From: Calothrix sp. 336/3
GTDB lineage: Bacteria; Cyanobacteriota; Cyanobacteriia; Cyanobacteriales; Nostocaceae
Reading direction: 5' to 3'
NCBI RefSeq assembly: GCF_000734895.2
Contig: NZ_CP011382.1
Span: 1,094,700-1,158,699, forward strand
DNA: 64,000 nt
Shown piece after piece: positions 1 through 64,000 of this stretch. The number at the start of each line of letters is the position of its first letter. Position 1 is the stretch's first letter. The notes under the pieces were generated by a model. The model had not been told where the DNA came from and did no database searches. It saw nothing but the letters and a program-made list of their open reading frames with translations. A program made the position numbers and the translations under genes.

Positions 1-310
1 GCGACCGTTTAAAAGCTTTTGTATCCATTGTATCCATGGCTTTTAGTTAAAAAACTCCTCTGTCCCATTTTCTCTCGACGGGACGCTTTTCTCCAATGTT
101 AGGTCAAAGGAATTAGAAATGGATGATAGGGGATGGATAGTAAGTAATGCAATAGTTTTGGATTGGAGAAGGTTCTAAAGCCGAAGCTTTACCTATGACA
201 CTATTTTAGTTGTGTCAGTTCCGCGAAGGGGAAGGGGGAAGGGAGCAGGGGGAGAAAGAGTTTGAGCCTTATTTACTTTTCTTCACATATTTTAGTTGGC
301 GTTGCACCGA
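1..310. other. non-coding start of window
   Basis: No convincing gene is visible here. Short open frames on the plus strand near 210-490 run through low-complexity purine-rich and heptamer-repeat sequence and lie antisense to the GDSL gene, so they are not called. The upstream context is outside the window. Confidence 0.5.
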
Positions 311-380
311 TTTACTTACTTCTTACTCCTTACTCCTTACTCCTTACTTCTTACTCCTTACTTCTTACTCCTTACTCCCT
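311..380. repeat. heptameric short tandem repeat (STRR)
   Basis: About ten units of the TTACTCC/TTACTTC heptamer in tandem. This is the STRR class known from heterocystous cyanobacteria. The tract runs into the 3' end of the leftward hydrolase gene at 365-1276: its last codons and its stop codon are made of repeat units, so repeat expansion has rewritten the C-terminus of that protein. Confidence 0.85.
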
Positions 381-1276
381 AATTCCATTTGACTGTATAA
401 CTGAAGAGCAGAACTCCAAACTAGATACCCTTGGGGACTCAGGTGTAAACCATCGGTTGTCAATTCTGGACGGAGGTTTCCCTGATTATTGACAAATAAA
501 GGGTGTAAATCGAGGTATTTAACTCCTTGCTCAGTGGCGATCGCCTGAATTTTGCGGTTGAGTTGACGAATCCGACTGTTGGGAATTGCCAAAAGTTTAT
601 CCCGTCCTTCCCATGTAGCGTTTTCTGAGGCATGGGGTAAAATCGACTGGATGACAATTTGGGTGTCTGGATGCATCTGTCGCAGTTCCGCCATAATTTG
701 CTGATAATTTTCTAAAATCACCTGATCACTGATACCGCGAATTAGGTCATTTATACCTATCATCACAAAGATAATCTTTGGTTGAGTTTGGTCAAATAAA
801 TTAAGTCTTTTTAATAAACCGCCACTACTTTCCCCGGAAATTCCCTGATTTAACCAATTTTTACTTTCTGGGAGCAATTCTAGAGGGAACCACAAACTTA
901 GGGAGTCTCCTGCCAGAATACTTAAATTGGGTGGACGTTTCTCTGCGGCAATTTTTGCTTCCTGCTTGAGAACATCCAACCATTGTTGGTAATTTAATTG
1001 ATGTTTTTTTACTTGTGTTGTGGGGTTTGTCTGGTTTTGACTTTTAATGCTGGTGATACCAAAAAAAGCGGTCAGACCTTGTTGCCGAGAAAGCAACAGA
1101 ATAACCGCTAATATGAGTATGCCGTTACTCAGCAGTGATAGCACTGCCCATTTGGGAAGGGTGTTTGCAGAAGTTGACACGAGTAGCGAATTTAACTCAA
1201 CCTTTTGAATCAGATTGTAAATCGCCTGGGAGAAAAAAGTAAGGGAAAGATGAAAGGAAGATAAGGGGTAAATCAC
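365..1276 (-). CDS. GDSL/SGNH-family hydrolase, membrane-anchored
   Basis: A 303-residue protein with one N-terminal membrane segment (about residues 43-63) followed by an SGNH hydrolase domain. Block I is visible as GDSLS (Ser125 as nucleophile), block III as GIND (about 174-177), and the C-terminal catalytic Asp-His pair as DGLHLSP. SGNH enzymes hydrolyse ester bonds in lipids, acylated sugars or peptidoglycan; the substrate here is unknown. The domain is probably exposed outside the plasma membrane. It ends in a heptamer repeat tract that supplies its last residues. It lies 31 bp downstream of an ammonium transporter gene on the same strand, but no functional link is evident. Confidence 0.85.
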   Translation of the reverse strand: MIYPLSSFHLSLTFFSQAIYNLIQKVELNSLLVSTSANTLPKWAVLSLLSNGILILAVILLLSRQQGLTAFFGITSIKSQNQTNPTTQVKKHQLNYQQWLDVLKQEAKIAAEKRPPNLSILAGDSLSLWFPLELLPESKNWLNQGISGESSGGLLKRLNLFDQTQPKIIFVMIGINDLIRGISDQVILENYQQIMAELRQMHPDTQIVIQSILPHASENATWEGRDKLLAIPNSRIRQLNRKIQAIATEQGVKYLDLHPLFVNNQGNLRPELTTDGLHLSPQGYLVWSSALQLYSQMELGSKE

Positions 1277-1307
1277 AAATCACTTTCTATTCCCCATTAC
1301 CTATTAC

Positions 1308-2663
1308 CTATTTCCCAATGGAAATGCGATCGCCAAATTCTTCGTTATAAGCTTCTTCACCATGTTCGTTGATATCGAGTCCTTGCAGTTCTTCTTCTTC
1401 TTTAACTCGCAAACCAATGGTGACATCAAGAATTTTCAGAATTACCCATGTCCCAGCAGCTGCAACAATGTAAGCTGTGGCGATCGCGGCTAATTCGATG
1501 AGTAATTCCTGGGGGTTGCCGTAGAGCAAACCATTTTTGGCTCCAGGGTTAATGGTGGTTGTCGCAAACACACCAGTGAGAATTGCCCCAATTGTCCCAC
1601 CCACACCATGGACTGGGTAGGTATCAAGAGCATCGTCTACGGTGACTTTATGCTTGAAGCTGACAGCATAGAAACAAACGAAGGCAGTAATACTACCGAT
1701 TAAAATCGCTGCTACCGCCGTCACAAAACCCGCAGCAGGGGTAATTCCCACTAAACCTGCAACCGCTCCAGTTGCGGCACCGACTGCCGTAGGTTTGCCA
1801 CGGAGAACTTTTTCTAGGATTAACCAGGTTAGTGTAGCGGCTGCGGCGGAAGTATTAGTATTAACAAAGGCTGCTACTGCCAAGTTATTGGCTTCCAGAG
1901 CGCTACCAGCATTAAAACCAAACCAACCGAACCACAATAGACCAGCGCCGAGTAAAATAAATGGCACGTTGTGGGGGGGACTTAAACGATCGGGATAGGT
2001 TTTCCGGGGTCCAAGATAGATTGCTGCTACCAGTGCGGAGACACCGGAACTGATATGTACAACCGTACCACCAGCGAAGTCTAGAGCGCCAAGACCACCT
2101 GTCAAACCGAGAAATCCACCTTGACCCCATACCATGTGTGCTAGGGGACTATAAATGAAAGTTGACCACAATAAGACAAATAGGGAATAGGCAGTAAAGT
2201 TCATCCGCTCGGCGATCGCCCCTGATATTAATGCTGGGGTAATAATCGCAAACATCCCCTGATAAACCATAAATGCTTGGTGGGGTATTTTGGCTGCATA
2301 GTCGCTGGTTTCAAAACCCACACCATTTAAACCCAACCACTGTAAACCACCAATAAACGCATTGCCGGGAGCAAATGCCAAACTATATCCCCACAATACC
2401 CAGGTTGTCCCCACTATTCCCATCAGAACAAAACTCATCATCAGGGTGTTCAGGACATTGCGCGATCGCACAAACCCACCATAGAAAAATGCCAATCCTG
2501 GTGTCATTAATAATACCAGTGCCGCCGATATAAGCACAAATGCCGTTGAACCAGGTTCTGCGGGAGGCGGTGTTTTTGCTGCCTCAGCCAAAGCCCCAGC
2601 CATGGGAAAACCGCCCATCATCACTAGAGCGATGGCTGTTACTTGCATAAATTTCTTCCACAC
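1308..2663 (-). CDS. amt: ammonium transporter, Amt family
   Basis: A 451-residue Amt/MEP/Rh channel for ammonium uptake across the plasma membrane. A cleavable-looking hydrophobic leader (about 1-26) is followed by eleven predicted membrane helices. The twin pore histidines of the family are visible as TVVHISSG and YPVHGVGG, and the cytoplasmic tail has the usual EEEELQGLDINEHGEEAY motif. It sits next to a second Amt gene on the same strand. In Anabaena, amt genes also cluster and respond to NtcA, but I found no perfect GTA-N8-TAC box in the 416-bp upstream gap. Which amt paralogue it is cannot be decided. Confidence 0.95.
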   Translation of the reverse strand: MWKKFMQVTAIALVMMGGFPMAGALAEAAKTPPPAEPGSTAFVLISAALVLLMTPGLAFFYGGFVRSRNVLNTLMMSFVLMGIVGTTWVLWGYSLAFAPGNAFIGGLQWLGLNGVGFETSDYAAKIPHQAFMVYQGMFAIITPALISGAIAERMNFTAYSLFVLLWSTFIYSPLAHMVWGQGGFLGLTGGLGALDFAGGTVVHISSGVSALVAAIYLGPRKTYPDRLSPPHNVPFILLGAGLLWFGWFGFNAGSALEANNLAVAAFVNTNTSAAAATLTWLILEKVLRGKPTAVGAATGAVAGLVGITPAAGFVTAVAAILIGSITAFVCFYAVSFKHKVTVDDALDTYPVHGVGGTIGAILTGVFATTTINPGAKNGLLYGNPQELLIELAAIATAYIVAAAGTWVILKILDVTIGLRVKEEEELQGLDINEHGEEAYNEEFGDRISIGK

Positions 2664-3079
2664 TTCTTTTTGTCTCTCTATACCAAGATGTTTCTTTGTA
2701 ACTACAATATAATGAGTATTCTTTTATACTTTTTCTGTATTCGGATATACTCAAATACTTTTTTGTTTTATCTCAAGCCCACTGTATTAACTTTCGACAA
2801 AATCAATGGCAGAATTTTCCATGGAAACGCCCTGAAAGCTTTTCCGGATAAGCAATTGTACGGACACTATATGGGCTGTTGTTTGGTTGAGGCTTGAACG
2901 CAAAATTAATGTAAGCATCATAGAGCATACAATAGGTATATGATACATTAGCTCTATGAATAGATGTAAATATTGCATAATTTATTCATAAATAGTGCAT
3001 TTAAATAGGAAAAGAGTGGCTATCATGGCAAACCACTCTTCAAAACAAGCTTTAAATTTAGTAGACTCAACTTTCCTTT
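2664..3079. other. intergenic region between two amt genes
   Basis: AT-rich gap between two leftward amt genes. It must hold the promoter of the downstream amt gene. It also holds a hairpin at 3012-3040 that looks like the terminator of the upstream gene. No other structure and no credible small gene is seen. Confidence 0.5.
3012..3040 (-). terminator. candidate intrinsic terminator of the upstream amt gene
   Basis: An 8-bp perfect stem AAGAGTGG / CCACTCTT with a 13-nt loop lies 40 bp after the stop codon of the leftward amt gene. On the minus strand it is followed by TTTTCC and then an AT-rich stretch. Confidence 0.6.
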
Positions 3080-4672
3080 TTACAGGCTTTTAGAAATATT
3101 GCTAGATGAGGGGAAAGAAGAATTGTCACCATCGACATAATCTGTATAGCTATTGTCCTTGAGGAATCCACTGTAAGCTTCCATACCGTGTTCGGCAATA
3201 TCCAAGCCTTCGATTTCTTCCTGACGAGATACTCGAATTCCTAAAGTGGCTTTAAGTAGCAACCAAGCACAGGCACTAAATAGGACTGTAAAGCCGCCAA
3301 CGGAAAGAATACCAATACATTGGGTAATTAATGATTGGATTCCGCCTGTAGTCAGTAAGCCACTGGGACCAACGGGTTTACCAGCTAAATCGAATAACCA
3401 GGAGTATTTACCAGGACCAACAGCAAACAAACCAACGGCAAAAGTACCCCATGTACCACAAACGAGGTGGACGGAAATTGCTCCCACGGGGTCATCAATT
3501 CTCAGTTTGTCGATAAACACCACAGAGAAGACGACGATAATCCCAGCAATCAAACCAATAAACGCCGCACTACCGACACTGACGACAGAACAACCAGCTG
3601 TCACAGCAACCAAACCAGCCAGAATCCCGTTAATAATCATCGACAGGTCAGGTTTACCCAGGTAGAACCAAGCTGTTACGGTAGCTGCCACACCACCGAC
3701 TGCTCCTGCCATATTAGTAGTCAGGGCGATATGGCTAATTGCACCGGGGTCTGCTGCCATCACAGAACCGGGGTTAAAACCAAACCAACCCAACCAAAGA
3801 ATTAAACAACCCAGGGTGGCAATGCTCATGTTGTGCCCAGGGATGGCATTAATTTGTTTATCTTGATATTTACCAATACGTGGTCCAAGAATTGCTGCAC
3901 CCATCAGTGCTGCCCAACCCCCAACGGAGTGAACCACTGTGGAACCAGCAAAATCATAAAAACCCATCCCAGATAACCAACCACCACCCCAAATCCAGTG
4001 TCCGGTGATGGGATAGGCAATACCAACTAACAATAAACTGAAGATGATAAAGTCAACGAATTTAATCCGCTCTGCGACTGCTCCGGAAACGATGGTAGCA
4101 GCAGTTCCGGCAAATGCTAGTTGGAATAAGAACTTGGCTGCTAAGGGGACACCTGTCCAGTTGAGAGCATCAAAAACACCATCGTATTTTTCACCGATCG
4201 CCGGACTATTATCTGCTCCATTCAACAGGAATCCAGATAAACCAACGAAGGGGTTCCCGTCCCCAAACATCAAGCCAAACCCAATTACCCAAAAGGCAAT
4301 ACTGGCTAGAGCAAAAACAATTAGGTTTTTAGAAAGTACGTTAACAGCATTTTTCTGCCGACAAAAACCGGTTTCTAACATACAGAAACCAGCGTTCATA
4401 AAGATGACTAGGAAAGCCGCGATCGCCACCCATAATGTATCAAGAGCTACTTTTAATTCACTGGTGCTGGGTCCTGGAGATGCTGGGGTTTGAGCAACTG
4501 CTGTATAACTCCAAGCTAGAACAATCAATACTGCTATAGGGAAACAAGCTTGCCAGCTAGGAGATAATTTTCGCAATTTTTGAGTCCCGATTTTCAACCA
4601 ATTTCCTAAGGTTGTTGATGGTTCTCGATACTTACTTTTCCTATTCCTCGTTGGCATAATTTTTAGTACCAT
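3080..4672 (-). CDS. amt: ammonium transporter, Amt family (long N-terminus)
   Basis: A 530-residue Amt channel. A basic cytosolic N-terminal stretch of about 40 residues precedes a hydrophobic leader (about 45-61, ending near AVAQ), then the eleven-helix core. Pore histidines are seen in STVVHSVGG and [12 protein letters not shown], and the tail carries the conserved [16 protein letters not shown] motif. It is clearly diverged from the neighbouring amt gene and is an old paralogue rather than a recent duplicate. The start could also be the internal Met at residue 6. Expression under nitrogen limitation is likely from family knowledge but is not shown by a site I can see. Confidence 0.95.
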
Positions 4673-5369
4673 TTTCTCAACTATCCTCAGTCTCTATACG
4701 TACAGCACCAAAAGATACACACATCTCAACAGGTAACACACTGCGGTTGAGATAGCTTTGTAATCCGTTGCATAGGATTCACCGGCAACAAACTTACTAA
4801 CTGAATCAATATCAACCTACTACAAAGCAAGGCTAGAGTTACACTGCCGTCCATAACATCTATTGCTTCTGAAATCCAGAGAGCTATGTATTTTTTGCAA
4901 TTTATCTATTGTGTTAGTGAAATTTACACACCTTGATTCGTAGCTGATAAAATTCAGCATCTTCTACAAGACGTAATACTTAGAATCTTGTAAATAAACA
5001 TTCGTGAATGCACTAGCAACATTTCGTTAGATTGTGTATTTTAGAACCCAGAAAGTCTGTATCTTCAAATACAGTTTTTTCAAGCCAAAGCAGATTTTTT
5101 CCTATTGCCAGCCAGTAATAAACCTCGAAAATGATTATTTTGACCGGAAATGTTGCATTTCCCTGACTTTCTCAGATGAGTATGAATTTTTAATAAAAAA
5201 TTTATTTTTATTTTGAAAAGTAAAAAGTACGCATGTGACTTCAAAGTTGCGGTAAATTATCTGGAAAGGTAGATTTTGTAACCAAAGCAGCCGTTCTTAA
5301 TTTTATTTATCAGCTAATTTTTACCATTCAATTCTGATGGGATACAAATATCACTTCGGAATTACATAT
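4673..5369. other. long intergenic gap with no recognised gene
   Basis: About 700 bp of AT-rich sequence between the second amt gene and purE, both transcribed leftward. A 60-codon open frame at 5034-5216 has no recognisable content and is not called. I see no tRNA, riboswitch or repeat. The amt promoter must lie in its left part. Confidence 0.4.
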
Positions 5370-5885
5370 TTACATTTGCTCTAGGTATTTTTTATAACCT
5401 AAATCTTCTAACTTAGTCTGTTTAGAGAGGACAGAATCACGAAGATTTTGGCGATAGTTTTGAACTTGTGCCAGTAAATCTAGATTATGAGTAGCAATAA
5501 TTTGTACAGCTAGAAGCCCAGCATTTTTGGCATTACCAATGGCTACTGTTGCGACGGGGATACCTGCGGGCATTTGCACAATCGAATACAAAGAGTCTAC
5601 TCCTTGGAGATGGCGAGTAGGGACAGGTACACCAATCACAGGTAAGGGAGTTAGGGAAGCCACCATTCCCGGAAGATGCGCCGCACCACCAGCACCAGCA
5701 ATAATGACTTTGATGCCCCGTTGGTGAGCAGTTTGGGCATATTCCACCATCCTTTCTGGGGTGCGATGGGCACTCACGATAGCCACTTCACATTCCACAG
5801 AAAATTCTTCACATACAGCGATCGCCCCTTCCATAGTAGGCAAATCCGAATCACTGCCCATGATAATACCGATAACTGGAGCCAT
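5370..5885 (-). CDS. purE: N5-carboxyaminoimidazole ribonucleotide mutase
   Basis: PurE moves the carboxyl group of N5-CAIR to give CAIR in cytosolic purine biosynthesis. The protein begins [14 protein letters not shown], with the family's GSDSD phosphate-binding loop, and has the SAHRTPE motif and the Gly/Ala-rich [11 protein letters not shown] segment. I start it at the Met at 5885 (171 residues, normal for class I PurE). The open frame extends 19 codons further, but that part is not PurE-like. It is divergent from trpB across a 129-bp gap that carries heptamer repeats. Confidence 0.95.
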
Positions 5886-6014
5886 ATTTTTTTGACTGAG
5901 GTGTAAAAATGAGTTTACCGGAAAAGCGTAAGCATTCCCCATTACTCCCTACTCCTTACTCCTTACTCCTTACTCATCCCTCATTCCCCATAACCTTCTA
6001 TAATTAAGCCTGTT

Positions 6015-7277
6015 ATGTCTGCAAATATTCAGCCTGTGACTACGACACCCCTATCCTCAAACACGTCCTTCGCCACTCAACGTCCTGATGCCCTAGGTAG
6101 GTTTGGGCGGTTTGGTGGTAAATATGTACCAGAAACTTTGATGCCTGCTTTGGCAGAGTTAGAAGCCGCTTACCAACAATATCGTCAGGAAGCAGGTTTT
6201 CAAGCTGAATTACAAGAATTACTCCGGGATTACGTCGGGCGCGCTACACCCCTATACTTTGCCGAACGTCTCACCGCCCATTATGCCCGTCCTGATGGCA
6301 CAGGAGCGCAAATTTACTTAAAGCGCGAAGATTTAAATCATACCGGGGCACACAAAATTAATAATGCCCTAGGGCAGGTATTACTTGCCAAGCGTATGGG
6401 TAAACAGCGTATCATCGCGGAGACGGGAGCCGGACAGCACGGAGTTGCCACCGCTACGGTTTGCGCTCGCTTTGGCTTAGACTGTGTGATTTATATGGGT
6501 GTTCACGATATGGAACGCCAAGCTTTGAACGTTTTCCGAATGCGGTTAATGGGGGCGGAAGTACGCCCTGTGGCGGCGGGAACTGGTACACTCAAGGACG
6601 CGACATCTGAAGCCATCCGCGACTGGGTGACAAATGTCGAAAGCACCCATTATATTCTCGGTTCCGTTGCTGGTCCCCACCCCTACCCAATGATGGTGCG
6701 AGATTTTCATGCTGTGATTGGGCAAGAAACCCGCGCCCAAGCCCTGGAAAAATGGGGTGGGTTACCGGATATTCTCATGGCTTGTGTGGGTGGTGGCTCT
6801 AATGCTATGGGGCTATTTCACGAGTTTGTCAATGAACCTTCAGTACGTTTAATCGGTGTGGAGGCGGCAGGCTTAGGGGTAAATACAGATAAACACGCTG
6901 CCACCTTGACAAAAGGGCGAGTTGGTGTATTGCATGGAGCGATGAGCTACCTGTTGCAAGATGAAGATGGACAGGTGATTGAACCCCATTCTATCAGTGC
7001 TGGTTTAGATTATCCCGGTGTGGGACCAGAACACAGCTATTTTAAAGAGATGGGAAGAGCAGAGTATTATGGTGTGACTGATGAGGAAGCATTGGCTGCC
7101 TTCCAAAGATTATCGCGTTTAGAAGGGATTATTCCGGCTTTGGAAACTGCTCACGCGATCGCCTACCTAGAAACCCTCTGTCCCCAGTTAACGGGAAATC
7201 CTCGCCTGATTATCAACTGTTCTGGCAGAGGTGACAAGGATGTGCAGACTGTGGCGAAGTTTTTGAATCCTCAATAG
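6015..7277 (+). CDS. trpB: tryptophan synthase beta chain
   Basis: A 420-residue TrpB that condenses indole and serine to tryptophan using pyridoxal phosphate. The cofactor lysine is Lys114 in HTGAHKINN, and the phosphate-binding loop is seen as [10 protein letters not shown]. The first 25 residues are a poorly conserved leader, common in cyanobacterial TrpB. It stands alone: the trp partner genes are not in this window, and the gene is divergent from purE. Length and motifs are complete. Confidence 0.98.
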
Positions 7278-7320
7278 GTAAAGTCTCAAGTCTCTGCCAA
7301 AAATGATAGAAATGCAATTT

Positions 7321-7350
7321 TTCAGAGAGAGCACCTTAACTCCCTCTGAA
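7321..7350. terminator. hairpin between trpB and a convergent gene
   Basis: An 11-bp stem with one mismatch (TTCAGAGAGAG / CTCCCTCTGAA) and an 8-nt loop sits 43 bp after trpB and 75 bp after the stop of the convergent acetyltransferase gene. It lacks a clear T-run, so a terminator role is only suggested. Confidence 0.35.
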
Positions 7351-7424
7351 TAGATTGCGACTAGATTATGATTTCAGTTAAGTACAGCTTTGACTCCAGG
7401 ATAATCAGGGGGAGAGGTTTACCC

Positions 7425-8447
7425 CTAAGGAGCAACTAAGCTCTTCACAGAATTGACAATACCTCTTGTTTGATTCCGTAAATTGCGTACAGTTGTAATC
7501 ACCGAGGGAATTTCCGCATAACCATGATTCACAACGGTATTCGCATTGGATAATCGCTGCTTATAGTTATCCTCACCAGCACCTAAATCAATATAGCTGA
7601 TTCCCTGGGAAGACGCATATTCAAGAGTTTTCATCAGTAGAATCATTCCTGGAGAGTACTTATAGAAGTCCTGATTGTAACTACAAAATGAAGAATGAAA
7701 TGCCGCATGGGAACGCATACCAAAATCCATTGCTGCTATTTCATCACCCACATATAAAACCGACAGCATACCTCCAAAATCTTTTGTTTGGGTAGCGTGT
7801 AGTTGTTCAACAATTTGAGTAATCCAAGCTATCTGAAAACGGTCATAAGTATTAATACGATTATAATACTCAGATTTCCATTTCATTAACAATTTCAATG
7901 CTGAAGTATCCGCAACATGGGATTCAAAACGAACCTTACCTACTTCTCGCTCAAATTTACGCAATTTTTTGATAGTTTTTTGAACCCAATTTGATTCCTG
8001 ACTTTGTTGATTTACATAAGCATCATAGCCAGCAGATACATCAATTAAATAGGTGACTTCTTCCCTCATTTTATGGAATTGCTCCTCCCGAAGGAGTTGT
8101 TTTGGCATATTACAAAAGTTCCAAACCTTGAGGTTACAAGCTTCAACTAACTCTCGTACATCTAAATTAAAGCCTGATTTGAGTACTAATGTTTGATAGT
8201 CGGCAATTTCCCAAGCAATCGGTTGAGCAATGGGCCAATTCGTCTTCTCAAAAGGGAAAAATCCTACAATTTCACCGGCATTCTTGATAATCGCAACAGA
8301 TACATTACTTCTCACCTTAGCAACCATTGATGTGTATTCTGAAGAGAAATAAGGACTATACAAAAGGGGATTATTTTTTTGTAAATCTGACCATGCGAAT
8401 AGATGTTCTGCTGTAAGTTTATCCGCAGAAATAACTTGAATATTCAT
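7425..8447 (-). CDS. CelD/FemAB-like GNAT acetyltransferase
   Basis: A 340-residue protein of the Acetyltransf_6 type (CelD/BcsL, also likened to FemAB). The C-terminal GNAT fold shows LYVGDEIAAMDFG, the segment SSFCSYNQDFYKYSPGM, and YIDLGAGEDNYKQR, which is characteristic of this family. Such proteins often act on exopolysaccharide or cell-surface molecules; the substrate here is unknown. It has a close paralogue at 9239-10261 of exactly the same length, so the two are a tandem duplication with later divergence. No membrane segment or signal peptide is seen. Confidence 0.8.
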   Translation of the reverse strand: MNIQVISADKLTAEHLFAWSDLQKNNPLLYSPYFSSEYTSMVAKVRSNVSVAIIKNAGEIVGFFPFEKTNWPIAQPIAWEIADYQTLVLKSGFNLDVRELVEACNLKVWNFCNMPKQLLREEQFHKMREEVTYLIDVSAGYDAYVNQQSQESNWVQKTIKKLRKFEREVGKVRFESHVADTSALKLLMKWKSEYYNRINTYDRFQIAWITQIVEQLHATQTKDFGGMLSVLYVGDEIAAMDFGMRSHAAFHSSFCSYNQDFYKYSPGMILLMKTLEYASSQGISYIDLGAGEDNYKQRLSNANTVVNHGYAEIPSVITTVRNLRNQTRGIVNSVKSLVAP

Positions 8448-9238
8448 AGTAATAAATAATGGCGCTACGTTTAGGGAATTACTGTAAACAGTATAAGAGT
8501 TAACTATTTTCTTTTTGGTAAAGTTGTAATGTAGTTTTCCGTATTATTTGGCACATTAAATTAAAGTAAATATAAATAAAGTATTTCACCTTCGTGATAG
8601 TTACTAGAGGCAATCACAATCATAGATTTATATCTATAATTTTCGCATTTAAATTTTGCTAGTACGTATTTTGTACGGGCATTCGGTGCGCTATAAAACA
8701 CGTACTAACACACCCTGCTAGCGTGACAAGACTAAAATGTTGTAACAATAAATGTTTGTAGTTGCGCTTTAGCGCCTTTTAGAAATCTAATGCATTATTT
8801 TATCTGTGTCAGTCCACCAGAATAGGAAATTTATTTCAAATATTAAATTATTATTATCAGAGAATATTGGAAAAGTTTTTGAAGGTATGATTATCCACTC
8901 TATAGACGTTTCTGTGGTTTCCCGTAGGATGTAGAGTTTTACGAAACGTTCCTCAGCATGACACCTAACACGGTTTGTGATTTAGCACCTTCTCAACTCG
9001 AAATCACATGGGTATTCTCATAGCTACCTATTGAAATAAAATAATCCTCTAAGGTTTACCCCAGAGGACTATCTTATATATGGTATTTGTTTGGTAGATG
9101 ATGACAAAATGTTATGTCGAATATACATTCAAGTCTATTCCCTGTAATCAAAGACTTGCTAATTATGCAGAAATTACACCAAATGACTGGAGATAATTAA
9201 AATGACAGTCAAAACTTCTATCGCAGTTGCCACTTTTC
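8448..9238. other. intergenic spacer between paralogous acetyltransferase genes
   Basis: About 790 bp without a credible gene. It contains a small imperfect hairpin at 8660-8707 and a short stem (TCCTCT / AGAGGA) at 9045-9068 that may terminate the gene at 9239-10261. The promoter of the gene ending at 7425 must lie at its left edge. Confidence 0.4.
8660..8707. repeat. small imperfect hairpin element
   Basis: The arms TAGTACGTATTTTGTA and TATAAAACACGTACTA pair with few mismatches around a 16-nt GC-rich loop. The size and form resemble the small dispersed repeats of Nostoc-type genomes. No second copy was found in this window. Confidence 0.4.
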
Positions 9239-10261
9239 TTACGCAGTAACTAAAGTTTTAACAGAATTGAGCATTTCCATGCTACGATTTCGCAAATTGC
9301 GCACTGTTGTAATCACTGATGGTATTTCTATATAACCATGGCATATGGTAATTGAATTATTTGCCACCCGCTCTTTATAGTTATCAGTTCCGGCACCAAT
9401 GTCAATATGTTTCATTCCTTGGGAAGCAACATATTCAATAATTTTTAACTGCAAAATCATCCCTGGTGAATATTTGTAGAAATCTTGATTATAAATACTA
9501 AACCAGGAGTGTAAGACAGAAGGGGTACGCATACCAAATTCTATTCCAGCAACTTGATCGCCTATATATAATGCTGAGAGCATACCCTCAAATCTTTCAT
9601 TTCGGGTAGCATAGACTTTCTCGACTACTTGTTTTAACCAATCTATCTGAAAACGATCATAGGTGTTCATACGAGCATATTGCTCAGATTTCCAACGCAT
9701 CATTAAATTGAGAACTGACTCATCATCAAGTTGGGGTACAAAGCGAATTTCACCGAGATCTCGCTCTACCTTTCGCATCATTTTAATGGTTTTTTTTATC
9801 CAGTCGGAGCGCAGATTCCGCTCTTCTATATAGGAATCATACCCGGCGGATACATCAATTATATAAGATGGTTCTTCCCTTAATTTATGGAATTGCTGTT
9901 CAGGTAAGATAGTATTGGGCATATTACAAAAGTTCCAAATCTTGAGATTGCAACTTTCAACAAATTCCCTGATATCAAAATTAAAACCTGATTTTAAAAC
10001 TAAGGTTTGGTAGTCGGCAATTTGCCAAGCAACAGGTCGAGCAATGGGCCAACTATTTTTTTCAAAAGGGAAAAAACCGACAATTTCTCCTGCATCTTTA
10101 ATGATGGCAACTAAGACATCACCTTTTGCTTCTGCAACTATAGATGTATATTCTGGAGAGAAGTAAGGACTACCTAAAAGGGGATTATTTTGCTGTATAT
10201 ATGACCATACGGACAAATGTTCTTTTGTTAACTTATCAGCAGATATAATTTGAATATCCAT
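9239..10261 (-). CDS. CelD/FemAB-like GNAT acetyltransferase (paralogue)
   Basis: 340 residues, collinear with the protein at 7425-8447 from the first residue to the last (both begin M-I-Q-ISADKLT and end TTVRNLRN-x-SVK-LV). Conserved segments include YNQDFYKYSPGMIL and IDIGAGTDNYKER. The function is probably acyl transfer to a surface or small-molecule substrate, as for its paralogue. The two genes are separated by a 790-bp spacer and each has its own upstream region, so they need not be one operon. Confidence 0.8.
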   Translation of the reverse strand: MDIQIISADKLTKEHLSVWSYIQQNNPLLGSPYFSPEYTSIVAEAKGDVLVAIIKDAGEIVGFFPFEKNSWPIARPVAWQIADYQTLVLKSGFNFDIREFVESCNLKIWNFCNMPNTILPEQQFHKLREEPSYIIDVSAGYDSYIEERNLRSDWIKKTIKMMRKVERDLGEIRFVPQLDDESVLNLMMRWKSEQYARMNTYDRFQIDWLKQVVEKVYATRNERFEGMLSALYIGDQVAGIEFGMRTPSVLHSWFSIYNQDFYKYSPGMILQLKIIEYVASQGMKHIDIGAGTDNYKERVANNSITICHGYIEIPSVITTVRNLRNRSMEMLNSVKTLVTA

Positions 10262-10741
10262 GGTTGCAGATACTTATGTCGATTGTAGTAATTACTGTCT
10301 AAAGTATAGATTTCCACTAGGGATAACTGATAAATTTGTCATGTAATCTTCAGTACGATTAACTACTTTTTTGTTAAGGTAAGATGAAGCATAGAGAATA
10401 ATGATGCAATGCATTGTAATCCATCTATGGATAACTCCAACGCCAAAGGAATTATGAAATTATTGAGCGTAAGTTTCTATGAATAGCTGAACTGACATAG
10501 ATAAATCCTTGGGGAAGGGTGCAAATATTTGCTTCAAGGAGATAAAAACTAGATAGAGTTTGTTGCAGAAGATTGGAAGGTGACTCATGGTTGAGATACG
10601 GATGCCAATCCAGTTTCTATCTTCTTCCTTTATCTAACTGCTTAAAAGATAAATTAAAGCCCCTCCTCGGACATTTGAGGAGAGGTAATGACAAGTCTCA
10701 GTCAAGCTATAAAATCAAATTTAGTGCAAATCTAAATTTAT
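10262..10741. other. intergenic region, no recognised gene
   Basis: AT-rich sequence upstream of the leftward acetyltransferase gene. A CTCCTC / GAGGAG stem with an 8-nt loop is present at 10663-10682 without a T-run. A 60-codon open frame at 10573-10755 runs into the MITE-like arm and has no recognisable content, so it is not called. Confidence 0.4.
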
Positions 10742-10860
10742 CAGGACTTACATAACAGTACGTGATTATGAGCAATAGAAAATAATTGTCACAAACTCTG
10801 GGATTGCTCTCTTAGACTGGGTTGTAGTCCCTATAAAAAATACTGTTTACGTAAGTCCTG
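10742..10860. mobile_element. MITE-like element with 20-bp inverted ends
   Basis: CAGGACTTACATAACAGTA at 10742 is matched in inverse by TACTGTTTACGTAAGTCCTG ending at 10860. That gives an imperfect terminal inverted repeat around about 80 bp of non-coding DNA. AGGACTTACG-type termini are common on cyanobacterial insertion elements and their miniature derivatives. There is no open frame and no obvious target duplication. It lies just downstream of the beta-helix protein gene and may help end its transcript. Confidence 0.55.
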
Positions 10861-10874
10861 TTCATCTAAATCAG

Positions 10875-12716
10875 CTAATTTCCTAACTGTTCAAGGGTGG
10901 CATTTAAGCCATTATTATTTAGCATTTGCAGCATATTTTCCGCATTATAACGGCTACTGAAAACGCCTGCTTGCATAACTGCTTGCCCTTGCCAAACTGT
11001 TGGAAATGCTTCGGGAGCAATAAATCTGACGATTTCCTGATCTCTTTGACTGCGCACGACTGCCATAACCCGGAAGCGAGAACCGTTGATTGGTTGCTCT
11101 ATTCCTTGGGGGTTAGGGTTGCTATTGTAGGCAGTTGTGTTATTCACCTGAGAAAGACTAGCACTGTTTACAGGTAGAAGGGTATTCGCCCCTCTTTTCC
11201 GTGGTCGGTAATTGCTGTTAGGTTGGGTAGTGCTAGGTGCTGTGAACTCAATGACTTGGCTAGAGTTATTGTTGAAATTATTATCAGGATTAATTTGTAC
11301 GTAGTTAACTTGGGCTTTTGGTGGGTTTTGACTACCTATTTCCGCTTGCCAAGCCGGAGTATTGGAGACTACAGGTGTCAAGCTGGTAGGCGTGGGAAAG
11401 GCTAGGGGTTCTCTGGTTGTTTTCTGGGGTAGTTGTCGTTGGTTTGTCTGACGGGATTTCGGGGTATTTAGGGCTACAGCACTATTGATAGGGGGTAAAG
11501 GGGCTGCCCAATCGATTTCCCTGGTAGGGGGGGATTCTGGGGCATTTTCCCTGGGATTCTGGGGCTGAGGGTTGTTAACGATCGCCCTTGACATGGTGTT
11601 GATATCAACTCTGCCAACAATGCGATCGCTCTGCAAATTATTTCCGTAAACAGCAATTACCCGTTTAGCTGCCGCCCCATTGATATCATAGCGCCCGTTA
11701 CGGCGAAACTCGTTACCTCCTGGCTCCGTAGCATTACCCAAGTCAGGCTGGGCTTCTGCTAAACTAACTAACCCGTCTTCCCGATTACTCTGGATGATGT
11801 TATTACGTAAAATCGGGCGAGATGATGCCTGTACCACAATCCCACTGCGGTTATATTCTATTTGGTTGCTCACAATCAGAGGTTGAGCCTGTTGGGCAAT
11901 ATTTATACCAAAACCAGTGTATTGAAACAGATTTTCCCGAATTTCCGCTTGGGATGCACCAGTAATGGTAATACCGTTAGCACCATTGCGGAGAAAACTA
12001 TTACCACGCACCAGAGGAAGCGCATTACCTGTGACTGATACTCCATCCTGAGTATTACCAGTGAAGGTATTATCCGCAATCAAGGGATTGCCAGACTCAA
12101 TCCACACACCGTAACCCCTGGGATTACTATTGGTGACTGTCACCCCAGTTAAGGTAGTTTTGGGAGCTGCAACGATCGCCACATTTTGCCCACCAAAATT
12201 CCGACTGAGATACTCTCCACCACCTGTAATGACAATTCCTCTCCCCTTCCCACGAACATCCCCCTGAATAGAAACACCAGGTTTGAGAATTAATGGAAAA
12301 ACTTCCCCTGACTGAGCGCTGTATGTACCCCTTTGCAGCATAATTACTGTATCAGGTTGAGCCTGACGCAATGCCTGGGTAATTGTCCTTAAGGGAGTAC
12401 GCTCATTGCCATTCCCTGAGGTGTCATCTCCGACACTTGGGTTGACAAATAGGACATTAACCTGAGAAATTGTTTTCTCACCCGGTAATTTGTTTTGGGC
12501 AGTAATTGGCGTTTGTGCCATTGCTCTGTGGGCATCACTATCCCACCAAGTCACAGCTGTTCCAGCCGTTACAAACAAAAGGGAGGAATGAACTAGCGAA
12601 AATATAGCAATTTTTTTCCCAAAGTAGTTTAATTTACATTTTTTTACAAAAACCGTTGCCGACAACATGTCTGTCAACCGAGATTTTAGGGAAACGTAGG
12701 GGTAAATCAATTTCAA
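10875..12716 (-). CDS. secreted DUF1565 right-handed beta-helix protein
   Basis: 613 residues. An N-terminal region with a hydrophobic segment (about 38-58) precedes a DUF1565 start (VNPSVGDDTSGNG-RTPLRTITQAL) and a parallel beta-helix of short repeats (about 170-350) rich in the NxF/NNxI turns of the pectin-lyase-like fold. A Pro/Asn/Gln-rich linker (about 380-540) follows. The C-terminal 70 residues (VMQAGVFSSRYNAENMLQML) look like a SPOR-type fold that binds denuded glycan strands. The role is unknown; cell-envelope or carbohydrate binding is an inference. Met17 is an alternative start. Confidence 0.75.
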   Translation of the reverse strand: MKLIYPYVSLKSRLTDMLSATVFVKKCKLNYFGKKIAIFSLVHSSLLFVTAGTAVTWWDSDAHRAMAQTPITAQNKLPGEKTISQVNVLFVNPSVGDDTSGNGNERTPLRTITQALRQAQPDTVIMLQRGTYSAQSGEVFPLILKPGVSIQGDVRGKGRGIVITGGGEYLSRNFGGQNVAIVAAPKTTLTGVTVTNSNPRGYGVWIESGNPLIADNTFTGNTQDGVSVTGNALPLVRGNSFLRNGANGITITGASQAEIRENLFQYTGFGINIAQQAQPLIVSNQIEYNRSGIVVQASSRPILRNNIIQSNREDGLVSLAEAQPDLGNATEPGGNEFRRNGRYDINGAAAKRVIAVYGNNLQSDRIVGRVDINTMSRAIVNNPQPQNPRENAPESPPTREIDWAAPLPPINSAVALNTPKSRQTNQRQLPQKTTREPLAFPTPTSLTPVVSNTPAWQAEIGSQNPPKAQVNYVQINPDNNFNNNSSQVIEFTAPSTTQPNSNYRPRKRGANTLLPVNSASLSQVNNTTAYNSNPNPQGIEQPINGSRFRVMAVVRSQRDQEIVRFIAPEAFPTVWQGQAVMQAGVFSSRYNAENMLQMLNNNGLNATLEQLGN

Positions 12717-13097
12717 TGCACTCCTTCGACCAATTCGACCAATAGAAAATTTTATACTCTCTGAGTAGCGAATATGTCGAGAATGTAAACGAGATATTTA
12801 CTATTGATTCAGGACTTATCTGCCAGATTTTTGACCTGGAAGTGCCTAAAACCGCTATTTTTGCGGGGCAGTTACTATCTGAGGCAGTTGGCAACAAACC
12901 TTAACCTGAAGCAGTCATTTTTTACAGGGTGTAAATCTGCCGATGTATCCATTGAGTTCATCGAAAATCTCCAATACCTTGACCTGATAGCTGCTTTTGA
13001 TACAGAGTTATTTTGTAAAATCTATAGATATGCGAAAAACATTGCGGATATGAGAGGGGCTGGCTGTTACGATGAAAGCACTAATGGGGTTGTAGTA

Positions 13098-14168
13098 ATG
13101 GTCGAGCCATACAGCCAAAAGGAACGCACACAGCAAGTTGTTTGCCGCATTCTAGATGCAAATTTAGACCGTGCCCGCGAGGGTTTACGGATAATTGAAG
13201 AATGGTGTCGTTTTGGCTTAAATAATGCACAATTTGCTAACGAATGCAAGCACCTGCGCCAGGAAATTGCCAGCTGGCACACTGTGGAATTGCGGGTAGC
13301 AAGGGATACGCCAGGTGACATGGGGACGGAGTTATCTCATCCCCAGGAGGAAACACGTAGTAGTTTGAAATCTTTACTTCAGGCGAATTTTTGCCGAGTG
13401 GAAGAAGCTATGCGTGTCCTGGAGGAGTACGGTAAACTTTATAGCCCAAGTATGGGGAAAGCTTTTAAGCAGATGCGTTATCGCATTTATACCCTGGAGA
13501 GTAACTTGATGGGGTATCAACGACATCAGATGTTGCAGCGATCGCACCTGTATTTAGTCACCTCCCCCGACGACAAGTTACTGGAGACGGTAGAAGCTGC
13601 CCTGAAAGGGGGGTTAACCCTGGTACAATACCGTGATAAAAATACCGATGATAATTTGCGGTTGGAGTTGGCACAGAAACTTTGTCAGCTTTGCCACAAT
13701 TACGGAGCGATTTTTATTATTAATGACCGGGTAGATTTGGCTTTAGCTGTAGATGCGGATGGTGTACACCTAGGACAACAGGATATGCCCATTGCTACAG
13801 CCCGTCAACTATTGGGTATTCACCGCTTAATCGGTCGTTCTACCACCAATTCTGACGAGTTGCAACGCGCGATCGCCGAGGGTGCAGATTATGTCGGTGT
13901 GGGACCAGTTTACGAAACTCCTACCAAAGCCGGCAAAGCACCTGCTGGTTTAGAATATGTGCGTTATGCAGCAAAAAACTGCCCCATTCCTTGGTTTGCC
14001 ATTGGAGGAGTGGATCCCACCAATGTCAATGATGTGGTTGATGCTGGTGCAAGTCGTGTTGCAGTGGTTCGCAGTCTGATGCAAGCAGAGCAACCCACCT
14101 TAGTCGCTCAGTATTTTCTTTCCCAACTCAATCGCGTACAACCAGAAACCACTTTTTTCCTGCGTTGA
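13098..14168 (+). CDS. thiE: thiamine-phosphate synthase, cyanobacterial two-domain form
   Basis: Joins HMP-PP and the thiazole phosphate to thiamine phosphate. The C-terminal TIM-barrel domain (about 135-345) has LVQYRDK, INDRVDLALAVDADGVHLGQ, GRSTTN, YVGVGPVYETPTK and AIGGV. The extra helical N-terminal domain (about 5-125, LDANLDRAREGLRIIEEW) is typical of cyanobacterial ThiE. I start at the ATG at 13098 (356 residues). The frame stays open 98 codons upstream to 12804, but that part does not look conserved; Met at 13050 is another option. thiS follows 143 bp downstream, so the pair probably serves one pathway. Confidence 0.92.
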   Translation: MVEPYSQKERTQQVVCRILDANLDRAREGLRIIEEWCRFGLNNAQFANECKHLRQEIASWHTVELRVARDTPGDMGTELSHPQEETRSSLKSLLQANFCRVEEAMRVLEEYGKLYSPSMGKAFKQMRYRIYTLESNLMGYQRHQMLQRSHLYLVTSPDDKLLETVEAALKGGLTLVQYRDKNTDDNLRLELAQKLCQLCHNYGAIFIINDRVDLALAVDADGVHLGQQDMPIATARQLLGIHRLIGRSTTNSDELQRAIAEGADYVGVGPVYETPTKAGKAPAGLEYVRYAAKNCPIPWFAIGGVDPTNVNDVVDAGASRVAVVRSLMQAEQPTLVAQYFLSQLNRVQPETTFFLR

Positions 14169-14311
14169 TGTTTGATTGCGTATTTTGGTGTGGGAGGGTT
14201 CAGATCCCCGGTTTCTGATGGAAGTCGGGGAATCTTGATAATCTATGCACAAATACATAAATAAGGGAAATTGTCAAGTACTAGAAAAAGTCTTTTGTTT
14301 AGGAATTAGTA

Positions 14312-14524
14312 ATGTCTACCCAAATCACCTTGGAAGTAAACGGTGAAACCCGCAATTGTATTGCTCAAACCCTGCTACCAGAATTACTGCAACAGTTGGG
14401 TTTTAATCCTCGGTTAGTCGCAGTTGAGTATAATGGTGAGATTTTACACCGTCAATTCTGGTCAGAAACGAAAATTAATCAGGGCGATCGCCTGGAAATT
14501 GTCACAATTGTTGGTGGAGGATAA
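14312..14524 (+). CDS. thiS: sulfur carrier protein ThiS
   Basis: 70 residues, ubiquitin-like beta-grasp fold, ending in the diglycine tail (TIVGGG) whose terminus is thiocarboxylated to deliver sulfur to the thiazole of thiamine. The position right after thiE supports the call. The length is normal for ThiS. Confidence 0.95.
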   Translation: MSTQITLEVNGETRNCIAQTLLPELLQQLGFNPRLVAVEYNGEILHRQFWSETKINQGDRLEIVTIVGGG

Positions 14525-14595
14525 ATAATGTTAATTTCACCATCTATTTTCTCTGAGTATTTACAATTGTAATTACAGTATGAGAATTCCCCGAT

Positions 14596-15207
14596 ATGGC
14601 ATACAGTCAATTTACCCTAGAACAAATCAAAAAAGACTTTGGGATATCCATACTCGAACGATTTGGAATTTTCATTGATATACCAGAAGTAGATTGCAGT
14701 GATTTCCTCAAGCAAACACTACAGGATTATTTACCCCTAGCACTGGCAATTGATACAGAAAAAGCTCGCTCTGAGTTGATTGTAATGCCAATATTAGTGG
14801 AACTTAAAAAGCAATATCTATTGCAAAATCAATCACAAATTAGTATATTTTCTGGTCGGGAATTTACAGTTGATATTAGTAAAGGATTGAATGGTTTTTG
14901 TGATTTCTTAATTAGTCGTTCTCCCGAACAAATTATTATTGAAGCACCAGTTGTTGCATTGGTAGAAGCGAAAAATGATAATATTCAATCGGAATTAGGA
15001 CAGTGTATAGCAGAAATGATAGCAGCACAAATTTTTAATGAAATCAAAGGAAATCAAATTTCTACTATTTACGGTGTCATCACTACCGGAACAAACTGGA
15101 AATTTTTACGATTGAATGGTAAAACTATCGAGATAGATTTGAATGGATATTTTATCAGCCAATTAGGAAAAATATTGGGAATATTGAAAAGTGCGATCGC
15201 CAATTAG
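14596..15207 (+). CDS. hypothetical protein with PD-(D/E)XK-like core
   Basis: 203 residues, not assigned to a named family. The middle has a pattern suggestive of the PD-(D/E)XK nuclease fold: GFCDFLIS (Asp), then a strand [10 protein letters not shown] (Glu-x-Lys), then a helix [13 protein letters not shown]. This architecture occurs in many cyanobacterial hypothetical proteins of unknown role. No membrane segments are seen. It lies 71 bp after thiS on the same strand; a functional link to thiamine synthesis is unlikely. Confidence 0.6.
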
Positions 15208-15256
15208 GAAGGTAAGGCAAAAGTCTCTGAATCGTCGAGTTTGATAGGGTTTTACT

Positions 15257-16510
15257 TCAAACTAATAAACAGGAATGAAGCAATTCCGGTGTGTAAAGCC
15301 AACGGTGCATACTTCTTTTATTAGCTAAAATTTTACCACGTCGCCCCAATTTTTCCCGAAGTTGGGGATTTTCGCATAATTCCCGAAATCCTTGCAAGAT
15401 TTCATCTCCAGAATTGGGATTAATTAAAATACCATTAGATTGATGAATTACTGCTTCTGTAGCATTTCTTAAACTGGAAGCAATCACTGGTTTGCCAAAA
15501 TAACCTGCTTCTAAATATCTGATGCCAAAATTTTCCTGTTTGCGAGTTTCTAGCAAGGCAAAGATATCACAAGCTACATAATAAGCAGCTAAATCATTAT
15601 CAGGAACATCACCGACAAAATGCACCCACTGCGTCAGTCTTAAGCGGTTGACTAGGGATTTCAGTTCTGATTCATATAATCCCTTACCGCAGATAATATG
15701 GTGAACATCATAACCCCAGTTGAGGAGTAGGGGTAAATTTTCAATAATTTTATCAAGTCCTTGGAATTTATCCAGTTTACCTACAGATAAAATGGCGATC
15801 GCGGTTGACGATATACTATAGCGATCGCGGATTCGCCGACGTAAATCATCTAGTAAAATCGGACTCATCCCCATAGTAAATTTTTCTTTGTAAACCACCG
15901 GATGGATGATATGGGTGGGAGTTTCCACAGGAAAGTAATTATGCAAAGTATCCCGCGTAGACACACTATTACAAATCACTCCTTGGGCGCGTTTTAGAGT
16001 TAAATTAAATAGCGATCGCCATCCTGGAATATTTTTTTTATTATCAATATCATGACCATGAAGATAAATGAAAAAGCGAATTGGTAGTAAATAGCTCAGA
16101 CATAGCAAAGAAATAAATTCATAGCCATGACCCCATTCAATATAACGGTAATGATAGCGAAAATATAATTTAATTGCCCAGACAAATGACCAAAATAAAT
16201 TCAAAATGGGAATACAAAATCTTCCCAAACTACTATGACGTAAATAATCCGGAATATCCCAACGATAAACAGGAAAATCCTGTACTTTATCAAAGGATAT
16301 ATCTGCTTGACAACTAGATGTTAGAACAACTACGCGCTCTGGTTCTTGACGACAGCGCTGATAAATATATTCAGAAATTTCACTATTTTGTGGTAAAAAC
16401 TGACTAGATATAACTAAAATATCGGGAGATGTGACTTTATCGGTAATTTTTAATTGAATATGTGAAATATTTTCCATCTTTGGGTTAATAGATTCACTTT
16501 TGAACAGCAA
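15257..16510 (-). CDS. glycosyltransferase, GT4-like
   Basis: 417 residues with the GT-B layout. The N-terminal half carries an aromatic, membrane-associating stretch (about 95-150). The C-terminal Glycos_transf_1 domain has ILSVGKLDKFQGLDKI, VHFVGDVPDNDLAAYYVACDIF and ENFGIRYLEAGYFGKPVIAS, the last holding the E-x7-E nucleotide-sugar motif. It likely adds a sugar during surface polysaccharide or glycolipid synthesis; donor and acceptor are unknown. Met12 is an alternative start. It is monocistronic and convergent with its left neighbour. Confidence 0.85.
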   Translation of the reverse strand: MLFKSESINPKMENISHIQLKITDKVTSPDILVISSQFLPQNSEISEYIYQRCRQEPERVVVLTSSCQADISFDKVQDFPVYRWDIPDYLRHSSLGRFCIPILNLFWSFVWAIKLYFRYHYRYIEWGHGYEFISLLCLSYLLPIRFFIYLHGHDIDNKKNIPGWRSLFNLTLKRAQGVICNSVSTRDTLHNYFPVETPTHIIHPVVYKEKFTMGMSPILLDDLRRRIRDRYSISSTAIAILSVGKLDKFQGLDKIIENLPLLLNWGYDVHHIICGKGLYESELKSLVNRLRLTQWVHFVGDVPDNDLAAYYVACDIFALLETRKQENFGIRYLEAGYFGKPVIASSLRNATEAVIHQSNGILINPNSGDEILQGFRELCENPQLREKLGRRGKILANKRSMHRWLYTPELLHSCLLV

Positions 16511-17082
16511 AAATTGAGTTTAGCTAGAGAAAATTTACTGTTTCTGCAACACAAACACTATTGTTAATTTATTAAGTGACTTTTTCTTCGGTGAATGAAA
16601 ATCTATTTTTTCTAATCTGCCCAGAAAATTTACTCAGGTTAAGCTTGGGGGAACATTACTATACTTATTGATGCTAATCCTCAAGTTAAACAAAATCCCT
16701 ATTTTGCAGCAAAAGTTATTATTTTCGAGATACCAGGATTGCCGATAAATTGAGTTGGCAAAAAATCTTGATTGAGCTATAATAGTTAATCCAACTATCC
16801 AGATTTATCTATCATTAACCAAGCAAAAAGTCCTGGAGCAGACCTCACGAGTAATCATTCTCATTTAGAATATCTATTTATTCAGAGAAAATCCTGCCAA
16901 AATGCCGATTGCACCCTATTACTGGATTAAGGCGAATTGTGCGGTAGGAGTAGGGAGTAGTGAGATGAATTTAGCAGTGAAAGTTTTTTTGGTGGAATAG
17001 TAAAATTGAGGAAAAAGGGAAAGGAGAAGACTGAAGAGTATTTTTGGTTCCCTGTATCACCTGTTCCCTGGTGCAAATGGAG
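16511..17082. other. intergenic region, no recognised gene
   Basis: About 570 bp between two leftward genes. It carries a few purine-rich GGAGTAG-type repeat units near 16945-16965 and otherwise nothing I can name. Confidence 0.4.
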
Positions 17083-17712
17083 TTAATGCTCAAATAAATC
17101 CTTAAATTGCAGCAAATCGAGGGAAACTATTGTTGGTAAACATTGAAAACATTCCTCAACTAGTTCTAAACGTTCTTCTCGTTGCAGCATCCCGATTAAT
17201 TTTTGTCGCACATTAATTAAATGACGCACATCATTAGCAGCATAGCTTAATTGAGCTTCAGTTAAATTTGCTGCATTCCCCCAGTCAGAAGTTTGAGCGC
17301 TTTTATCTAATTCAATTCTTTCTAATTCTAAAACCACATCCTTTAGTCCGTGACGGGGGGTGTAGGTACGTACTAACTTGCTAGCAATCTTGGTACAGAA
17401 AAACGGATTTACCCAAATACCGAGGTGATAACGCAGAGTTGCTAAGTCGAAGCGGGCAAAATGAAAGATTTTGGTGATATTTTTGGCTTCTAGGAGGGTT
17501 TTCAAGTTGGGAGCCTGAGTTTGTCCCTTGAGGATACGAATAGCTGTCACCTGTCCAGATTCATTACATAATTGTACAAGACACAGACGATCGCGCTGGG
17601 GAATCAATCCCATGGTTTCCGTATCAACAGCGATCGCCTCTGATTGGAGATATTGGGATAGAGCTGTTTGACTCAAATCAGAATCACAAACTTGAAAATC
17701 AGCTAAGGTCAT
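17083..17712 (-). CDS. RNase D-type 3'-5' exonuclease (DEDDy)
   Basis: A single DEDDy exonuclease domain. Exo I is VDTETMG, Exo II is FHFARFDLATLRYH, and Exo III is YAANDVRHL. I start at the Met at 17712 (209 residues, MTLADFQV), because the 45 upstream codons are not part of the domain. It lacks the HRDC domains of full RNase D, as is usual for the short cyanobacterial form. Likely substrates are structured RNA 3' ends such as tRNA precursors, by family analogy. Confidence 0.85.
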   Translation of the reverse strand: MTLADFQVCDSDLSQTALSQYLQSEAIAVDTETMGLIPQRDRLCLVQLCNESGQVTAIRILKGQTQAPNLKTLLEAKNITKIFHFARFDLATLRYHLGIWVNPFFCTKIASKLVRTYTPRHGLKDVVLELERIELDKSAQTSDWGNAANLTEAQLSYAANDVRHLINVRQKLIGMLQREERLELVEECFQCLPTIVSLDLLQFKDLFEH

Positions 17713-17859
17713 ATCAATAAAAAATAAATCATCATCTTGATTGCCAATCAAGTATCCCACAATTTCAAAACCCCGACCTTTGCCAAGAAAATCGGGGTTA
17801 TACATCACAGAAATATTTCTGACAATTCCTGAGGAGAACTGGAGCAAAATCCCAACTCA

Positions 17860-18384
17860 TCAAGAGCAGAAAATTGTGTTGATTTTACTTAACTCAAACC
17901 AAGTACGTTCAGCAATCACACCATCTACGGGTAAACCGACAGCTTTTTGAAATTCCTTAACTGCTGCTTCAGTACGAGAACCAAAGTCACCTTCTAGGAT
18001 GTAATTGTAATAGCCAGCGATCGCCAGTCTTTCTTGTACCTTTTTCACCAATTCTCCCTTAGCACCCTTCTTGAGAATTACCATATCTACCGGCGCACCT
18101 TTAAACAGCGATCGCCATACCTTATCCCCAACAATTCCATCCTGGGTTTGAAATACTCTGCCTTGGAAAACCTTCACCGCAGCAGTAGTTTTTGCACCAA
18201 ATACACCGTCAACCACTTCTTTCCCAGGAAAAACACAATTACCCTGTCCATTATGGATAACAAAAGCACCATAACTCAGTAATAAACCTTGCAATTCTTT
18301 GACAACCTCTCCCTGGGAACCTTGTTTGAGAACAGGTTTACGCAGTTCAGCAGAGGCAGTTAAATCTGTAGCAAATGATGTCAT
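17860..18384 (-). CDS. peptidoglycan-binding protein with two PGB1 domains
   Basis: 174 residues made of two PG_binding_1 repeats: about 20-90 (GSQGEVVKELQGLLLSYG to DGIVGDKVWRSL) and about 100-165 (GAKGELVKKVQERLAIAGY to DGVIAERTWFEL). No catalytic domain and no clear signal peptide is present, so how it reaches the wall is unclear. It probably binds cell wall. It is upstream of, and collinear with, the exonuclease gene. Confidence 0.85.
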   Translation of the reverse strand: MTSFATDLTASAELRKPVLKQGSQGEVVKELQGLLLSYGAFVIHNGQGNCVFPGKEVVDGVFGAKTTAAVKVFQGRVFQTQDGIVGDKVWRSLFKGAPVDMVILKKGAKGELVKKVQERLAIAGYYNYILEGDFGSRTEAAVKEFQKAVGLPVDGVIAERTWFELSKINTIFCS

Positions 18385-18569
18385 AGTTTTTATTTGAGAA
18401 ATTTGATTGGTTCTAACTAATTCATCACACCCACCTAGAGAAAATCCGTATTTTCCCTCTTACCCTCATGGGTACTTCTTCCTTTCTTCACAATACCTGT
18501 CAAAATACCTAAGTATTTCTTTCTTCACTATTCCTTAAAATAGTTGGGTTCTCTCATTCCAAGGAAATC

Positions 18570-19058
18570 ATGACTGACTTAACCATTCGTGCTGCCGAAC
18601 CTGGTGATTGTGCAACTCTGTTTCACCTCATCAAAGCACTGGCAGAATATGAAAAGCTTTCCCATACAGTCACTGGTAGTGCTGGGGATTTAGAAAAACA
18701 CCTCTTCGGTACACCCCAATATGCGGAAGCACTGTTAGCCGAAATCTCTGGGCAAGCTGTCGGTTTTGCCCTCTTTTTCCCCAATTATTCCACCTTTCTC
18801 ACCCAACCAGGCATTTACCTGGAGGATATTTTTGTGCTGCCAGAATATCGCCGTCAAGGTATCGGTAAAGCTTTGTTAACAACAGTTGCCCAAATTGCGG
18901 TAGCAAGAAACTGCGGACGTTTAGAGTGGAGTGTTTTAGATTGGAACCAGCCTGCACAGGCATTTTACCGCCAGATGGGAGCCTCAATTCTCGATGAGTG
19001 GCGGATTTGTCGTGTGACTGGAACCGCATTAACCGAGCTAGGAAATCTCGCAACTTAA
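18570..19058 (+). CDS. GNAT-family N-acetyltransferase
   Basis: 162 residues, one GNAT domain. The acetyl-CoA loop is visible as VLPEYRRQGIGKALL (R/Q-x-x-G-x-G/A), followed by the WSVLDWNQPAQAFYRQMGA segment seen in diamine/spermidine-type acetyltransferases. The substrate is probably a small amine, but this is not determined. The gene stands alone between divergent and unrelated neighbours. Confidence 0.9.
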   Translation: MTDLTIRAAEPGDCATLFHLIKALAEYEKLSHTVTGSAGDLEKHLFGTPQYAEALLAEISGQAVGFALFFPNYSTFLTQPGIYLEDIFVLPEYRRQGIGKALLTTVAQIAVARNCGRLEWSVLDWNQPAQAFYRQMGASILDEWRICRVTGTALTELGNLAT

Positions 19059-19141
19059 TGTAATATTAAATACCTGAGTTGCAAACAAAAGTCAGTGTAA
19101 TAAATCCCTATTGACAATGACTAGGTAAAATCCAAAATCTT

Positions 19142-19155
19142 CGATTTTAAAATCG
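19142..19155. promoter_or_regulatory. 14-bp perfect palindrome upstream of petJ
   Basis: CGATTTTAAAATCG lies 106 bp before the petJ start codon. A perfect palindrome at this place could be an operator, since copper-responsive control of petJ is known in cyanobacteria. I do not recognise the motif, and it could simply be a hairpin. Confidence 0.3.
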
Positions 19156-19260
19156 TTTCAGCGAAGTATGACAGCCCGTCTTTTGACGAGAGGAACGGTG
19201 CAAATGAGAATGGTTAAGGATATATCACCGAATCATCCTTTGTTACAGAGGGAACACGCA

Positions 19261-19596
19261 ATGAGAAGAATTCTTTCAGTATTAGTTTTAGGTCTAGCTA
19301 TCTTTACCTTTGCTTTTAGCAGTCCTGCCCTCGCTGGAGACGCTGCAAGCGGAGCCAAAGTTTTCAGTGCCAACTGTGCTGCTTGTCACGCTGGTGGTAA
19401 AAACTTAGTGCAAGCTGACAAAAACCTGGGCAAACCTGCTTTAGAAAAATACGGTATGTATTCCGCAGAAGCCATTATTACCCAAGTTACCAAGGGCAAA
19501 AATGCTATGCCCGCGTTTGCTGGTCGTTTGACTGCTACACAAATCGAGGATGTTGCAGCATACGTCCTATCTGAAGCAGACAAAGACTGGAAATAG
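19261..19596 (+). CDS. petJ: cytochrome c6 (cytochrome c553) precursor
   Basis: Soluble thylakoid-lumen electron carrier between cytochrome b6f and photosystem I or the terminal oxidase. 111 residues from the ATG at 19261: signal peptide 1-25 ending AxA (SPALA), heme motif CAACH (Cys39, Cys42, His43), and axial Met83 in AMPAFAG. Upstream in-frame codons back to 19168 are not part of the protein, because this ATG directly precedes a normal signal peptide. A strong hairpin terminator follows. Confidence 0.95.
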
Positions 19597-19628
19597 TCTA
19601 AATAGAACTTTTGTACTATAGACAAGTA

Positions 19629-19662
19629 GGAGTGGGCAGTTTGTCCACTCCAGTGTTTTTTT
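19629..19662 (+). terminator. intrinsic terminator after petJ
   Basis: A perfect 7-bp stem GGAGTGG / CCACTCC with a 9-nt loop, followed within three bases by a run of seven T. It separates petJ from the TPR gene. Confidence 0.85.
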
Positions 19663-19688
19663 ATTAAAAAATCAAAAAAATTAGGAGA

Positions 19689-20606
19689 ATGCCTTTGAGT
19701 CGTTATTACCGATTCATGCTCACTGCTGTCTTAGTCGTGGGTTTAGTTTGTATTCTCTTGGTAGCACCTGTACAGGCTGAGACTTCAGTTACAGCTACAG
19801 ACTTATGGCGATTGGGTATACAAAAGCTTTCGCGTCATGATTTTGAGGGGGCGATCGCCGACTTAACCCAAGCCATAGACATACAACCCAATTTTTCTTC
19901 AGCTTACGGTCATCGTTGTTTAGCCTACCTTGAGAATCAAGATTACCATAATGCGGTAACAGATTGTACAGTTGCCATCAAATTTTCTCCCCAAGACACC
20001 GAAGCATATTTGAATCGGGGACTAGCTCACTACAGAATGGGAGATTTTGCAGAGGCGATCGCCGACTATCAACAAGTCATTCACCAAAAACCCGCCGAAT
20101 TTCGTGCCTACTACAACCGGGGAATTGCCCATACATCCCTCGGTAATCATCAGCAAGCCATCATAGACTACAACCTAGCCCTGACACAAATCCATGCTTC
20201 CCTGACTTCTCTCCTCGCAGATATCTACAACGACAGGGGACTAGCAGAATTTGCCCTGAAAAATATTTCCGCCGCGATGATTGACTTTGATATGGCAATT
20301 CGCCTCAACGCCCAAGACTACCGAGGATACTTCAATCGCGGTTGTGTTTGTGCCAGAACCGGAGATCATCACGCAGCTGTCCATAACTTTTCCCAAGTTA
20401 TCCGCCTCAACCCTAGCAATGGTCAAGCTTACGTGAATAGAGGAATGTTATACCATCGCCTTGGTTATGAACAAGCCGCCCTACAGGATTTACACACAGC
20501 AGTGCAATACTTCGGTCATCAAAGGGAGAAAATCGCCTACGAAAAAACCCTAGAGTTAATTAAAAATGTGCAAAAAACCATACCAAGAAAAATTCAAATA
20601 GCTTAA
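19689..20606 (+). CDS. secreted or membrane-anchored TPR-repeat protein
   Basis: 305 residues. A hydrophobic N-terminal segment (about 9-30) is a signal peptide or anchor, then about six tetratricopeptide repeats fill the rest (for example AYLNRGLAHYRMGDFAEAIADY and FRAYYNRGIAHTSLGNHQQAI). TPR units mediate protein-protein contacts; the partner is unknown. The ATG at 19689 has an AGGAG ribosome site six bases upstream. Confidence 0.85.
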   Translation: MPLSRYYRFMLTAVLVVGLVCILLVAPVQAETSVTATDLWRLGIQKLSRHDFEGAIADLTQAIDIQPNFSSAYGHRCLAYLENQDYHNAVTDCTVAIKFSPQDTEAYLNRGLAHYRMGDFAEAIADYQQVIHQKPAEFRAYYNRGIAHTSLGNHQQAIIDYNLALTQIHASLTSLLADIYNDRGLAEFALKNISAAMIDFDMAIRLNAQDYRGYFNRGCVCARTGDHHAAVHNFSQVIRLNPSNGQAYVNRGMLYHRLGYEQAALQDLHTAVQYFGHQREKIAYEKTLELIKNVQKTIPRKIQIA

Positions 20607-20747
20607 ATTAATGACAATTTCCCATGCACTCGCAGCACTTATATTTATAAATTTTAGTTATCTATATCTAATTTTATATCTTCTCGTCTTCTACAACACT
20701 ATCATGCTTTGAGGGTGGGAATTATGGTTAGCGCCACACTACGTGAA

Positions 20748-20780
20748 CGGCATCTGTTAAGCCTTTGACACCTGTGATAT
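20748..20780. repeat. 33-bp direct repeat, left copy
   Basis: Identical to 21558-21590, which codes for part of the C-terminus ([12 protein letters not shown]) of the NACHT-WD40 protein. The bases just before it (GCTTTGAGGGTGGGAATT, about 20707) also resemble the sequence near 21540. This is therefore a decayed copy of that gene's 3' end, lying on the other side of the toxin-antitoxin pair. Confidence 0.8.
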
Positions 20781-20842
20781 GATATTACAAGATTATATCG
20801 ACATAATAATCTGCGCCCAAATCAAATGGTTGGAGAAGCGTA

Positions 20843-21079
20843 GTGTTAAAGGTTAGTGTTGAAGAAGCAACAATTAATTTCAAAAGTATTTTAGAACAAG
20901 TCGCTAAAGGCGAAGAAGTAATTTTGCTAGAGGAAAATCAAATTGTAGCTCGCTTGGTTCCTCCGCAAAAAAAAGAACAGCGTTTAGCTAGTATGAAACA
21001 ATTCCGAGATGCAATTGCGGTTAAGGGAGAATCTTTAAGTACAACTATAATTAATGCACGTATTGAGGAGCGTAGTTGA
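20843..21079 (+). CDS. antitoxin, Phd/YefM-like
   Basis: 78 residues starting at a GTG codon. The N-terminal half has the Phd-type beginning (VSVEEATINFKSILEQVAKGEEVILLEENQIVARLVP), which binds DNA and the toxin. The C-terminal half is the disordered toxin-neutralising tail. The stop overlaps the start of the PIN toxin gene (TTGA), so the two are translationally coupled. Such modules autoregulate through operator DNA in the promoter; no site was identified. Confidence 0.85.
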   Translation: MLKVSVEEATINFKSILEQVAKGEEVILLEENQIVARLVPPQKKEQRLASMKQFRDAIAVKGESLSTTIINARIEERS

Positions 21080-21498
21080 TTTACCTGGATACAAGTATTG
21101 TCGCTCCTTTATACTGGACAGAGGTATTAAGCGATACAGTTGAGGAGCTTGTATTAAGTGAGACTGAGCTTGGTTTGAGTCAATTAGTGGAAGTGGAGCT
21201 TATTTCAGCATTATCGCGTCGGGTTAGGATGGGTGAAATATCTCAAGATGATGCAGCAGCTATAGTCGAAAGGTTTCAAATTGATATAGATAGTGGTTTT
21301 TATAATCGTATTACTCTCGAAACAATTCACTATCACTTAGCTCGTGAGTGGATTAGTCGGTTTACAACACCAATGCGTACACTTGATGCTTTGCATTTGG
21401 CTGTTGCATCCCAAAATAATCTTAGGTTGGTAACTGCGGATGTGCGTTTGGCTGCAAGTGCTGAGTTTTTGGAAGTTGATGTTCTTTTATTAGAGTGA
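21076..21498 (+). CDS. PIN-domain toxin, VapC-like ribonuclease
   Basis: 140 residues from a TTG start overlapping the antitoxin stop. PIN-domain acidic residues are visible: Asp4 in IYLDTSIV, Glu near 44 in LVEVELISAL, Asp in TLDALHLAVA and Asp in LVTADVRLA. VapC-type toxins cut tRNA or rRNA when freed from the antitoxin. The pair is flanked by a 33-bp direct repeat, one copy of which lies inside the next gene's 3' end. Confidence 0.88.
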   Translation: MIYLDTSIVAPLYWTEVLSDTVEELVLSETELGLSQLVEVELISALSRRVRMGEISQDDAAAIVERFQIDIDSGFYNRITLETIHYHLAREWISRFTTPMRTLDALHLAVASQNNLRLVTADVRLAASAEFLEVDVLLLE

Positions 21499-21507
21499 AC
21501 TTGTTTT

Positions 21508-24500
21508 TTACATTTTCCCATCTTCCACAGCACCTAATGCTTTGAGCGTAGAAATTTCGGCATCTGTTAAGCCTTTGACACCTGTGATATTCATATTTTC
21601 ATAAGGGCGATCGCTCCTCAAAGTTTTTAGGCACTCGCCTGTTTCAATGTCCCAAATTTTAATTGTGCCATCATAACTGCAACTTGCTAAAGTATGACCT
21701 TGATTACTAATGGATAGCGAACGAACTGCTCCTGTATGACCAGATAAAGTGTTAATACATACTTTTTCGTGGGTATTCCAAAGCTTTATCTTTTTGTCAT
21801 CACCGCCACTAGCAAAAATATTACTATTGGGATTAAAGGTTACGCATCTAACTCTATCCGTATGTCCTACAAAAGTGATTAAACATTTACCTGTTTGAAT
21901 ATCCCATAGCTTTACCGTATGGTCAAAACTTCCACTCAAAAAAGTTTTACTATCTTGACTAATTGCTAGTGCCCAAACCCAATCGGTATGACCGTTTAAG
22001 TTATTTAAAAGTTTTCCTGTATGAATATCCCATATTTTTATTAAATTATCATCGCCAATGCCAATAATAAACTCGCCATTAGGACTAAATATAGCGGATG
22101 TGGCTGTTCCAATACGTGCTTCAAAAGTATGTAAGCATTTTCCAGTAATAATATCCCATATGCGAACTGTTTTGTCGTCACTACCACTGACTAATTTAAG
22201 GTTATCGGGAGAAATAGAAACTTGAAATACCGCGCCTGTATGACCATATAATGTTCTTAAGCATTTTCCACTTTGAATATCCCAAATCTTAACTGTTTTA
22301 TCGCTGCTACAACTAGCTATTTGTTTACCATCTGAACTAATTTCTACTGACCATATACGTTTATCATGACCTTCTAAAGTAGTAATATTTTGACCAGTAT
22401 TTATATCCCATATCCTAATTACAGCTTCATTTCCGCTACTGACTAAAATATCTCCATTTGAACTCATCACCACTGAATTTATTTCATTATTATATCCTTG
22501 AAAAGTTTGCAAACACTCACCCATGCCTGCATTCCAAAGCTTTACGCTTTGATCGTCACTACAGCTGATTAGATATTTACCATCTGAACTAACAGCTAAA
22601 CCACGAACTATATCAGTATGCTCATGTAAAGTGTTAATACACTCACCAGTTTGAAAATCCCAAATCTTTATAACTCCATCCCGACTGGCACTAAATAGAA
22701 TTGAATTTATAACCAAAGAGTCTACTGCACGTTCGTGCCCATTGAAAATTTTTAGGCATTTCCCAGATAAGATATCCCATAATCGAATAGATTTATCAGC
22801 ACTACCACTAATAATAGTATTGCCATCAATACTAAAAATAACTGAATATATTGTGGCTGTATGTCCTCTAAAAGTTTTGAGGCATTCTCCTGTAGAAATA
22901 TCCCATTCTTTGATTGTTCGATCTGCACTACCACTAATAATAGTTTTTCCATCATTGCTAATAGCAATTGACCATATTCTATCAGTATGACCTTCTAATG
23001 TTTTAAGACATTCTCCTGAATTTAGACTCCATAACTTAATTGTACAATCAGCACTACTACTAGCAAAAGTTTGATTATCTGGACTAATTACTAAGGAGTA
23101 AACTCTATTAATATGTCCCTTAACAGTTTGCAAACACTTTTCAGTTTGGATATCCCATATCTTAATAGTTTGGTCACTACTAGCACTTATTAAAGTGGAA
23201 TTATCATGACTAATAATGACAGACCTTACCCAATCAGAATGTCCTTGCAATAACGAAATTTCCTTACCATCAGAAACTTGCCATACGTGAATATTACCGT
23301 TAGTTTCGCCGGTTGCAAAAAGTTTATTATCAGAACTAAAGGCGACAGATAACGCTGTGCTAAAAGCTTTATTAAAAATCGATTCAGATAAATTTGCTCC
23401 AGAAAAATTTACATGATGCAAAGTAGCATTAGAAAAATCTCCTTTATTAATTACTACACCGCTCAAATCTCTCTCTTCCAAAGCATCCTTATCAAGCTTC
23501 ACAGCCAAAGTCGCAGCATTTCCCCCAACATAACCAACCTCATCCTCACTTCTTCCTCTCGTCCCCTCAATTACCTTAATAATCATCTCTTTCTTATCAA
23601 CATCAACCATCGGTAAAAGCAAATCCAACACCGCTTTTGTTAACTGCGATCGCCCAAATGTTTCTCTTAAATTCTCCAATGACTCACTGACAAACCCCTG
23701 CAACGGCAAACTTTGCCCATTTCGCCGAAAATAGGACGACCAAGTATAATCCTGCCCAACACCATTAACTACTTCTCCCCGTGCCAACTCAGTAAAATCC
23801 TCAGCCAACACACCCAACTCAGCTGCAAATTTATACGCGACAAAAAACTCTAACAATGACCGATGGGCTGGAGTATAATCCCCATCAGCATTACGGATTA
23901 ACATCGTTTGCCCCATCATGTCATAATGCCAGTGGTCGAGGTCTTTTTCTTCAATCCCAAATAACTGCCGGATGCGATCAGGGAAAAACTTGTAATTCAA
24001 GCTCATTTGGTCGGTGGAAAGCATTTCCCAAGACAATTCGCACAGGAAATACAGCTTATCTGCCAAAGATGTAAACGTGCGATCGCTCTTAATATCCCGC
24101 TCCATTTTATGCCGCACCGCGTACAAATACACCCGCGACATATCCACAGGTTTCCCCGCTTCGATATCCGGTAATGCTTCCAAAATCAACTCCGTCATCA
24201 CTGGACGACGGGCTAAATCCAATAATTGCGGGTTCCCCATCACCATTTCCACCGTTGCTGGTGCAGCTTGGAAGGATAACACCTGCTGAATTTGCTCGTC
24301 GTTAAATTTCTCCAATTCCAACACCTCAAACTGTGGTGTTTCTCCCGTCAAATCTTTGGTGGATGCTTGCAACTCTGCGTTTAATAAAGCTCGTCCTTCC
24401 TGCGCTTCCGGGAAATGTTCAGTACGACAGGTGAGAATCACCTTGGCTCCAGGAACCACAACTTTCGCCAATTCCCAAAAGTTGTTAATCATCTCCTGTT

Positions 24501-25926
24501 TATCAACTTTTGCCGCCATTTCATCGAAACCATCGAAAATTAGCAGCAATTTACCCATGCGATTGAGTTGTTCAAATGCAGAATATCCAGGTAGGGGAAT
24601 TTCATGTTTGCGAAAGAAAAACTCGGAAAATAAAGATTCCACGCTTACCGCTTTCGCATAATCCCGCAGAGGAATCACCAAAGGTAAACGCGGCAATTCT
24701 GTACCCCGTTTTTGGGCATCCCGATATCGTTGCAATGTTACCCAAGCGTAATGCAGGGCAAACCAAGTTTTCCCCGTGCCAAATTCACCGAGTATAGAAA
24801 TATGCTCCTTTGCTGGGTCATCAAGCCAGCGATCGATATATCCATCAATCCAACCATCTTGCTCATCGTAATGACTGACGGCGATTTGGCGTTTGCTAAC
24901 GGGGTCGATTTCTTCTTTGCTACAAGCAAGGGGTACATACTTGGTATCAATATTGCGGCGTTTTATCGACCCTTCCAACCAATCGAGATAACCGCTAAAG
25001 TCAGCATCTTGAGCCAAAAGTTCATCGAACGTATAACAACCCAAGTGGCGATTTTCTTCCTTTTCCACCTCATTCCGTGCTGCTCTGGAAATGCGACGCG
25101 ATGTGATCAACCAACCTTCATCGGTGCGTTGCGTCTCCACAGATTGCCCCAAAGCCATGACATCAGCCAATCCTGCTTCCCCAGCAATTCCCCGCACAAG
25201 AATGCGATCGTATCGATTTCGGCGTACAGGAATATTTATAATCCACTCAAAATAGCTATCCTGCCAGATTTCATACTTTTCAAACCGATAGCCCAAGGTT
25301 TCAAACCAACCCCGCATTTGTTGGGCTAATGCAATAGCCTTACAATTATTCTCGGTAGCAGCAGTCTCTGGCAACGCTGGATAATTTTCTCCTGCTAATC
25401 TAGCAATTTCGGTACGAATACCTTCTAAATTTGGCAATCTGCTGAGTTGTTCTTGAATATTGGCAATACGCTTGTGCAACGAACCGAGTTGATGACTCAT
25501 CAACACATCACCAGTAGTGCGACTGCGTTTAGCAACCTCAATAAAAACAGTGGCAAAATCAGTGACTTCTCGCCTGACATCCAACCCTAAATTACGAATT
25601 TCACCATCTAAACTAGAACTATCAAGAAATGTATCGACTTCCGACAGTAAAATTTCAGGGTTATTATGGTCAAATGCTTTACGAAAAGACTGTTTTACCT
25701 CTTCGTGACGAAAAATTTCCAGCAATTGCCTGGGTTTACCAACACCATATTCCACCAACGCATAGGCATAAACCCCACTAAAATCGCCGGGTGGATGTTC
25801 CGGATCGAGCTTAAACTGCTGCAATAGTTTGATAACAGTTTCATTGCGCTGAATTTTTTCCTTGAGGATAGGATTTGCAAAACCAGCGATCGCGCTAATT
25901 ATTTCGTTTAGAGGTATTGGTAACAC
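21508..25926 (-). CDS. NACHT-WD40 STAND protein
   Basis: 1472 residues. Order: helical N-terminus (1-175); a possible restriction-endonuclease-like domain (about 195-310, [11 protein letters not shown] to RAARNEVEK); a NACHT NTPase with Walker A GEFGTGKT (380-387) and Walker [11 protein letters not shown] (460-469); a helical arm; a short pentapeptide stretch ([20 protein letters not shown]); and 14 WD40 repeats, enough for two seven-blade propellers. Proteins of this design act as signal or phage sensors that oligomerise and switch on an effector. The nuclease-like domain would be that effector, by inference. It sits beside a toxin-antitoxin pair. Confidence 0.9.
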
Positions 25927-26095
25927 AGGAATTTGGTATGTAAAGTCTGTATATCACCCGTAATTACACTTATACTAGCGCGTCGTTTATGAATGCATGA
26001 GAGAATAAAAAAGTAGTTCTCTTGTACTAATCAATGATATTATCTATTCAATCGATTCAATTTTCTCACGAGTATTGAGACAGGAGGAGGTTTGA

Positions 26096-26404
26096 TGTCA
26101 GACCATACTTCAACAGCAGCAATTATTACAAATTATCGAGACAATTTTGGTTTATAAATTCCCCAACATGGATATTGAGGAGATACAGCAAATGTTTGGA
26201 TTAAGCGAGTTAAAGCAAACACGGGTATATCAACAAGCTTTTGCGGAAGGAAGACAGGAAGGAAGACAGGAAGGAATCGAAGAAGGAGAACTTAGAGGAA
26301 AGTTACTTGCTGTACCACCGATGTTAGCAGCTGGGTTGACGGTGGAGCAGATCGCGCAAACTTTGAATTTAAGTGTGGAGGATATCAGGAAAGCTGCACA
26401 ATAA
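26096..26404 (+). pseudogene. C-terminal remnant of an Rpn-family nuclease/transposase gene
   Basis: The frame from 26096 reads LQQQQLLQIIETILVYKFPNM, then MFGLSELKQTRVYQQAFAEGRQ and a LTVEQIAQTLNLSVEDIRKAA tail. That is the C-terminal part of Rpn/PD-(D/E)XK 'transposase-like' proteins common in cyanobacteria. The catalytic N-terminal domain is missing, an in-frame stop occurs at 26093, and no ATG precedes the conserved part. It may still be translated from a TTG at 26147 (85 residues). Confidence 0.7.
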
Positions 26405-26499
26405 CTACCTCTGAGTTAAATACCGCAAGGGGTTGAACAAGCGGACTCGTTGAATCAAGAATTTCCTCTCATGATGGCAGGGGAGTATCAAAAATTCAA

Positions 26500-26955
26500 T
26501 TATTCCTCGTATAGCTCTATCGTTGCATCAATAAAATTTTGCCAAATTTTGTTTGGTTGCCAAATCTGTTCGAGATAGCGACGCGCTGCTTCTTCTCTGT
26601 AACCTTTACGCAGTCGATGGTAGAGATACATCATTGCGGAGACGCGCATATTTTTAGCACAGTGTATCCAAATTTTGCGTTCTGGATTTTCATCGAGTAA
26701 ATCAGCAAGATTATCAAAATCAGTCAGGGTAGGATTGTCCCAATCGATGGGAATATTGATATATTCCATTCCTAGGTTTTCAACAATACTATTTTCGTTA
26801 CTATTCCAGTTACTTGACGCAGGGGTTGCCAGGTTGATAACTAAGGTGTAACCTGCTGATGCGATATTGACAAACTGTTCCGGGGTTGGTTGTCCAGAAG
26901 TGGAAATGGTGAAGGAAATAGGTAAAAAAGCTTCAATTTGTGATAAGGAAGACAT
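26500..26955 (-). CDS. tyrosine-phosphatase-like protein
   Basis: 151 residues of the small cyanobacterial phosphatase-like family related to DUF442 / dual-specificity folds. It begins SISTSGQPTPEQF-like (here FTISTSGQPTPEQFVNIASAGY). The signature loop is WIHCAKNMRVSA. The Cys to Arg spacing is four residues, not the five of classical CX5R phosphatases, so activity is not assured. It overlaps no neighbour; the AlkD-like gene ends 19 bp upstream on the same strand. Confidence 0.7.
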   Translation of the reverse strand: MSSLSQIEAFLPISFTISTSGQPTPEQFVNIASAGYTLVINLATPASSNWNSNENSIVENLGMEYINIPIDWDNPTLTDFDNLADLLDENPERKIWIHCAKNMRVSAMMYLYHRLRKGYREEAARRYLEQIWQPNKIWQNFIDATIELYEE

Positions 26956-26974
26956 GGGATATTTGGATTGGGGA

Positions 26975-27742
26975 TTATTTGGAAGATTTTAATTTTTCCT
27001 GTCGATATTTTTTGAGTTGCTGTTGTAAATCGGGTGGAAATTTTTCTAGGGTATAACGCAATCCTTCACTGGAAAAATAAGTGCTATTAGTTTTGATAAA
27101 GTCAATTACCAAATTTCTATCACTTAAACTTAATTCCCGTAAAGCCCATCCTATACCAGTTTGGGCAAATCTTTCCGGAGATTGAACCACCACACCACAG
27201 GTGTTGAGTAGCATTTGGGTAAAATTTGGGAAATTACGATCTCCATGTTTGGCAATATTCACGAAACTGACGACTGATGCTCTTTTGCGCCATAAATTTT
27301 CAGCTTTGCACCATTGCATCACAGCAGCTGCACAGGATTTTCCCTGTTGTTTAATCAGAGGATTGAGAACTTTGACACAAAACCAATCACAGGTATTCCA
27401 TTCCTTGATGTCACCTTCGTCGAATAAGGTAGCAAATTTGGGTAAATCCGATTCCCAATTCACTAAGCGATGTTTGATCAAAAATTCTTGCAGCAAGAGA
27501 ATTCCCGCTAATTTATCCTCACCCCAAGGTTCTCGAATTAAAGTCACAGCAGTATCAAATTGTTGGGATGGTAATTGGCTAGAAAAATTGGTGGTTTTTA
27601 CCCAGGAATGTACTATTGCCCTTACTTGGGGTAATTTCAACCCGCGAAAGGGTAAGGAGTGTTTGAGATAGCTTTCCCACCATGCTTGAGTTTTACTGTC
27701 ACCTGCTTGGGCTAATTGTGCTTGGAGTTGAGCGATCGCCAT
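26975..27742 (-). CDS. DNA alkylation repair protein, AlkD-like HEAT fold
   Basis: 255 residues matching the DNA_alkylation family (AlkC/AlkD): all-helical, with the start LPFRGLKLPQVRAIVHSW, EPWGEDKLAGILLLQEFL, DWFCVKVLNPLI, and QTGIGWALRELS near the C-terminus. These enzymes excise alkylated bases with a HEAT-like superhelix. Catalytic residues (Trp and Asp in DWFCVKVL) appear present. Likely in an operon with the phosphatase-like gene downstream. Confidence 0.8.
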   Translation of the reverse strand: MAIAQLQAQLAQAGDSKTQAWWESYLKHSLPFRGLKLPQVRAIVHSWVKTTNFSSQLPSQQFDTAVTLIREPWGEDKLAGILLLQEFLIKHRLVNWESDLPKFATLFDEGDIKEWNTCDWFCVKVLNPLIKQQGKSCAAAVMQWCKAENLWRKRASVVSFVNIAKHGDRNFPNFTQMLLNTCGVVVQSPERFAQTGIGWALRELSLSDRNLVIDFIKTNSTYFSSEGLRYTLEKFPPDLQQQLKKYRQEKLKSSK

Positions 27743-27975
27743 GTTGGTAGTTGAGACGACTACATCTTAATTTTTGCACCATAAATACAACTTGTTGCTG
27801 TGGGAAGAAAGGGTTTTGTTAGTGGTGATAGAGCTACGCTCTGCCCTTCGGGCGAACGCCTCATAACAGTCTGCTCCACGTTATCGTACAGATGAAGGAA
27901 GTTATTGCTCTGATATTGATATAACCTGTTAATTAGGGCAAAACTTTTATCGAATCACAATTTATTGCATCTCTG

Positions 27976-28479
27976 ATGAATTATCTTATTGCTGTACTCT
28001 CAGACAGAATTCAAGCTGAAGCGGCGTACTTAGCTCTCGAAAAAGCCAGTATAAAAAGTACCATTCTGGGTAGAGGCTATAAAACCGCCGATGAGTTTGG
28101 TTTAATAGACCCCAAGGAACAAGCACAAAAGCAAGCACGGTTAATGGCGTTTTGGTTGATACCTTTCGGCTTTTTCGCTGGTGTTGGCTTCAGTGTGGCA
28201 ACGGGCTTAGATACCTTTGCTTGGGCTGGAGAAATCGGTAATCACATTGTTGGTGGGTTATTAGGTGCTATGGGTGGCGCTTTTGGTAGCGTCTTTGTTG
28301 GTGGTGGTGTGGGGTTAGTTGCTGGCAGTGGTGATGCTTTACCCTACCGAAACCGTCTCAATGAGGGTAAATATATCGTTGTTGTTCAGGGTTCAGAAAT
28401 CCTCAGCCGTCAAGCAACAAACATTCTGCGTGAATTTGCACCGGAAAATATTCAAGGTTATGCAGATGAAATAGGATAG
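27976..28479 (+). CDS. hypothetical membrane protein with Gly-rich core
   Basis: 167 residues. A soluble alpha/beta N-terminus (1-55) is followed by two Gly-rich hydrophobic segments (about 57-78 and 88-116) and a soluble tail with IVVVQGSEILSRQATNIL. This layout, with flanking ferredoxin-like halves around a glycine-zipper hairpin, is common in cyanobacterial proteins of unknown role. I do not assign a function. Confidence 0.6.
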   Translation: MNYLIAVLSDRIQAEAAYLALEKASIKSTILGRGYKTADEFGLIDPKEQAQKQARLMAFWLIPFGFFAGVGFSVATGLDTFAWAGEIGNHIVGGLLGAMGGAFGSVFVGGGVGLVAGSGDALPYRNRLNEGKYIVVVQGSEILSRQATNILREFAPENIQGYADEIG

Positions 28480-28643
28480 AGAATTGGGGGAAGGATACAT
28501 TTTTTGTTCCTTCTTCCTGTTAGCAATTATACTATTTGAGGGAAATCATTAGAACAATTCGCAATGCTCCTAGCAGGAGAGGTAACGGTTCGACTTCGCT
28601 CACCTTTCGCCCTTCGGCTCCGCTCAGGGCTAACACTAACGTA

Positions 28644-28674
28644 ATTACGAATTACGAATTACGAATTACGAATT
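28644..28674. repeat. heptameric STRR (ATTACGA units)
   Basis: Four tandem copies of ATTACGA in the gap upstream of the PSII S4 gene. Confidence 0.8.
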
Positions 28675-28707
28675 ATTTTAACTCATTACCCATTACCTAA
28701 ATCTCAA

Positions 28708-29487
28708 ATGTTGCCACGGGAAGAATTATTAAAAGGTGTTGAAAACCGCGATAGTATTGCGCGGGTTATTGATCAAGCGGAACAAGCGATTAAAACCTGG
28801 GAAGTTGTACAAACAGATTTTCTCTCTCCCCCAGAGATAGCAGAAATTCGCCAGGTATTTGCTCGGTTAACTGATATAGAGTTAGTGGCATGGGGTGGTT
28901 ATCCTCAAGCTGAACGTCAAAGGATGGCGATCGCCCGTTCAGAATTACCCCTAGAACCGTCCCAAATATCAGTAACATTATTAGATATCGCTGGTAATTT
29001 TCTGTTTGACACTGCAACCCACCGAGACTTTTTAGGTGCAATGTTAGGCACAGGGATTGTCCGAGAAAAAACGGGGGATATTATTGTTTTGGGGGAACGA
29101 GGTGCCCAAGTCATAGTGGTTCCAGAGTTGGCAGAGTTTTTAGAAATGCATCTGCAACAAGTGCGCTCAGTACCAGTTAAAACCCGTACCATTGATATTA
29201 GTGAATTAAAAGTACGAGAACCCAAGAAAAAAGAATTAACCACAGTCGAAGCATCTCTGCGCTTAGACGCGATCGCCTCTGCGGGTTTCGGAATGTCACG
29301 CAGCAAAATGGTTTCTCTCATTGATGGTGGAGATGTGCGAGTCAACTGGAAAGATATTACCCAAGCAAGTTCCCAAGTCAAAACTGGTGATTTAATTGCG
29401 ATTCGTGGCAAAGGTAGATTGGAAGTTGGGGAAATTGCTGTCACCAAAAAAGATAGGTACCGAGTGCAATTGACAAGGTATGTGTAA
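28708..29487 (+). CDS. photosystem II S4-domain protein
   Basis: 259 residues, homologous to YlmH-type RNA-binding proteins and to the cyanobacterial and plant 'PSII S4 domain' family. The N-terminal region (about 1-170) holds the conserved VAWGGYPQAERQR segment. The S4 RNA-binding domain is near 180-245 (LRLDAIASAGFGMSRSKMVSLIDGGDVRVN). The role is probably RNA or ribosome binding linked to chloroplast/thylakoid biogenesis; the exact function is unclear. Confidence 0.85.
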   Translation: MLPREELLKGVENRDSIARVIDQAEQAIKTWEVVQTDFLSPPEIAEIRQVFARLTDIELVAWGGYPQAERQRMAIARSELPLEPSQISVTLLDIAGNFLFDTATHRDFLGAMLGTGIVREKTGDIIVLGERGAQVIVVPELAEFLEMHLQQVRSVPVKTRTIDISELKVREPKKKELTTVEASLRLDAIASAGFGMSRSKMVSLIDGGDVRVNWKDITQASSQVKTGDLIAIRGKGRLEVGEIAVTKKDRYRVQLTRYV

Positions 29488-29601
29488 GGAGTAAGAAGTA
29501 AGAAGTAAGGAGTAAGGAGTAAGAAGTAAGGAGTAAGGAGTAGGAAGTAAGGAGTAAGGAGTAGGAAGTAAGGAGTAAGGAGTAGGGAGTAAGGAGTAAG
29601 A
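29488..29601. repeat. heptameric STRR (AAGGAGT units)
   Basis: About sixteen tandem AAGGAGT/AAGAAGT/AGGAAGT heptamers immediately after the stop codon of the PSII S4 gene. It is the longest STRR tract in the window. Confidence 0.9.
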
Positions 29602-29762
29602 TTAATTTATCAGTAAAATTTTTCTTGGTGGAGTACTACTAGTTGATGTCATAAGTTGTGATAGGTAAAAATATGTAGTCGTCGCGTCTTGCTCCTGTTT
29701 GTCAGAAAGCTGACTTTTCATCCCGCACTACAGTCAACTATCAAAATCAATGACATAAACTA

Positions 29763-32060
29763 CTACTTTAAATAAATCAACAAATTCAATCCGGGAATTG
29801 TTCGAGATAAAGTCCACAACAACAAAGTAATATATAGAATACCGAGACTCCATTGATACCAGGCGATGGTGGAGACGATCGCGGGTAAATGTTCATCTCG
29901 TAATCGCACATCATTAAAACCCAGTCGCATCATGTTATTGAGACTAAAGTCATAATAATTGAGCCAATTCCAGCGACGTTCCCACAACAGAGGTAAGTAT
30001 CTTTCCCTAAATGAAGTGTATCGAGGTATCACAGGTAATCTACCAATTAGTAAGCGCAATTGTCTGAGGGTTCCATCTTCGGTAAAATAAGAGGTATCCA
30101 TTAAATCATGGTAGCGTCCCTGTTGATAGAGTTCGAGTAACAAGGTAGAAGGGATGGGGATGATAATCAAGAGTAAACATCCCAAGGTTAACCAGGGTTG
30201 CTCTGCATTGCGAAAGATGAAGAGTAAACCAAAGAGATTCAGAAAGAAAAAGCTGGTAAGGGTGGAAATAGTTTCGTAACTATTAGGAACGATCGCCACA
30301 GGAAGCAGACGACGAAATCTATCGACTAACCAAAATATCACCCCAAAATTGGCGATCGCAATGATTCCTACTCCCAAGACAACCCCGAAATTTGTACCGT
30401 ATCCAGAGAGTAATAAAAGCAAACTCAAAGCAAACCAATTCCAACCTTGTAATATTCTCCCTCCCAAGGATAGGGGTGTACCAACAACAATTCTGTTACT
30501 AATTTGGTTGTAGGTATCTAAATCAATATCTGCAAGTGCTAGTAATTCCTTACTATTGCGGAAAGGTTGAATTTTGCGACGGGTGGCGATCGCTCTTGCT
30601 TGGGTAAGGGAAAAACCCAGATGTACTAATTTTGTGGGTGTCGCAGTATTAATATTTATCCCTGTTAATAAATGACTAATTTCTCTACGATGCAAACGCT
30701 GTTTGGTATATTCCACTTGATTTGCATCGGCAATTTGCTGCAACTGGCGAAAATTCTGGACTAAATTTCGCAAGACATTTTGATTTCCTTGCAAAGCTGT
30801 CACACATAATTTTTTGCCAATTTCCCCCGGATTTCCCAATATTTTCGCTTGGTTAGAATTAAAGGTTAAACCAGAAACATTTAAATAAGCAGACTCGGTA
30901 AAATCAGTATCACTAAAATCAGCTTGGTTAAGAATACTCGCACCTCGGAGATTTACAGATTGATTAAAATCTGACTCTCGGAAAGTCACAGATTGTTCAA
31001 AAGCTACTTCTGACAACATCAGAAACTGTTGAAAATTAGATTTATTAAACTGTGCTTGTCCCGAAAATACAGTGTTACAAAATATGGCATTACCTAACCA
31101 TTGCGCTCGACTAAATTTTGCCAACTGTTTAAAATTACTTTGGTTAAAATTGGCATTGTCTAAAAAAGTACTATCGGCAAAATATACCGCTTCTTGAAAT
31201 TGCCCTTCTCGAAAACTGACTTTATCAAAGAAAATACTACCGTTAAATTGACTCTGCCGCCGAAACAACACATTATTAAAACTAGCACCACGACTAAAAC
31301 GAGTTTCCTTCCAATTTGCTATCTGATTAAAAATAGCACCATCAGCATTTACAGGTTGGAGAAAAAATGTATTCCCAAACTCCACACCCCCGTTAAACCG
31401 GGTTCCTGTCAAAATTAAAGCACCACGAAATACACTGATATTGTTAGGAGAATTTGATTGAGTTCCTAGTAGCGATCGGCAATCACGAGAATTTAAGATA
31501 TTTACAGAGATAGATTGTAAGCAAACGTTCCGCAGACGCTCAACTTCTTCCTGCTCACCCGGAGAAAGTAATGGTGTAATTGATTGAGCATATAATTGAG
31601 TCGTTAAACCTAATTCACTGCCATTAAAATCTCCCTGAATCAGAGAATTACTTAAATCTAAACCCAAAGGTTTTGCCCCTGATTTTTGTAATTCCTTGCG
31701 CAATACCTGATAAAAAGATGCTTGCAAGGGGACATTTTCTGGTCGTAAATCTATCGTCATATTCCGTAAATCAACAGTCGTTACCCCTTCCCGTAAAATC
31801 GGACTGCTGATTCTTTCTTGCAATAATTCTAGAGTTAAAGGTAAGCGTTCAGATTGATTAGTTGCAGCTTCTGCTGAAGCAGGAATACATAATATTGATA
31901 CTATTAACCACAAGCTACAAAAAAATTTACCAATGAGAGATAATCGGGAATAGGTAATCGTCTTTCTATATTTCTCCTTTATCCCATTTCTTTGCTTCCC
32001 TGCTTGTTTACCCATTCCCCATTCGACTTCACTCACGGCAAAAATTTCCCATTTACCCAT
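29763..32060 (-). CDS. pentapeptide-repeat membrane protein with helix-hairpin-helix
   Basis: 765 residues in the longest frame. A hydrophobic signal-like segment (about 41-66, ending ASAEA) precedes a folded region and about 15 degenerate pentapeptide repeats (A(D/N)FxxxxF type, about 215-395) that form a right-handed quadrilateral helix. A ComEA-like helix-hairpin-helix follows (INTATPTKLVHLGFSLTQARAIA), then four to five membrane segments in the last 230 residues. The first 30-40 residues read low-complexity DNA and the true start is uncertain (Met16 at 32015, or a non-ATG codon). Function unknown; probably plasma-membrane or thylakoid located. Confidence 0.75.
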   Translation of the reverse strand: MGKWEIFAVSEVEWGMGKQAGKQRNGIKEKYRKTITYSRLSLIGKFFCSLWLIVSILCIPASAEAATNQSERLPLTLELLQERISSPILREGVTTVDLRNMTIDLRPENVPLQASFYQVLRKELQKSGAKPLGLDLSNSLIQGDFNGSELGLTTQLYAQSITPLLSPGEQEEVERLRNVCLQSISVNILNSRDCRSLLGTQSNSPNNISVFRGALILTGTRFNGGVEFGNTFFLQPVNADGAIFNQIANWKETRFSRGASFNNVLFRRQSQFNGSIFFDKVSFREGQFQEAVYFADSTFLDNANFNQSNFKQLAKFSRAQWLGNAIFCNTVFSGQAQFNKSNFQQFLMLSEVAFEQSVTFRESDFNQSVNLRGASILNQADFSDTDFTESAYLNVSGLTFNSNQAKILGNPGEIGKKLCVTALQGNQNVLRNLVQNFRQLQQIADANQVEYTKQRLHRREISHLLTGININTATPTKLVHLGFSLTQARAIATRRKIQPFRNSKELLALADIDLDTYNQISNRIVVGTPLSLGGRILQGWNWFALSLLLLLSGYGTNFGVVLGVGIIAIANFGVIFWLVDRFRRLLPVAIVPNSYETISTLTSFFFLNLFGLLFIFRNAEQPWLTLGCLLLIIIPIPSTLLLELYQQGRYHDLMDTSYFTEDGTLRQLRLLIGRLPVIPRYTSFRERYLPLLWERRWNWLNYYDFSLNNMMRLGFNDVRLRDEHLPAIVSTIAWYQWSLGILYITLLLWTLSRTIPGLNLLIYLK

Positions 32061-32067
32061 TACCCAA

Positions 32068-33078
32068 TTAATCCATCAACAGGACAATTTTACCTGTTAT
32101 TCCCCCACTTTCTAGTAACTGATGAGCTTTTGCTGCTTCCTTTAAGGGAAACTGGTGAGCAACGTGAATCTTTAATTTACCCCCATCTATCAACCGAGCA
32201 GATTCTGTCAATATTTCCCCATGGTGCTGTTGTGCTTCCGTCAAACCTTGTAGCATCGGTGTCAACATCAATTCTAAACTGATGCGCAGATTACGGTTTC
32301 TCGCTACCTTCCAGGAGGTACTTGCTGCTGGTTCGAGTATTGTCACAATATCACCATATACCCGAACTGCGGGAAAAGTTTGCTGCAAAGTCTCACCCCC
32401 CACAGTATCAAAAGCTAAGTCTACACCCTCCCCACCTGTCCAAGCTAATACCTCTGACACAAAATCAACCTGTTTGTAGAGAATAGCTAAATCTGCACCC
32501 AATGTCTGCACAAACTCTGCTTTCTCTGGGGAACTCACCGTAGTTGCAACTGCCGCACCTTTGATTTTTGCTAACTGAATCGCAACGTGTCCCACACCAC
32601 CAGCACCAGCATGAATTAATACCTTATCCCCTGGTGCTAACCGTCCCCGTTCATAGAGAGATTCCCAAGCTGTAATTAAAACTAAAGGAGCCGCCGCCGC
32701 CTCTGCAAAGCTTATAGATACAGGTTTGTGTGCCACATATCTTTCTTCGACGATGGCATATTCCCCATAGTTACCTGGAACCGCACCTAAACCACCATGA
32801 CAAAAATATACATTATCCCCTGAGCGAAACTGGCTCACATCTGCGCCCACCGCTTCTACAATTCCCGCACCATCGCAACCCAGAATTGCTGTCATTCTAT
32901 CGGGGTAGAATGTGCCCCTTTGTCGTAGTTTCGTATCAATGGGGTTGACTCCAGCAGCCTTGACTTTTACCAGAATTTGTGTATTTTCAGGGGGCAAAGG
33001 TTGAGAGACTTCTTGAATTTGCAACACTTCTGGAGAACCAGGTGCTGTCATAAATACTGCTTGCATTTTTAACTTCAT
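32068..33078 (-). CDS. zinc-independent MDR oxidoreductase (quinone oxidoreductase-like)
   Basis: 336 residues of the medium-chain dehydrogenase/reductase superfamily. The N-terminal GroES-like domain has VKAAGVNPIDTKLRQRG, ILGCDGAGIVEAVG and GDNVYF. The NADPH-binding fold has LIHAGAGGVGHVAIQLAK, i.e. the A-x-x-G-V-G motif. The catalytic zinc cysteines of alcohol dehydrogenases are absent, so it is quinone-reductase-like. The start may be Met5 (33066). The substrate is unknown. Confidence 0.88.
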   Translation of the reverse strand: MKLKMQAVFMTAPGSPEVLQIQEVSQPLPPENTQILVKVKAAGVNPIDTKLRQRGTFYPDRMTAILGCDGAGIVEAVGADVSQFRSGDNVYFCHGGLGAVPGNYGEYAIVEERYVAHKPVSISFAEAAAAPLVLITAWESLYERGRLAPGDKVLIHAGAGGVGHVAIQLAKIKGAAVATTVSSPEKAEFVQTLGADLAILYKQVDFVSEVLAWTGGEGVDLAFDTVGGETLQQTFPAVRVYGDIVTILEPAASTSWKVARNRNLRISLELMLTPMLQGLTEAQQHHGEILTESARLIDGGKLKIHVAHQFPLKEAAKAHQLLESGGITGKIVLLMD

Positions 33079-33311
33079 AACAACTTGACAATAGAAGATA
33101 GAGGCAAAAATAATGATGAGTTTTCAAGCTGATGGCGTAATTGATAATAACAACAATTCATCCTTGATTTACTAAATACTAAATTCAAGTAGTACTCTCT
33201 CTATGTTTTCTTTTGAAAAATAAAAATCACTACTTGTACTGATTTGTCTAATTAAATACCAGTGTATAAGTATATATAAGAGATTCTTGTTATGAACAGG
33301 GAAAATATTCT

Positions 33312-34553
33312 ATGCATCGCCTGATTGAAATGCAACCTTTGCAGCCAAGAACAATTCTATCAACCTCAGAAGTAATCCAAGAATTCAACACCTGCATCAA
33401 AACAAAATATACAGGCATGCTAGAGTTTACCAACTCATCAGGACATCGATGGCATTTTCACTATCACTTAGGAAGTATTATTTGGGCGAGTGGAGGATTT
33501 CACCCCTACCGTCGTTGGCGAAGAAATATAGAGCGATATGCTCCAGGGTTAAATTGGGAACAACTATTTGTTGGCTTGAAAAGACTAATTGAGAGCAATA
33601 CCGACTATAAGTTAGTACTATTTTTGCAGAAGCAGGGAAAAATCCAGCCATTGGAGGCTTGTGAAATTGCCGAAAGTACTATAAAAAAACTTGTATTTGA
33701 CGTCTTGCAACAATCTGCTGCTGCTTCCTCAAATGCTACTAATAGGAATCTGGGAAAAATCAATCAAGTTTGTCAGCAACCACCAATCATTTCCGAGGTT
33801 CTGGGAAATCGAGTTAGTACAGAAAGTCTGATCAAGAAAGGGTATACTCTATGGCAAAACTGGGTAAAGGTAGGATTATCTGATTGTTATCCTGATCAAG
33901 CACCGATTTTGCGACAACCAGAGCTATTAGCGAAGGAAGTCAACGCGACTATCTATCATAGTTTTGTTCAGTTATTTAACGGTAAAAATACCCTACGTGA
34001 TTTAACCTTAAAAACGAGACAGGATATTTTATTAATTGGTCGTTCTCTTTTACCTTATACTCTCAGAGGCTTAATCGAACTGGTTGATGTACCTGACTTA
34101 ATCAACTCCCCAGAGGAGAAAATTAGTAATACCTCTCAACCAACTACCAAGACAAAAAGTAGCCGTACCCTGATTGCCTGTGTTGATGATAGTCCACAAA
34201 TTTGTCAGTCCTTAGAGCAGATTATCCAAAGTGCAGGGATGGACTCTCTAAAGATTATAGACCCCATTCAAGCCTTACCAACCTTGATTCAACAGCAACC
34301 AGACTTGATTTTTCTCGATTTAATCATGCCGATGACCAATGGTTTTGAAATTTGTAAGCAATTACGTCGTATGAGTCGTTTTGCCAATACCCCAATTGTG
34401 ATTCTGACATCCAGTGAAGGCAGTTTCGACCAAGCTCGTGCCAAAGCATTTGGTGCTACAGACTTTATCCAGAAGCCTGTAAATAAGGATGCGGTACTGG
34501 GATGCATTAGAGAATATCTCAGGGTTCCTTCTCTGTTGAGTATGGCAGGATAA
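33312..34553 (+). CDS. PATAN-domain response regulator (PatA/PixG-like)
   Basis: 413 residues. The N-terminal PATAN/DUF4388-type region (about 10-280, with TGMLEFTNSSGHRWHFHYHLGSIIWA) leads to a C-terminal receiver domain (about 290-405): acidic pair CVDDSP, phosphoacceptor in FLDLIMP, Thr/Ser in ILTSS, Lys in IQKPVN. This is the layout of Anabaena PatA and of PixG/TaxP1 phototaxis regulators. It stands alone here without a histidine kinase or CheW partner, so its pathway is unknown. Confidence 0.88.
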   Translation: MHRLIEMQPLQPRTILSTSEVIQEFNTCIKTKYTGMLEFTNSSGHRWHFHYHLGSIIWASGGFHPYRRWRRNIERYAPGLNWEQLFVGLKRLIESNTDYKLVLFLQKQGKIQPLEACEIAESTIKKLVFDVLQQSAAASSNATNRNLGKINQVCQQPPIISEVLGNRVSTESLIKKGYTLWQNWVKVGLSDCYPDQAPILRQPELLAKEVNATIYHSFVQLFNGKNTLRDLTLKTRQDILLIGRSLLPYTLRGLIELVDVPDLINSPEEKISNTSQPTTKTKSSRTLIACVDDSPQICQSLEQIIQSAGMDSLKIIDPIQALPTLIQQQPDLIFLDLIMPMTNGFEICKQLRRMSRFANTPIVILTSSEGSFDQARAKAFGATDFIQKPVNKDAVLGCIREYLRVPSLLSMAG

Positions 34554-34662
34554 CTGTAAATCTGTTGCCATTCTGTGAGAAATTGTTGGGAGTAGGAAAA
34601 TATTTGTAGATTCTTCCTTCGATAACTCCTGTAATTACTATTTTTATTCGCAATTTCTCCCT

Positions 34663-35562
34663 GTGATGGTTAATAATTCGGAATACATTCAACAAGATGC
34701 GGCAGCACGGGTACAGGTTCTGAGTGAGGCTTTACCCTATATTCAACAGTTTGCTGGACGGACTGTGGTTGTCAAGTACGGTGGTGCAGCGATGAAAGAT
34801 AGTGACCTGAAGGATAAGGTCATTCGTGATATTGTCTTTTTATCCTGTGTGGGTTTACGTCCGATTCTTGTCCATGGTGGGGGTCCAGAAATTAACAGTT
34901 GGTTAGATAAGCTAGGTATTGAACCGCAATTTAAGAATGGTTTACGTGTCACCGATGCACCGACAATGGATGTAGTGGAAATGGTGTTAGTCGGTCGGGT
35001 GAATAAAGAAATTGTGTCTTTGATTAACCAATCTGGTGGTAAAGCGGTAGGGCTTTGTGGTAAAGATGGTAACTTGATTACTGCTCGTCCCCAGGGTGAA
35101 GAAGGTATTGGTTTTGTCGGGGAAGTTTGTGGCGTAAATATCAACATCCTAGAAACGCTGGTGAATAGTGGGTATATTCCCGTAGTTTCTAGTGTAGCCG
35201 CCGATGAGACAGGACAGGCGTATAATATTAACGCTGATACGGTGGCAGGAGAAATTGCGGCAGCGATGAACGCCGAAAAATTGATTTTGTTGACTGATAC
35301 TCGCGGTATTCTGAAAGATTATAAAGACCCTTCAACCTTGATTCCCAAGGTGGATATTCAAGAAGCGCGGCAATTGATTTCTACGGGTGTTGTCGCTGGG
35401 GGGATGATTCCGAAGGTGACTTGTTGTGTGCGATCGCTAGCCCAAGGTGTCAAGGCTTCCCATATTATCGATGGTCGCATCCCCCACGCCCTATTGTTGG
35501 AAATCTTTACAGATATTGGTATCGGAACGATGATTCTCGGTTCTCAGTTAGGTAGGGGGTAA
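34663..35562 (+). CDS. argB: acetylglutamate kinase
   Basis: 299 residues. Phosphorylates N-acetylglutamate in arginine biosynthesis; in cyanobacteria it is the target of PII and is feedback-inhibited by arginine. Visible motifs: VVKYGGAAM (Lys in the phosphate site), [32 protein letters not shown] and [12 protein letters not shown]. The C-terminal segment TDIGIGTMI is complete. The start is GTG at 34663 or ATG at 34666. Confidence 0.97.
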
Positions 35563-35641
35563 AGGTTTTTCTGCGGATTTTTAGAGCCATCTCATGTATC
35601 TTAAATACTAAGGCTCACCGTAGAAACTATGAAAACGGCGA

Positions 35642-37936
35642 ATGGGGAAAAAGATAGCGTTATTAATCGGAGTTAGCGAATACGACCATGGTTTGGATCC
35701 ATTACCTGGTGCTACGAACGATGTTGATGCTCTGGAACGAGTCTTAAAAAACCCGGAAATTGGAGGTTTTGACATCGTTGTTCCCCTCCAAAATCCCCTG
35801 CGTCAACCCATGGAAGAAGCAATTTTCAAGCTTTTTGCCAACCGTGAAGAAGATGATTTGCTGTTGTTCTATTTTTCGGGACATGGTATTGTAGACCGCG
35901 CTACCGAAAGATTTTATCTAGCTACCCGTGACATCCGCAAAGAACGAGGTACTTTAGTTAAACCCTCAGCAGTTGCAGCCAATTTTCTCCACGAGAATAT
36001 TAACGACAGCCGATCGCAACGACAAGTAATTATTTTGGATTGTTGTTTTAGTGGGGCGATCGCCCAGGGAATGACTGTCAAGGATGATGGTGTGATTGAT
36101 ATTCAACAGCAGTTGGGTGGTAAGGGTAGGGCAATTCTGACTTCTTCTACTTCTACCCAACATTCCTACGAGGTGGAAGGTTATGGTGTTTATACCCGCT
36201 ACCTTGTTGAAGGAATCGAAAAAGGAGCAGCCGATCGCGATGGGGATGGTTGGATTTCCATCGATGAGTTGCACGAATACGCGAGCTTAAAGGTACACGA
36301 AGCATCTCCAGCGATGACACCAAAGTTTTATCCCGTGGAAGAAGGGCATAAAATTTTGATTGCCAAATCTCCGAAAGATGATCCCAAGTTGAAGTATCGC
36401 AAGGAAGTGGAAAAAATCGCCATGGAAGACGATGCGGAAATTTCCTTCCTCAGCAGATATATTTTGGACGAGCAGAAAAACCGTTGGGGATTATCAGATG
36501 GGGATGCGATCGCCATCGAAAATGAGGTTTTGGAACCTTACCGACAGCGTCAGCAAAAATTACAGCGTTACGAGCAAGCTTTATTACAAGTCGTGGCATT
36601 TGAGTTTCCCATTAGTCAGAAAAATATTAGGGGATTGCAACGCTTACAGGAAATTTTGAACCTCCGCGATCGCGACTTGGAGGATATTGAAGCCAGGATT
36701 ATTGCTCCCAAACAAACCGAACTCGAGCAAATTGAGCAGGAGCGACGGGAAGCAGAAAGATTGAGGGAGGAAAAATTAAAAGAGGAAGAAAGAAAACAGC
36801 AGCAAGAAGCCGAACGATTGCAACAGGAGCAAGAATTAAGGAAACAACAGCAAGAAGCCGAAAGATTGCGACAGGAGGAGAAATTAAAAGAGGAAGAATT
36901 AAGAAAACGGCAGCGAGAACAAGCTGAATATGAAAGACAGCAAGCAGAGTTACGCAGGAAACAAGAAGAAGCGGAGAAATTACGACAAGCACAATTAAAA
37001 CAACAAGCTTCCCCGGTTATTCAAACTATTAAAACTCAACAATTTGACTTTCAATATGCAAAATTGAGATTAGAAGAAACTTCTGGGGGCTTTTTAGGCT
37101 TAGGGAAAAAATATATACCTAAAATTACCTATCACTCAGCAAAAGCAGAATATTTCCTTGAAGATTTAGGTAACGGGGTAAGTATTGAAATGGTGGCAAT
37201 CCCCGGTGGAACTTTCATGATGGGTTCCCCAGAAGGAGAAGGAAGTGACAGGGAAAAACCCCAACATCAAGTTACAATTCAACCCTTTTTCATGGGCAAA
37301 TATCCCATTACCCAGAAACAATGGGCAACAGTAGCAACTTTCCCCAAAGTCAACATTGATTTGAATCCCGATCCCGCTCATTTCAAAGGTAATAATTTAC
37401 CCATTGAGTGCGTATCTTGGAATGATGCAATGGAATTTTGTGCGAGATTATCCCAACACTGCCAAAAAGACAACCCAAACAAAAATTATCGTTTACCCAG
37501 CGAAGCCGAATGGGAATATGCTTGTCGTGGGGGAACGACTACCCCATTCCATTTTGGTGAGACAATTACAACCGATTTAGCAAATTACGACGGCAATTAC
37601 ACCTACGGCAATGCTCCCAAGGGAGAATATCGAGAAAAAACAACAGAAGTCGGGAAATTTCCAGCCAATGCTTTTGGATTGCATGACATGCATGGGAACG
37701 TTTGGGAATGGTGTGAAGATGATTGGCACGAAAATTATAACGCTGCACCATCAGATGGTAGAGCTTGGGTGATTGATAATGATAATCAAAGCAAGGTTCT
37801 GCGGGGCTGTTCCTGGAACGACTATCCTAACTACTGCCGTTCCGCGTCTCGCAACGTCAACTTTTGGGCGGAGCGCGTCAGTATCGACTTCAATTTTGGT
37901 TTTCGTGTTGTTTGTGGGGTCGGGAGGACTTCTTAG
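35642..37936 (+). CDS. caspase-like peptidase fused to a formylglycine-generating-enzyme-like domain
   Basis: 764 residues. The N-terminal peptidase C14/metacaspase-type domain (1-240) has catalytic His81 in YFSGHG and Cys135 in ILDCCFSG. Residues about 240-355 are a helical linker, then a long Glu/Gln/Arg-rich coiled coil (about 355-460). The C-terminal FGE-sulfatase/SUMF1-like domain (about 505-764) has GGTFMMGSPEGEG, PITQKQWATV, YRLPSEAEWEYACRGG, DMHGNVWEWCEDDW and VLRGCSWND. Such orthocaspase fusions occur in multicellular cyanobacteria and are suspected of roles in programmed death or defence. Targets are unknown. Confidence 0.92.
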   Translation: MGKKIALLIGVSEYDHGLDPLPGATNDVDALERVLKNPEIGGFDIVVPLQNPLRQPMEEAIFKLFANREEDDLLLFYFSGHGIVDRATERFYLATRDIRKERGTLVKPSAVAANFLHENINDSRSQRQVIILDCCFSGAIAQGMTVKDDGVIDIQQQLGGKGRAILTSSTSTQHSYEVEGYGVYTRYLVEGIEKGAADRDGDGWISIDELHEYASLKVHEASPAMTPKFYPVEEGHKILIAKSPKDDPKLKYRKEVEKIAMEDDAEISFLSRYILDEQKNRWGLSDGDAIAIENEVLEPYRQRQQKLQRYEQALLQVVAFEFPISQKNIRGLQRLQEILNLRDRDLEDIEARIIAPKQTELEQIEQERREAERLREEKLKEEERKQQQEAERLQQEQELRKQQQEAERLRQEEKLKEEELRKRQREQAEYERQQAELRRKQEEAEKLRQAQLKQQASPVIQTIKTQQFDFQYAKLRLEETSGGFLGLGKKYIPKITYHSAKAEYFLEDLGNGVSIEMVAIPGGTFMMGSPEGEGSDREKPQHQVTIQPFFMGKYPITQKQWATVATFPKVNIDLNPDPAHFKGNNLPIECVSWNDAMEFCARLSQHCQKDNPNKNYRLPSEAEWEYACRGGTTTPFHFGETITTDLANYDGNYTYGNAPKGEYREKTTEVGKFPANAFGLHDMHGNVWEWCEDDWHENYNAAPSDGRAWVIDNDNQSKVLRGCSWNDYPNYCRSASRNVNFWAERVSIDFNFGFRVVCGVGRTS

Positions 37937-38320
37937 CCCTTTTCCCTCTTCCCCTTTTGCCCTTTACACTTCTTTATCTTTACCCTTCCTAGCGCGAAGC
38001 GCTTAAAAATTTTTTTTCAGGGCGGTGTAAGTAGGTAAACAGAATTAATTACACAAACGTCATTGCGAAGGTCGCGTTCGCGCAGCGTGTCGCTTTGCGA
38101 CTCAGCGGAATGTTCGCGTAGCGTGCCGTAGGCTCTAGCAATCGCAAGGGGTTGAGATTGCTACTCTTCGAGAAGCCGCTCCGCGTCTACGCTACATTTC
38201 ATTTCGCTCGCAATGACTGTAAATATTTCTGCTCATGTACTTATAGATACGGGATGATTTCGCCGATGCCATACTGTAGACGCTTCTGGAGTTTCCATAC
38301 AATTTAGCTGCACATCAGCT
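37937..38320. other. intergenic region with GC-rich dispersed repeat sequence
   Basis: Contains a palindrome-rich stretch (about 38060-38215) of the 'GTCATTGCGAAGG ... TCGCAATGAC' kind, made of short words such as GCGTAGCG and GAAGCCGCTCCGCG. These are familiar as dispersed repeats in Nostocales genomes. The ends ATTGCGA and TCGCAAT are inverted relative to each other. No gene is seen. Confidence 0.5.
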
Positions 38321-38439
38321 TATAGCCTTTCCTACTTTGATGAAGTACAGAAGAACCTCTCCCCAACCCTCCCCCGCTAGCGGGGAGGGTGCCCGATAGG
38401 GCGGGTGGGGTGTATTCTATATGATTGGGAAACGCTATA
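38321..38439 (-). mobile_element. 119-bp MITE, copy A (inverted)
   Basis: Runs from TATAGCCTTTCC to GGGAAACGCTATA, with internal CCTCTCCCCAACCCTCCC and a CGCTAGCG-centred stem. It is the same family as the copies at 46176, 60397, 60564 and 60710, in the opposite orientation. Non-coding; TA-type termini suggest mobilisation by a Tc1/mariner/IS630-type transposase. Confidence 0.75.
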
Positions 38440-38475
38440 TTACTCCCTACTCCCTACTCATTACTCATCCCCTAA

Positions 38476-38904
38476 TTACCGATAAATAATCACTCTATTG
38501 TCTCGGTGGTTGCGATGGTGTTGCCGGGATGAATTAGGGTAGTAGTCTCTGGGGTTTCTATCAGGTTCCCAGGATGGATTATCGTAGTTATTGTCGTAAT
38601 TGTAGTAAGTGTTGTCGTTATGGTAGTAACTATTATTGTTGTAGTAATTATTGTTGTTGTAATCGTAGTAACTACTGCGGCGAGGAATTAAGCCTGTGTA
38701 TGGGTTAACTGGTATAGGTGTGGGAATGGGACTACCGTATATAAAGTTACCTACTGGTGGTTGGCGACGGATAGGGTAGGGATAAGCTGGATTGATAATG
38801 ATGATTTCTTGGGCAGATGCGGGGGAAGATGGGGGGGCGATCGCCACACCGAAAACAGCGACAGTGGCAACAAATTTACAAAAATTGATTAAAGTTTTTT
38901 TCAT
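38476..38904 (-). CDS. secreted Tyr/Asn-rich low-complexity protein
   Basis: 142 residues. A signal peptide (1-31, cleavage near ASAQ) is followed by a Pro-rich part and a tail of YYNNNNYY-type repeats, then RQHHRNHRDNR. No enzymatic motif is present. It may be a cell-surface or matrix protein; the function is unknown. Confidence 0.65.
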   Translation of the reverse strand: MKKTLINFCKFVATVAVFGVAIAPPSSPASAQEIIIINPAYPYPIRRQPPVGNFIYGSPIPTPIPVNPYTGLIPRRSSYYDYNNNNYYNNNSYYHNDNTYYNYDNNYDNPSWEPDRNPRDYYPNSSRQHHRNHRDNRVIIYR

Positions 38905-39002
38905 ATAAGATAATTTGGTAATTGTTTGCAGTTAATATACACCTGACTTGCTCTTCCCCAATATCTGGCAAAATGTAGTCAGTGTAGATTTGTGAAGTTA
39001 TT

Positions 39003-39527
39003 GTGAGTGTAGATAGTATTGAAATCGCTAGAAATCGCTACCAGAAGGGAAAACTTGCCTTTGAAAATGGGCAGTATCGGGAAGCGGTGGAGGATTTGGA
39101 AACAGCTAGCGCGTTGCTAGCACCCAATTCTCGCTTGGCAGGAGAGGTAAAAATATGGTTAGTCATTGCCTACGAAGCTGCGGGAAGAACAGATGAGGCG
39201 ATCGCCTTGTGTGAACAACTGAAACGCCACCCCTACGCTGAAACCAGCAAAGAAGCGCGCAGGTTGCAATATATCCTCAAAGCACCCAGATTGAAACGTC
39301 CCCAGGAATGGATGACCGAAATCCCTGATTTAACTAGAATTGCGGATAATAAAGGTGAAATTAATTTCACAGGTAATAATAGCAAATCTTCTGTCAAAAA
39401 AGATGCTCCCTTAGAGGTATATGAGGATTTGAGCAAGTTAAATACTAAGGATAATCGCTTTTTTGCAGTCGCACTAATTGCGGTGATGATAATTCTAGGT
39501 GGTTTGGTGTGGTTTGGCTGGAGTTAG
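39003..39527 (+). CDS. TPR-like protein with C-terminal membrane anchor
   Basis: 174 residues from a GTG start. Two to three TPR-like helix pairs (about 8-85: ARNRYQKGKLAFENGQYREAVEDLETA) precede a linker and one C-terminal hydrophobic segment (about 152-172), so it is probably tail-anchored with the TPR facing the cytosol. It is followed in the same direction by the DUF3153 lipoprotein gene. Confidence 0.75.
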   Translation: MSVDSIEIARNRYQKGKLAFENGQYREAVEDLETASALLAPNSRLAGEVKIWLVIAYEAAGRTDEAIALCEQLKRHPYAETSKEARRLQYILKAPRLKRPQEWMTEIPDLTRIADNKGEINFTGNNSKSSVKKDAPLEVYEDLSKLNTKDNRFFAVALIAVMIILGGLVWFGWS

Positions 39528-39622
39528 ATTGTACTGAGAGGGAAAAGGGGTGAGAGAATATATGGAAGAATGGGCTAATAACTGGATATAAGCCGTAATG
39601 ACTATAATTCTGGGAGGCTAGT

Positions 39623-40405
39623 ATGGGGAATTTCTTCCGAAAAAATATCTCTCGACTGAGAAATATTTGCTTGCTAATTCTCGTATCTCTGCTATTGTCT
39701 GGATGTGTGGAGTATGACGTGGGGGTAAATTTTGCTCACCCTAACCATGGAGAATTTGTACAACATATCAAATTGGGCGATCGCCTGACAAGTTTTAGCG
39801 GTGATTCTGTCTATGAATGGTTAAATAGTATCGAACGTCGCACCCGTCAATTATCAGGAAAAGTCAAACGTATCTCCCCGGAGGAAGTAATTGTGACGAT
39901 TCCTTTCAGCAATGGTGAAGAATTGCAAACAAAGTTTAACGAGTTTTTCCAATCCCAAAAAGATTCATCAAATACCCCCAAGGATGGAGCATCAGATTTA
40001 CCTCAAGTCGCCTCAAACTTCCTGCTATTTCAGAATAATTTTATCTTGCTGGTGCGTAACCGTTTAGTCTACGATTTAGACCTGCGATCGCTAGCCTTAA
40101 TCGCTAATAACGGGAATATTTTAACTAATACCGATTCCATCATCGATTTGAAATTTAGTCTCACAACACCCTGGGGTGCAAAAAATATTACAGTTGCCGA
40201 AAATTCCCCCCAACTGGAAAAAACTAATCATCAATTAACTTGGCAACTTAATCCTGGTGAACTTAACCACATTGAAGCAGTATTTTGGCTACCAAGTCCC
40301 CTAGGTATTGGTGCATTATTAATTATCTTATTTGTGTGGTTAGGATTTTATTTGCGATATAGTTTACTTCCAGCACCCAAATCAATACTCAGCCCTGAAT
40401 CATAA
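39623..40405 (+). CDS. DUF3153 lipoprotein
   Basis: 260 residues. A type II signal peptide with lipobox LLLSGC (lipidated Cys28) leads to the DUF3153 domain (VEYDVGVNFAHPNHGEFVQHIKLGDR), found across cyanobacteria, and a C-terminal membrane segment (about 227-248). The role is not known. It precedes an ABC-2 permease gene by 73 bp on the same strand and could be co-transcribed with it. Confidence 0.82.
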   Translation: MGNFFRKNISRLRNICLLILVSLLLSGCVEYDVGVNFAHPNHGEFVQHIKLGDRLTSFSGDSVYEWLNSIERRTRQLSGKVKRISPEEVIVTIPFSNGEELQTKFNEFFQSQKDSSNTPKDGASDLPQVASNFLLFQNNFILLVRNRLVYDLDLRSLALIANNGNILTNTDSIIDLKFSLTTPWGAKNITVAENSPQLEKTNHQLTWQLNPGELNHIEAVFWLPSPLGIGALLIILFVWLGFYLRYSLLPAPKSILSPES

Positions 40406-40478
40406 CAAAATTTTCCATAGGTTTCCGACTTTTTGCCAATTCAGGGAGATGCACCCCACACCCTTCTTACCCATTCCC

Positions 40479-41267
40479 ATGAACAAGATATTAAAAACGG
40501 CGACAACTTTGCTTTCTGTTTACTATGCCTATATGGTAGAGTACCGAGCAGAATTAATACTATGGGTATTAGCAGGTTCTTTACCTCTTATCCTCATGGG
40601 AGCATGGGTACAAGCTGCCCAAGGAGGAAATTTTGGTTTCACTTCTGTGGAATTCGCTCGTTATTTCCTCGCGGTTTTTATTGTGCGACAAATCACAGTT
40701 GTTTGGGTAATTTGGGAATTTGAGAGAGAAGTTGTCGAAGGTAAATTATCCTCAAGGCTATTACAACCCCTTGACCCAGTATGGCATCATGTCGCCTCTC
40801 ATTTAGGTGAAAGAATCGCCAGAGTTCCCTTTGCTATCATCTTAATTGGCTTGTTTTTTCTTATATATCCCCAAGCTTTCTGGATACCAAAAATTACAAA
40901 CATTATTTTATTTATAATTGCCACAATCCTGGCATTTACACTAAGATTTGTGATTCAATATACCTTTGCTATGTTTGCATTTTGGACAGAAAGAGCTGCC
41001 GCAATTGAAAACTTTTGGTTTCTGTTTTATCTCTTTCTCTCTGGAATGATTGCCCCCCTAGATGTTTTTCCTCCCCAGCTAAAAGCCATTATCCTCTGCA
41101 CACCTTTTCCCTACTTGATTGATTTTCCAGCCAGCTTATTAGTCGGTTTTAATGTAGATATTACGCGGGGATTTTTATCAATTATTGCCTGGATTTTAAT
41201 ATTTGTGGGAGTCAATCGCATCTTATGGCGACAGGGTTTAAAAAAATATTCAGGAATGGGAGCTTAG
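40479..41267 (+). CDS. ABC-2 family transporter permease
   Basis: 262 residues from the ATG at 40479. Six predicted membrane helices; it matches the ABC-2 permease type that pairs with a separate ATPase (family with VEYRAELILWVLAGSLPLILMGAW near the start and FLSGMIAPLDVFPPQLKAIILCTPFPYLIDFPA in the second half). The exported substrate is unknown. The ATPase and second permease are not next to it in this window. An in-frame ATG at 40449 is less likely. Confidence 0.85.
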   Translation: MNKILKTATTLLSVYYAYMVEYRAELILWVLAGSLPLILMGAWVQAAQGGNFGFTSVEFARYFLAVFIVRQITVVWVIWEFEREVVEGKLSSRLLQPLDPVWHHVASHLGERIARVPFAIILIGLFFLIYPQAFWIPKITNIILFIIATILAFTLRFVIQYTFAMFAFWTERAAAIENFWFLFYLFLSGMIAPLDVFPPQLKAIILCTPFPYLIDFPASLLVGFNVDITRGFLSIIAWILIFVGVNRILWRQGLKKYSGMGA

Positions 41268-41308
41268 TAGTTAAATTAATTGACAAGGAAAATTTTCCTT
41301 ATCTATCG

Positions 41309-42667
41309 TTAAACGGGGGCAAATTTTCCCCGAAACTGATTAACTACCTGATCTAAACCCACGGAGTGAGCAGCTTTAAACAGGATGCGATCGCCAGGTT
41401 GTACAAAGGAATTTAACCCCGCAACGAGTTCCCCATGGTTAGAAAAGCATTCGGTGGGTATACCTTGAGCGCTACTAGCAATAGTTGCTGCATCTTCCCC
41501 ATCTGCCAGTACTAGTAAAGCATCAAGATTGAGCTGACGCACAGTTTCACCTACCCGTTGATGGAGTTGGGGCGATCGCTCTCCTAATTCTTTCATCGCT
41601 CCGAGTACGGCGATTCTGCGTTTTCCGGGGGTTTCTGCGAGTAAATTCAAAGCTGCAATCATCGCTTCTGGTGCAGCATTGTAAGTCTCATCTAAGATTA
41701 CCACATCATTGGGTAAAGTATAACGTTGCGATCGCCCTCCCGGCATATCTACCACAATCCCCGATTGCAGACTTGCCCAATCAATATTTAATACCCGTGC
41801 CACAGCTAGAGCTGCCATATAGTTAGCGGCAATATGTCGTCCCGGCAGAGGTAAAATAAATTCCTGGTCGGCAACTTTCAAAGTCTGGGAATCAACCATG
41901 GTTCCCTGAATGTCACCACCTTCAAAACCAAAACTGATGACTTTCCCTTGCCACAGTTCAGCAGCAACTTGCCGCAGTAGGGGGTTGTCATAGTTCATAA
42001 TTGCTACACTTTCCGAGGGCATTTCTACGAGTAATTCACATTTGGCTTCGGCGATCGCCAATTCCGAACCGAGCAATTCAATATGTGCTGTACCGACGTT
42101 CGTAATAATACCAATAGTAGGGCGAGCAATCTGAGTTAACTCGGCAATTTGTCCCCGACCGCGCATCGCCATTTCAATCACGGCAAAATCGTGTTCCTCT
42201 GTTAATTCCAGCAGTGTCTTGGGTACACCGATTTCGTTATTAAAATTCCCATAGGTTTTGTGAACTCGTCCCTGGGTTGCCAATACCCCTGCGATTAATT
42301 CCTTGGTCGTAGTTTTACCCACAGAGCCTGTGACAGAAATTACTGGAATTGATAAGCGATCGCGCCACCATCTACCCAATTGTTGATAGGCAGTGAGGGT
42401 ATTTTCTACCTGTAAGAGGGGAAACTGGGGATGGTTGTAGTCAAAATCGACAATTGCTGCTACCGCACCCTTGGCGATCGCGGTGGAAACAAAATCATGT
42501 CCATCAAACTTTTCCCCCCGAAAGGCAACAAAAATTTCCCCTGATTGGATAATCCGACTGTCTGTTTGAATACCAGTAATTACTTCTGTACCAGTATCAC
42601 CAGACAGATTTACAGATTTAGCCCCTAGGACATGAATAAGTTGGTTTAAGGTGGCAGAAAAAGCCAT
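41309..42667 (-). CDS. murF: UDP-N-acetylmuramoyl-tripeptide--D-alanyl-D-alanine ligase
   Basis: 452 residues. Adds D-Ala-D-Ala to UDP-MurNAc-tripeptide in the last cytosolic step of peptidoglycan precursor synthesis. Three Mur ligase domains: N-terminal substrate domain (QTDSRIIQSGEIFVAFRGEKFDGHDFV), the central ATPase with P-loop VTGSVGKTTTKE, and the C-terminal domain with DETYNAAPEAMIAAL. Full length. It is convergent with the ABC-2 permease gene and divergent from rfbB. Confidence 0.97.
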   Translation of the reverse strand: MAFSATLNQLIHVLGAKSVNLSGDTGTEVITGIQTDSRIIQSGEIFVAFRGEKFDGHDFVSTAIAKGAVAAIVDFDYNHPQFPLLQVENTLTAYQQLGRWWRDRLSIPVISVTGSVGKTTTKELIAGVLATQGRVHKTYGNFNNEIGVPKTLLELTEEHDFAVIEMAMRGRGQIAELTQIARPTIGIITNVGTAHIELLGSELAIAEAKCELLVEMPSESVAIMNYDNPLLRQVAAELWQGKVISFGFEGGDIQGTMVDSQTLKVADQEFILPLPGRHIAANYMAALAVARVLNIDWASLQSGIVVDMPGGRSQRYTLPNDVVILDETYNAAPEAMIAALNLLAETPGKRRIAVLGAMKELGERSPQLHQRVGETVRQLNLDALLVLADGEDAATIASSAQGIPTECFSNHGELVAGLNSFVQPGDRILFKAAHSVGLDQVVNQFRGKFAPV

Positions 42668-42947
42668 AATTCAAGATTTCGCAGATATTTTAGCCATTAG
42701 CCCTATCCCGACAAATACTGGTTTTTGTCCTCTGGAAGTGCCACAGTCCAGATTACTATAGATTCATCAATAAGTTACCCATTGATGCGAAAATTCTTTG
42801 CAGAAAGTCCAGTGAACACTTAGTATAGTTTTTCTTACTCCCCTACAGACACAGTGTAGCTCTCCCAAAAGGAGCAGGGAGCAAGATGCTATATCGCGTC
42901 TCTACCAATTACTCATTACTCATTACTTATTCCCTATTCCCCATAAC

Positions 42948-44015
42948 ATGAATCATCGTCGTTTACTAATTACTGGTGGTGCTGGTTTTATTGGTACCAA
43001 CTTCGTCTATCATTGGCTACAAAACCATCCAGGGGATAGAGTCGTAGTTCTAGATGCTTTAACCTATGCAGGGAATCGGGCAAATTTAGCAAGTTTAGAG
43101 ACACAAGAGAATTTTCGGTTTGTGCAAGGAGATATTGGCGATCGCCTGCTTATTGATCAACTATTATCCCAGGAAAAAATTGATACCATTGCCCACTTTG
43201 CTGCTGAGTCCCATGTCGATAGGTCAATTCTCCAGCCCGGTGCATTCATTCAAACAAATGTAGTCGGTACTTTCACGCTCCTAGAAGCCTTTCGCCAACA
43301 CTGGGAACAACAAAAACAGCCCTCAGAATATCGCTTTCTCCACGTCTCCACCGACGAAGTTTACGGCAGTCTCAACCCCACAGACACCCCCTTTACGGAA
43401 ACCACACCCTACGCACCCAATAGCCCCTACTCCGCTTCTAAAGCTGGCAGTGACCATCTAGTACGTGCTTATTATCACACTTACAACCTGCCCACCATCA
43501 TTACCAACTGTTCTAATAATTACGGTTCCTACCAATTCCCAGAAAAACTCATCCCTTTGATGTGTATTAATATATTGCAGGGCAAACCCTTACCCATATA
43601 CGGAGATGGGAAAAATGTCCGTGACTGGTTATATGTCGGCGACCATTGTAGCGCTTTAGACATAGTAATTAATCAAGGGATTCCTGGAGAAACCTATAAT
43701 ATTGGTGGTGACAACGAGGTAGAAAATATCAAGCTGGTAGAGATGCTGTGTACATTAATGGATGAACTTGCCCCAGAATTACCAGTTTCTCCTAGCAGTA
43801 AATTAATTACCTTTGTTAAGGATAGATTGGGACATGATCGCAGGTATGCTATTGATGCCAGCAAAATCACAAATCAGTTAGGTTGGCAACCTTCAGTGAC
43901 GGTGGAACAAGGTTTACGATTAACAGTGAAATGGTATCTTAGTCATTTCGAGTGGTGGCAAGCCTTACTTTCGGAGGATTACCAGGCATACTACCAGCAA
44001 AATTACCAAAAGTAA
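42948..44015 (+). CDS. rfbB: dTDP-glucose 4,6-dehydratase
   Basis: 355 residues of the extended SDR family. NAD-binding [22 protein letters not shown], catalytic THR/ASP-GLU region [21 protein letters not shown] (Tyr-x-x-x-Lys), and the substrate-binding DNCSNNYG-like [17 protein letters not shown]. Makes dTDP-4-keto-6-deoxyglucose for rhamnose and other surface sugars. No other rfb gene is adjacent. Confidence 0.96.
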
Positions 44016-44184
44016 GCAAGAGGGAATAATTACAAAATATATGATTTTTGCATCAACAGAGTAGCAGGGGAGAGAGAATATTAACTGGTGCAAATTTCAA
44101 CCATATTTACCACAGCTAAATCTAGTACAGGGTGGCTAAAAAAAACCATCTATTCCAAATTTCTGAAACACTTGCAGCAAAGTA

Positions 44185-44254
44185 ATTACGTTAGCGTTAG
44201 CTCTCCCGCAGGGAGCATTACGTTAGCGTTAGCTCTCCCGAAGGGAGCATTACG
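44185..44254. repeat. two tandem 32-bp repeat units
   Basis: Two copies of a 32-bp unit beginning ATTACGTTAGCGTTAGCT, each with a CTCCCG-C/A-GGGAG hairpin, then a third partial ATTACG. They differ at one base. Non-coding gap between rfbB and a pentapeptide gene; the rest of this 306-bp gap shows nothing else. Confidence 0.75.
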
Positions 44255-44321
44255 AATTCCGCATAGCGGTACTAGTATATCTCTACTATCACAGAAGACG
44301 GTATTCTGGGGGTGAGTTGAT

Positions 44322-45341
44322 TTGAGAAAACGTACTCTATTACAGAGGAAATTACGGGAAAAAATACGAGACTTGCTGGATATAGTTTGGTTTCGTGTTT
44401 TGTTGGCGATCGCGATCGCCTATATCTTGATGCTGACATTCAGTCACATAGAACAGTGGAATCACCAACAGTCCGTTTGTAAATCTCAAGATTCATTATT
44501 GCAGTGTTTTTATAGACAAGCCTTATCAATCATTGAACTGAATAACATCGAAGGTTTTAGTATCCTAGCCGCAGCCAGTTTATATTTACTCGAAAGTCGC
44601 GAGCGTAGGCGAAATACTATCTATGAAGCATGGCAAGTAGTGGATAATGCAGCTGCGGCAAATGTCTCAACTAGCTATGCCAGAATCAAAGCTCTGGAAG
44701 ATTTAAATCAGTATGGTGTATCTTTAAAGTCTTTAGATATACCTGGCGCAGACTTAAATGAAATTGATTTGGCAGGTGCTGATTTGAGTATTGCAGACCT
44801 CAGTCATACCAATCTCAGCTATGCTAACCTCAAGGAAGTAAATCTCTGTGATGCCCAATTAGCAGGTGCAAACCTCTGTCGTGCCAGACTTAAAGAAGCA
44901 AACCTGAAATTTGCTAACCTCAATGGTGCCCAATTAGAAGGTGCTAATTTAGCCCGTGCTAATTTAAGTAATAGTGATTTGGCAGGTGCTAACCTTGGTG
45001 GTGCAGACTTACGAGGAGCAAATCTGGAATTTGCCGATTTGAACGGTGTACAGCTAGAAGTCGCAAATCTCACAGATGCCAAATTAGCAGGCGCTCAGCT
45101 AGAAGGGGCAGACCTGAGTGATGCTAAATTAGAAGGGGCAGACTTGAAAAATGCATTCCTCATTGATGCCAATTTTACCCGCGCTAACCTGAAAAATGCT
45201 GATTTGCGAGGTACTCAAGACCTCAGTGTAGAGCAAATTCAAGCCGCATACAACTGGGCAGAAGCAAAATACGATCGCTACTTTTCCATCCAACTAGGTT
45301 TACCCGTAGAACCAGAAAATCAGTACAGTGGAGTTATCTAG
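44322..45341 (+). CDS. pentapeptide-repeat protein with N-terminal membrane segment
   Basis: 339 residues from a TTG start. One membrane helix (about 22-42) and a second hydrophobic stretch near 80 precede a regular pentapeptide-repeat solenoid (about 140-310) of A(D/N)LxxA units, about 33 in number. The repeat region is probably a rigid right-handed beta-helix. Function unknown; such proteins are very common in filamentous cyanobacteria. The start is uncertain because no ATG is near. Confidence 0.78.
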   Translation: MRKRTLLQRKLREKIRDLLDIVWFRVLLAIAIAYILMLTFSHIEQWNHQQSVCKSQDSLLQCFYRQALSIIELNNIEGFSILAAASLYLLESRERRRNTIYEAWQVVDNAAAANVSTSYARIKALEDLNQYGVSLKSLDIPGADLNEIDLAGADLSIADLSHTNLSYANLKEVNLCDAQLAGANLCRARLKEANLKFANLNGAQLEGANLARANLSNSDLAGANLGGADLRGANLEFADLNGVQLEVANLTDAKLAGAQLEGADLSDAKLEGADLKNAFLIDANFTRANLKNADLRGTQDLSVEQIQAAYNWAEAKYDRYFSIQLGLPVEPENQYSGVI

Positions 45342-45429
45342 ATACACAACATATCATTAGGGTAAAACAAGAAAGAAGCAACCAAACCCTCTCACTATTC
45401 CTTTTCATACCAAAGTGATTGTGGTTGAT

Positions 45430-45915
45430 TTAGGGAAGTACAGTGAAATTTAATTCTTCTAAATAAATGACAGACTCGCGTATTTGGGAATTAATCATTC
45501 GAGAGGTAGCTTCAAACTCAACTACACCTATCCCTTGGACAATTTTACCCGTATACTTCTGGGCTTCCGATGGCGATCGCAATGATTGTTTGTTCCAGGA
45601 TGGGAAAATATTTACGACTGTACCATCCTCCAGCACAATTTGAGATTTAATATAAACGCCCTGGAAATCTGGATTTCCTGTAACTTGAGGTTTATAGGAT
45701 TGTGATGTGTAATATCCCACGAGTTTGACTTTCTTGCCACTCAAACCCATCAAGTCTTCACGATTCCTAACTATTTTCAGTTCTTCCATAGAAACTTCCC
45801 TCGGATTAACTTGGGGGATTTGGCTGTTGCTTGGTTCGCTGGCTATCAAAATAGAGCAGGATAAAATAGTCGGAAAACATAAGTACAACACAAACCAGTT
45901 AAATTTACCATTCAT
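45430..45915 (-). CDS. secreted hypothetical protein, OB-fold-like
   Basis: 161 residues with a signal peptide (about 1-31) and a beta-rich mature part (GKKVKLVGYYTSQ, GVYIKSQIVLEDGTVVNIFPSW, YTGKIVQGIGVVEFEA) that resembles nucleic-acid-independent OB-fold domains. I do not recognise a named family. Probably periplasmic. Confidence 0.6.
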   Translation of the reverse strand: MNGKFNWFVLYLCFPTILSCSILIASEPSNSQIPQVNPREVSMEELKIVRNREDLMGLSGKKVKLVGYYTSQSYKPQVTGNPDFQGVYIKSQIVLEDGTVVNIFPSWNKQSLRSPSEAQKYTGKIVQGIGVVEFEATSRMINSQIRESVIYLEELNFTVLP

Positions 45916-46175
45916 ATCAATTTTAAAATAAGACGATACTGGTAATTATTTTAGCTAGTGGATAGATACAACTAAAATGATGCAATGAAAAATATTCGTA
46001 TTTGCGCTAAAGTGCTGGATAGATTAGAAACAGAATGCACTACTTTAGCTGTATTGCTCCAGAAGTAGGTTTGACTTCAACTTTGCTCAGCCCAACACCA
46101 ATATATACATTGGGTGACTCAGATCATATTGGGTTATGCAAATTCTCCACCCAATCTACATTTAATGCACTATTT
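45916..46175. other. intergenic region, left of MITE copy B
   Basis: No gene is visible. The gap to the heat-shock gene is 681 bp in all and holds one MITE (46176-46294) and TTACTCATTCC-type short repeats near 46338-46378. The rest is unremarkable. Confidence 0.4.
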
Positions 46176-46294
46176 TATAGCGTTTCCCTATCAGATGAAA
46201 TACAACCCCACCCGCCCTATCGGGCACCCTCCCCGATTTCGGGGAGGGTTGGGGAGGGGTTCTTCTATACCTCATCAGAATGAGAAACACTATA
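46176..46294 (+). mobile_element. 119-bp MITE, copy B
   Basis: Begins TATAGCGTTTCCCTATCAG and ends AATGAGAAACACTATA. The terminal 11 bases are inverted repeats with one mismatch. The central part carries CCTCCCCGA / TCGGGGAGG, a strong stem. Same family as copies A, C, D and E. Confidence 0.8.
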
Positions 46295-46596
46295 GTATAG
46301 ACACGCTACTACAGAGGTTTTATATTTAATTGCGCCTTCCTACTTACTCATTACTCATTCCTCATCACTCATTCCTGATTCCCAAGTCATAATATAAGTT
46401 TAAAAAATAAGATTCGGGTAAACCGTACTAATCTTATTCCCATTTACCGTACCTCAAATATCACCGATTTTATTGGACGGTATTCATCAATAAATAAGTG
46501 ATAAAAACCGAATTTACACCACTTCTAATCCTGATTACTATAAGAGCAAAGCAACAAATTAAATCCTCAAGTCAAGAAAAGCTAGGAGTTTAGAAT

Positions 46597-47010
46597 ATGA
46601 CTATTATCCGTTACAATCCTTGGGCTGAATTTAACACCGTTCAACGCCAACTTGACCGTCTATTTGAAGATTTACAAGCACCTAACTTGAGAACTCCCGC
46701 AGCTGAATTAACCGAAACAGAAGATGCATTGCACCTCAAATTAGAACTTCCTGGGATAGAAGCAAAGGATGTAGATATTGAAGTCACAACCAATGCAGTT
46801 AAGGTAGTTGCCGAACGGAAAAATGAACGCAAGGAAGGAACTCGTTCTGAGTTTTATTACGGTAAGTTACAACGTATAATTCCCCTCAACACTAAAGTTC
46901 AAAATACCAATGTAACTGCTGAATACAAAAATGGAATTTTGAATTTGACACTACCTAAAGTTGAGGAAGAAAAGAACAAAGTCGTGAAAGTTAGCTTGGA
47001 ACAAAACTAG
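46597..47010 (+). CDS. small heat shock protein, Hsp20/alpha-crystallin family
   Basis: 137 residues. Short N-terminal arm (YNPWAEFNTVQRQLDRLFEDL), alpha-crystallin domain (about 38-125) with the LKLELPGIEAKDVDIEV and EYKNGILNLTLPK signature, and a short tail. An ATP-independent chaperone that holds unfolding proteins; related to cyanobacterial HspA. A clear terminator follows. I could not identify a CIRCE element or HrcA site upstream. Confidence 0.95.
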   Translation: MTIIRYNPWAEFNTVQRQLDRLFEDLQAPNLRTPAAELTETEDALHLKLELPGIEAKDVDIEVTTNAVKVVAERKNERKEGTRSEFYYGKLQRIIPLNTKVQNTNVTAEYKNGILNLTLPKVEEEKNKVVKVSLEQN

Positions 47011-47054
47011 ACTTTTTCTGGATCGCTATCAAATTAAATAAATAATTATGTATT

Positions 47055-47087
47055 AGCTCGGTTATCAAATTGACCGGGCTTTTTTTG
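47055..47087 (+). terminator. intrinsic terminator after hsp20
   Basis: Stem AGCTCGGT / ACCGGGCT (one mismatch) with a 10-nt loop, followed by a run of six to seven T. Confidence 0.85.
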
Positions 47088-47203
47088 TGAAGCTGTACTA
47101 TTCCTTCCGTTTTTTTTCTGCATAGGCTACACTGTGATAACCCATCCTACAAAGGTTTTATATTTAATTACACCTGCGATATAACTTGTATATGCAGTAT
47201 CTC

Positions 47204-47857
47204 CTATTCCCATGAGGGCAACTTTTTCTCAGAAGCTAAATCTTGGATGCGCTGATTCAATAAATCCATAAAACTCTTTTTATTTCCTGTCCAAAAAATC
47301 TTATCCCCAACAAAAACATCACAGAAGAAAGGAACTAACAGAGCCTCACCTTTTGGCAAAACCTTGCCTAAACCATACATGAATATGGGATAGATGGGGA
47401 CATCTGGATGATTTTTAGCCAAGTGAGCGATGCCACTTTTAAAAGTTGATAAACTTTCTGGTTTTCCCCTGGAACCCTCTGGGTAGATAATTAAAATATC
47501 TTCCTGCAATAAAGCTTCTGAGCAACTTAAAAATGGATTTTCCCGACTATTAATATTTTGGCGTTTGAGACTAATAATATTGAGAATATTCAGAGAAAAC
47601 CAAGCGAGAAGAGAATTCTTAAGAAAATAATCTTCTGCGGCAACAGGTCGTAACTTGTTCAGTAATTTAATTGGTAAAATCGTCATTAATACCATTGTAT
47701 CTAAATGACTATTATGATTAGCGACAATAATCGCAGGTCCCGATTGGGGTAATCCTTCCTTATTAACAATTCTCAAGCCAATAATTATCAGAATAACGAC
47801 TCTGACAATGATGAGAAAAAAGATTAGCCGTAATAATCTTGTTAAGAATATTTTCAA
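47204..47857 (-). CDS. lysophospholipid acyltransferase, PlsC family
   Basis: 217 residues with an N-terminal membrane helix. Acyltransferase motifs: block I NHNSHLD (H-x4-D), block III YPEGSRG. It is the third gene of a tight leftward operon: its start overlaps the stop of the CdsA-like gene by 4 bp (ATGA). The set CDP-alcohol phosphatidyltransferase, CdsA-like, acyltransferase matches the order of E. coli ynbA-ynbB-ynbC in its first two genes. Likely acylates a phospholipid made by its partners. Confidence 0.88.
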   Translation of the reverse strand: MKIFLTRLLRLIFFLIIVRVVILIIIGLRIVNKEGLPQSGPAIIVANHNSHLDTMVLMTILPIKLLNKLRPVAAEDYFLKNSLLAWFSLNILNIISLKRQNINSRENPFLSCSEALLQEDILIIYPEGSRGKPESLSTFKSGIAHLAKNHPDVPIYPIFMYGLGKVLPKGEALLVPFFCDVFVGDKIFWTGNKKSFMDLLNQRIQDLASEKKLPSWE

Positions 47858-48864
47858 CGAAGTAAACTCTGAAAATAGAAATAGGCAGTAAAGTGGAAAA
47901 ATAAGGGCGCTGTATAAGTCAAGCTATCAATGCGATCAAGAATACCTCCATGTCCCGGAATTAAATTACCGCTATCCTTCACCCCTAAATCGCGCTTTAA
48001 GGCGGAGATTGTGACATCACCAATAAAACCAGCGACACCAATTAATATACCAACAGAGAGGGCATAAAGGGGCGGAAAAGGTGTTAACCAAGGAGCAATA
48101 ATTACAGCCATGACAGTGGTAGTAAAAATACCACCTAACAAACCTTCCCAGGTTTTATTGGGACTGACTGTGGGTAGTACTTTATGCTTTCCTAGGGATT
48201 TTCCCCAAATATATTGGGCGATATCGTTGATTTGGGTAAGAAAAACTAAGTATAAAATAAAGCCAGCACCTCCGGCAACAGGATTTACTTCTGCTGGAGC
48301 CATTAACAAATATGCCATGTGCCCAAAGCAATAAACTGTCAGCATCAAGCCCCAGTGTATAGTTCCTACTGCTTTGAGAAATCCTTCTGTTTCTCCGATA
48401 ATTACCATACGCATGGGTAAAAACAAGAACATATAAACAGGGATAAAGATAAGAAACATCACATACCAATTGATGTGAATCCAATAATATTCAATGATTA
48501 ACCCTAGGTATGCCCAAAATATGACTCGGCGATCTTCAATACGAGTCGGAATTAGGGAAAAATATTCTTTTAATGCTAAAAAGCTGAGAAAAGCAAAAAA
48601 GATAATGGCAATACTTTTGTTAACTGTGAGAGCAATAGTGAAAAGAATAACTATTATCCACCAGGATTGAACCCGTTGTTTGAGTTCGGTATAGTCTGTT
48701 TCTGGTTGGCGTAATGCCAAAATTGCAATGACAATGCTCGCAATGATTAAAAGTGTAAAAATGCCAGCGAATGCCCATAAAACATTAGGAGGGGGGAGAT
48801 GAAATAAACCTGTAATTATGGATTGTAAGGTTGATGTTTCTGTGAGATAGTTATTAATATTCAT
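47854..48864 (-). CDS. phosphatidate cytidylyltransferase (CdsA/YnbB-like)
   Basis: 336 residues and about eight membrane helices. The CdsA signature is intact (SPNKTWEGLLGG, then SALKRDLGVKDSG, then PGHGGILDRIDSL). Makes CDP-diacylglycerol from phosphatidate and CTP. It sits 1 bp after the CDP-alcohol phosphatidyltransferase gene and overlaps the acyltransferase gene. The operon setting suggests a dedicated second CdsA like E. coli YnbB rather than the housekeeping enzyme. Confidence 0.9.
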   Translation of the reverse strand: MNINNYLTETSTLQSIITGLFHLPPPNVLWAFAGIFTLLIIASIVIAILALRQPETDYTELKQRVQSWWIIVILFTIALTVNKSIAIIFFAFLSFLALKEYFSLIPTRIEDRRVIFWAYLGLIIEYYWIHINWYVMFLIFIPVYMFLFLPMRMVIIGETEGFLKAVGTIHWGLMLTVYCFGHMAYLLMAPAEVNPVAGGAGFILYLVFLTQINDIAQYIWGKSLGKHKVLPTVSPNKTWEGLLGGIFTTTVMAVIIAPWLTPFPPLYALSVGILIGVAGFIGDVTISALKRDLGVKDSGNLIPGHGGILDRIDSLTYTAPLFFHFTAYFYFQSLLR

Positions 48865-48865
48865 C

Positions 48866-49471
48866 TTAACTGACCTCAGCTAGGGTGTTTCTGACACGAT
48901 TAATGATATTGATAATTAGCAAAATTATGGTCATGGCAAAAAGGATATTGAGCCAAGTACCGGAAATAATTCCGCAACCTAGAAGCAGGGAAATTAGGGC
49001 AAAGATAAAGGCGCGATCGCTCTTCCCCATAGGACCATCATAACGACGAGTTCCACCTGCGACTACACCGAGAATTCCAGCCATTTCACTAATAATTGCG
49101 AGGATAACAATCACAACTACTAGGGGGCTAGTAATTCCAGGAATTAAAGCAAATGGCAGGTAAATAAAGGCATCGGAAATGACATCTGTTAATTCGTTAA
49201 GAATTCCTCCTAAAATGCTTTTCATCCCGTGTTCCCGCGCGAGCATCCCATCAATAGCATTCAGCGCCATCCTGATTAACATCAAGGGAGGAATGATTAA
49301 AAGTAATTGGGGATATTCGTGACCTATAGTAATAGTAATACCTGCAAATATAGAGAGGATAGTGGCAAAGATAGTCACTTGATTGGCTGTCACTCCCCTG
49401 TGAGCAAGTTGATTGACTAAAGGTCTGAGTTGGTTTTGAAAAGTGGGTTTGAGTTCGTAGAGACTACGCAT
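48866..49471 (-). CDS. CDP-alcohol phosphatidyltransferase, YnbA-like
   Basis: 201 residues, six membrane helices. The family motif reads NAIDGMLAR-x8-GGILNELTD. Compared with the canonical D-x2-DG-x2-AR-x8-G-x3-D-x3-D, the first and third Asp are Asn. The same substitutions are, from memory, a feature of the YnbA branch, so this is probably a real enzyme of that branch and not a dead copy. First gene of the operon; the product lipid is unknown. Confidence 0.88.
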   Translation of the reverse strand: MRSLYELKPTFQNQLRPLVNQLAHRGVTANQVTIFATILSIFAGITITIGHEYPQLLLIIPPLMLIRMALNAIDGMLAREHGMKSILGGILNELTDVISDAFIYLPFALIPGITSPLVVVIVILAIISEMAGILGVVAGGTRRYDGPMGKSDRAFIFALISLLLGCGIISGTWLNILFAMTIILLIINIINRVRNTLAEVS

Positions 49472-49658
49472 GGGCGAGATTTCCTGAATATTTCAAGTGG
49501 ATTTTAAAAGTAGTATTTTGCGCTTTTTTATAAAATTGAAATGTTTCCAAGGATGGGTGAATGGGAGAATATATAAACAGCAGTGAGGATTTCCATATTT
49601 ATGTGACAAAAATCCTGCCCAGGGGAGCAAGATATTGTCGTCGTAGCAAGAGAAACCT

Positions 49659-51839
49659 TTATTTCTTCACTGCTCTAACTGCGGCATCAGCATTAATCAA
49701 TCCACTACCGAAGAAAACCTGTTGTTCTGTCATTCCAGAAGAGATTAAACCTTCATTTACCAAACTGCGATATTTTTCCTTTTCCTTTTGAGAAACTCGT
49801 AAACTATCGTAACTTGCAGTTGATTTGAGAATATTAATTATTTGTTGTCGATTTAATCGCCGATCGCCATCTTCACCCTTCATCAAAGCTACCACCCCAG
49901 CAACCGCAGGAGAAGAAAAAGAAGTTCCCTGCATCCACCAATATTTACCCCGTGCATCCACCACCTCAGACCAACGGAAGTTAGGATAGGCTAAACCCTG
50001 CCAAAATGATTCCATCCAAGTTCCCCCAGTGGTAGCAATTCCCCCTAGTAATCCCACGGAGGTACTCAAATCTCCACCTGGTGCGACTACACCCAATCCC
50101 ATACCATAGTTGCTGTAGGGTGCGCGATCGCCAAACAAATTAGTTGCACCCACAGATAATACCCCCTCGTAACCGGAAGGGAAGCCGACTCTGGGATAAT
50201 TAGAATTACCAGAGGAAGCAACAATTACTAACTTGGGATTTTGTTGTAATATCTGCTTGTAGGTCATATCCTCCACATCGGTGGGTATCATTTTCCCTAA
50301 GCTTAAATTAATCACATCTGCACCCCGGTTAGCAGAATAAGCCACAGCTTCCAAAACTGCACCGTTTTGAATACTGCCATTTAATCCAAACACCCGCACG
50401 GGCAAAATTTTGGCATTGGGTGCAACTCCCCACATCCCTTCGGAAGTCTGCGGTTTAGCAGCAATTACCCCACTGACTAAAGTCCCGTGAAATTCCCCAC
50501 CAACCTGGGAACGGAGCATCGTACGTAGGCGATCGCCGATTTGTTTTTGAGACAATTGGGGATTGATTTTGGCTATTTGTTGGGGTGAAAGATATCGTTT
50601 GATTAATTCTCCATCGGATAATTTGAAAGTATCTTGTAATTTTTTCCGTAAAATATTCATTTCTAAAGGACTCATCTTGGTATCTGCATCACCAATTTCG
50701 CAGGGATTTTTACTATTACTAGGTTCGGAAAAATCCCAACCGTACTCTTCTCCTGGACATTTATCGGCAGCCGATACTTTATATAAATTATTTTGTAAAT
50801 CGGGGTGATTCCATTGAATTAAACTATCAACAACTGCGACTACTACACCTTTGCCACCATTACTATTTTGCCAAGCTTCAGTGACTCGTAAGTCAGTGCG
50901 GGGAAGGGTGACAGGAGGTTTAGTTTGTTTCTCCTTCACGCTTTGCTCCTGAAGACAACTTTGTAATTCCGCAAAATTGTTAATCTTCTGTTGTAAACAA
51001 GTTTGTAGGGGAGCGCTATTTAAATGCCACTGTAAACCTAAATAGGTGCTACTAGACTTATTTCCCCTTTGTGTTGCATTGGCAGATTGTTTTTCCCCAG
51101 AATCTAGATTTAAACCCTGGGATTTTTGTTGAGTGATATCAACAGAGTCAGCAACAGACTGGAGGAAATTGGGAGCAGCAGAGGTGATTCCCTTAACTTG
51201 ATTAAGTTGATTGGCAACATTCAACACAGCAGTATCAGTAACTGTGGTTGATTTCACAATGTAAATATTCGGTAAGAAACGCAGAGGACGAATAATTTCT
51301 AAATTATTTTGTTTCAGAATCGATGCTCTTTCCTTTTCGCCCATATTGGGTTGGAAACTAACGATAATTTCGTTTGGTAAAATAATCGTATCTTGACTGC
51401 TGGCACGGCTTAATACAGGTAAGGAAGTCTTAACATAGCTTTGATTTTTAATTTTTTGCCGAATCGCATCAGCATTCACAGCAGGTAACGCGACAACCGC
51501 ATAATTCCCCCCCAGGGGTTTCACCTGGATTTGGGAACCACCGCGAGTTCCTGCACCCTTAGCTAAATCCTGTTCTAATTGCAGATATAGGGGATTTGCC
51601 CCCCGATTGCGAGCATTAGATACTGGCTTAAATTCCACCGCGATCGCGTCTTTTTGTTGAGTTAAGGGAACGGGTTTTCCTTGATACAGATAAAATAGTT
51701 GATTATTCTGTGATTCTGGTGTTTGAGCCGCAGCAGTGGATTTAAATTGGCGATTAATTGCTGTTAAGGGAAAAATACTTGTCACAGCCAGCATTGTACT
51801 AGCTAGAAGAATACTGGATACAGCCAGTTGACGATTCAT
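49659..51839 (-). CDS. secreted subtilisin-like serine peptidase (S8)
   Basis: 726 residues from Met at 51839 (frame open to 51857). Signal peptide (ending near STAAAQ), a long propeptide-like region (about 45-320), then the S8 domain. Numbered from 51857: Asp344 (VVVAVVDSLIQ), His457 (GGEFHGTLVSG), Asn551 (VASSGNSN) and Ser646 (QGTSFSSPAVAG). About 100 residues separate Asp from His, much longer than in subtilisin, with a helical, Cys-flanked insert (EIGDADTKMSPLEMNILRKK onward). Probably an exported or periplasmic protease. Confidence 0.92.
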   Translation of the reverse strand: MNRQLAVSSILLASTMLAVTSIFPLTAINRQFKSTAAAQTPESQNNQLFYLYQGKPVPLTQQKDAIAVEFKPVSNARNRGANPLYLQLEQDLAKGAGTRGGSQIQVKPLGGNYAVVALPAVNADAIRQKIKNQSYVKTSLPVLSRASSQDTIILPNEIIVSFQPNMGEKERASILKQNNLEIIRPLRFLPNIYIVKSTTVTDTAVLNVANQLNQVKGITSAAPNFLQSVADSVDITQQKSQGLNLDSGEKQSANATQRGNKSSSTYLGLQWHLNSAPLQTCLQQKINNFAELQSCLQEQSVKEKQTKPPVTLPRTDLRVTEAWQNSNGGKGVVVAVVDSLIQWNHPDLQNNLYKVSAADKCPGEEYGWDFSEPSNSKNPCEIGDADTKMSPLEMNILRKKLQDTFKLSDGELIKRYLSPQQIAKINPQLSQKQIGDRLRTMLRSQVGGEFHGTLVSGVIAAKPQTSEGMWGVAPNAKILPVRVFGLNGSIQNGAVLEAVAYSANRGADVINLSLGKMIPTDVEDMTYKQILQQNPKLVIVASSGNSNYPRVGFPSGYEGVLSVGATNLFGDRAPYSNYGMGLGVVAPGGDLSTSVGLLGGIATTGGTWMESFWQGLAYPNFRWSEVVDARGKYWWMQGTSFSSPAVAGVVALMKGEDGDRRLNRQQIINILKSTASYDSLRVSQKEKEKYRSLVNEGLISSGMTEQQVFFGSGLINADAAVRAVKK

Positions 51840-52077
51840 AATTGACTTTCCTTGCAATAGATAGTGACTCAGGTATGCTGAACAAATTTCCTGGTATTTG
51901 TCCCACCTATTGATGTATAGTTCCCAACTACCTATGGGGTATGCAATTTTTTAACGGAATTTGTGGCGTTGCATCCCCAACAACAATCAAACATGATTCT
52001 TATTTATTCAGATTTGGTTTTTCTGATTCCCCCTGCTCCCTGCTGTCTATGTGTAGCTTTATTTTGGAGAATTGGTA

Positions 52078-52350
52078 TTAGGTTTCCGTTTGTACTGCAA
52101 TCACAACAAATTCACTATCATCAAGCAGAATAGTTTTGCGCCAAACGTTGGTACGTCCCGCCACAGGTATAAAATCATCACTATAGGCAAGTTTCTTTAA
52201 TTCCTGAGCCAACTGTGGGGTAAGGGATTTCAGAGCAGAGCTTGGTATTTCGCTTGTCCAGGAAGATACAAACCCTTTAAAGTTACTCTTTTTGTCCTGT
52301 CCGACGTAAGTATCACCCTTGTAATTAACAACGTAAGTATAGAGGGGCAT
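52078..52350 (-). CDS. small hypothetical protein
   Basis: 90 residues, no family recognised. It begins with a beta-strand stretch (LYTYVVNYKGDTYVGQDKK) and has no signal peptide or membrane segment. It lies between the subtilase gene and the trailer end of the CRISPR array. Confidence 0.55.
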   Translation of the reverse strand: MPLYTYVVNYKGDTYVGQDKKSNFKGFVSSWTSEIPSSALKSLTPQLAQELKKLAYSDDFIPVAGRTNVWRKTILLDDSEFVVIAVQTET

Positions 52351-52491
52351 CGGTACTCCTTGTATAGTTAATTCTGACTCTTGATTCCTAACTCAACAAT
52401 ATCTCAAGGTCATAAAACTGGAGTTTCTACACCGCGATCGCCCCAGAAAAACTATACTCAAATCCCGCACCCCAAAGCTTTATGTATTCAA

Positions 52492-52599
52492 GTTTCCATC
52501 CCCTTTCGGGGAGATGTGATTGTAAAGTTGAATGAGGATCTGAAGTCAATGAAAGCTCGTGATGTTTCCATCCCCTTTCGGGGAGATGTGATTGTAAAG
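52492..52599 (-). CRISPR. CRISPR array, leader-distal part (2 repeats, 1 spacer)
   Basis: Two identical 36-bp repeats at 52492-52527 and 52564-52599 around a 36-bp spacer. On the plus strand the repeat starts GTTTCCATCCCC and ends GATTGTAAAG. On the minus strand it has a CCCC-GAAA-GGGG hairpin and ends in ATGGAAAC, the usual 8-nt crRNA 5' tag of cyanobacterial type I and III systems, so the array runs leftward. The next spacer is broken after 15 nt by a Tn7-like element; the array continues at 58370. No cas genes are in this window. Confidence 0.9.
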
Positions 52600-52614
52600 T
52601 CATTCAAGAATTTT

Positions 52615-52728
52615 TGTGACTTGAACCACATGTTGGCAGTAAGTGCCACGAAGTGCTTCCAGTAGGGCAGTGCCATCAAGTGCTTCCATAAAAAAAGCAA
52701 AGTATAAAAGTAGCAAAGACCTTAAATA
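52615..52728. repeat. transposon left end with two TnsB-type motifs
   Basis: The terminal inverted repeat at 52615-52642, then motifs AGTGCCACGAAGTGCTTCCA (52642-52661) and AGTGCCATCAAGTGCTTCCA (52669-52688) spaced 27 bp apart. Tn7-family TnsB binds such arrays in both ends. The tniQ stop codon follows 40 bp further in. Confidence 0.7.
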
Positions 52729-53940
52729 TTATACATGAGGTTTCGATGATTTTGGCTTGTATAATTTATAGCGAGTAGATATCTCATGGCATAAATCAGG
52801 AAAGTATTTGTACAAATCTCTTGAATCATAGCCAATTTGAAGCGCAAGCTCTTTTAACGACTGAGGTGGAAAGGATTCTTGATGCTGTTCCAAAAATTCC
52901 TGTACCATTTGTGCATCAAAGGGACGATTAGTTTTAAAGTATTGTTCGGATAATGGTAATTCCTTTAAATATATAGGAGCATCTAATTTTAGCTGACCTA
53001 AATAAATGTCAATTAAAGGGATAGATAGTCGATAGCAAACACGTAATAATTTATCGAGTTGAGGAAGTGCATTACCAACACGCCAATCCCTGGGAACAGT
53101 TGAACTTAAAAACATTTCTTGTGCAAAGGCTTTAGCATTTCCTTTGGTTAAAACTTCAATACACTTATCGATAGCAATAGCAACAAATTCTCGTTTGGGA
53201 ATTTCAATCAAATAAGGAGTATTTGCGATTAATAAACCAACTTGTTGTGCAATAAATGAGTGCCATTCGATATCTTGTCTATTCACATTGTACAATTCAA
53301 TAGTTGAACAACTGCTGCCTAACCAATAATGACATCTACAGCAAAAGCCATTTTTAGTGTTCCAAGCTAATAGATAAATATGCTGCCCGCAATTTGGACA
53401 GTAATTCATCAAGGGATATTTGTGTATAGGGCAAATTTTCACTGCGGACACGCACCAAATTAATGGTTCATAAAGCATTATTCCTTTCTGGCTAGATTCT
53501 GAATAACATAGTGGACACCAAGCTTTATATTTACGTAATAAATTCCGAGTTGATAAAACATTCTGCCAATGAATTAGGGTGAGATATTTTAAATTTGGTT
53601 GTTGAGTCAGTTTCTGTAAAACTAACACAGGTTCAAGTGCCATAGTTCCAGTCCCATTCCATGCACCTGTTTGACTAAAAAAGGCGTGGAAAAATAGATT
53701 AGATAAGTGATTAGAGTTTTTGACCGGATAACGACTAATCGTTGGAGCTAATTCTTGAGCTAGTAAAACTCCTGTTGGTACTCGGTGAATTGCAGCTAAA
53801 CGTGTTACATAACTGGTAAAACTTTCAGTTAGTGGTGTGCCTAATAATAATGGTTGTAATGGATATAAATGACTGCGTTTTGGTAGGTTTAATTGCTGAG
53901 TAAAATCCGGCGATTGGAAATTGAAATTATCAGAGAGCAT
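52729..53940 (-). CDS. tniQ: TniQ/TnsD-family target-selection protein
   Basis: 403 residues from the ATG at 53940, chosen because GGAGG lies eight bases upstream; it overlaps the tnsC stop by 11 bp. The TniQ start is PLTESFTSYVTRLAAIHRVP. Zinc ligands follow as C142-x2-C145, C170-x2-H173, C181-x2-C184 and C200-x2-C203. The C-terminal 190 residues are helical with HTH-like character (SFPPQSLKELALQIGYDSRDLYKYFP). It is longer than type V-K TniQ (about 170 residues) and shorter than Tn7 TnsD (about 500), so it may bind DNA itself as well as recruit TnsC. Expected role: choose the integration site. Confidence 0.9.
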   Translation of the reverse strand: MLSDNFNFQSPDFTQQLNLPKRSHLYPLQPLLLGTPLTESFTSYVTRLAAIHRVPTGVLLAQELAPTISRYPVKNSNHLSNLFFHAFFSQTGAWNGTGTMALEPVLVLQKLTQQPNLKYLTLIHWQNVLSTRNLLRKYKAWCPLCYSESSQKGIMLYEPLIWCVSAVKICPIHKYPLMNYCPNCGQHIYLLAWNTKNGFCCRCHYWLGSSCSTIELYNVNRQDIEWHSFIAQQVGLLIANTPYLIEIPKREFVAIAIDKCIEVLTKGNAKAFAQEMFLSSTVPRDWRVGNALPQLDKLLRVCYRLSIPLIDIYLGQLKLDAPIYLKELPLSEQYFKTNRPFDAQMVQEFLEQHQESFPPQSLKELALQIGYDSRDLYKYFPDLCHEISTRYKLYKPKSSKPHV

Positions 53941-55120
53941 TTCCACCACCTCCAACGATATCCCGATTTATTTTTCGTTCCCCAGGACGGCGTTTCTTTC
54001 GATTGTTTTTGGTTTCTGCACTTGTAGATAAATTGTGATGGCTTGATGTATCCCGAACAGATATATTTTGGTTATCACGAACTACTAAGCCTAAAGATGA
54101 ACGAAGTTTTTCTACTTGATTTTCCCCAGATGATAAAATATTCTCACCCTCAATTGCTTCGGTTAACATTCGCACAGATTTAGAGACAGCAGGTGCATAA
54201 GCTTGTAAATGCTTGTAACTTAAACAATTTGATGATTCAGACAAAGCTTTTCTGAGTGACTGTGTGAGCCAATCTTTAACTATTCCCACACAGCCAATGC
54301 TACGCTCATAAAAGTAATCCCAGTGTTTTTCTAAATCAGGAGTTTCAGGTAAAGGCATTGCAAAGGAGAAACTTTTTAATACCCTTTGAAAATCTTTGAT
54401 ATCTTCTGGATTCTCACTTTGATAACGAGGAAAATGTATATCTATACTTCTGCGACTAAGCTGACCGCTTAAATTTCTTAATTGTAATAATTCATATGTA
54501 CCAAATAACCCGTGTCTTGTTTGAGTAAAACTAGCCATTGATTGAATTGCATCCATTTGGTCTTGTTGTTTGTGACCGGATGTAATTTTGGCAAAACGTT
54601 GTGCTTCGTCAACTAAAAAAACTTTTAATCTTCTTTGCTGAAAAATATGTTCGACATCTGCTCTTAAATCTACCAAATTTGGCTTAACTTTTACTGTTTT
54701 TTGCTCGCCACCATTCCCATACACTCGATGACTACCCGTTCTAGTTTTATAATCAGCAAATGGTTCGCTTAAAGCAATTAAAACACTTTTATAGTAAACT
54801 TTCCAATCAAAAGAACCTGTATCTGGAGAACGTGCTTCGACACCAGCTATTGGAAGAAATGACAAATCCTGTATCATTAAAGCTTGATTTTGCTCAAAGA
54901 TAATTTTCATGACTTGAGCCATTAGAGTTGTTTTCCCAACCCCAGTTGGACCGAATAGAAAAATTAATGACGCACCTCCAGGATTATTTATTGCATCTAA
55001 AAATTCTTCATAGACTTGTTTTAGAAGTCTATGTACAACAGTAAAATTGATAAAATAATTAATTTTTTCATTATCTGATGCGGTGAGTATTTCTTGGGAA
55101 ATATCTGAGGTAGAATGCAT
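53930..55120 (-). CDS. tnsC: transposition regulator ATPase TnsC
   Basis: 396 residues of the AAA+ TnsC/TniB family. Walker A FGPTGVGKTT (Lys63 region, 57-65) and Walker B LKVFLVDEAQRF (Asp171-Glu172). TnsC forms ATP-bound filaments or rings on target DNA and couples the TniQ-type selector to the transposase. I start at the ATG at 55120, which shares a base with the tnsAB stop (TAATG) and has AGGAG upstream. The C-terminal 70 residues are basic (NNRKKRRPGERK) and may contact the transposase or DNA. Confidence 0.93.
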   Translation of the reverse strand: MHSTSDISQEILTASDNEKINYFINFTVVHRLLKQVYEEFLDAINNPGGASLIFLFGPTGVGKTTLMAQVMKIIFEQNQALMIQDLSFLPIAGVEARSPDTGSFDWKVYYKSVLIALSEPFADYKTRTGSHRVYGNGGEQKTVKVKPNLVDLRADVEHIFQQRRLKVFLVDEAQRFAKITSGHKQQDQMDAIQSMASFTQTRHGLFGTYELLQLRNLSGQLSRRSIDIHFPRYQSENPEDIKDFQRVLKSFSFAMPLPETPDLEKHWDYFYERSIGCVGIVKDWLTQSLRKALSESSNCLSYKHLQAYAPAVSKSVRMLTEAIEGENILSSGENQVEKLRSSLGLVVRDNQNISVRDTSSHHNLSTSAETKNNRKKRRPGERKINRDIVGGGGNAL

Positions 55121-57786
55121 TACCAAAACTCCTCGTATGGTTTAATATCTTCTGCAATCAATTCCTTCTCTTCTGGCTCTTGAATTGGTAATTCCAGCAT
55201 CTCAATCATAGTTGTTTGTATAACTGGAGTTTGATTGTTTGGAGTTGTCGCATATATTTCTTTTGCTTCGATATCCTGCATTCTTTGCAGTAAGATTACC
55301 TCTTGTTGTTCTGACTTATTCAAAAACTCAGCTAAACTCGATGCTGTAACGACAAATTGTCTATTTGCACAACTATGACGCTGGCGTATTTCCTCAGATG
55401 CAATTCTAATTTCCCTTTCTGAATGTCCAACTAAACTACTGTAATGCTGTGAAATACAAGTTACCCATTGATTGTCAACATAAGCATAAGCAACTCCCAT
55501 ATCATAAGGGTCGTAGCGCACAGGTACTTGAGTTTTTTCTATTTCTGGATGGCGAAAAATATTGTGCCAATAATAAATATTATTAATCTTAATTCCATTA
55601 TTAGGGATTACTTTTGCAGTTCCCTTTGGCGTTGTTGGTAAAGTAAATATTTTAAAATTGCCATCATATTTAATTACTTTATGGCTGCGTAATCCCGTTC
55701 TTAAAAATCCATCCTCAAACATTGAGCGAGGGCTTTGGCTTAGTGCTGGATGTTCTTTATTGTCGTAAAACTCATAAGCCCAATCATATAGGTTTTGGTA
55801 TAAACTACCTAGTGTCCAAATTGCTAAGTTTTTTGGATTTACACTTTTAGTTACACCTCTAGGGTTACGAGTAATTTGTGTATTTCCTTGAAGGTTATGG
55901 ATTAGCATTGTGTTTGCTGTACCAAAAATCCTTTCACATACACTCCCAAACCTTGGTTTTGCTTGTGGGCGAGTTTTTTTAGTACAAGTATAGGCTGCGA
56001 GCAATGTTTCAAAATAGATACTTTCAAATTCTTTTCCACCATCTACTACTAAAGTGGATGGGAAACGTCCATAGCGACGGACGCATTCCCTCATCACCAT
56101 CATGCAACTGCGGTAAGAAGGTGGGTCAAATGTTAAATAAATTGCTAATATTCTTCTGGAGTAAGCATCTATCAAAAATGTTAGCCAAGGACGACCTAGA
56201 TTGACTTTTGAGTAAGAGCTTACTAGTTCAATGTCCAATTCTGTATGGTCTATATGGCAAATTTCAAATGGTCTATCACCGTGCCTTGGCGTTGTTAGCT
56301 CTAGTTCCCAATAAAAACATTCATTTTTATAGGCTATGCGTTTCCCTTGTCTATGTAATTTTGTTTCAAACTGTGGTATTTTTTTCAAGTTTTTTAAAAA
56401 TGTTTTATAGCTTGGAGGTATCAATCCTTTATCAATACAGGTTTGGCGTAAACTACAATATGTTGCATATTTACCTTTCTGCTTGACATTCAGATAATCA
56501 TTTTCGATAAACTCATCAATTAGTTTTTGTGTTTGAACTGGTAGTTTTCCTTGGTTGGCTGTTTGATTTTTGTGCTTTGGCAATAATCCTAAATATCCAC
56601 AACCGTATTGCTTATCCGCCTCAAGCCACTTTCTTACCCATCGGTAGAATGTTCTTCTTGGTACTTCTGTAAAATCTGCTTTTTCACCTTGTAAATAACC
56701 AGATATAATTGAATAACGCCTCGACGCTTCTATACAATCTTCAACTGATGAACATTTGAAAAATTCTTGTATATCTTGAGAATTTTGAGTATTACTGATT
56801 GCTTGAAACTTATCTTGCTCTATTAACCTTCTCCATTCCTGATTTGGTAATGAGATTATTTGTGAAGATTCTGACAGTAATGAGATACTTTTTTCTCCTA
56901 CATTTATTACATGCCATATCTGTCCATCCCATTTTCCAATTGCTCCAACATGACTTAGGTCTAGAAATTTTCTTGGACTCCAAGCTATATCATTTCTTGA
57001 TATATCTAGTGCTTCAGCCGTTTCTTTATTTACAAATACACTAATTCTTTCTAACTCTGTACTCAGGGAAAATGAATCTAAATCAACATATACCGTCTGG
57101 TCTGCAATTAATTTGTATATGTAGTCTGGATTAATACCTTTTTCTAATAATTCTGATAATTTTATTCCTGGAAATATGGAAATTATTTTGATTATTTTTA
57201 CTATATCTTCTCTTGGTACTTCGAGATTAATCGATAAATAGTCAGATAAAAAATAGATATTTCTTTGCTTCTTCCAATTTATTTCTTTGTCGGAGCGAAC
57301 AACATAATATAACCCTAAATTTAAAGCAAACTCCTCTCCGGGGGGACATCGCCATTTTCCATTACTATCTAATTGATAGCGATTCGGCATTTTTGATGCT
57401 AAAGCTGATAGCTCTGATGCTGTTTTACATTCTTCCCAACCTGCACTTTTACTCCTAATTACAAAAAAGTCTGCTGTATGCAGTACTCCTATTCGTCGTC
57501 CATTTAAACAAGTGTATTGCAACTTTATTTTTGGTGGCTGGTCGTAATATTCCAATACATCTGGGTCATATTCCATCTCATATATTCGCGCTAGCTCATT
57601 GTGATGACTCTCAAATTGAATCACCACACCCATTTTTTTGCTTGGATATCGACCGACTACGTTTCCAGCATTTCCCCTCACCCGTCTTGATGGTGGAGAA
57701 CTACGTATCGACTGAATTATTGTATACTGCGCTGATGATAAATCGAGTGATGCAGACCACTCTTCTAACTCAGATTCTGTCAGCAT
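55120..57786 (-). CDS. tnsAB: TnsA-TnsB fusion transposase
   Basis: 888 residues from the ATG at 57786, which has GGAG eight bases upstream (a TTG at 57804 adds six codons). Residues about 40-180 are a TnsA-type endonuclease: Glu64 (SHHNELARIYE), Asp106 (HTADFFV), Glu119 and Lys121 (GWEECKT). Residues about 360-640 are the TnsB/Rve DDE transposase: Asp513 (CHIDHTELD), Asp582 (LVVDGGKEFES), Glu618 (SVCERIFGT), a D-35-E spacing. All catalytic residues are present. With both activities the element should move by cut-and-paste. Fused TnsAB is known from type I-B and I-D CRISPR-associated transposons of cyanobacteria, but no cas genes accompany this one. Confidence 0.94.
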   Translation of the reverse strand: MLTESELEEWSASLDLSSAQYTIIQSIRSSPPSRRVRGNAGNVVGRYPSKKMGVVIQFESHHNELARIYEMEYDPDVLEYYDQPPKIKLQYTCLNGRRIGVLHTADFFVIRSKSAGWEECKTASELSALASKMPNRYQLDSNGKWRCPPGEEFALNLGLYYVVRSDKEINWKKQRNIYFLSDYLSINLEVPREDIVKIIKIISIFPGIKLSELLEKGINPDYIYKLIADQTVYVDLDSFSLSTELERISVFVNKETAEALDISRNDIAWSPRKFLDLSHVGAIGKWDGQIWHVINVGEKSISLLSESSQIISLPNQEWRRLIEQDKFQAISNTQNSQDIQEFFKCSSVEDCIEASRRYSIISGYLQGEKADFTEVPRRTFYRWVRKWLEADKQYGCGYLGLLPKHKNQTANQGKLPVQTQKLIDEFIENDYLNVKQKGKYATYCSLRQTCIDKGLIPPSYKTFLKNLKKIPQFETKLHRQGKRIAYKNECFYWELELTTPRHGDRPFEICHIDHTELDIELVSSYSKVNLGRPWLTFLIDAYSRRILAIYLTFDPPSYRSCMMVMRECVRRYGRFPSTLVVDGGKEFESIYFETLLAAYTCTKKTRPQAKPRFGSVCERIFGTANTMLIHNLQGNTQITRNPRGVTKSVNPKNLAIWTLGSLYQNLYDWAYEFYDNKEHPALSQSPRSMFEDGFLRTGLRSHKVIKYDGNFKIFTLPTTPKGTAKVIPNNGIKINNIYYWHNIFRHPEIEKTQVPVRYDPYDMGVAYAYVDNQWVTCISQHYSSLVGHSEREIRIASEEIRQRHSCANRQFVVTASSLAEFLNKSEQQEVILLQRMQDIEAKEIYATTPNNQTPVIQTTMIEMLELPIQEPEEKELIAEDIKPYEEFW

Positions 57787-57804
57787 TGCTACTCCGGTAC
57801 GCAA

Positions 57805-58345
57805 TGTTTACTTCATTGCATACTTCTATTCAATCTAAATTTTTTGCTTTCAAAATTTAAGAACTATGAATTTTTTTCTACTTAGTGCCACGAAGTGCTT
57901 CCACAAAATCCGGCTTATAATTGCTCAAGCTATTGTCTGGACTATTATTCAGCGTTTTTAAATACAGTGTTATTTTATACTATATTGTCTATTAAATTTT
58001 ACATTTTCTCACGATTTCGTACTATCAAATAGTAGTTCAAAAGTTCCTATGTACTAGCTTTTATGTCATTTTTACGTCGTTTTTGAGAATGCAATCAAAT
58101 CTAATTGTCTAAATATCCTATGACTATTCGCCCTGAAACCATCTCTATACAAAGGTTTCATCTGTTTGTCTGTCTTTTACATACTTTGTGCCATTTTAGT
58201 CGTCCTATTTTTATACTTTGTGCCATCTACTGCTTCCATTATTCTCAGAATCGCCTCTTTCGCGCAACGTAATCATCAGCTTTTCAAGCTTTTTTAGTGC
58301 CATAAAGTGCTTCCACTTTAGTGCCATTACCTGGGTAAAGTGACA
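57805..58345. repeat. transposon right end with TnsB-type motifs
   Basis: 540 bp without a gene. Copies of the 20-bp motif lie at 57884-57903 (identical to the left copy at 52642), 58219-58238 and 58296-58315, with half-motifs TTTGTGCCA at 58185 and AGTGCCA at 58320. The terminal repeat ends at 58345. A 7-bp stem TGAAACC / GGTTTCA at 58134-58160 is also present. The tnsAB promoter should lie at the left of this region. Confidence 0.65.
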
Positions 58346-58369
58346 GCAAACATTATTGGTGCAATTCAG

Positions 58370-58480
58370 GTTTCCATCCCCTTTCGGGGAGATGTGATTG
58401 TAAAGTTAAGCGTTTTCAAGCCAGTGAAATGGTAGCTGGAAAAAGTTTCCATCCCCTTTCGGGGAGATGTGATTGTAAAG
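58370..58480 (-). CRISPR. CRISPR array, leader-proximal part (2 repeats, 1 spacer)
   Basis: Two 36-bp repeats (58370-58405 and 58445-58480) identical to those at 52492 and 52564, same orientation, around a 39-bp spacer. The 24 nt between the transposon end and 58370 are the other part of the interrupted spacer: 15 + 24 = 39 nt, a normal spacer length for this array. Confidence 0.9.
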
Positions 58481-58680
58481 AGTTCACTTCTGGAAGCCTT
58501 GCTGTGAGCGGGTTTGAGATACCTCAATCGACACCACTCGAAAAATCAGTAAAAATTTCTCAAAAAATGGTCGATTTTGCAGTCTGGAAAGCTTGCTGCG
58601 TAAGGTATCGACACCAGTCAACGAAGTTATGCGGTTTTCAAGGTTCGGGGGAGTGGTGTCGATTTCTCGATACAATTTCT
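58481..58680 (-). promoter_or_regulatory. candidate CRISPR leader
   Basis: Directly abuts the first repeat on the minus strand. It holds an imperfect direct repeat of about 40 bp (TTCTGGAAGCCTTGCTG at 58488 and GTCTGGAAAGCTTGCTG at 58583, each followed by ATCGACACCA) and a 13-bp perfect inverted repeat ATCGACACCACTC (58527-58539) / GAGTGGTGTCGAT (58651-58663). Regions rich in GTGTCGA words beside arrays of this repeat type are familiar from Nostocales genomes. The short open frame in it is not called. Confidence 0.55.
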
Positions 58681-58941
58681 ATGTATAAACCTACCAAATC
58701 CTTACCCCACAAGCAATATAGCCCATATATTTCTTAACAAAATTGCCGAAAGTCGGGGGATGATTTGTGAGGAAAGGTAAATGATAGGCGATCGCCGCTT
58801 CGGCGGGCTGGAAGCCTATCGCCGCTTTGGTGGAGCGTAGCTCTATCGCCATTCATACCAAGTTGGGTGCTGTCGTGGTAGGTTCAGAATAATGGGATTG
58901 GTTCCCCGCGATCGCAATGACAGTATAAAGACTACCACCCT
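58681..58941. other. intergenic region right of the CRISPR leader
   Basis: Contains a palindromic GGCGATCGCCGCTTCGGCGG-type stretch (about 58786-58855) made of HIP1-like words repeated with CTATCGCCGCTTTGG. No gene is seen. Confidence 0.4.
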
Positions 58942-60069
58942 CTAAAAGCGGAGAATTTCCCGTTGGTAATTTTCTGGAAGGGGGGTGACTTCCCAGATGA
59001 TACCTTCTGCTGGTTCCAGGGCAACTTCGACATATAGTTGTTCTGTGGCAGTGGTAGCAATCCCCTGATTATTTTCAAAGTCTTGTAAGTCTTCGGTGAG
59101 TAATCGCAGGATAAAACCACCGGGTATCAATGCACCAACAGCATGATGCTGCAATGTAAACCGCCAAATTACCATATCTCCCTCCCTTCTGGGGATAAGT
59201 TGCAGGGTGTAGGGTTGTCCGGCAATGGTGAGTTGTCGTGAGAGAATGGTGGTATGGGGGATGGTTTCCGTACTCCGAGCGCTGGCGGTACTGAGTTGCA
59301 AATTTACAGCTTGCCATCCCAACTGTTGAGCGAATCGAGAAATACCATTTTCCAGCCATTCATACACAGAAAAGGGTTCGGTTTGTGCCGTGCGCTGACA
59401 GTATAAATTTTGTCGCCAACCATCATGACTAACTAATCCTCCCCAGATAGGAAAGGGAATTTCTAAACGAGGGTGGATAATTCCAGGGTTTCCCAGACGG
59501 TTAATCAGATTGTGTGCTTGGGGGATGGATATTTGGGGGAGCGGTGAAAGGGGAGTGCGAGTGGTTTCTGGGGGGGTGAGGGTGAGGATAGTGATATCGT
59601 TAATCAGGTGATCAGCATCTAGGGAATAAGTGCGATCGCTGCTGTCATACTTCCCAAGATTTTTCAGTTGGTTGTGGGTACTATAACCCCAAACTCGCAC
59701 ATAGTTATCATCCGTTTCCACCTGCACTGCCAGATAATAATCTCCCACCCAATTGGGTATGTCTACCCACTCCTGGGGAACCCGAAACTCTTCTAAATCA
59801 ATGTTTTCGCTGGGAACTAAGATAAATCTTACCCCGTCTGCTGTGATATCAAATCCGTTAACCAGCTCCCAAAAGCTGGGTAAAGCAGTGGTACTCGTCA
59901 TAGACTTTGCTTGGGGTGTGACATCGGTTTGTAACCAAGGGAAAACCGCATCCCAGCAGAGTCTATTTATATATGCTTGATAGCGACTGGTGGAATGAGA
60001 ACAAGTTTGGCTTTGTTCCCATGCTTGATTTTGCCCATCTGGGGGGATTTCTAGGAGTAGGTGGTGCAT
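58942..60069 (-). CDS. DUF1822 family protein
   Basis: 375 residues of the cyanobacterial DUF1822 family (FWELVNGFDITADGVRFILVPSENIDLEEFRVPQEWVDIPNWVGDYYLAVQV). No catalytic motif is known for the family. DUF1822 genes usually lie next to a sigma-70-like factor, as here (60870-62036), and often near CHASE2 or DUF928 genes. This points to a shared regulatory or envelope-stress role, which is an inference. Confidence 0.85.
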   Translation of the reverse strand: MHHLLLEIPPDGQNQAWEQSQTCSHSTSRYQAYINRLCWDAVFPWLQTDVTPQAKSMTSTTALPSFWELVNGFDITADGVRFILVPSENIDLEEFRVPQEWVDIPNWVGDYYLAVQVETDDNYVRVWGYSTHNQLKNLGKYDSSDRTYSLDADHLINDITILTLTPPETTRTPLSPLPQISIPQAHNLINRLGNPGIIHPRLEIPFPIWGGLVSHDGWRQNLYCQRTAQTEPFSVYEWLENGISRFAQQLGWQAVNLQLSTASARSTETIPHTTILSRQLTIAGQPYTLQLIPRREGDMVIWRFTLQHHAVGALIPGGFILRLLTEDLQDFENNQGIATTATEQLYVEVALEPAEGIIWEVTPLPENYQREILRF

Positions 60070-60117
60070 AGGATATTTTTTGGGGAAAGGTTACATAATT
60101 AATAATTTGGAAGAAGT

Positions 60118-60192
60118 AATGAGTAGGGAGTAGGGAGTGGGGAGTAATGAGTAGGAAGTAGGAAGTAGGAAGTAGGAAGTAGGGAGTAATGA
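60118..60192. repeat. heptameric STRR (AGTAGGA/AGTAGGG units)
   Basis: About ten tandem heptamers in the 800-bp gap between the DUF1822 gene and the sigma factor gene. Confidence 0.85.
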
Positions 60193-60347
60193 GTGGATTA
60201 AGTGAATGATTTTTTTAAGGCAAAGAATTGTGCATGAATTTGTAATAGGAAATTACAAGTAAAAGGTACAAAATCAACAGCTTAAATTAAGGGAGGTAAT
60301 GAGATTTGGGTGTAGATGCTAGAGAAGAGAAGGAGAATGATATTTTC

Positions 60348-60396
60348 TGCTACCCATTCCCCATTACTTATTACTCCTTACTTATTACTTATTACT
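60348..60396. repeat. heptameric STRR (TTACTCC/TTACTTA units)
   Basis: Tandem heptamers that run directly into MITE copy C. Similar tracts separate copies C, D and E (60510-60563, 60675-60709) and continue to 60875. Confidence 0.8.
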
Positions 60397-60510
60397 TATA
60401 GGGTTTCCCAATCAGATGAAATACAACTCCACCCGCCCTATCGGGCACCCTCCCCGATTTCGGGGAGGGCTGATGAGGGGTTCTTCTATACCTCACTAGA
60501 ATGAGAATAT
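60397..60510 (+). mobile_element. MITE copy C, right end trimmed
   Basis: Begins TATAGGGTTTCCCAATCAG and stops at AATGAGAATATTAC, lacking the AACGC of a full right end. The internal palindrome CCTCCCCGA / TCGGGGAGG is intact. Confidence 0.78.
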
Positions 60511-60563
60511 TACTCCTTACTCCTCACTTATTAATCCTTACTCCTTACTTATTAATCCTTACT

Positions 60564-60675
60564 TATAGGATTTCCCAATCAGATGAAATACAACCCCACC
60601 CGCCCTATCGGGCACCCTCCCCGATTTCGGGGAGGGCTGGGGAGGGGTTCTTCTATACCTCACTAGAATGAGAAT
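60564..60675 (+). mobile_element. MITE copy D, right end trimmed
   Basis: Begins TATAGGATTTCCCAATCAG and ends AATGAGAATATT like copy C. Copies C and D share the same right-end deletion, so one probably arose from the other by segmental duplication that included the flanking STRR. Confidence 0.78.
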
Positions 60676-60709
60676 ATTACTCCTTACTCCTTACTTATTA
60701 ATCCTTACT

Positions 60710-60827
60710 TATAGCGTTTCCCAATCAGATGAAATACAACCCCACCCGCCCTATCGGGCACCCTTCCGAAATCGGGGAGGGTTGGGGAGGGGTTCTTCTA
60801 TACCTCACTAGAATGAGAAACGCTATA
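60710..60827 (+). mobile_element. MITE copy E, intact ends
   Basis: 118 bp from TATAGCGTTTCCCAATCAG to AATGAGAAACGCTATA: perfect 11-bp terminal inverted repeats. The central stem is altered (CCTTCCGA / TCGGGGAGG). It sits just downstream of the sigma factor gene and could act as a terminator for it. Confidence 0.82.
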
Positions 60828-60869
60828 TTACTCATTACTCCTCACTTATTACTCCTTACTCCTCACTTA

Positions 60870-62036
60870 TTACTCCTTCCCAAAATACCCTTGTAGCCAT
60901 TCTTCCATAACAGTGTTGATAGATTTGAGTATGTCGGAGTTGAGGGAAATATGCAGAGTTTGTTGACTCCATTGAGCAAGGGTTTTGAGAAGGGTTTCTC
61001 TGGTTTTGGTGAGACGACGGGAGACGGTATATTGTTGGAGGGCAAGTTTTTGGGCGATTTCTTGCTGGGTGAGTGCTTGGGTGTAGTAAAGTTGGAGAAT
61101 TTCCTGGGTTTGGGGTTCGAGTTGGGTGAGTGCGGTGGTTAGGAGTTGGTGAATTTCTGCTTGTTGTTTGTCTCTGTTGCTTTCCTCTTCCTGGGTAATA
61201 ATTTCACTTAATAGAGATTCTTGTTGATTGCTGGGGATATTATCAATGAGTTCGTTTCCTGTTTCCCCAGATGTGGATATATTTATTGATGTGACTGGGG
61301 GGTGAAGATAACGACGCAGTGCTTTTGCTATGTTTAATAACCAGGTTTCTAGGGTTTGAGGGGTAATATTTTCAGAATTTTTTTGGTTGTATGCAGTGGC
61401 GATCGCCTCCCAAGTTGCTGCATCTGGGGGTGGGAGTTTGCGACTACCTTGAGGTTGGGTGGGTGCGTAAAGAGATTTGAAACATTGCCAAGCACTGGTG
61501 TAATTGGTGATAGTATCGCGGGGCAGGGATATAGCTTGTAAAGCTTCTTGTAAGCGTTTTTGGCTCGTTTTGCGCAATAATCCCCACTCCGAGCAAATAT
61601 CCATTTCGTGACTTTGCCGCAGATTCTCCCGAATTACCGTTATAAATATGGCACTAGCATAATTTTTGAGACTAAAACCTTGTTGGGGATTAAACCCTTT
61701 GAGAATTTTTTCAACCTGGGCGATCGCAATTTGAAAACAGTCAGCTAATTTATATTGGGTACTTGTCAAGTTATTGGCAGTTTTCCGCGCTACCCAAAAA
61801 CAAGCTTCCTGTAAGTATGCGGTTAAATGTGCTTGCGGTAAGTTGCGAGATTGTGACTGCCATAATTTGTGCCAATAAATTGCCCAAAAGTTTTCCCCGT
61901 ATTCCTGGGGAGACTCCTGGAGAACCCTTTGCATACTCTGACGCAATCGTCCATCTGTCACCCATTGTTGCAGGCGATTGCCATCCAAGAGCAAGAATGT
62001 AGAAAAAATTTCAATATTATTACTTCTAGGGTGCAT
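60870..62036 (-). CDS. sigma-70 family RNA polymerase sigma factor-like protein
   Basis: 388 residues. The region 2-like part is divergent (about 130-190). Region 4 with its HTH is clear (about 300-350: LEPQTQEILQLYYTQALTQQEIAQKLALQQYTVSRRLTKTRETLL). This long, diverged type is specific to cyanobacteria and resembles group 3 / ECF-like factors. It is upstream of a DUF1822 gene on the same strand across an 800-bp MITE and STRR gap; the pair is conserved in cyanobacteria, from family knowledge. The stop lies within STRR-like sequence. Confidence 0.82.
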   Translation of the reverse strand: MHPRSNNIEIFSTFLLLDGNRLQQWVTDGRLRQSMQRVLQESPQEYGENFWAIYWHKLWQSQSRNLPQAHLTAYLQEACFWVARKTANNLTSTQYKLADCFQIAIAQVEKILKGFNPQQGFSLKNYASAIFITVIRENLRQSHEMDICSEWGLLRKTSQKRLQEALQAISLPRDTITNYTSAWQCFKSLYAPTQPQGSRKLPPPDAATWEAIATAYNQKNSENITPQTLETWLLNIAKALRRYLHPPVTSINISTSGETGNELIDNIPSNQQESLLSEIITQEEESNRDKQQAEIHQLLTTALTQLEPQTQEILQLYYTQALTQQEIAQKLALQQYTVSRRLTKTRETLLKTLAQWSQQTLHISLNSDILKSINTVMEEWLQGYFGKE

Positions 62037-62195
62037 AAAAATTAACTACCCAGCCTAAATTAATTCATGAGACAAATTTAATTACATAGTTTTTCGCAAG
62101 TTTTCGGAGTATTTTTTCTACAGATGTCAAACAGGTTATGTGACTACAGAGCAGATGTTGGCAGAGTAGCACAAAATCAGTGATAATTTTTACGC

Positions 62196-64000
62196 TTACT
62201 TACTGACATAGGGGAGGGCGATCGCAAAACAACTGCCTACCTCCAACTCACTAGTTAAAGTCACTTCTCCGTGATGCATTTCAACGATACGTTTAACTAA
62301 AGCCAATCCTAAACCTGTACCTTCATAGTTGCGATTTAGCGCACTATCTACTTGAATGAAAGGTTCAAACACTTTCTTGAGATTTTCAGGAGCAATGCCA
62401 ATTCCTGTGTCTTTGACGTTAATTTGTAAGTAATTTTGTTGTTTAATTGTGGTTGGATAAATAACTTCTAAAGTAATACATCCTCCTTCGGGAGTAAATT
62501 TCACGGCATTATTTAGCAGATTAATTAATACTTGGCGGATGCGTCGTTCATCGAGATTGAAATCGGGCAAATTAGTAGGTAATTTACTGACTAACTGAAT
62601 TGATTTTTTCGCTGCTTGGGGTTTGATGAATTCTAAACTTTGCTGACATAAGGGTATAATTGCCGTGTTTTGGCAGTCAAGTTCAATTTGTCCAGAGGCA
62701 ATTTTAGAAACATCGAGAATATCATTAATTAGTTCGAGTAAATGGTTCCCACTACGCTCCACTGTAGCTAGAGCTTGCAGTTGTTGTGCGTTAATTTCTC
62801 CAAAGATTTCTTCCTGTAATGCTTCCGTCATCCCCAAAATTGCATTCATAGGGGTACGCAATTCATGACTCATAGTAGCGAGAAATTCGTCTTTGAGACG
62901 GGTTGCACGGATAAGTTCTGCATTAGTTTGTTCGAGTTCCTCTTCGTAGGCTTTGCGATCGCGAAACAACTTAGCATTTTCTAAGGATATGGCAGCTTGG
63001 GTAGAGAGGAAATTGAGAATTTGCAAGCGATTACGACTAAATACACCACTAGTGATTTGATTTTCCAAGCAGAGAATGGCGATCGCTTTACCTTGGTTGA
63101 GTAGGGGTAAACAAAGGAGACTTTGGGGTTGTTGTTGAGTGAGATAATTATCAATAACTGGTAAATCGGTATCAAGATTATCGATTACCACAGTTCCTTG
63201 GGTATTTTTGACGTAATTAATCAGTTTTACAGGTAAATGGGGATTCCCAATCAGGGGTTCATTAACTAAGGTAGTAGTTTCCGAAGTCCCCAGGGCTTCT
63301 ACTTGCCAACCATTATTACTATCAGGAAGGATAATTGCACAGCGATCGCCACCTGAATATTTCAGGATAATTTGGGTTAGTTGATGGAGCAATTCACCAA
63401 TTTCAATAATTCCTGATAGACTTTGAGCGGCTCTGAGGATGCTGGCAAAGTCGAGGATATTATTAATGTTGCTGCTGGAAGAACTACTGGAATTGGTGCG
63501 ATTATGAATAGATTCAATCGGGGTAATCGTTGCTAGATTATCAAGTAAATTTAGGGGTATGGCTGTTGATTGAAAAATAGGTTGTAATAAGTTGGGATAA
63601 CGCTTTTCCAAGTCATTGGTTTTAGCTCTGGCTCCCCAATGGGCATAGCAATAGTAGGCTTCCTGTATATATCCGGCGGCAACTTTTTCTTTGCCCCAGG
63701 CGAGATAGAATTTTGCTGCTAGTTCATTGGCGATCGCAGCTTCGTAACCATATCCCTCAGCTTGAGCTTGGGCAATGGATTGATCATAGTAATCAATCGC
63801 CTCTAATTTTTGTCCCTTCAGTCGTGCTTTTTCAGCTTGGATGAGCAAACACTTGTGCTGAATGTTCGCCGGACAATCCTGTTGCCAACGGGTTAACCGT
63901 TCTTCCAGGGGTATAATTGCCTGCCAATGGAACTCTCTATCAGCCTCATTCTGGGCGGTTTCAACTAGTGCCAAGTGCATAAGAATCACATAAAAGACAC
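62196..64000 (-). CDS. multi-sensor histidine kinase, C-terminal part (runs off window)
   Basis: At least 600 residues; the frame stays open to the window edge, reading VFYVILMHLAL. It matches the C-terminal half of the large cyanobacterial Ser/Thr kinase-AAA-GAF-histidine kinases. Visible from the N-side: TPR-like helices, a Ser-rich linker, a GAF domain (about 180-335), HisKA with FLATMSHELRTPMNAILG (phosphoacceptor His), and HATPase_c with LLNNAVKFTPEGG, VKDTGIGI and GTGLGLALVKRIVEMHHG. All kinase boxes are intact. The true start lies outside the window. Confidence 0.88.
   Translation of the reverse strand, partial: VFYVILMHLALVETAQNEADREFHWQAIIPLEERLTRWQQDCPANIQHKCLLIQAEKARLKGQKLEAIDYYDQSIAQAQAEGYGYEAAIANELAAKFYLAWGKEKVAAGYIQEAYYCYAHWGARAKTNDLEKRYPNLLQPIFQSTAIPLNLLDNLATITPIESIHNRTNSSSSSSSNINNILDFASILRAAQSLSGIIEIGELLHQLTQIILKYSGGDRCAIILPDSNNGWQVEALGTSETTTLVNEPLIGNPHLPVKLINYVKNTQGTVVIDNLDTDLPVIDNYLTQQQPQSLLCLPLLNQGKAIAILCLENQITSGVFSRNRLQILNFLSTQAAISLENAKLFRDRKAYEEELEQTNAELIRATRLKDEFLATMSHELRTPMNAILGMTEALQEEIFGEINAQQLQALATVERSGNHLLELINDILDVSKIASGQIELDCQNTAIIPLCQQSLEFIKPQAAKKSIQLVSKLPTNLPDFNLDERRIRQVLINLLNNAVKFTPEGGCITLEVIYPTTIKQQNYLQINVKDTGIGIAPENLKKVFEPFIQVDSALNRNYEGTGLGLALVKRIVEMHHGEVTLTSELEVGSCFAIALPYVSK

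Follow-up and report, generated by a model that had tools for sequence, protein, structure and literature searches.

A Tn7-like element in a CRISPR array of Calothrix sp. 336/3 and its probable use of the CRISPR repeat as an attachment site

The stretch of Calothrix sp. 336/3 DNA analysed here (the window, 64,000 nucleotides) contains a Tn7-like element of 5,731 bp at positions 52615–58345, flanked on both sides by 36-bp CRISPR repeats. Two repeats are found at the left (52492–52527 and 52564–52599) and two at the right (58370–58405 and 58445–58480). All four are identical and in the same orientation (+), as a sequence-only reading of the region had described them, and they are the sole matches to this sequence in the genome at 3 or fewer mismatches. 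A 39-nt spacer (58406–58444) separates the two right-hand repeats. The array is probably transcribed from the - strand, with the repeat at 52492 on the trailer side and that at 58445 leader-proximal. The predicted leader (58481–58700, - strand), compared by eye, is closely similar to a stretch beside the array that houses a further copy of the element, copy 3 below (L013 6400–6600). With the array oriented by this leader and by the general form of cyanobacterial repeats, the GTTTC end of the repeat appears to be the crRNA-handle end, and the element genes appear to be transcribed in the same direction as the array. Beside the array region, window positions 60103–60880 show degenerate tandem and inverted repeats, of the GGGAGTAATGAGTAGG type and of a 167-nt repeat family.

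Three open reading frames, all on the - strand, occupy most of the element: tniQ/tnsD (52729–53955, 408 aa), the predicted target selector with a Pfam TniQ match; tnsC (53930–55126, 398 aa), an AAA ATPase; and tnsAB (55120–57804, 894 aa), a fused TnsA-TnsB transposase with TnsA-N, rve and Mu-C matches. Three other open reading frames of at least 80 aa overlap these and have no Pfam match, and no cas genes were seen inside the element. The element thus has the TnsA plus TnsB transposase, AAA TnsC and TniQ-domain selector of Tn7-like elements, together with TGT...ACA ends and, at eight of 14 sites of the family (own copy 3 included), a 5-bp duplication. A CRISPR-associated transposon (CAST) carries cas genes and a guide array inside its ends; here the repeats lie outside and only tnsAB, tnsC and tniQ are recognised, in agreement with the sequence-only reading. 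Nor was a tRNA gene, the target of TnsD homing of the CAST I-B2 and I-D type, found in window positions 48000–63000.

The termini are TGTGACTTG.../...AAGTGACA at 52615 and 58345, and they are exact because the same 5,731 bp recur with 100% identity at two further places in the genome. The tniQ-side, target-proximal end (52615–52700) starts with TGTGAC and shows putative TnsB sites, AGTGCCA..AAGTGCTTCC, at 52642 and 52669. The tnsAB-side end (57884–58345) has more widely spread putative TnsB sites, at 57884, 58219 and 58296 among others, and terminates in GTGACA. Half-spacers of 15 nt (52600–52614, tniQ side) and 24 nt (58346–58369, tnsAB side) adjoin the element, so that both ends do lie in one spacer position, as first proposed. 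The accompanying idea that the summed 39 nt are a spacer split by one clean insertion does not hold, because the flanking 5-mers, ATTTT and GCAAA, form no target-site duplication. It is more likely that two insertions in one array have recombined.

The two further copies in the genome (labelled G000 in the counts below) differ in their surroundings. Copy 3, which spans the contig origin, is situated in another array, whose repeat is not that of the window (GTTTCCGTCCCC...GTAAAG), 16 nt past the repeat and in the same orientation as the window copy, with two repeats on the trailer side and 14 on the leader side. It is flanked by a clean 5-bp duplication, TCTTC. Copy 2 is found outside any array and has no target-site duplication. 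At its locus (L012 2500–9600) a phosphatase-like open reading frame, cut at the element, is joined to a phage-integrase-family gene region, and this locus is likely a rearrangement point.

TniQ searches covered 198 relatives as well as 386 genomes of the phylum, 217 of the family and 388 of the order, in overlapping sets, and flanks were taken for close relatives and a selection of more distant ones. The window element and TniQ relatives with at least 44% identity give 17 insertion sites in 10 genomes with a readable tniQ-side end. CRISPR arrays hold 13 of the 17: two of three in G000, four of four in G547, two of three in G180, and one each in G065, G592, G043, G722 and a G047 fragment. The four remaining sites belong to G000 (copy 2), G180 (its chromosomal copy), G688 and G655. 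At every array site the repeat has one orientation, and its GTTTC start lies 48–53 nt from the tniQ-side end; the distances are 51, 52, 52, 52, 53, 53, 52, 53, 50, 49, 50 and 48 nt at 12 sites and 48 nt in the G047 fragment. In the window, it is the repeat at 52564–52599 that starts 51 nt from the insertion and is the predicted TnsD/TniQ binding site. The sequence-only reading had proposed a Tn7-like branch that uses arrays as attachment sites, while allowing that its single copy might be a chance hit, and had called for a survey of cas-less relatives. The fixed distance and orientation at 13 of 17 sites support the proposal, and the second array copy in the same genome together with the regularity of the array sites as a whole (12 of 12 with one orientation and a 6-nt spread) speaks against the chance hit.

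Both ends are readable at 14 sites, of which eight show a 5-bp duplication (TCTTC, AGAGA, CTACG, GGGCT, GCAGA, GAAGG, TTTAT, GATAG). The duplication is absent from G000 copies 1 and 2, G065, one of the G547 sites, G592 and G722. Recombination between copies is the likely cause, since G592 displays different repeats on its two sides and G043 has two element ends around one array; a collapsed contig may also account for the G592 pattern. In G043 (L047 2064–6000), two such elements enclose an array of 22 repeats, bordered by the right end of the first and the left end of the second, and a cas1 gene is situated about 1.2 kb away.

Insertions tend to lie near the trailer end of the array. On the trailer side, 1–4 repeats are found at 10 of the 11 sites where that side is readable (G043 has 22; G592 is excluded, being at a contig end). 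Continued growth of arrays at the leader would produce such low numbers, as would selection against insertions near the leader. The leader side carries 2–29 repeats at the 10 sites where it is readable, a range that argues against the leader as the anchor, one of the options put forward earlier. The four G547 copies (L097–L100) are 3,363-bp deletion derivatives, each in a different CRISPR array, which retain tniQ and both ends but lack the greater part of tnsAB and roughly half of tnsC. Such a derivative may move in trans.

Repeat-like sequences were noticed by eye at the four non-array sites before scoring, and were then scored with a 12-nt motif model trained solely on the 12 array sites and applied at offsets 48–53, so that both model and offsets derive from array sites alone. 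G688 shows GTTTCCTTCCCC at 49 (p = 0.0002) and the G180 chromosomal copy GATTCCATTCAA at 48 (p = 0.0018). Weaker motifs are displayed by G655, TTTTCCATTGAG at 50 (p = 0.016), and G000 copy 2, GTTTGGGTTCAT at 53 (p = 0.017). Fisher combination over the four gives 2e-7. Homologues at sites without a CRISPR repeat, which the sequence-only reading had named as evidence against itself, are thus real at four of 17 sites, but these sites seem to mimic the repeat, in two cases weakly. The opposite end of the repeat was also considered as the anchor. It lies 12–17 nt from the insertion at the 12 sites, as tight a range as the 48–53 nt from the repeat start, and the non-array sites settle the choice in favour of the start.

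The repeat-like motif found at this distance outside arrays points to a protein that reads repeat DNA, and recognition of the repeat is the best fit among the options first named. Copies of the element lie mostly in CRISPR arrays, 48–53 nt from the GTTTC start and in one orientation, most probably because the 408-aa TnsD-like TniQ binds the conserved repeat end in its double-stranded DNA form, with TnsC setting the distance. Direct binding of the repeat by TnsD is a prediction here. TnsD would bind the GTTTC end, its TniQ domain would load TnsC, and TnsAB would place the element some 51 bp away, its tniQ-side end facing the repeat. Movement is presumably cut-and-paste, host Cas proteins and crRNA would not be needed, and arrays on chromosomes and plasmids alike are predicted to serve as a dispensable landing site. 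Against this explanation stand the four of 17 sites outside arrays, two of them with weak motifs, and the six of 14 sites that display no duplication.

A different explanation, which we consider improbable, is that the site is marked by a host CRISPR effector, Cas6 or Cas1-Cas2 bound to the array, which brings in TniQ-TnsC; the array would then be found through Cas or crRNA and not through the reading of DNA by TnsD. The distance does resemble the approximately 50 bp of CAST elements (PMC8649781), and effector genes of type III are present in the host: a locus with Cmr2/Cas10, Csx10, Csx7 and a TIGR02619 CRISPR-associated gene is found at C1:495000–505000 (L157) of its genome. The cas1 gene near one G043 array also fits. 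However, sites without an array have a repeat-like motif equally far from the insertion, and the offset is nearly equal at tRNA genes in sister elements described below. Cas1 was not detected in the genome of the window by a search that was positive in nine of 14 named genomes, and Cas1-based host help is unlikely. Of the four non-array flanks, two were searched for signs of a crRNA-guided route (the left flank of copy 2 against its own genome, the G180 chromosomal flank against G180); neither gave a spacer match, and besides self there were only short matches with E > 0.8. Moreover, CAST I-D is reported to home to a tRNA gene in E. coli with TnsAB, TnsC and TnsD (Faure et al., PMC10293859). 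Help from the host CRISPR machinery, as the sequence-only reading had suggested, therefore appears unnecessary at the non-array sites, while the type III effector genes are present as candidates.

Still less probable is that array and element moved together, or that the repeats on either side of the element are an error of assembly. That neither the window copy nor copy 2 has a duplication, and that G592 has unequal repeats, would suit such an origin; the repeats nonetheless differ among array sites, clean duplications occur at eight of 14, and exchanging flanks between the three copies of this genome does not bring back a duplication, as their left/right 5-mers (ATTTT/GCAAA, CGATA/TTATC, TCTTC/TCTTC) pair only within copy 3. 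That insertions merely survive in long, non-essential arrays is hardly credible: dispensability and survivorship may account for some of the enrichment and for the position near the trailer end, but not for one orientation and a 6-nt spread within a period of about 72 nt at 12 of 12 sites (a rough chance of 7e-16 if uniform and independent), repeated in orientation and distance by the G047 fragment, with repeats that differ between genomes and with the motif at non-array sites.

Judged by the title of the paper, targeting of CRISPR repeats by a Tn7-like family has already been reported (Chacon Machado and Peters, Mob DNA 2025;16:5, doi 10.1186/s13100-025-00344-1), and the window element is a further case. 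It was matched to that family through this title, which describes the same behaviour, and through the family's reported features. The family reportedly comprises cyanobacterial elements on chromosomes and plasmids that are close to tRNA-targeting ones, with a fixed position in spacers and a TnsD C-terminus that differs; its reconstitution in E. coli is said to have failed. The fixed position corresponds here to offsets of 48–53 nt at 13 of 17 sites. The reported failure of reconstitution leaves room for a host factor, and the host has type III effector genes. An earlier study by Hsieh and Peters (NAR 2023) is also said to concern cyanobacterial Tn7-like elements.

The closest solved structures, PDB 8v32 and 9bw1, are presumably those of PmcCAST, a type I-B2 CAST. 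TnsAB is fused in both systems and similar from end to end (9bw1 integrase, 8e-285), and the window TniQ is TnsD-like, with a match to the 8v32 TnsD over residues 23–400 (2e-76). In contrast, the window element has no cas genes, a single TniQ of 408 residues as against 462 in the solved TnsD, and a repeat rather than a tRNA gene as target. In CyCAST, a CAST I-D, TnsD homing is to 30–33 nt past a tRNA gene (Faure et al. 2023, PMC10293859); unlike the window element, this system has two target selectors and carries cas genes of type I-D. Tn5469, compared by its description, is likewise cyanobacterial with one TniQ and no cargo, but is listed as apparently untargeted (PMC11406308).

More distant TnsD relatives, at 24 loci in 19 genomes, have a tRNA gene at 13. 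In the 12 of these sisters with a recognisable end, the tRNA ends 30–32 nt from the element end, which matches the CyCAST geometry, and the T-arm GGTTC (AGTTC in one) starts 52–55 nt from it. At 16 CRISPR-clade loci, in contrast, no tRNA genes were found. The ten rows of this clade, among them G644, form one group with support of 100/99 in a 36-row tree. The 12 sister TnsD proteins extend 54–73 residues past the last aligned residue, as against 0–6 residues in nine CRISPR-clade proteins (among them G644, which lacks a readable site). The place beside tRNA-targeting TnsD and the altered C-terminus agree with what is reported of the 2025 family. The protein resembles a shortened tRNA-type TnsD, and the element may have originated by a target switch from tRNA genes.

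A more tentative proposal, possible rather than probable, is that one protein finds a common DNA core in the tRNA T-arm and the CRISPR repeat. A TnsD homing to tRNA genes, where it reads GGTTC-RA-CC some 53 bp away from the insertion, would have lost its C-terminal 60 residues and thereby become a reader of GTTTC-ATCCC repeats at 48–53 bp, and every GTTTC-type cyanobacterial array would be a protein-recognised landing site, free of Cas and guide. A T-arm model gives p < 0.05 at 10 of 12 array sites (the exceptions are G043, 0.26, and G722, 0.07), with the best fit off by 1 nt at several sites; the column correlation hardly differs between shift 0 (0.61) and shift -1 (0.60). At the non-array sites the model gives 0.063, 0.065, 0.14 and 0.78, none of four below 0.05, which counts against the proposal.

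The element thus uses the host immune memory as an address, one most likely found by protein and not by guide RNA. The behaviour being in print, the present contribution lies in an independent line of evidence, in the repeat-like motifs outside arrays and in the comparison with the T-arm, of which the shared DNA core is possibly new. The near-equal offset and shorter TnsD relative to the tRNA-homing sisters provide a concrete, testable account of how a selector may change target, useful for engineering Tn7-like insertion. In G644 (L105), a 5,180-bp contig seems to consist of nothing but the element from one terminus to the other (TGCCAC...GTGGCA), which suggests several copies in that genome.
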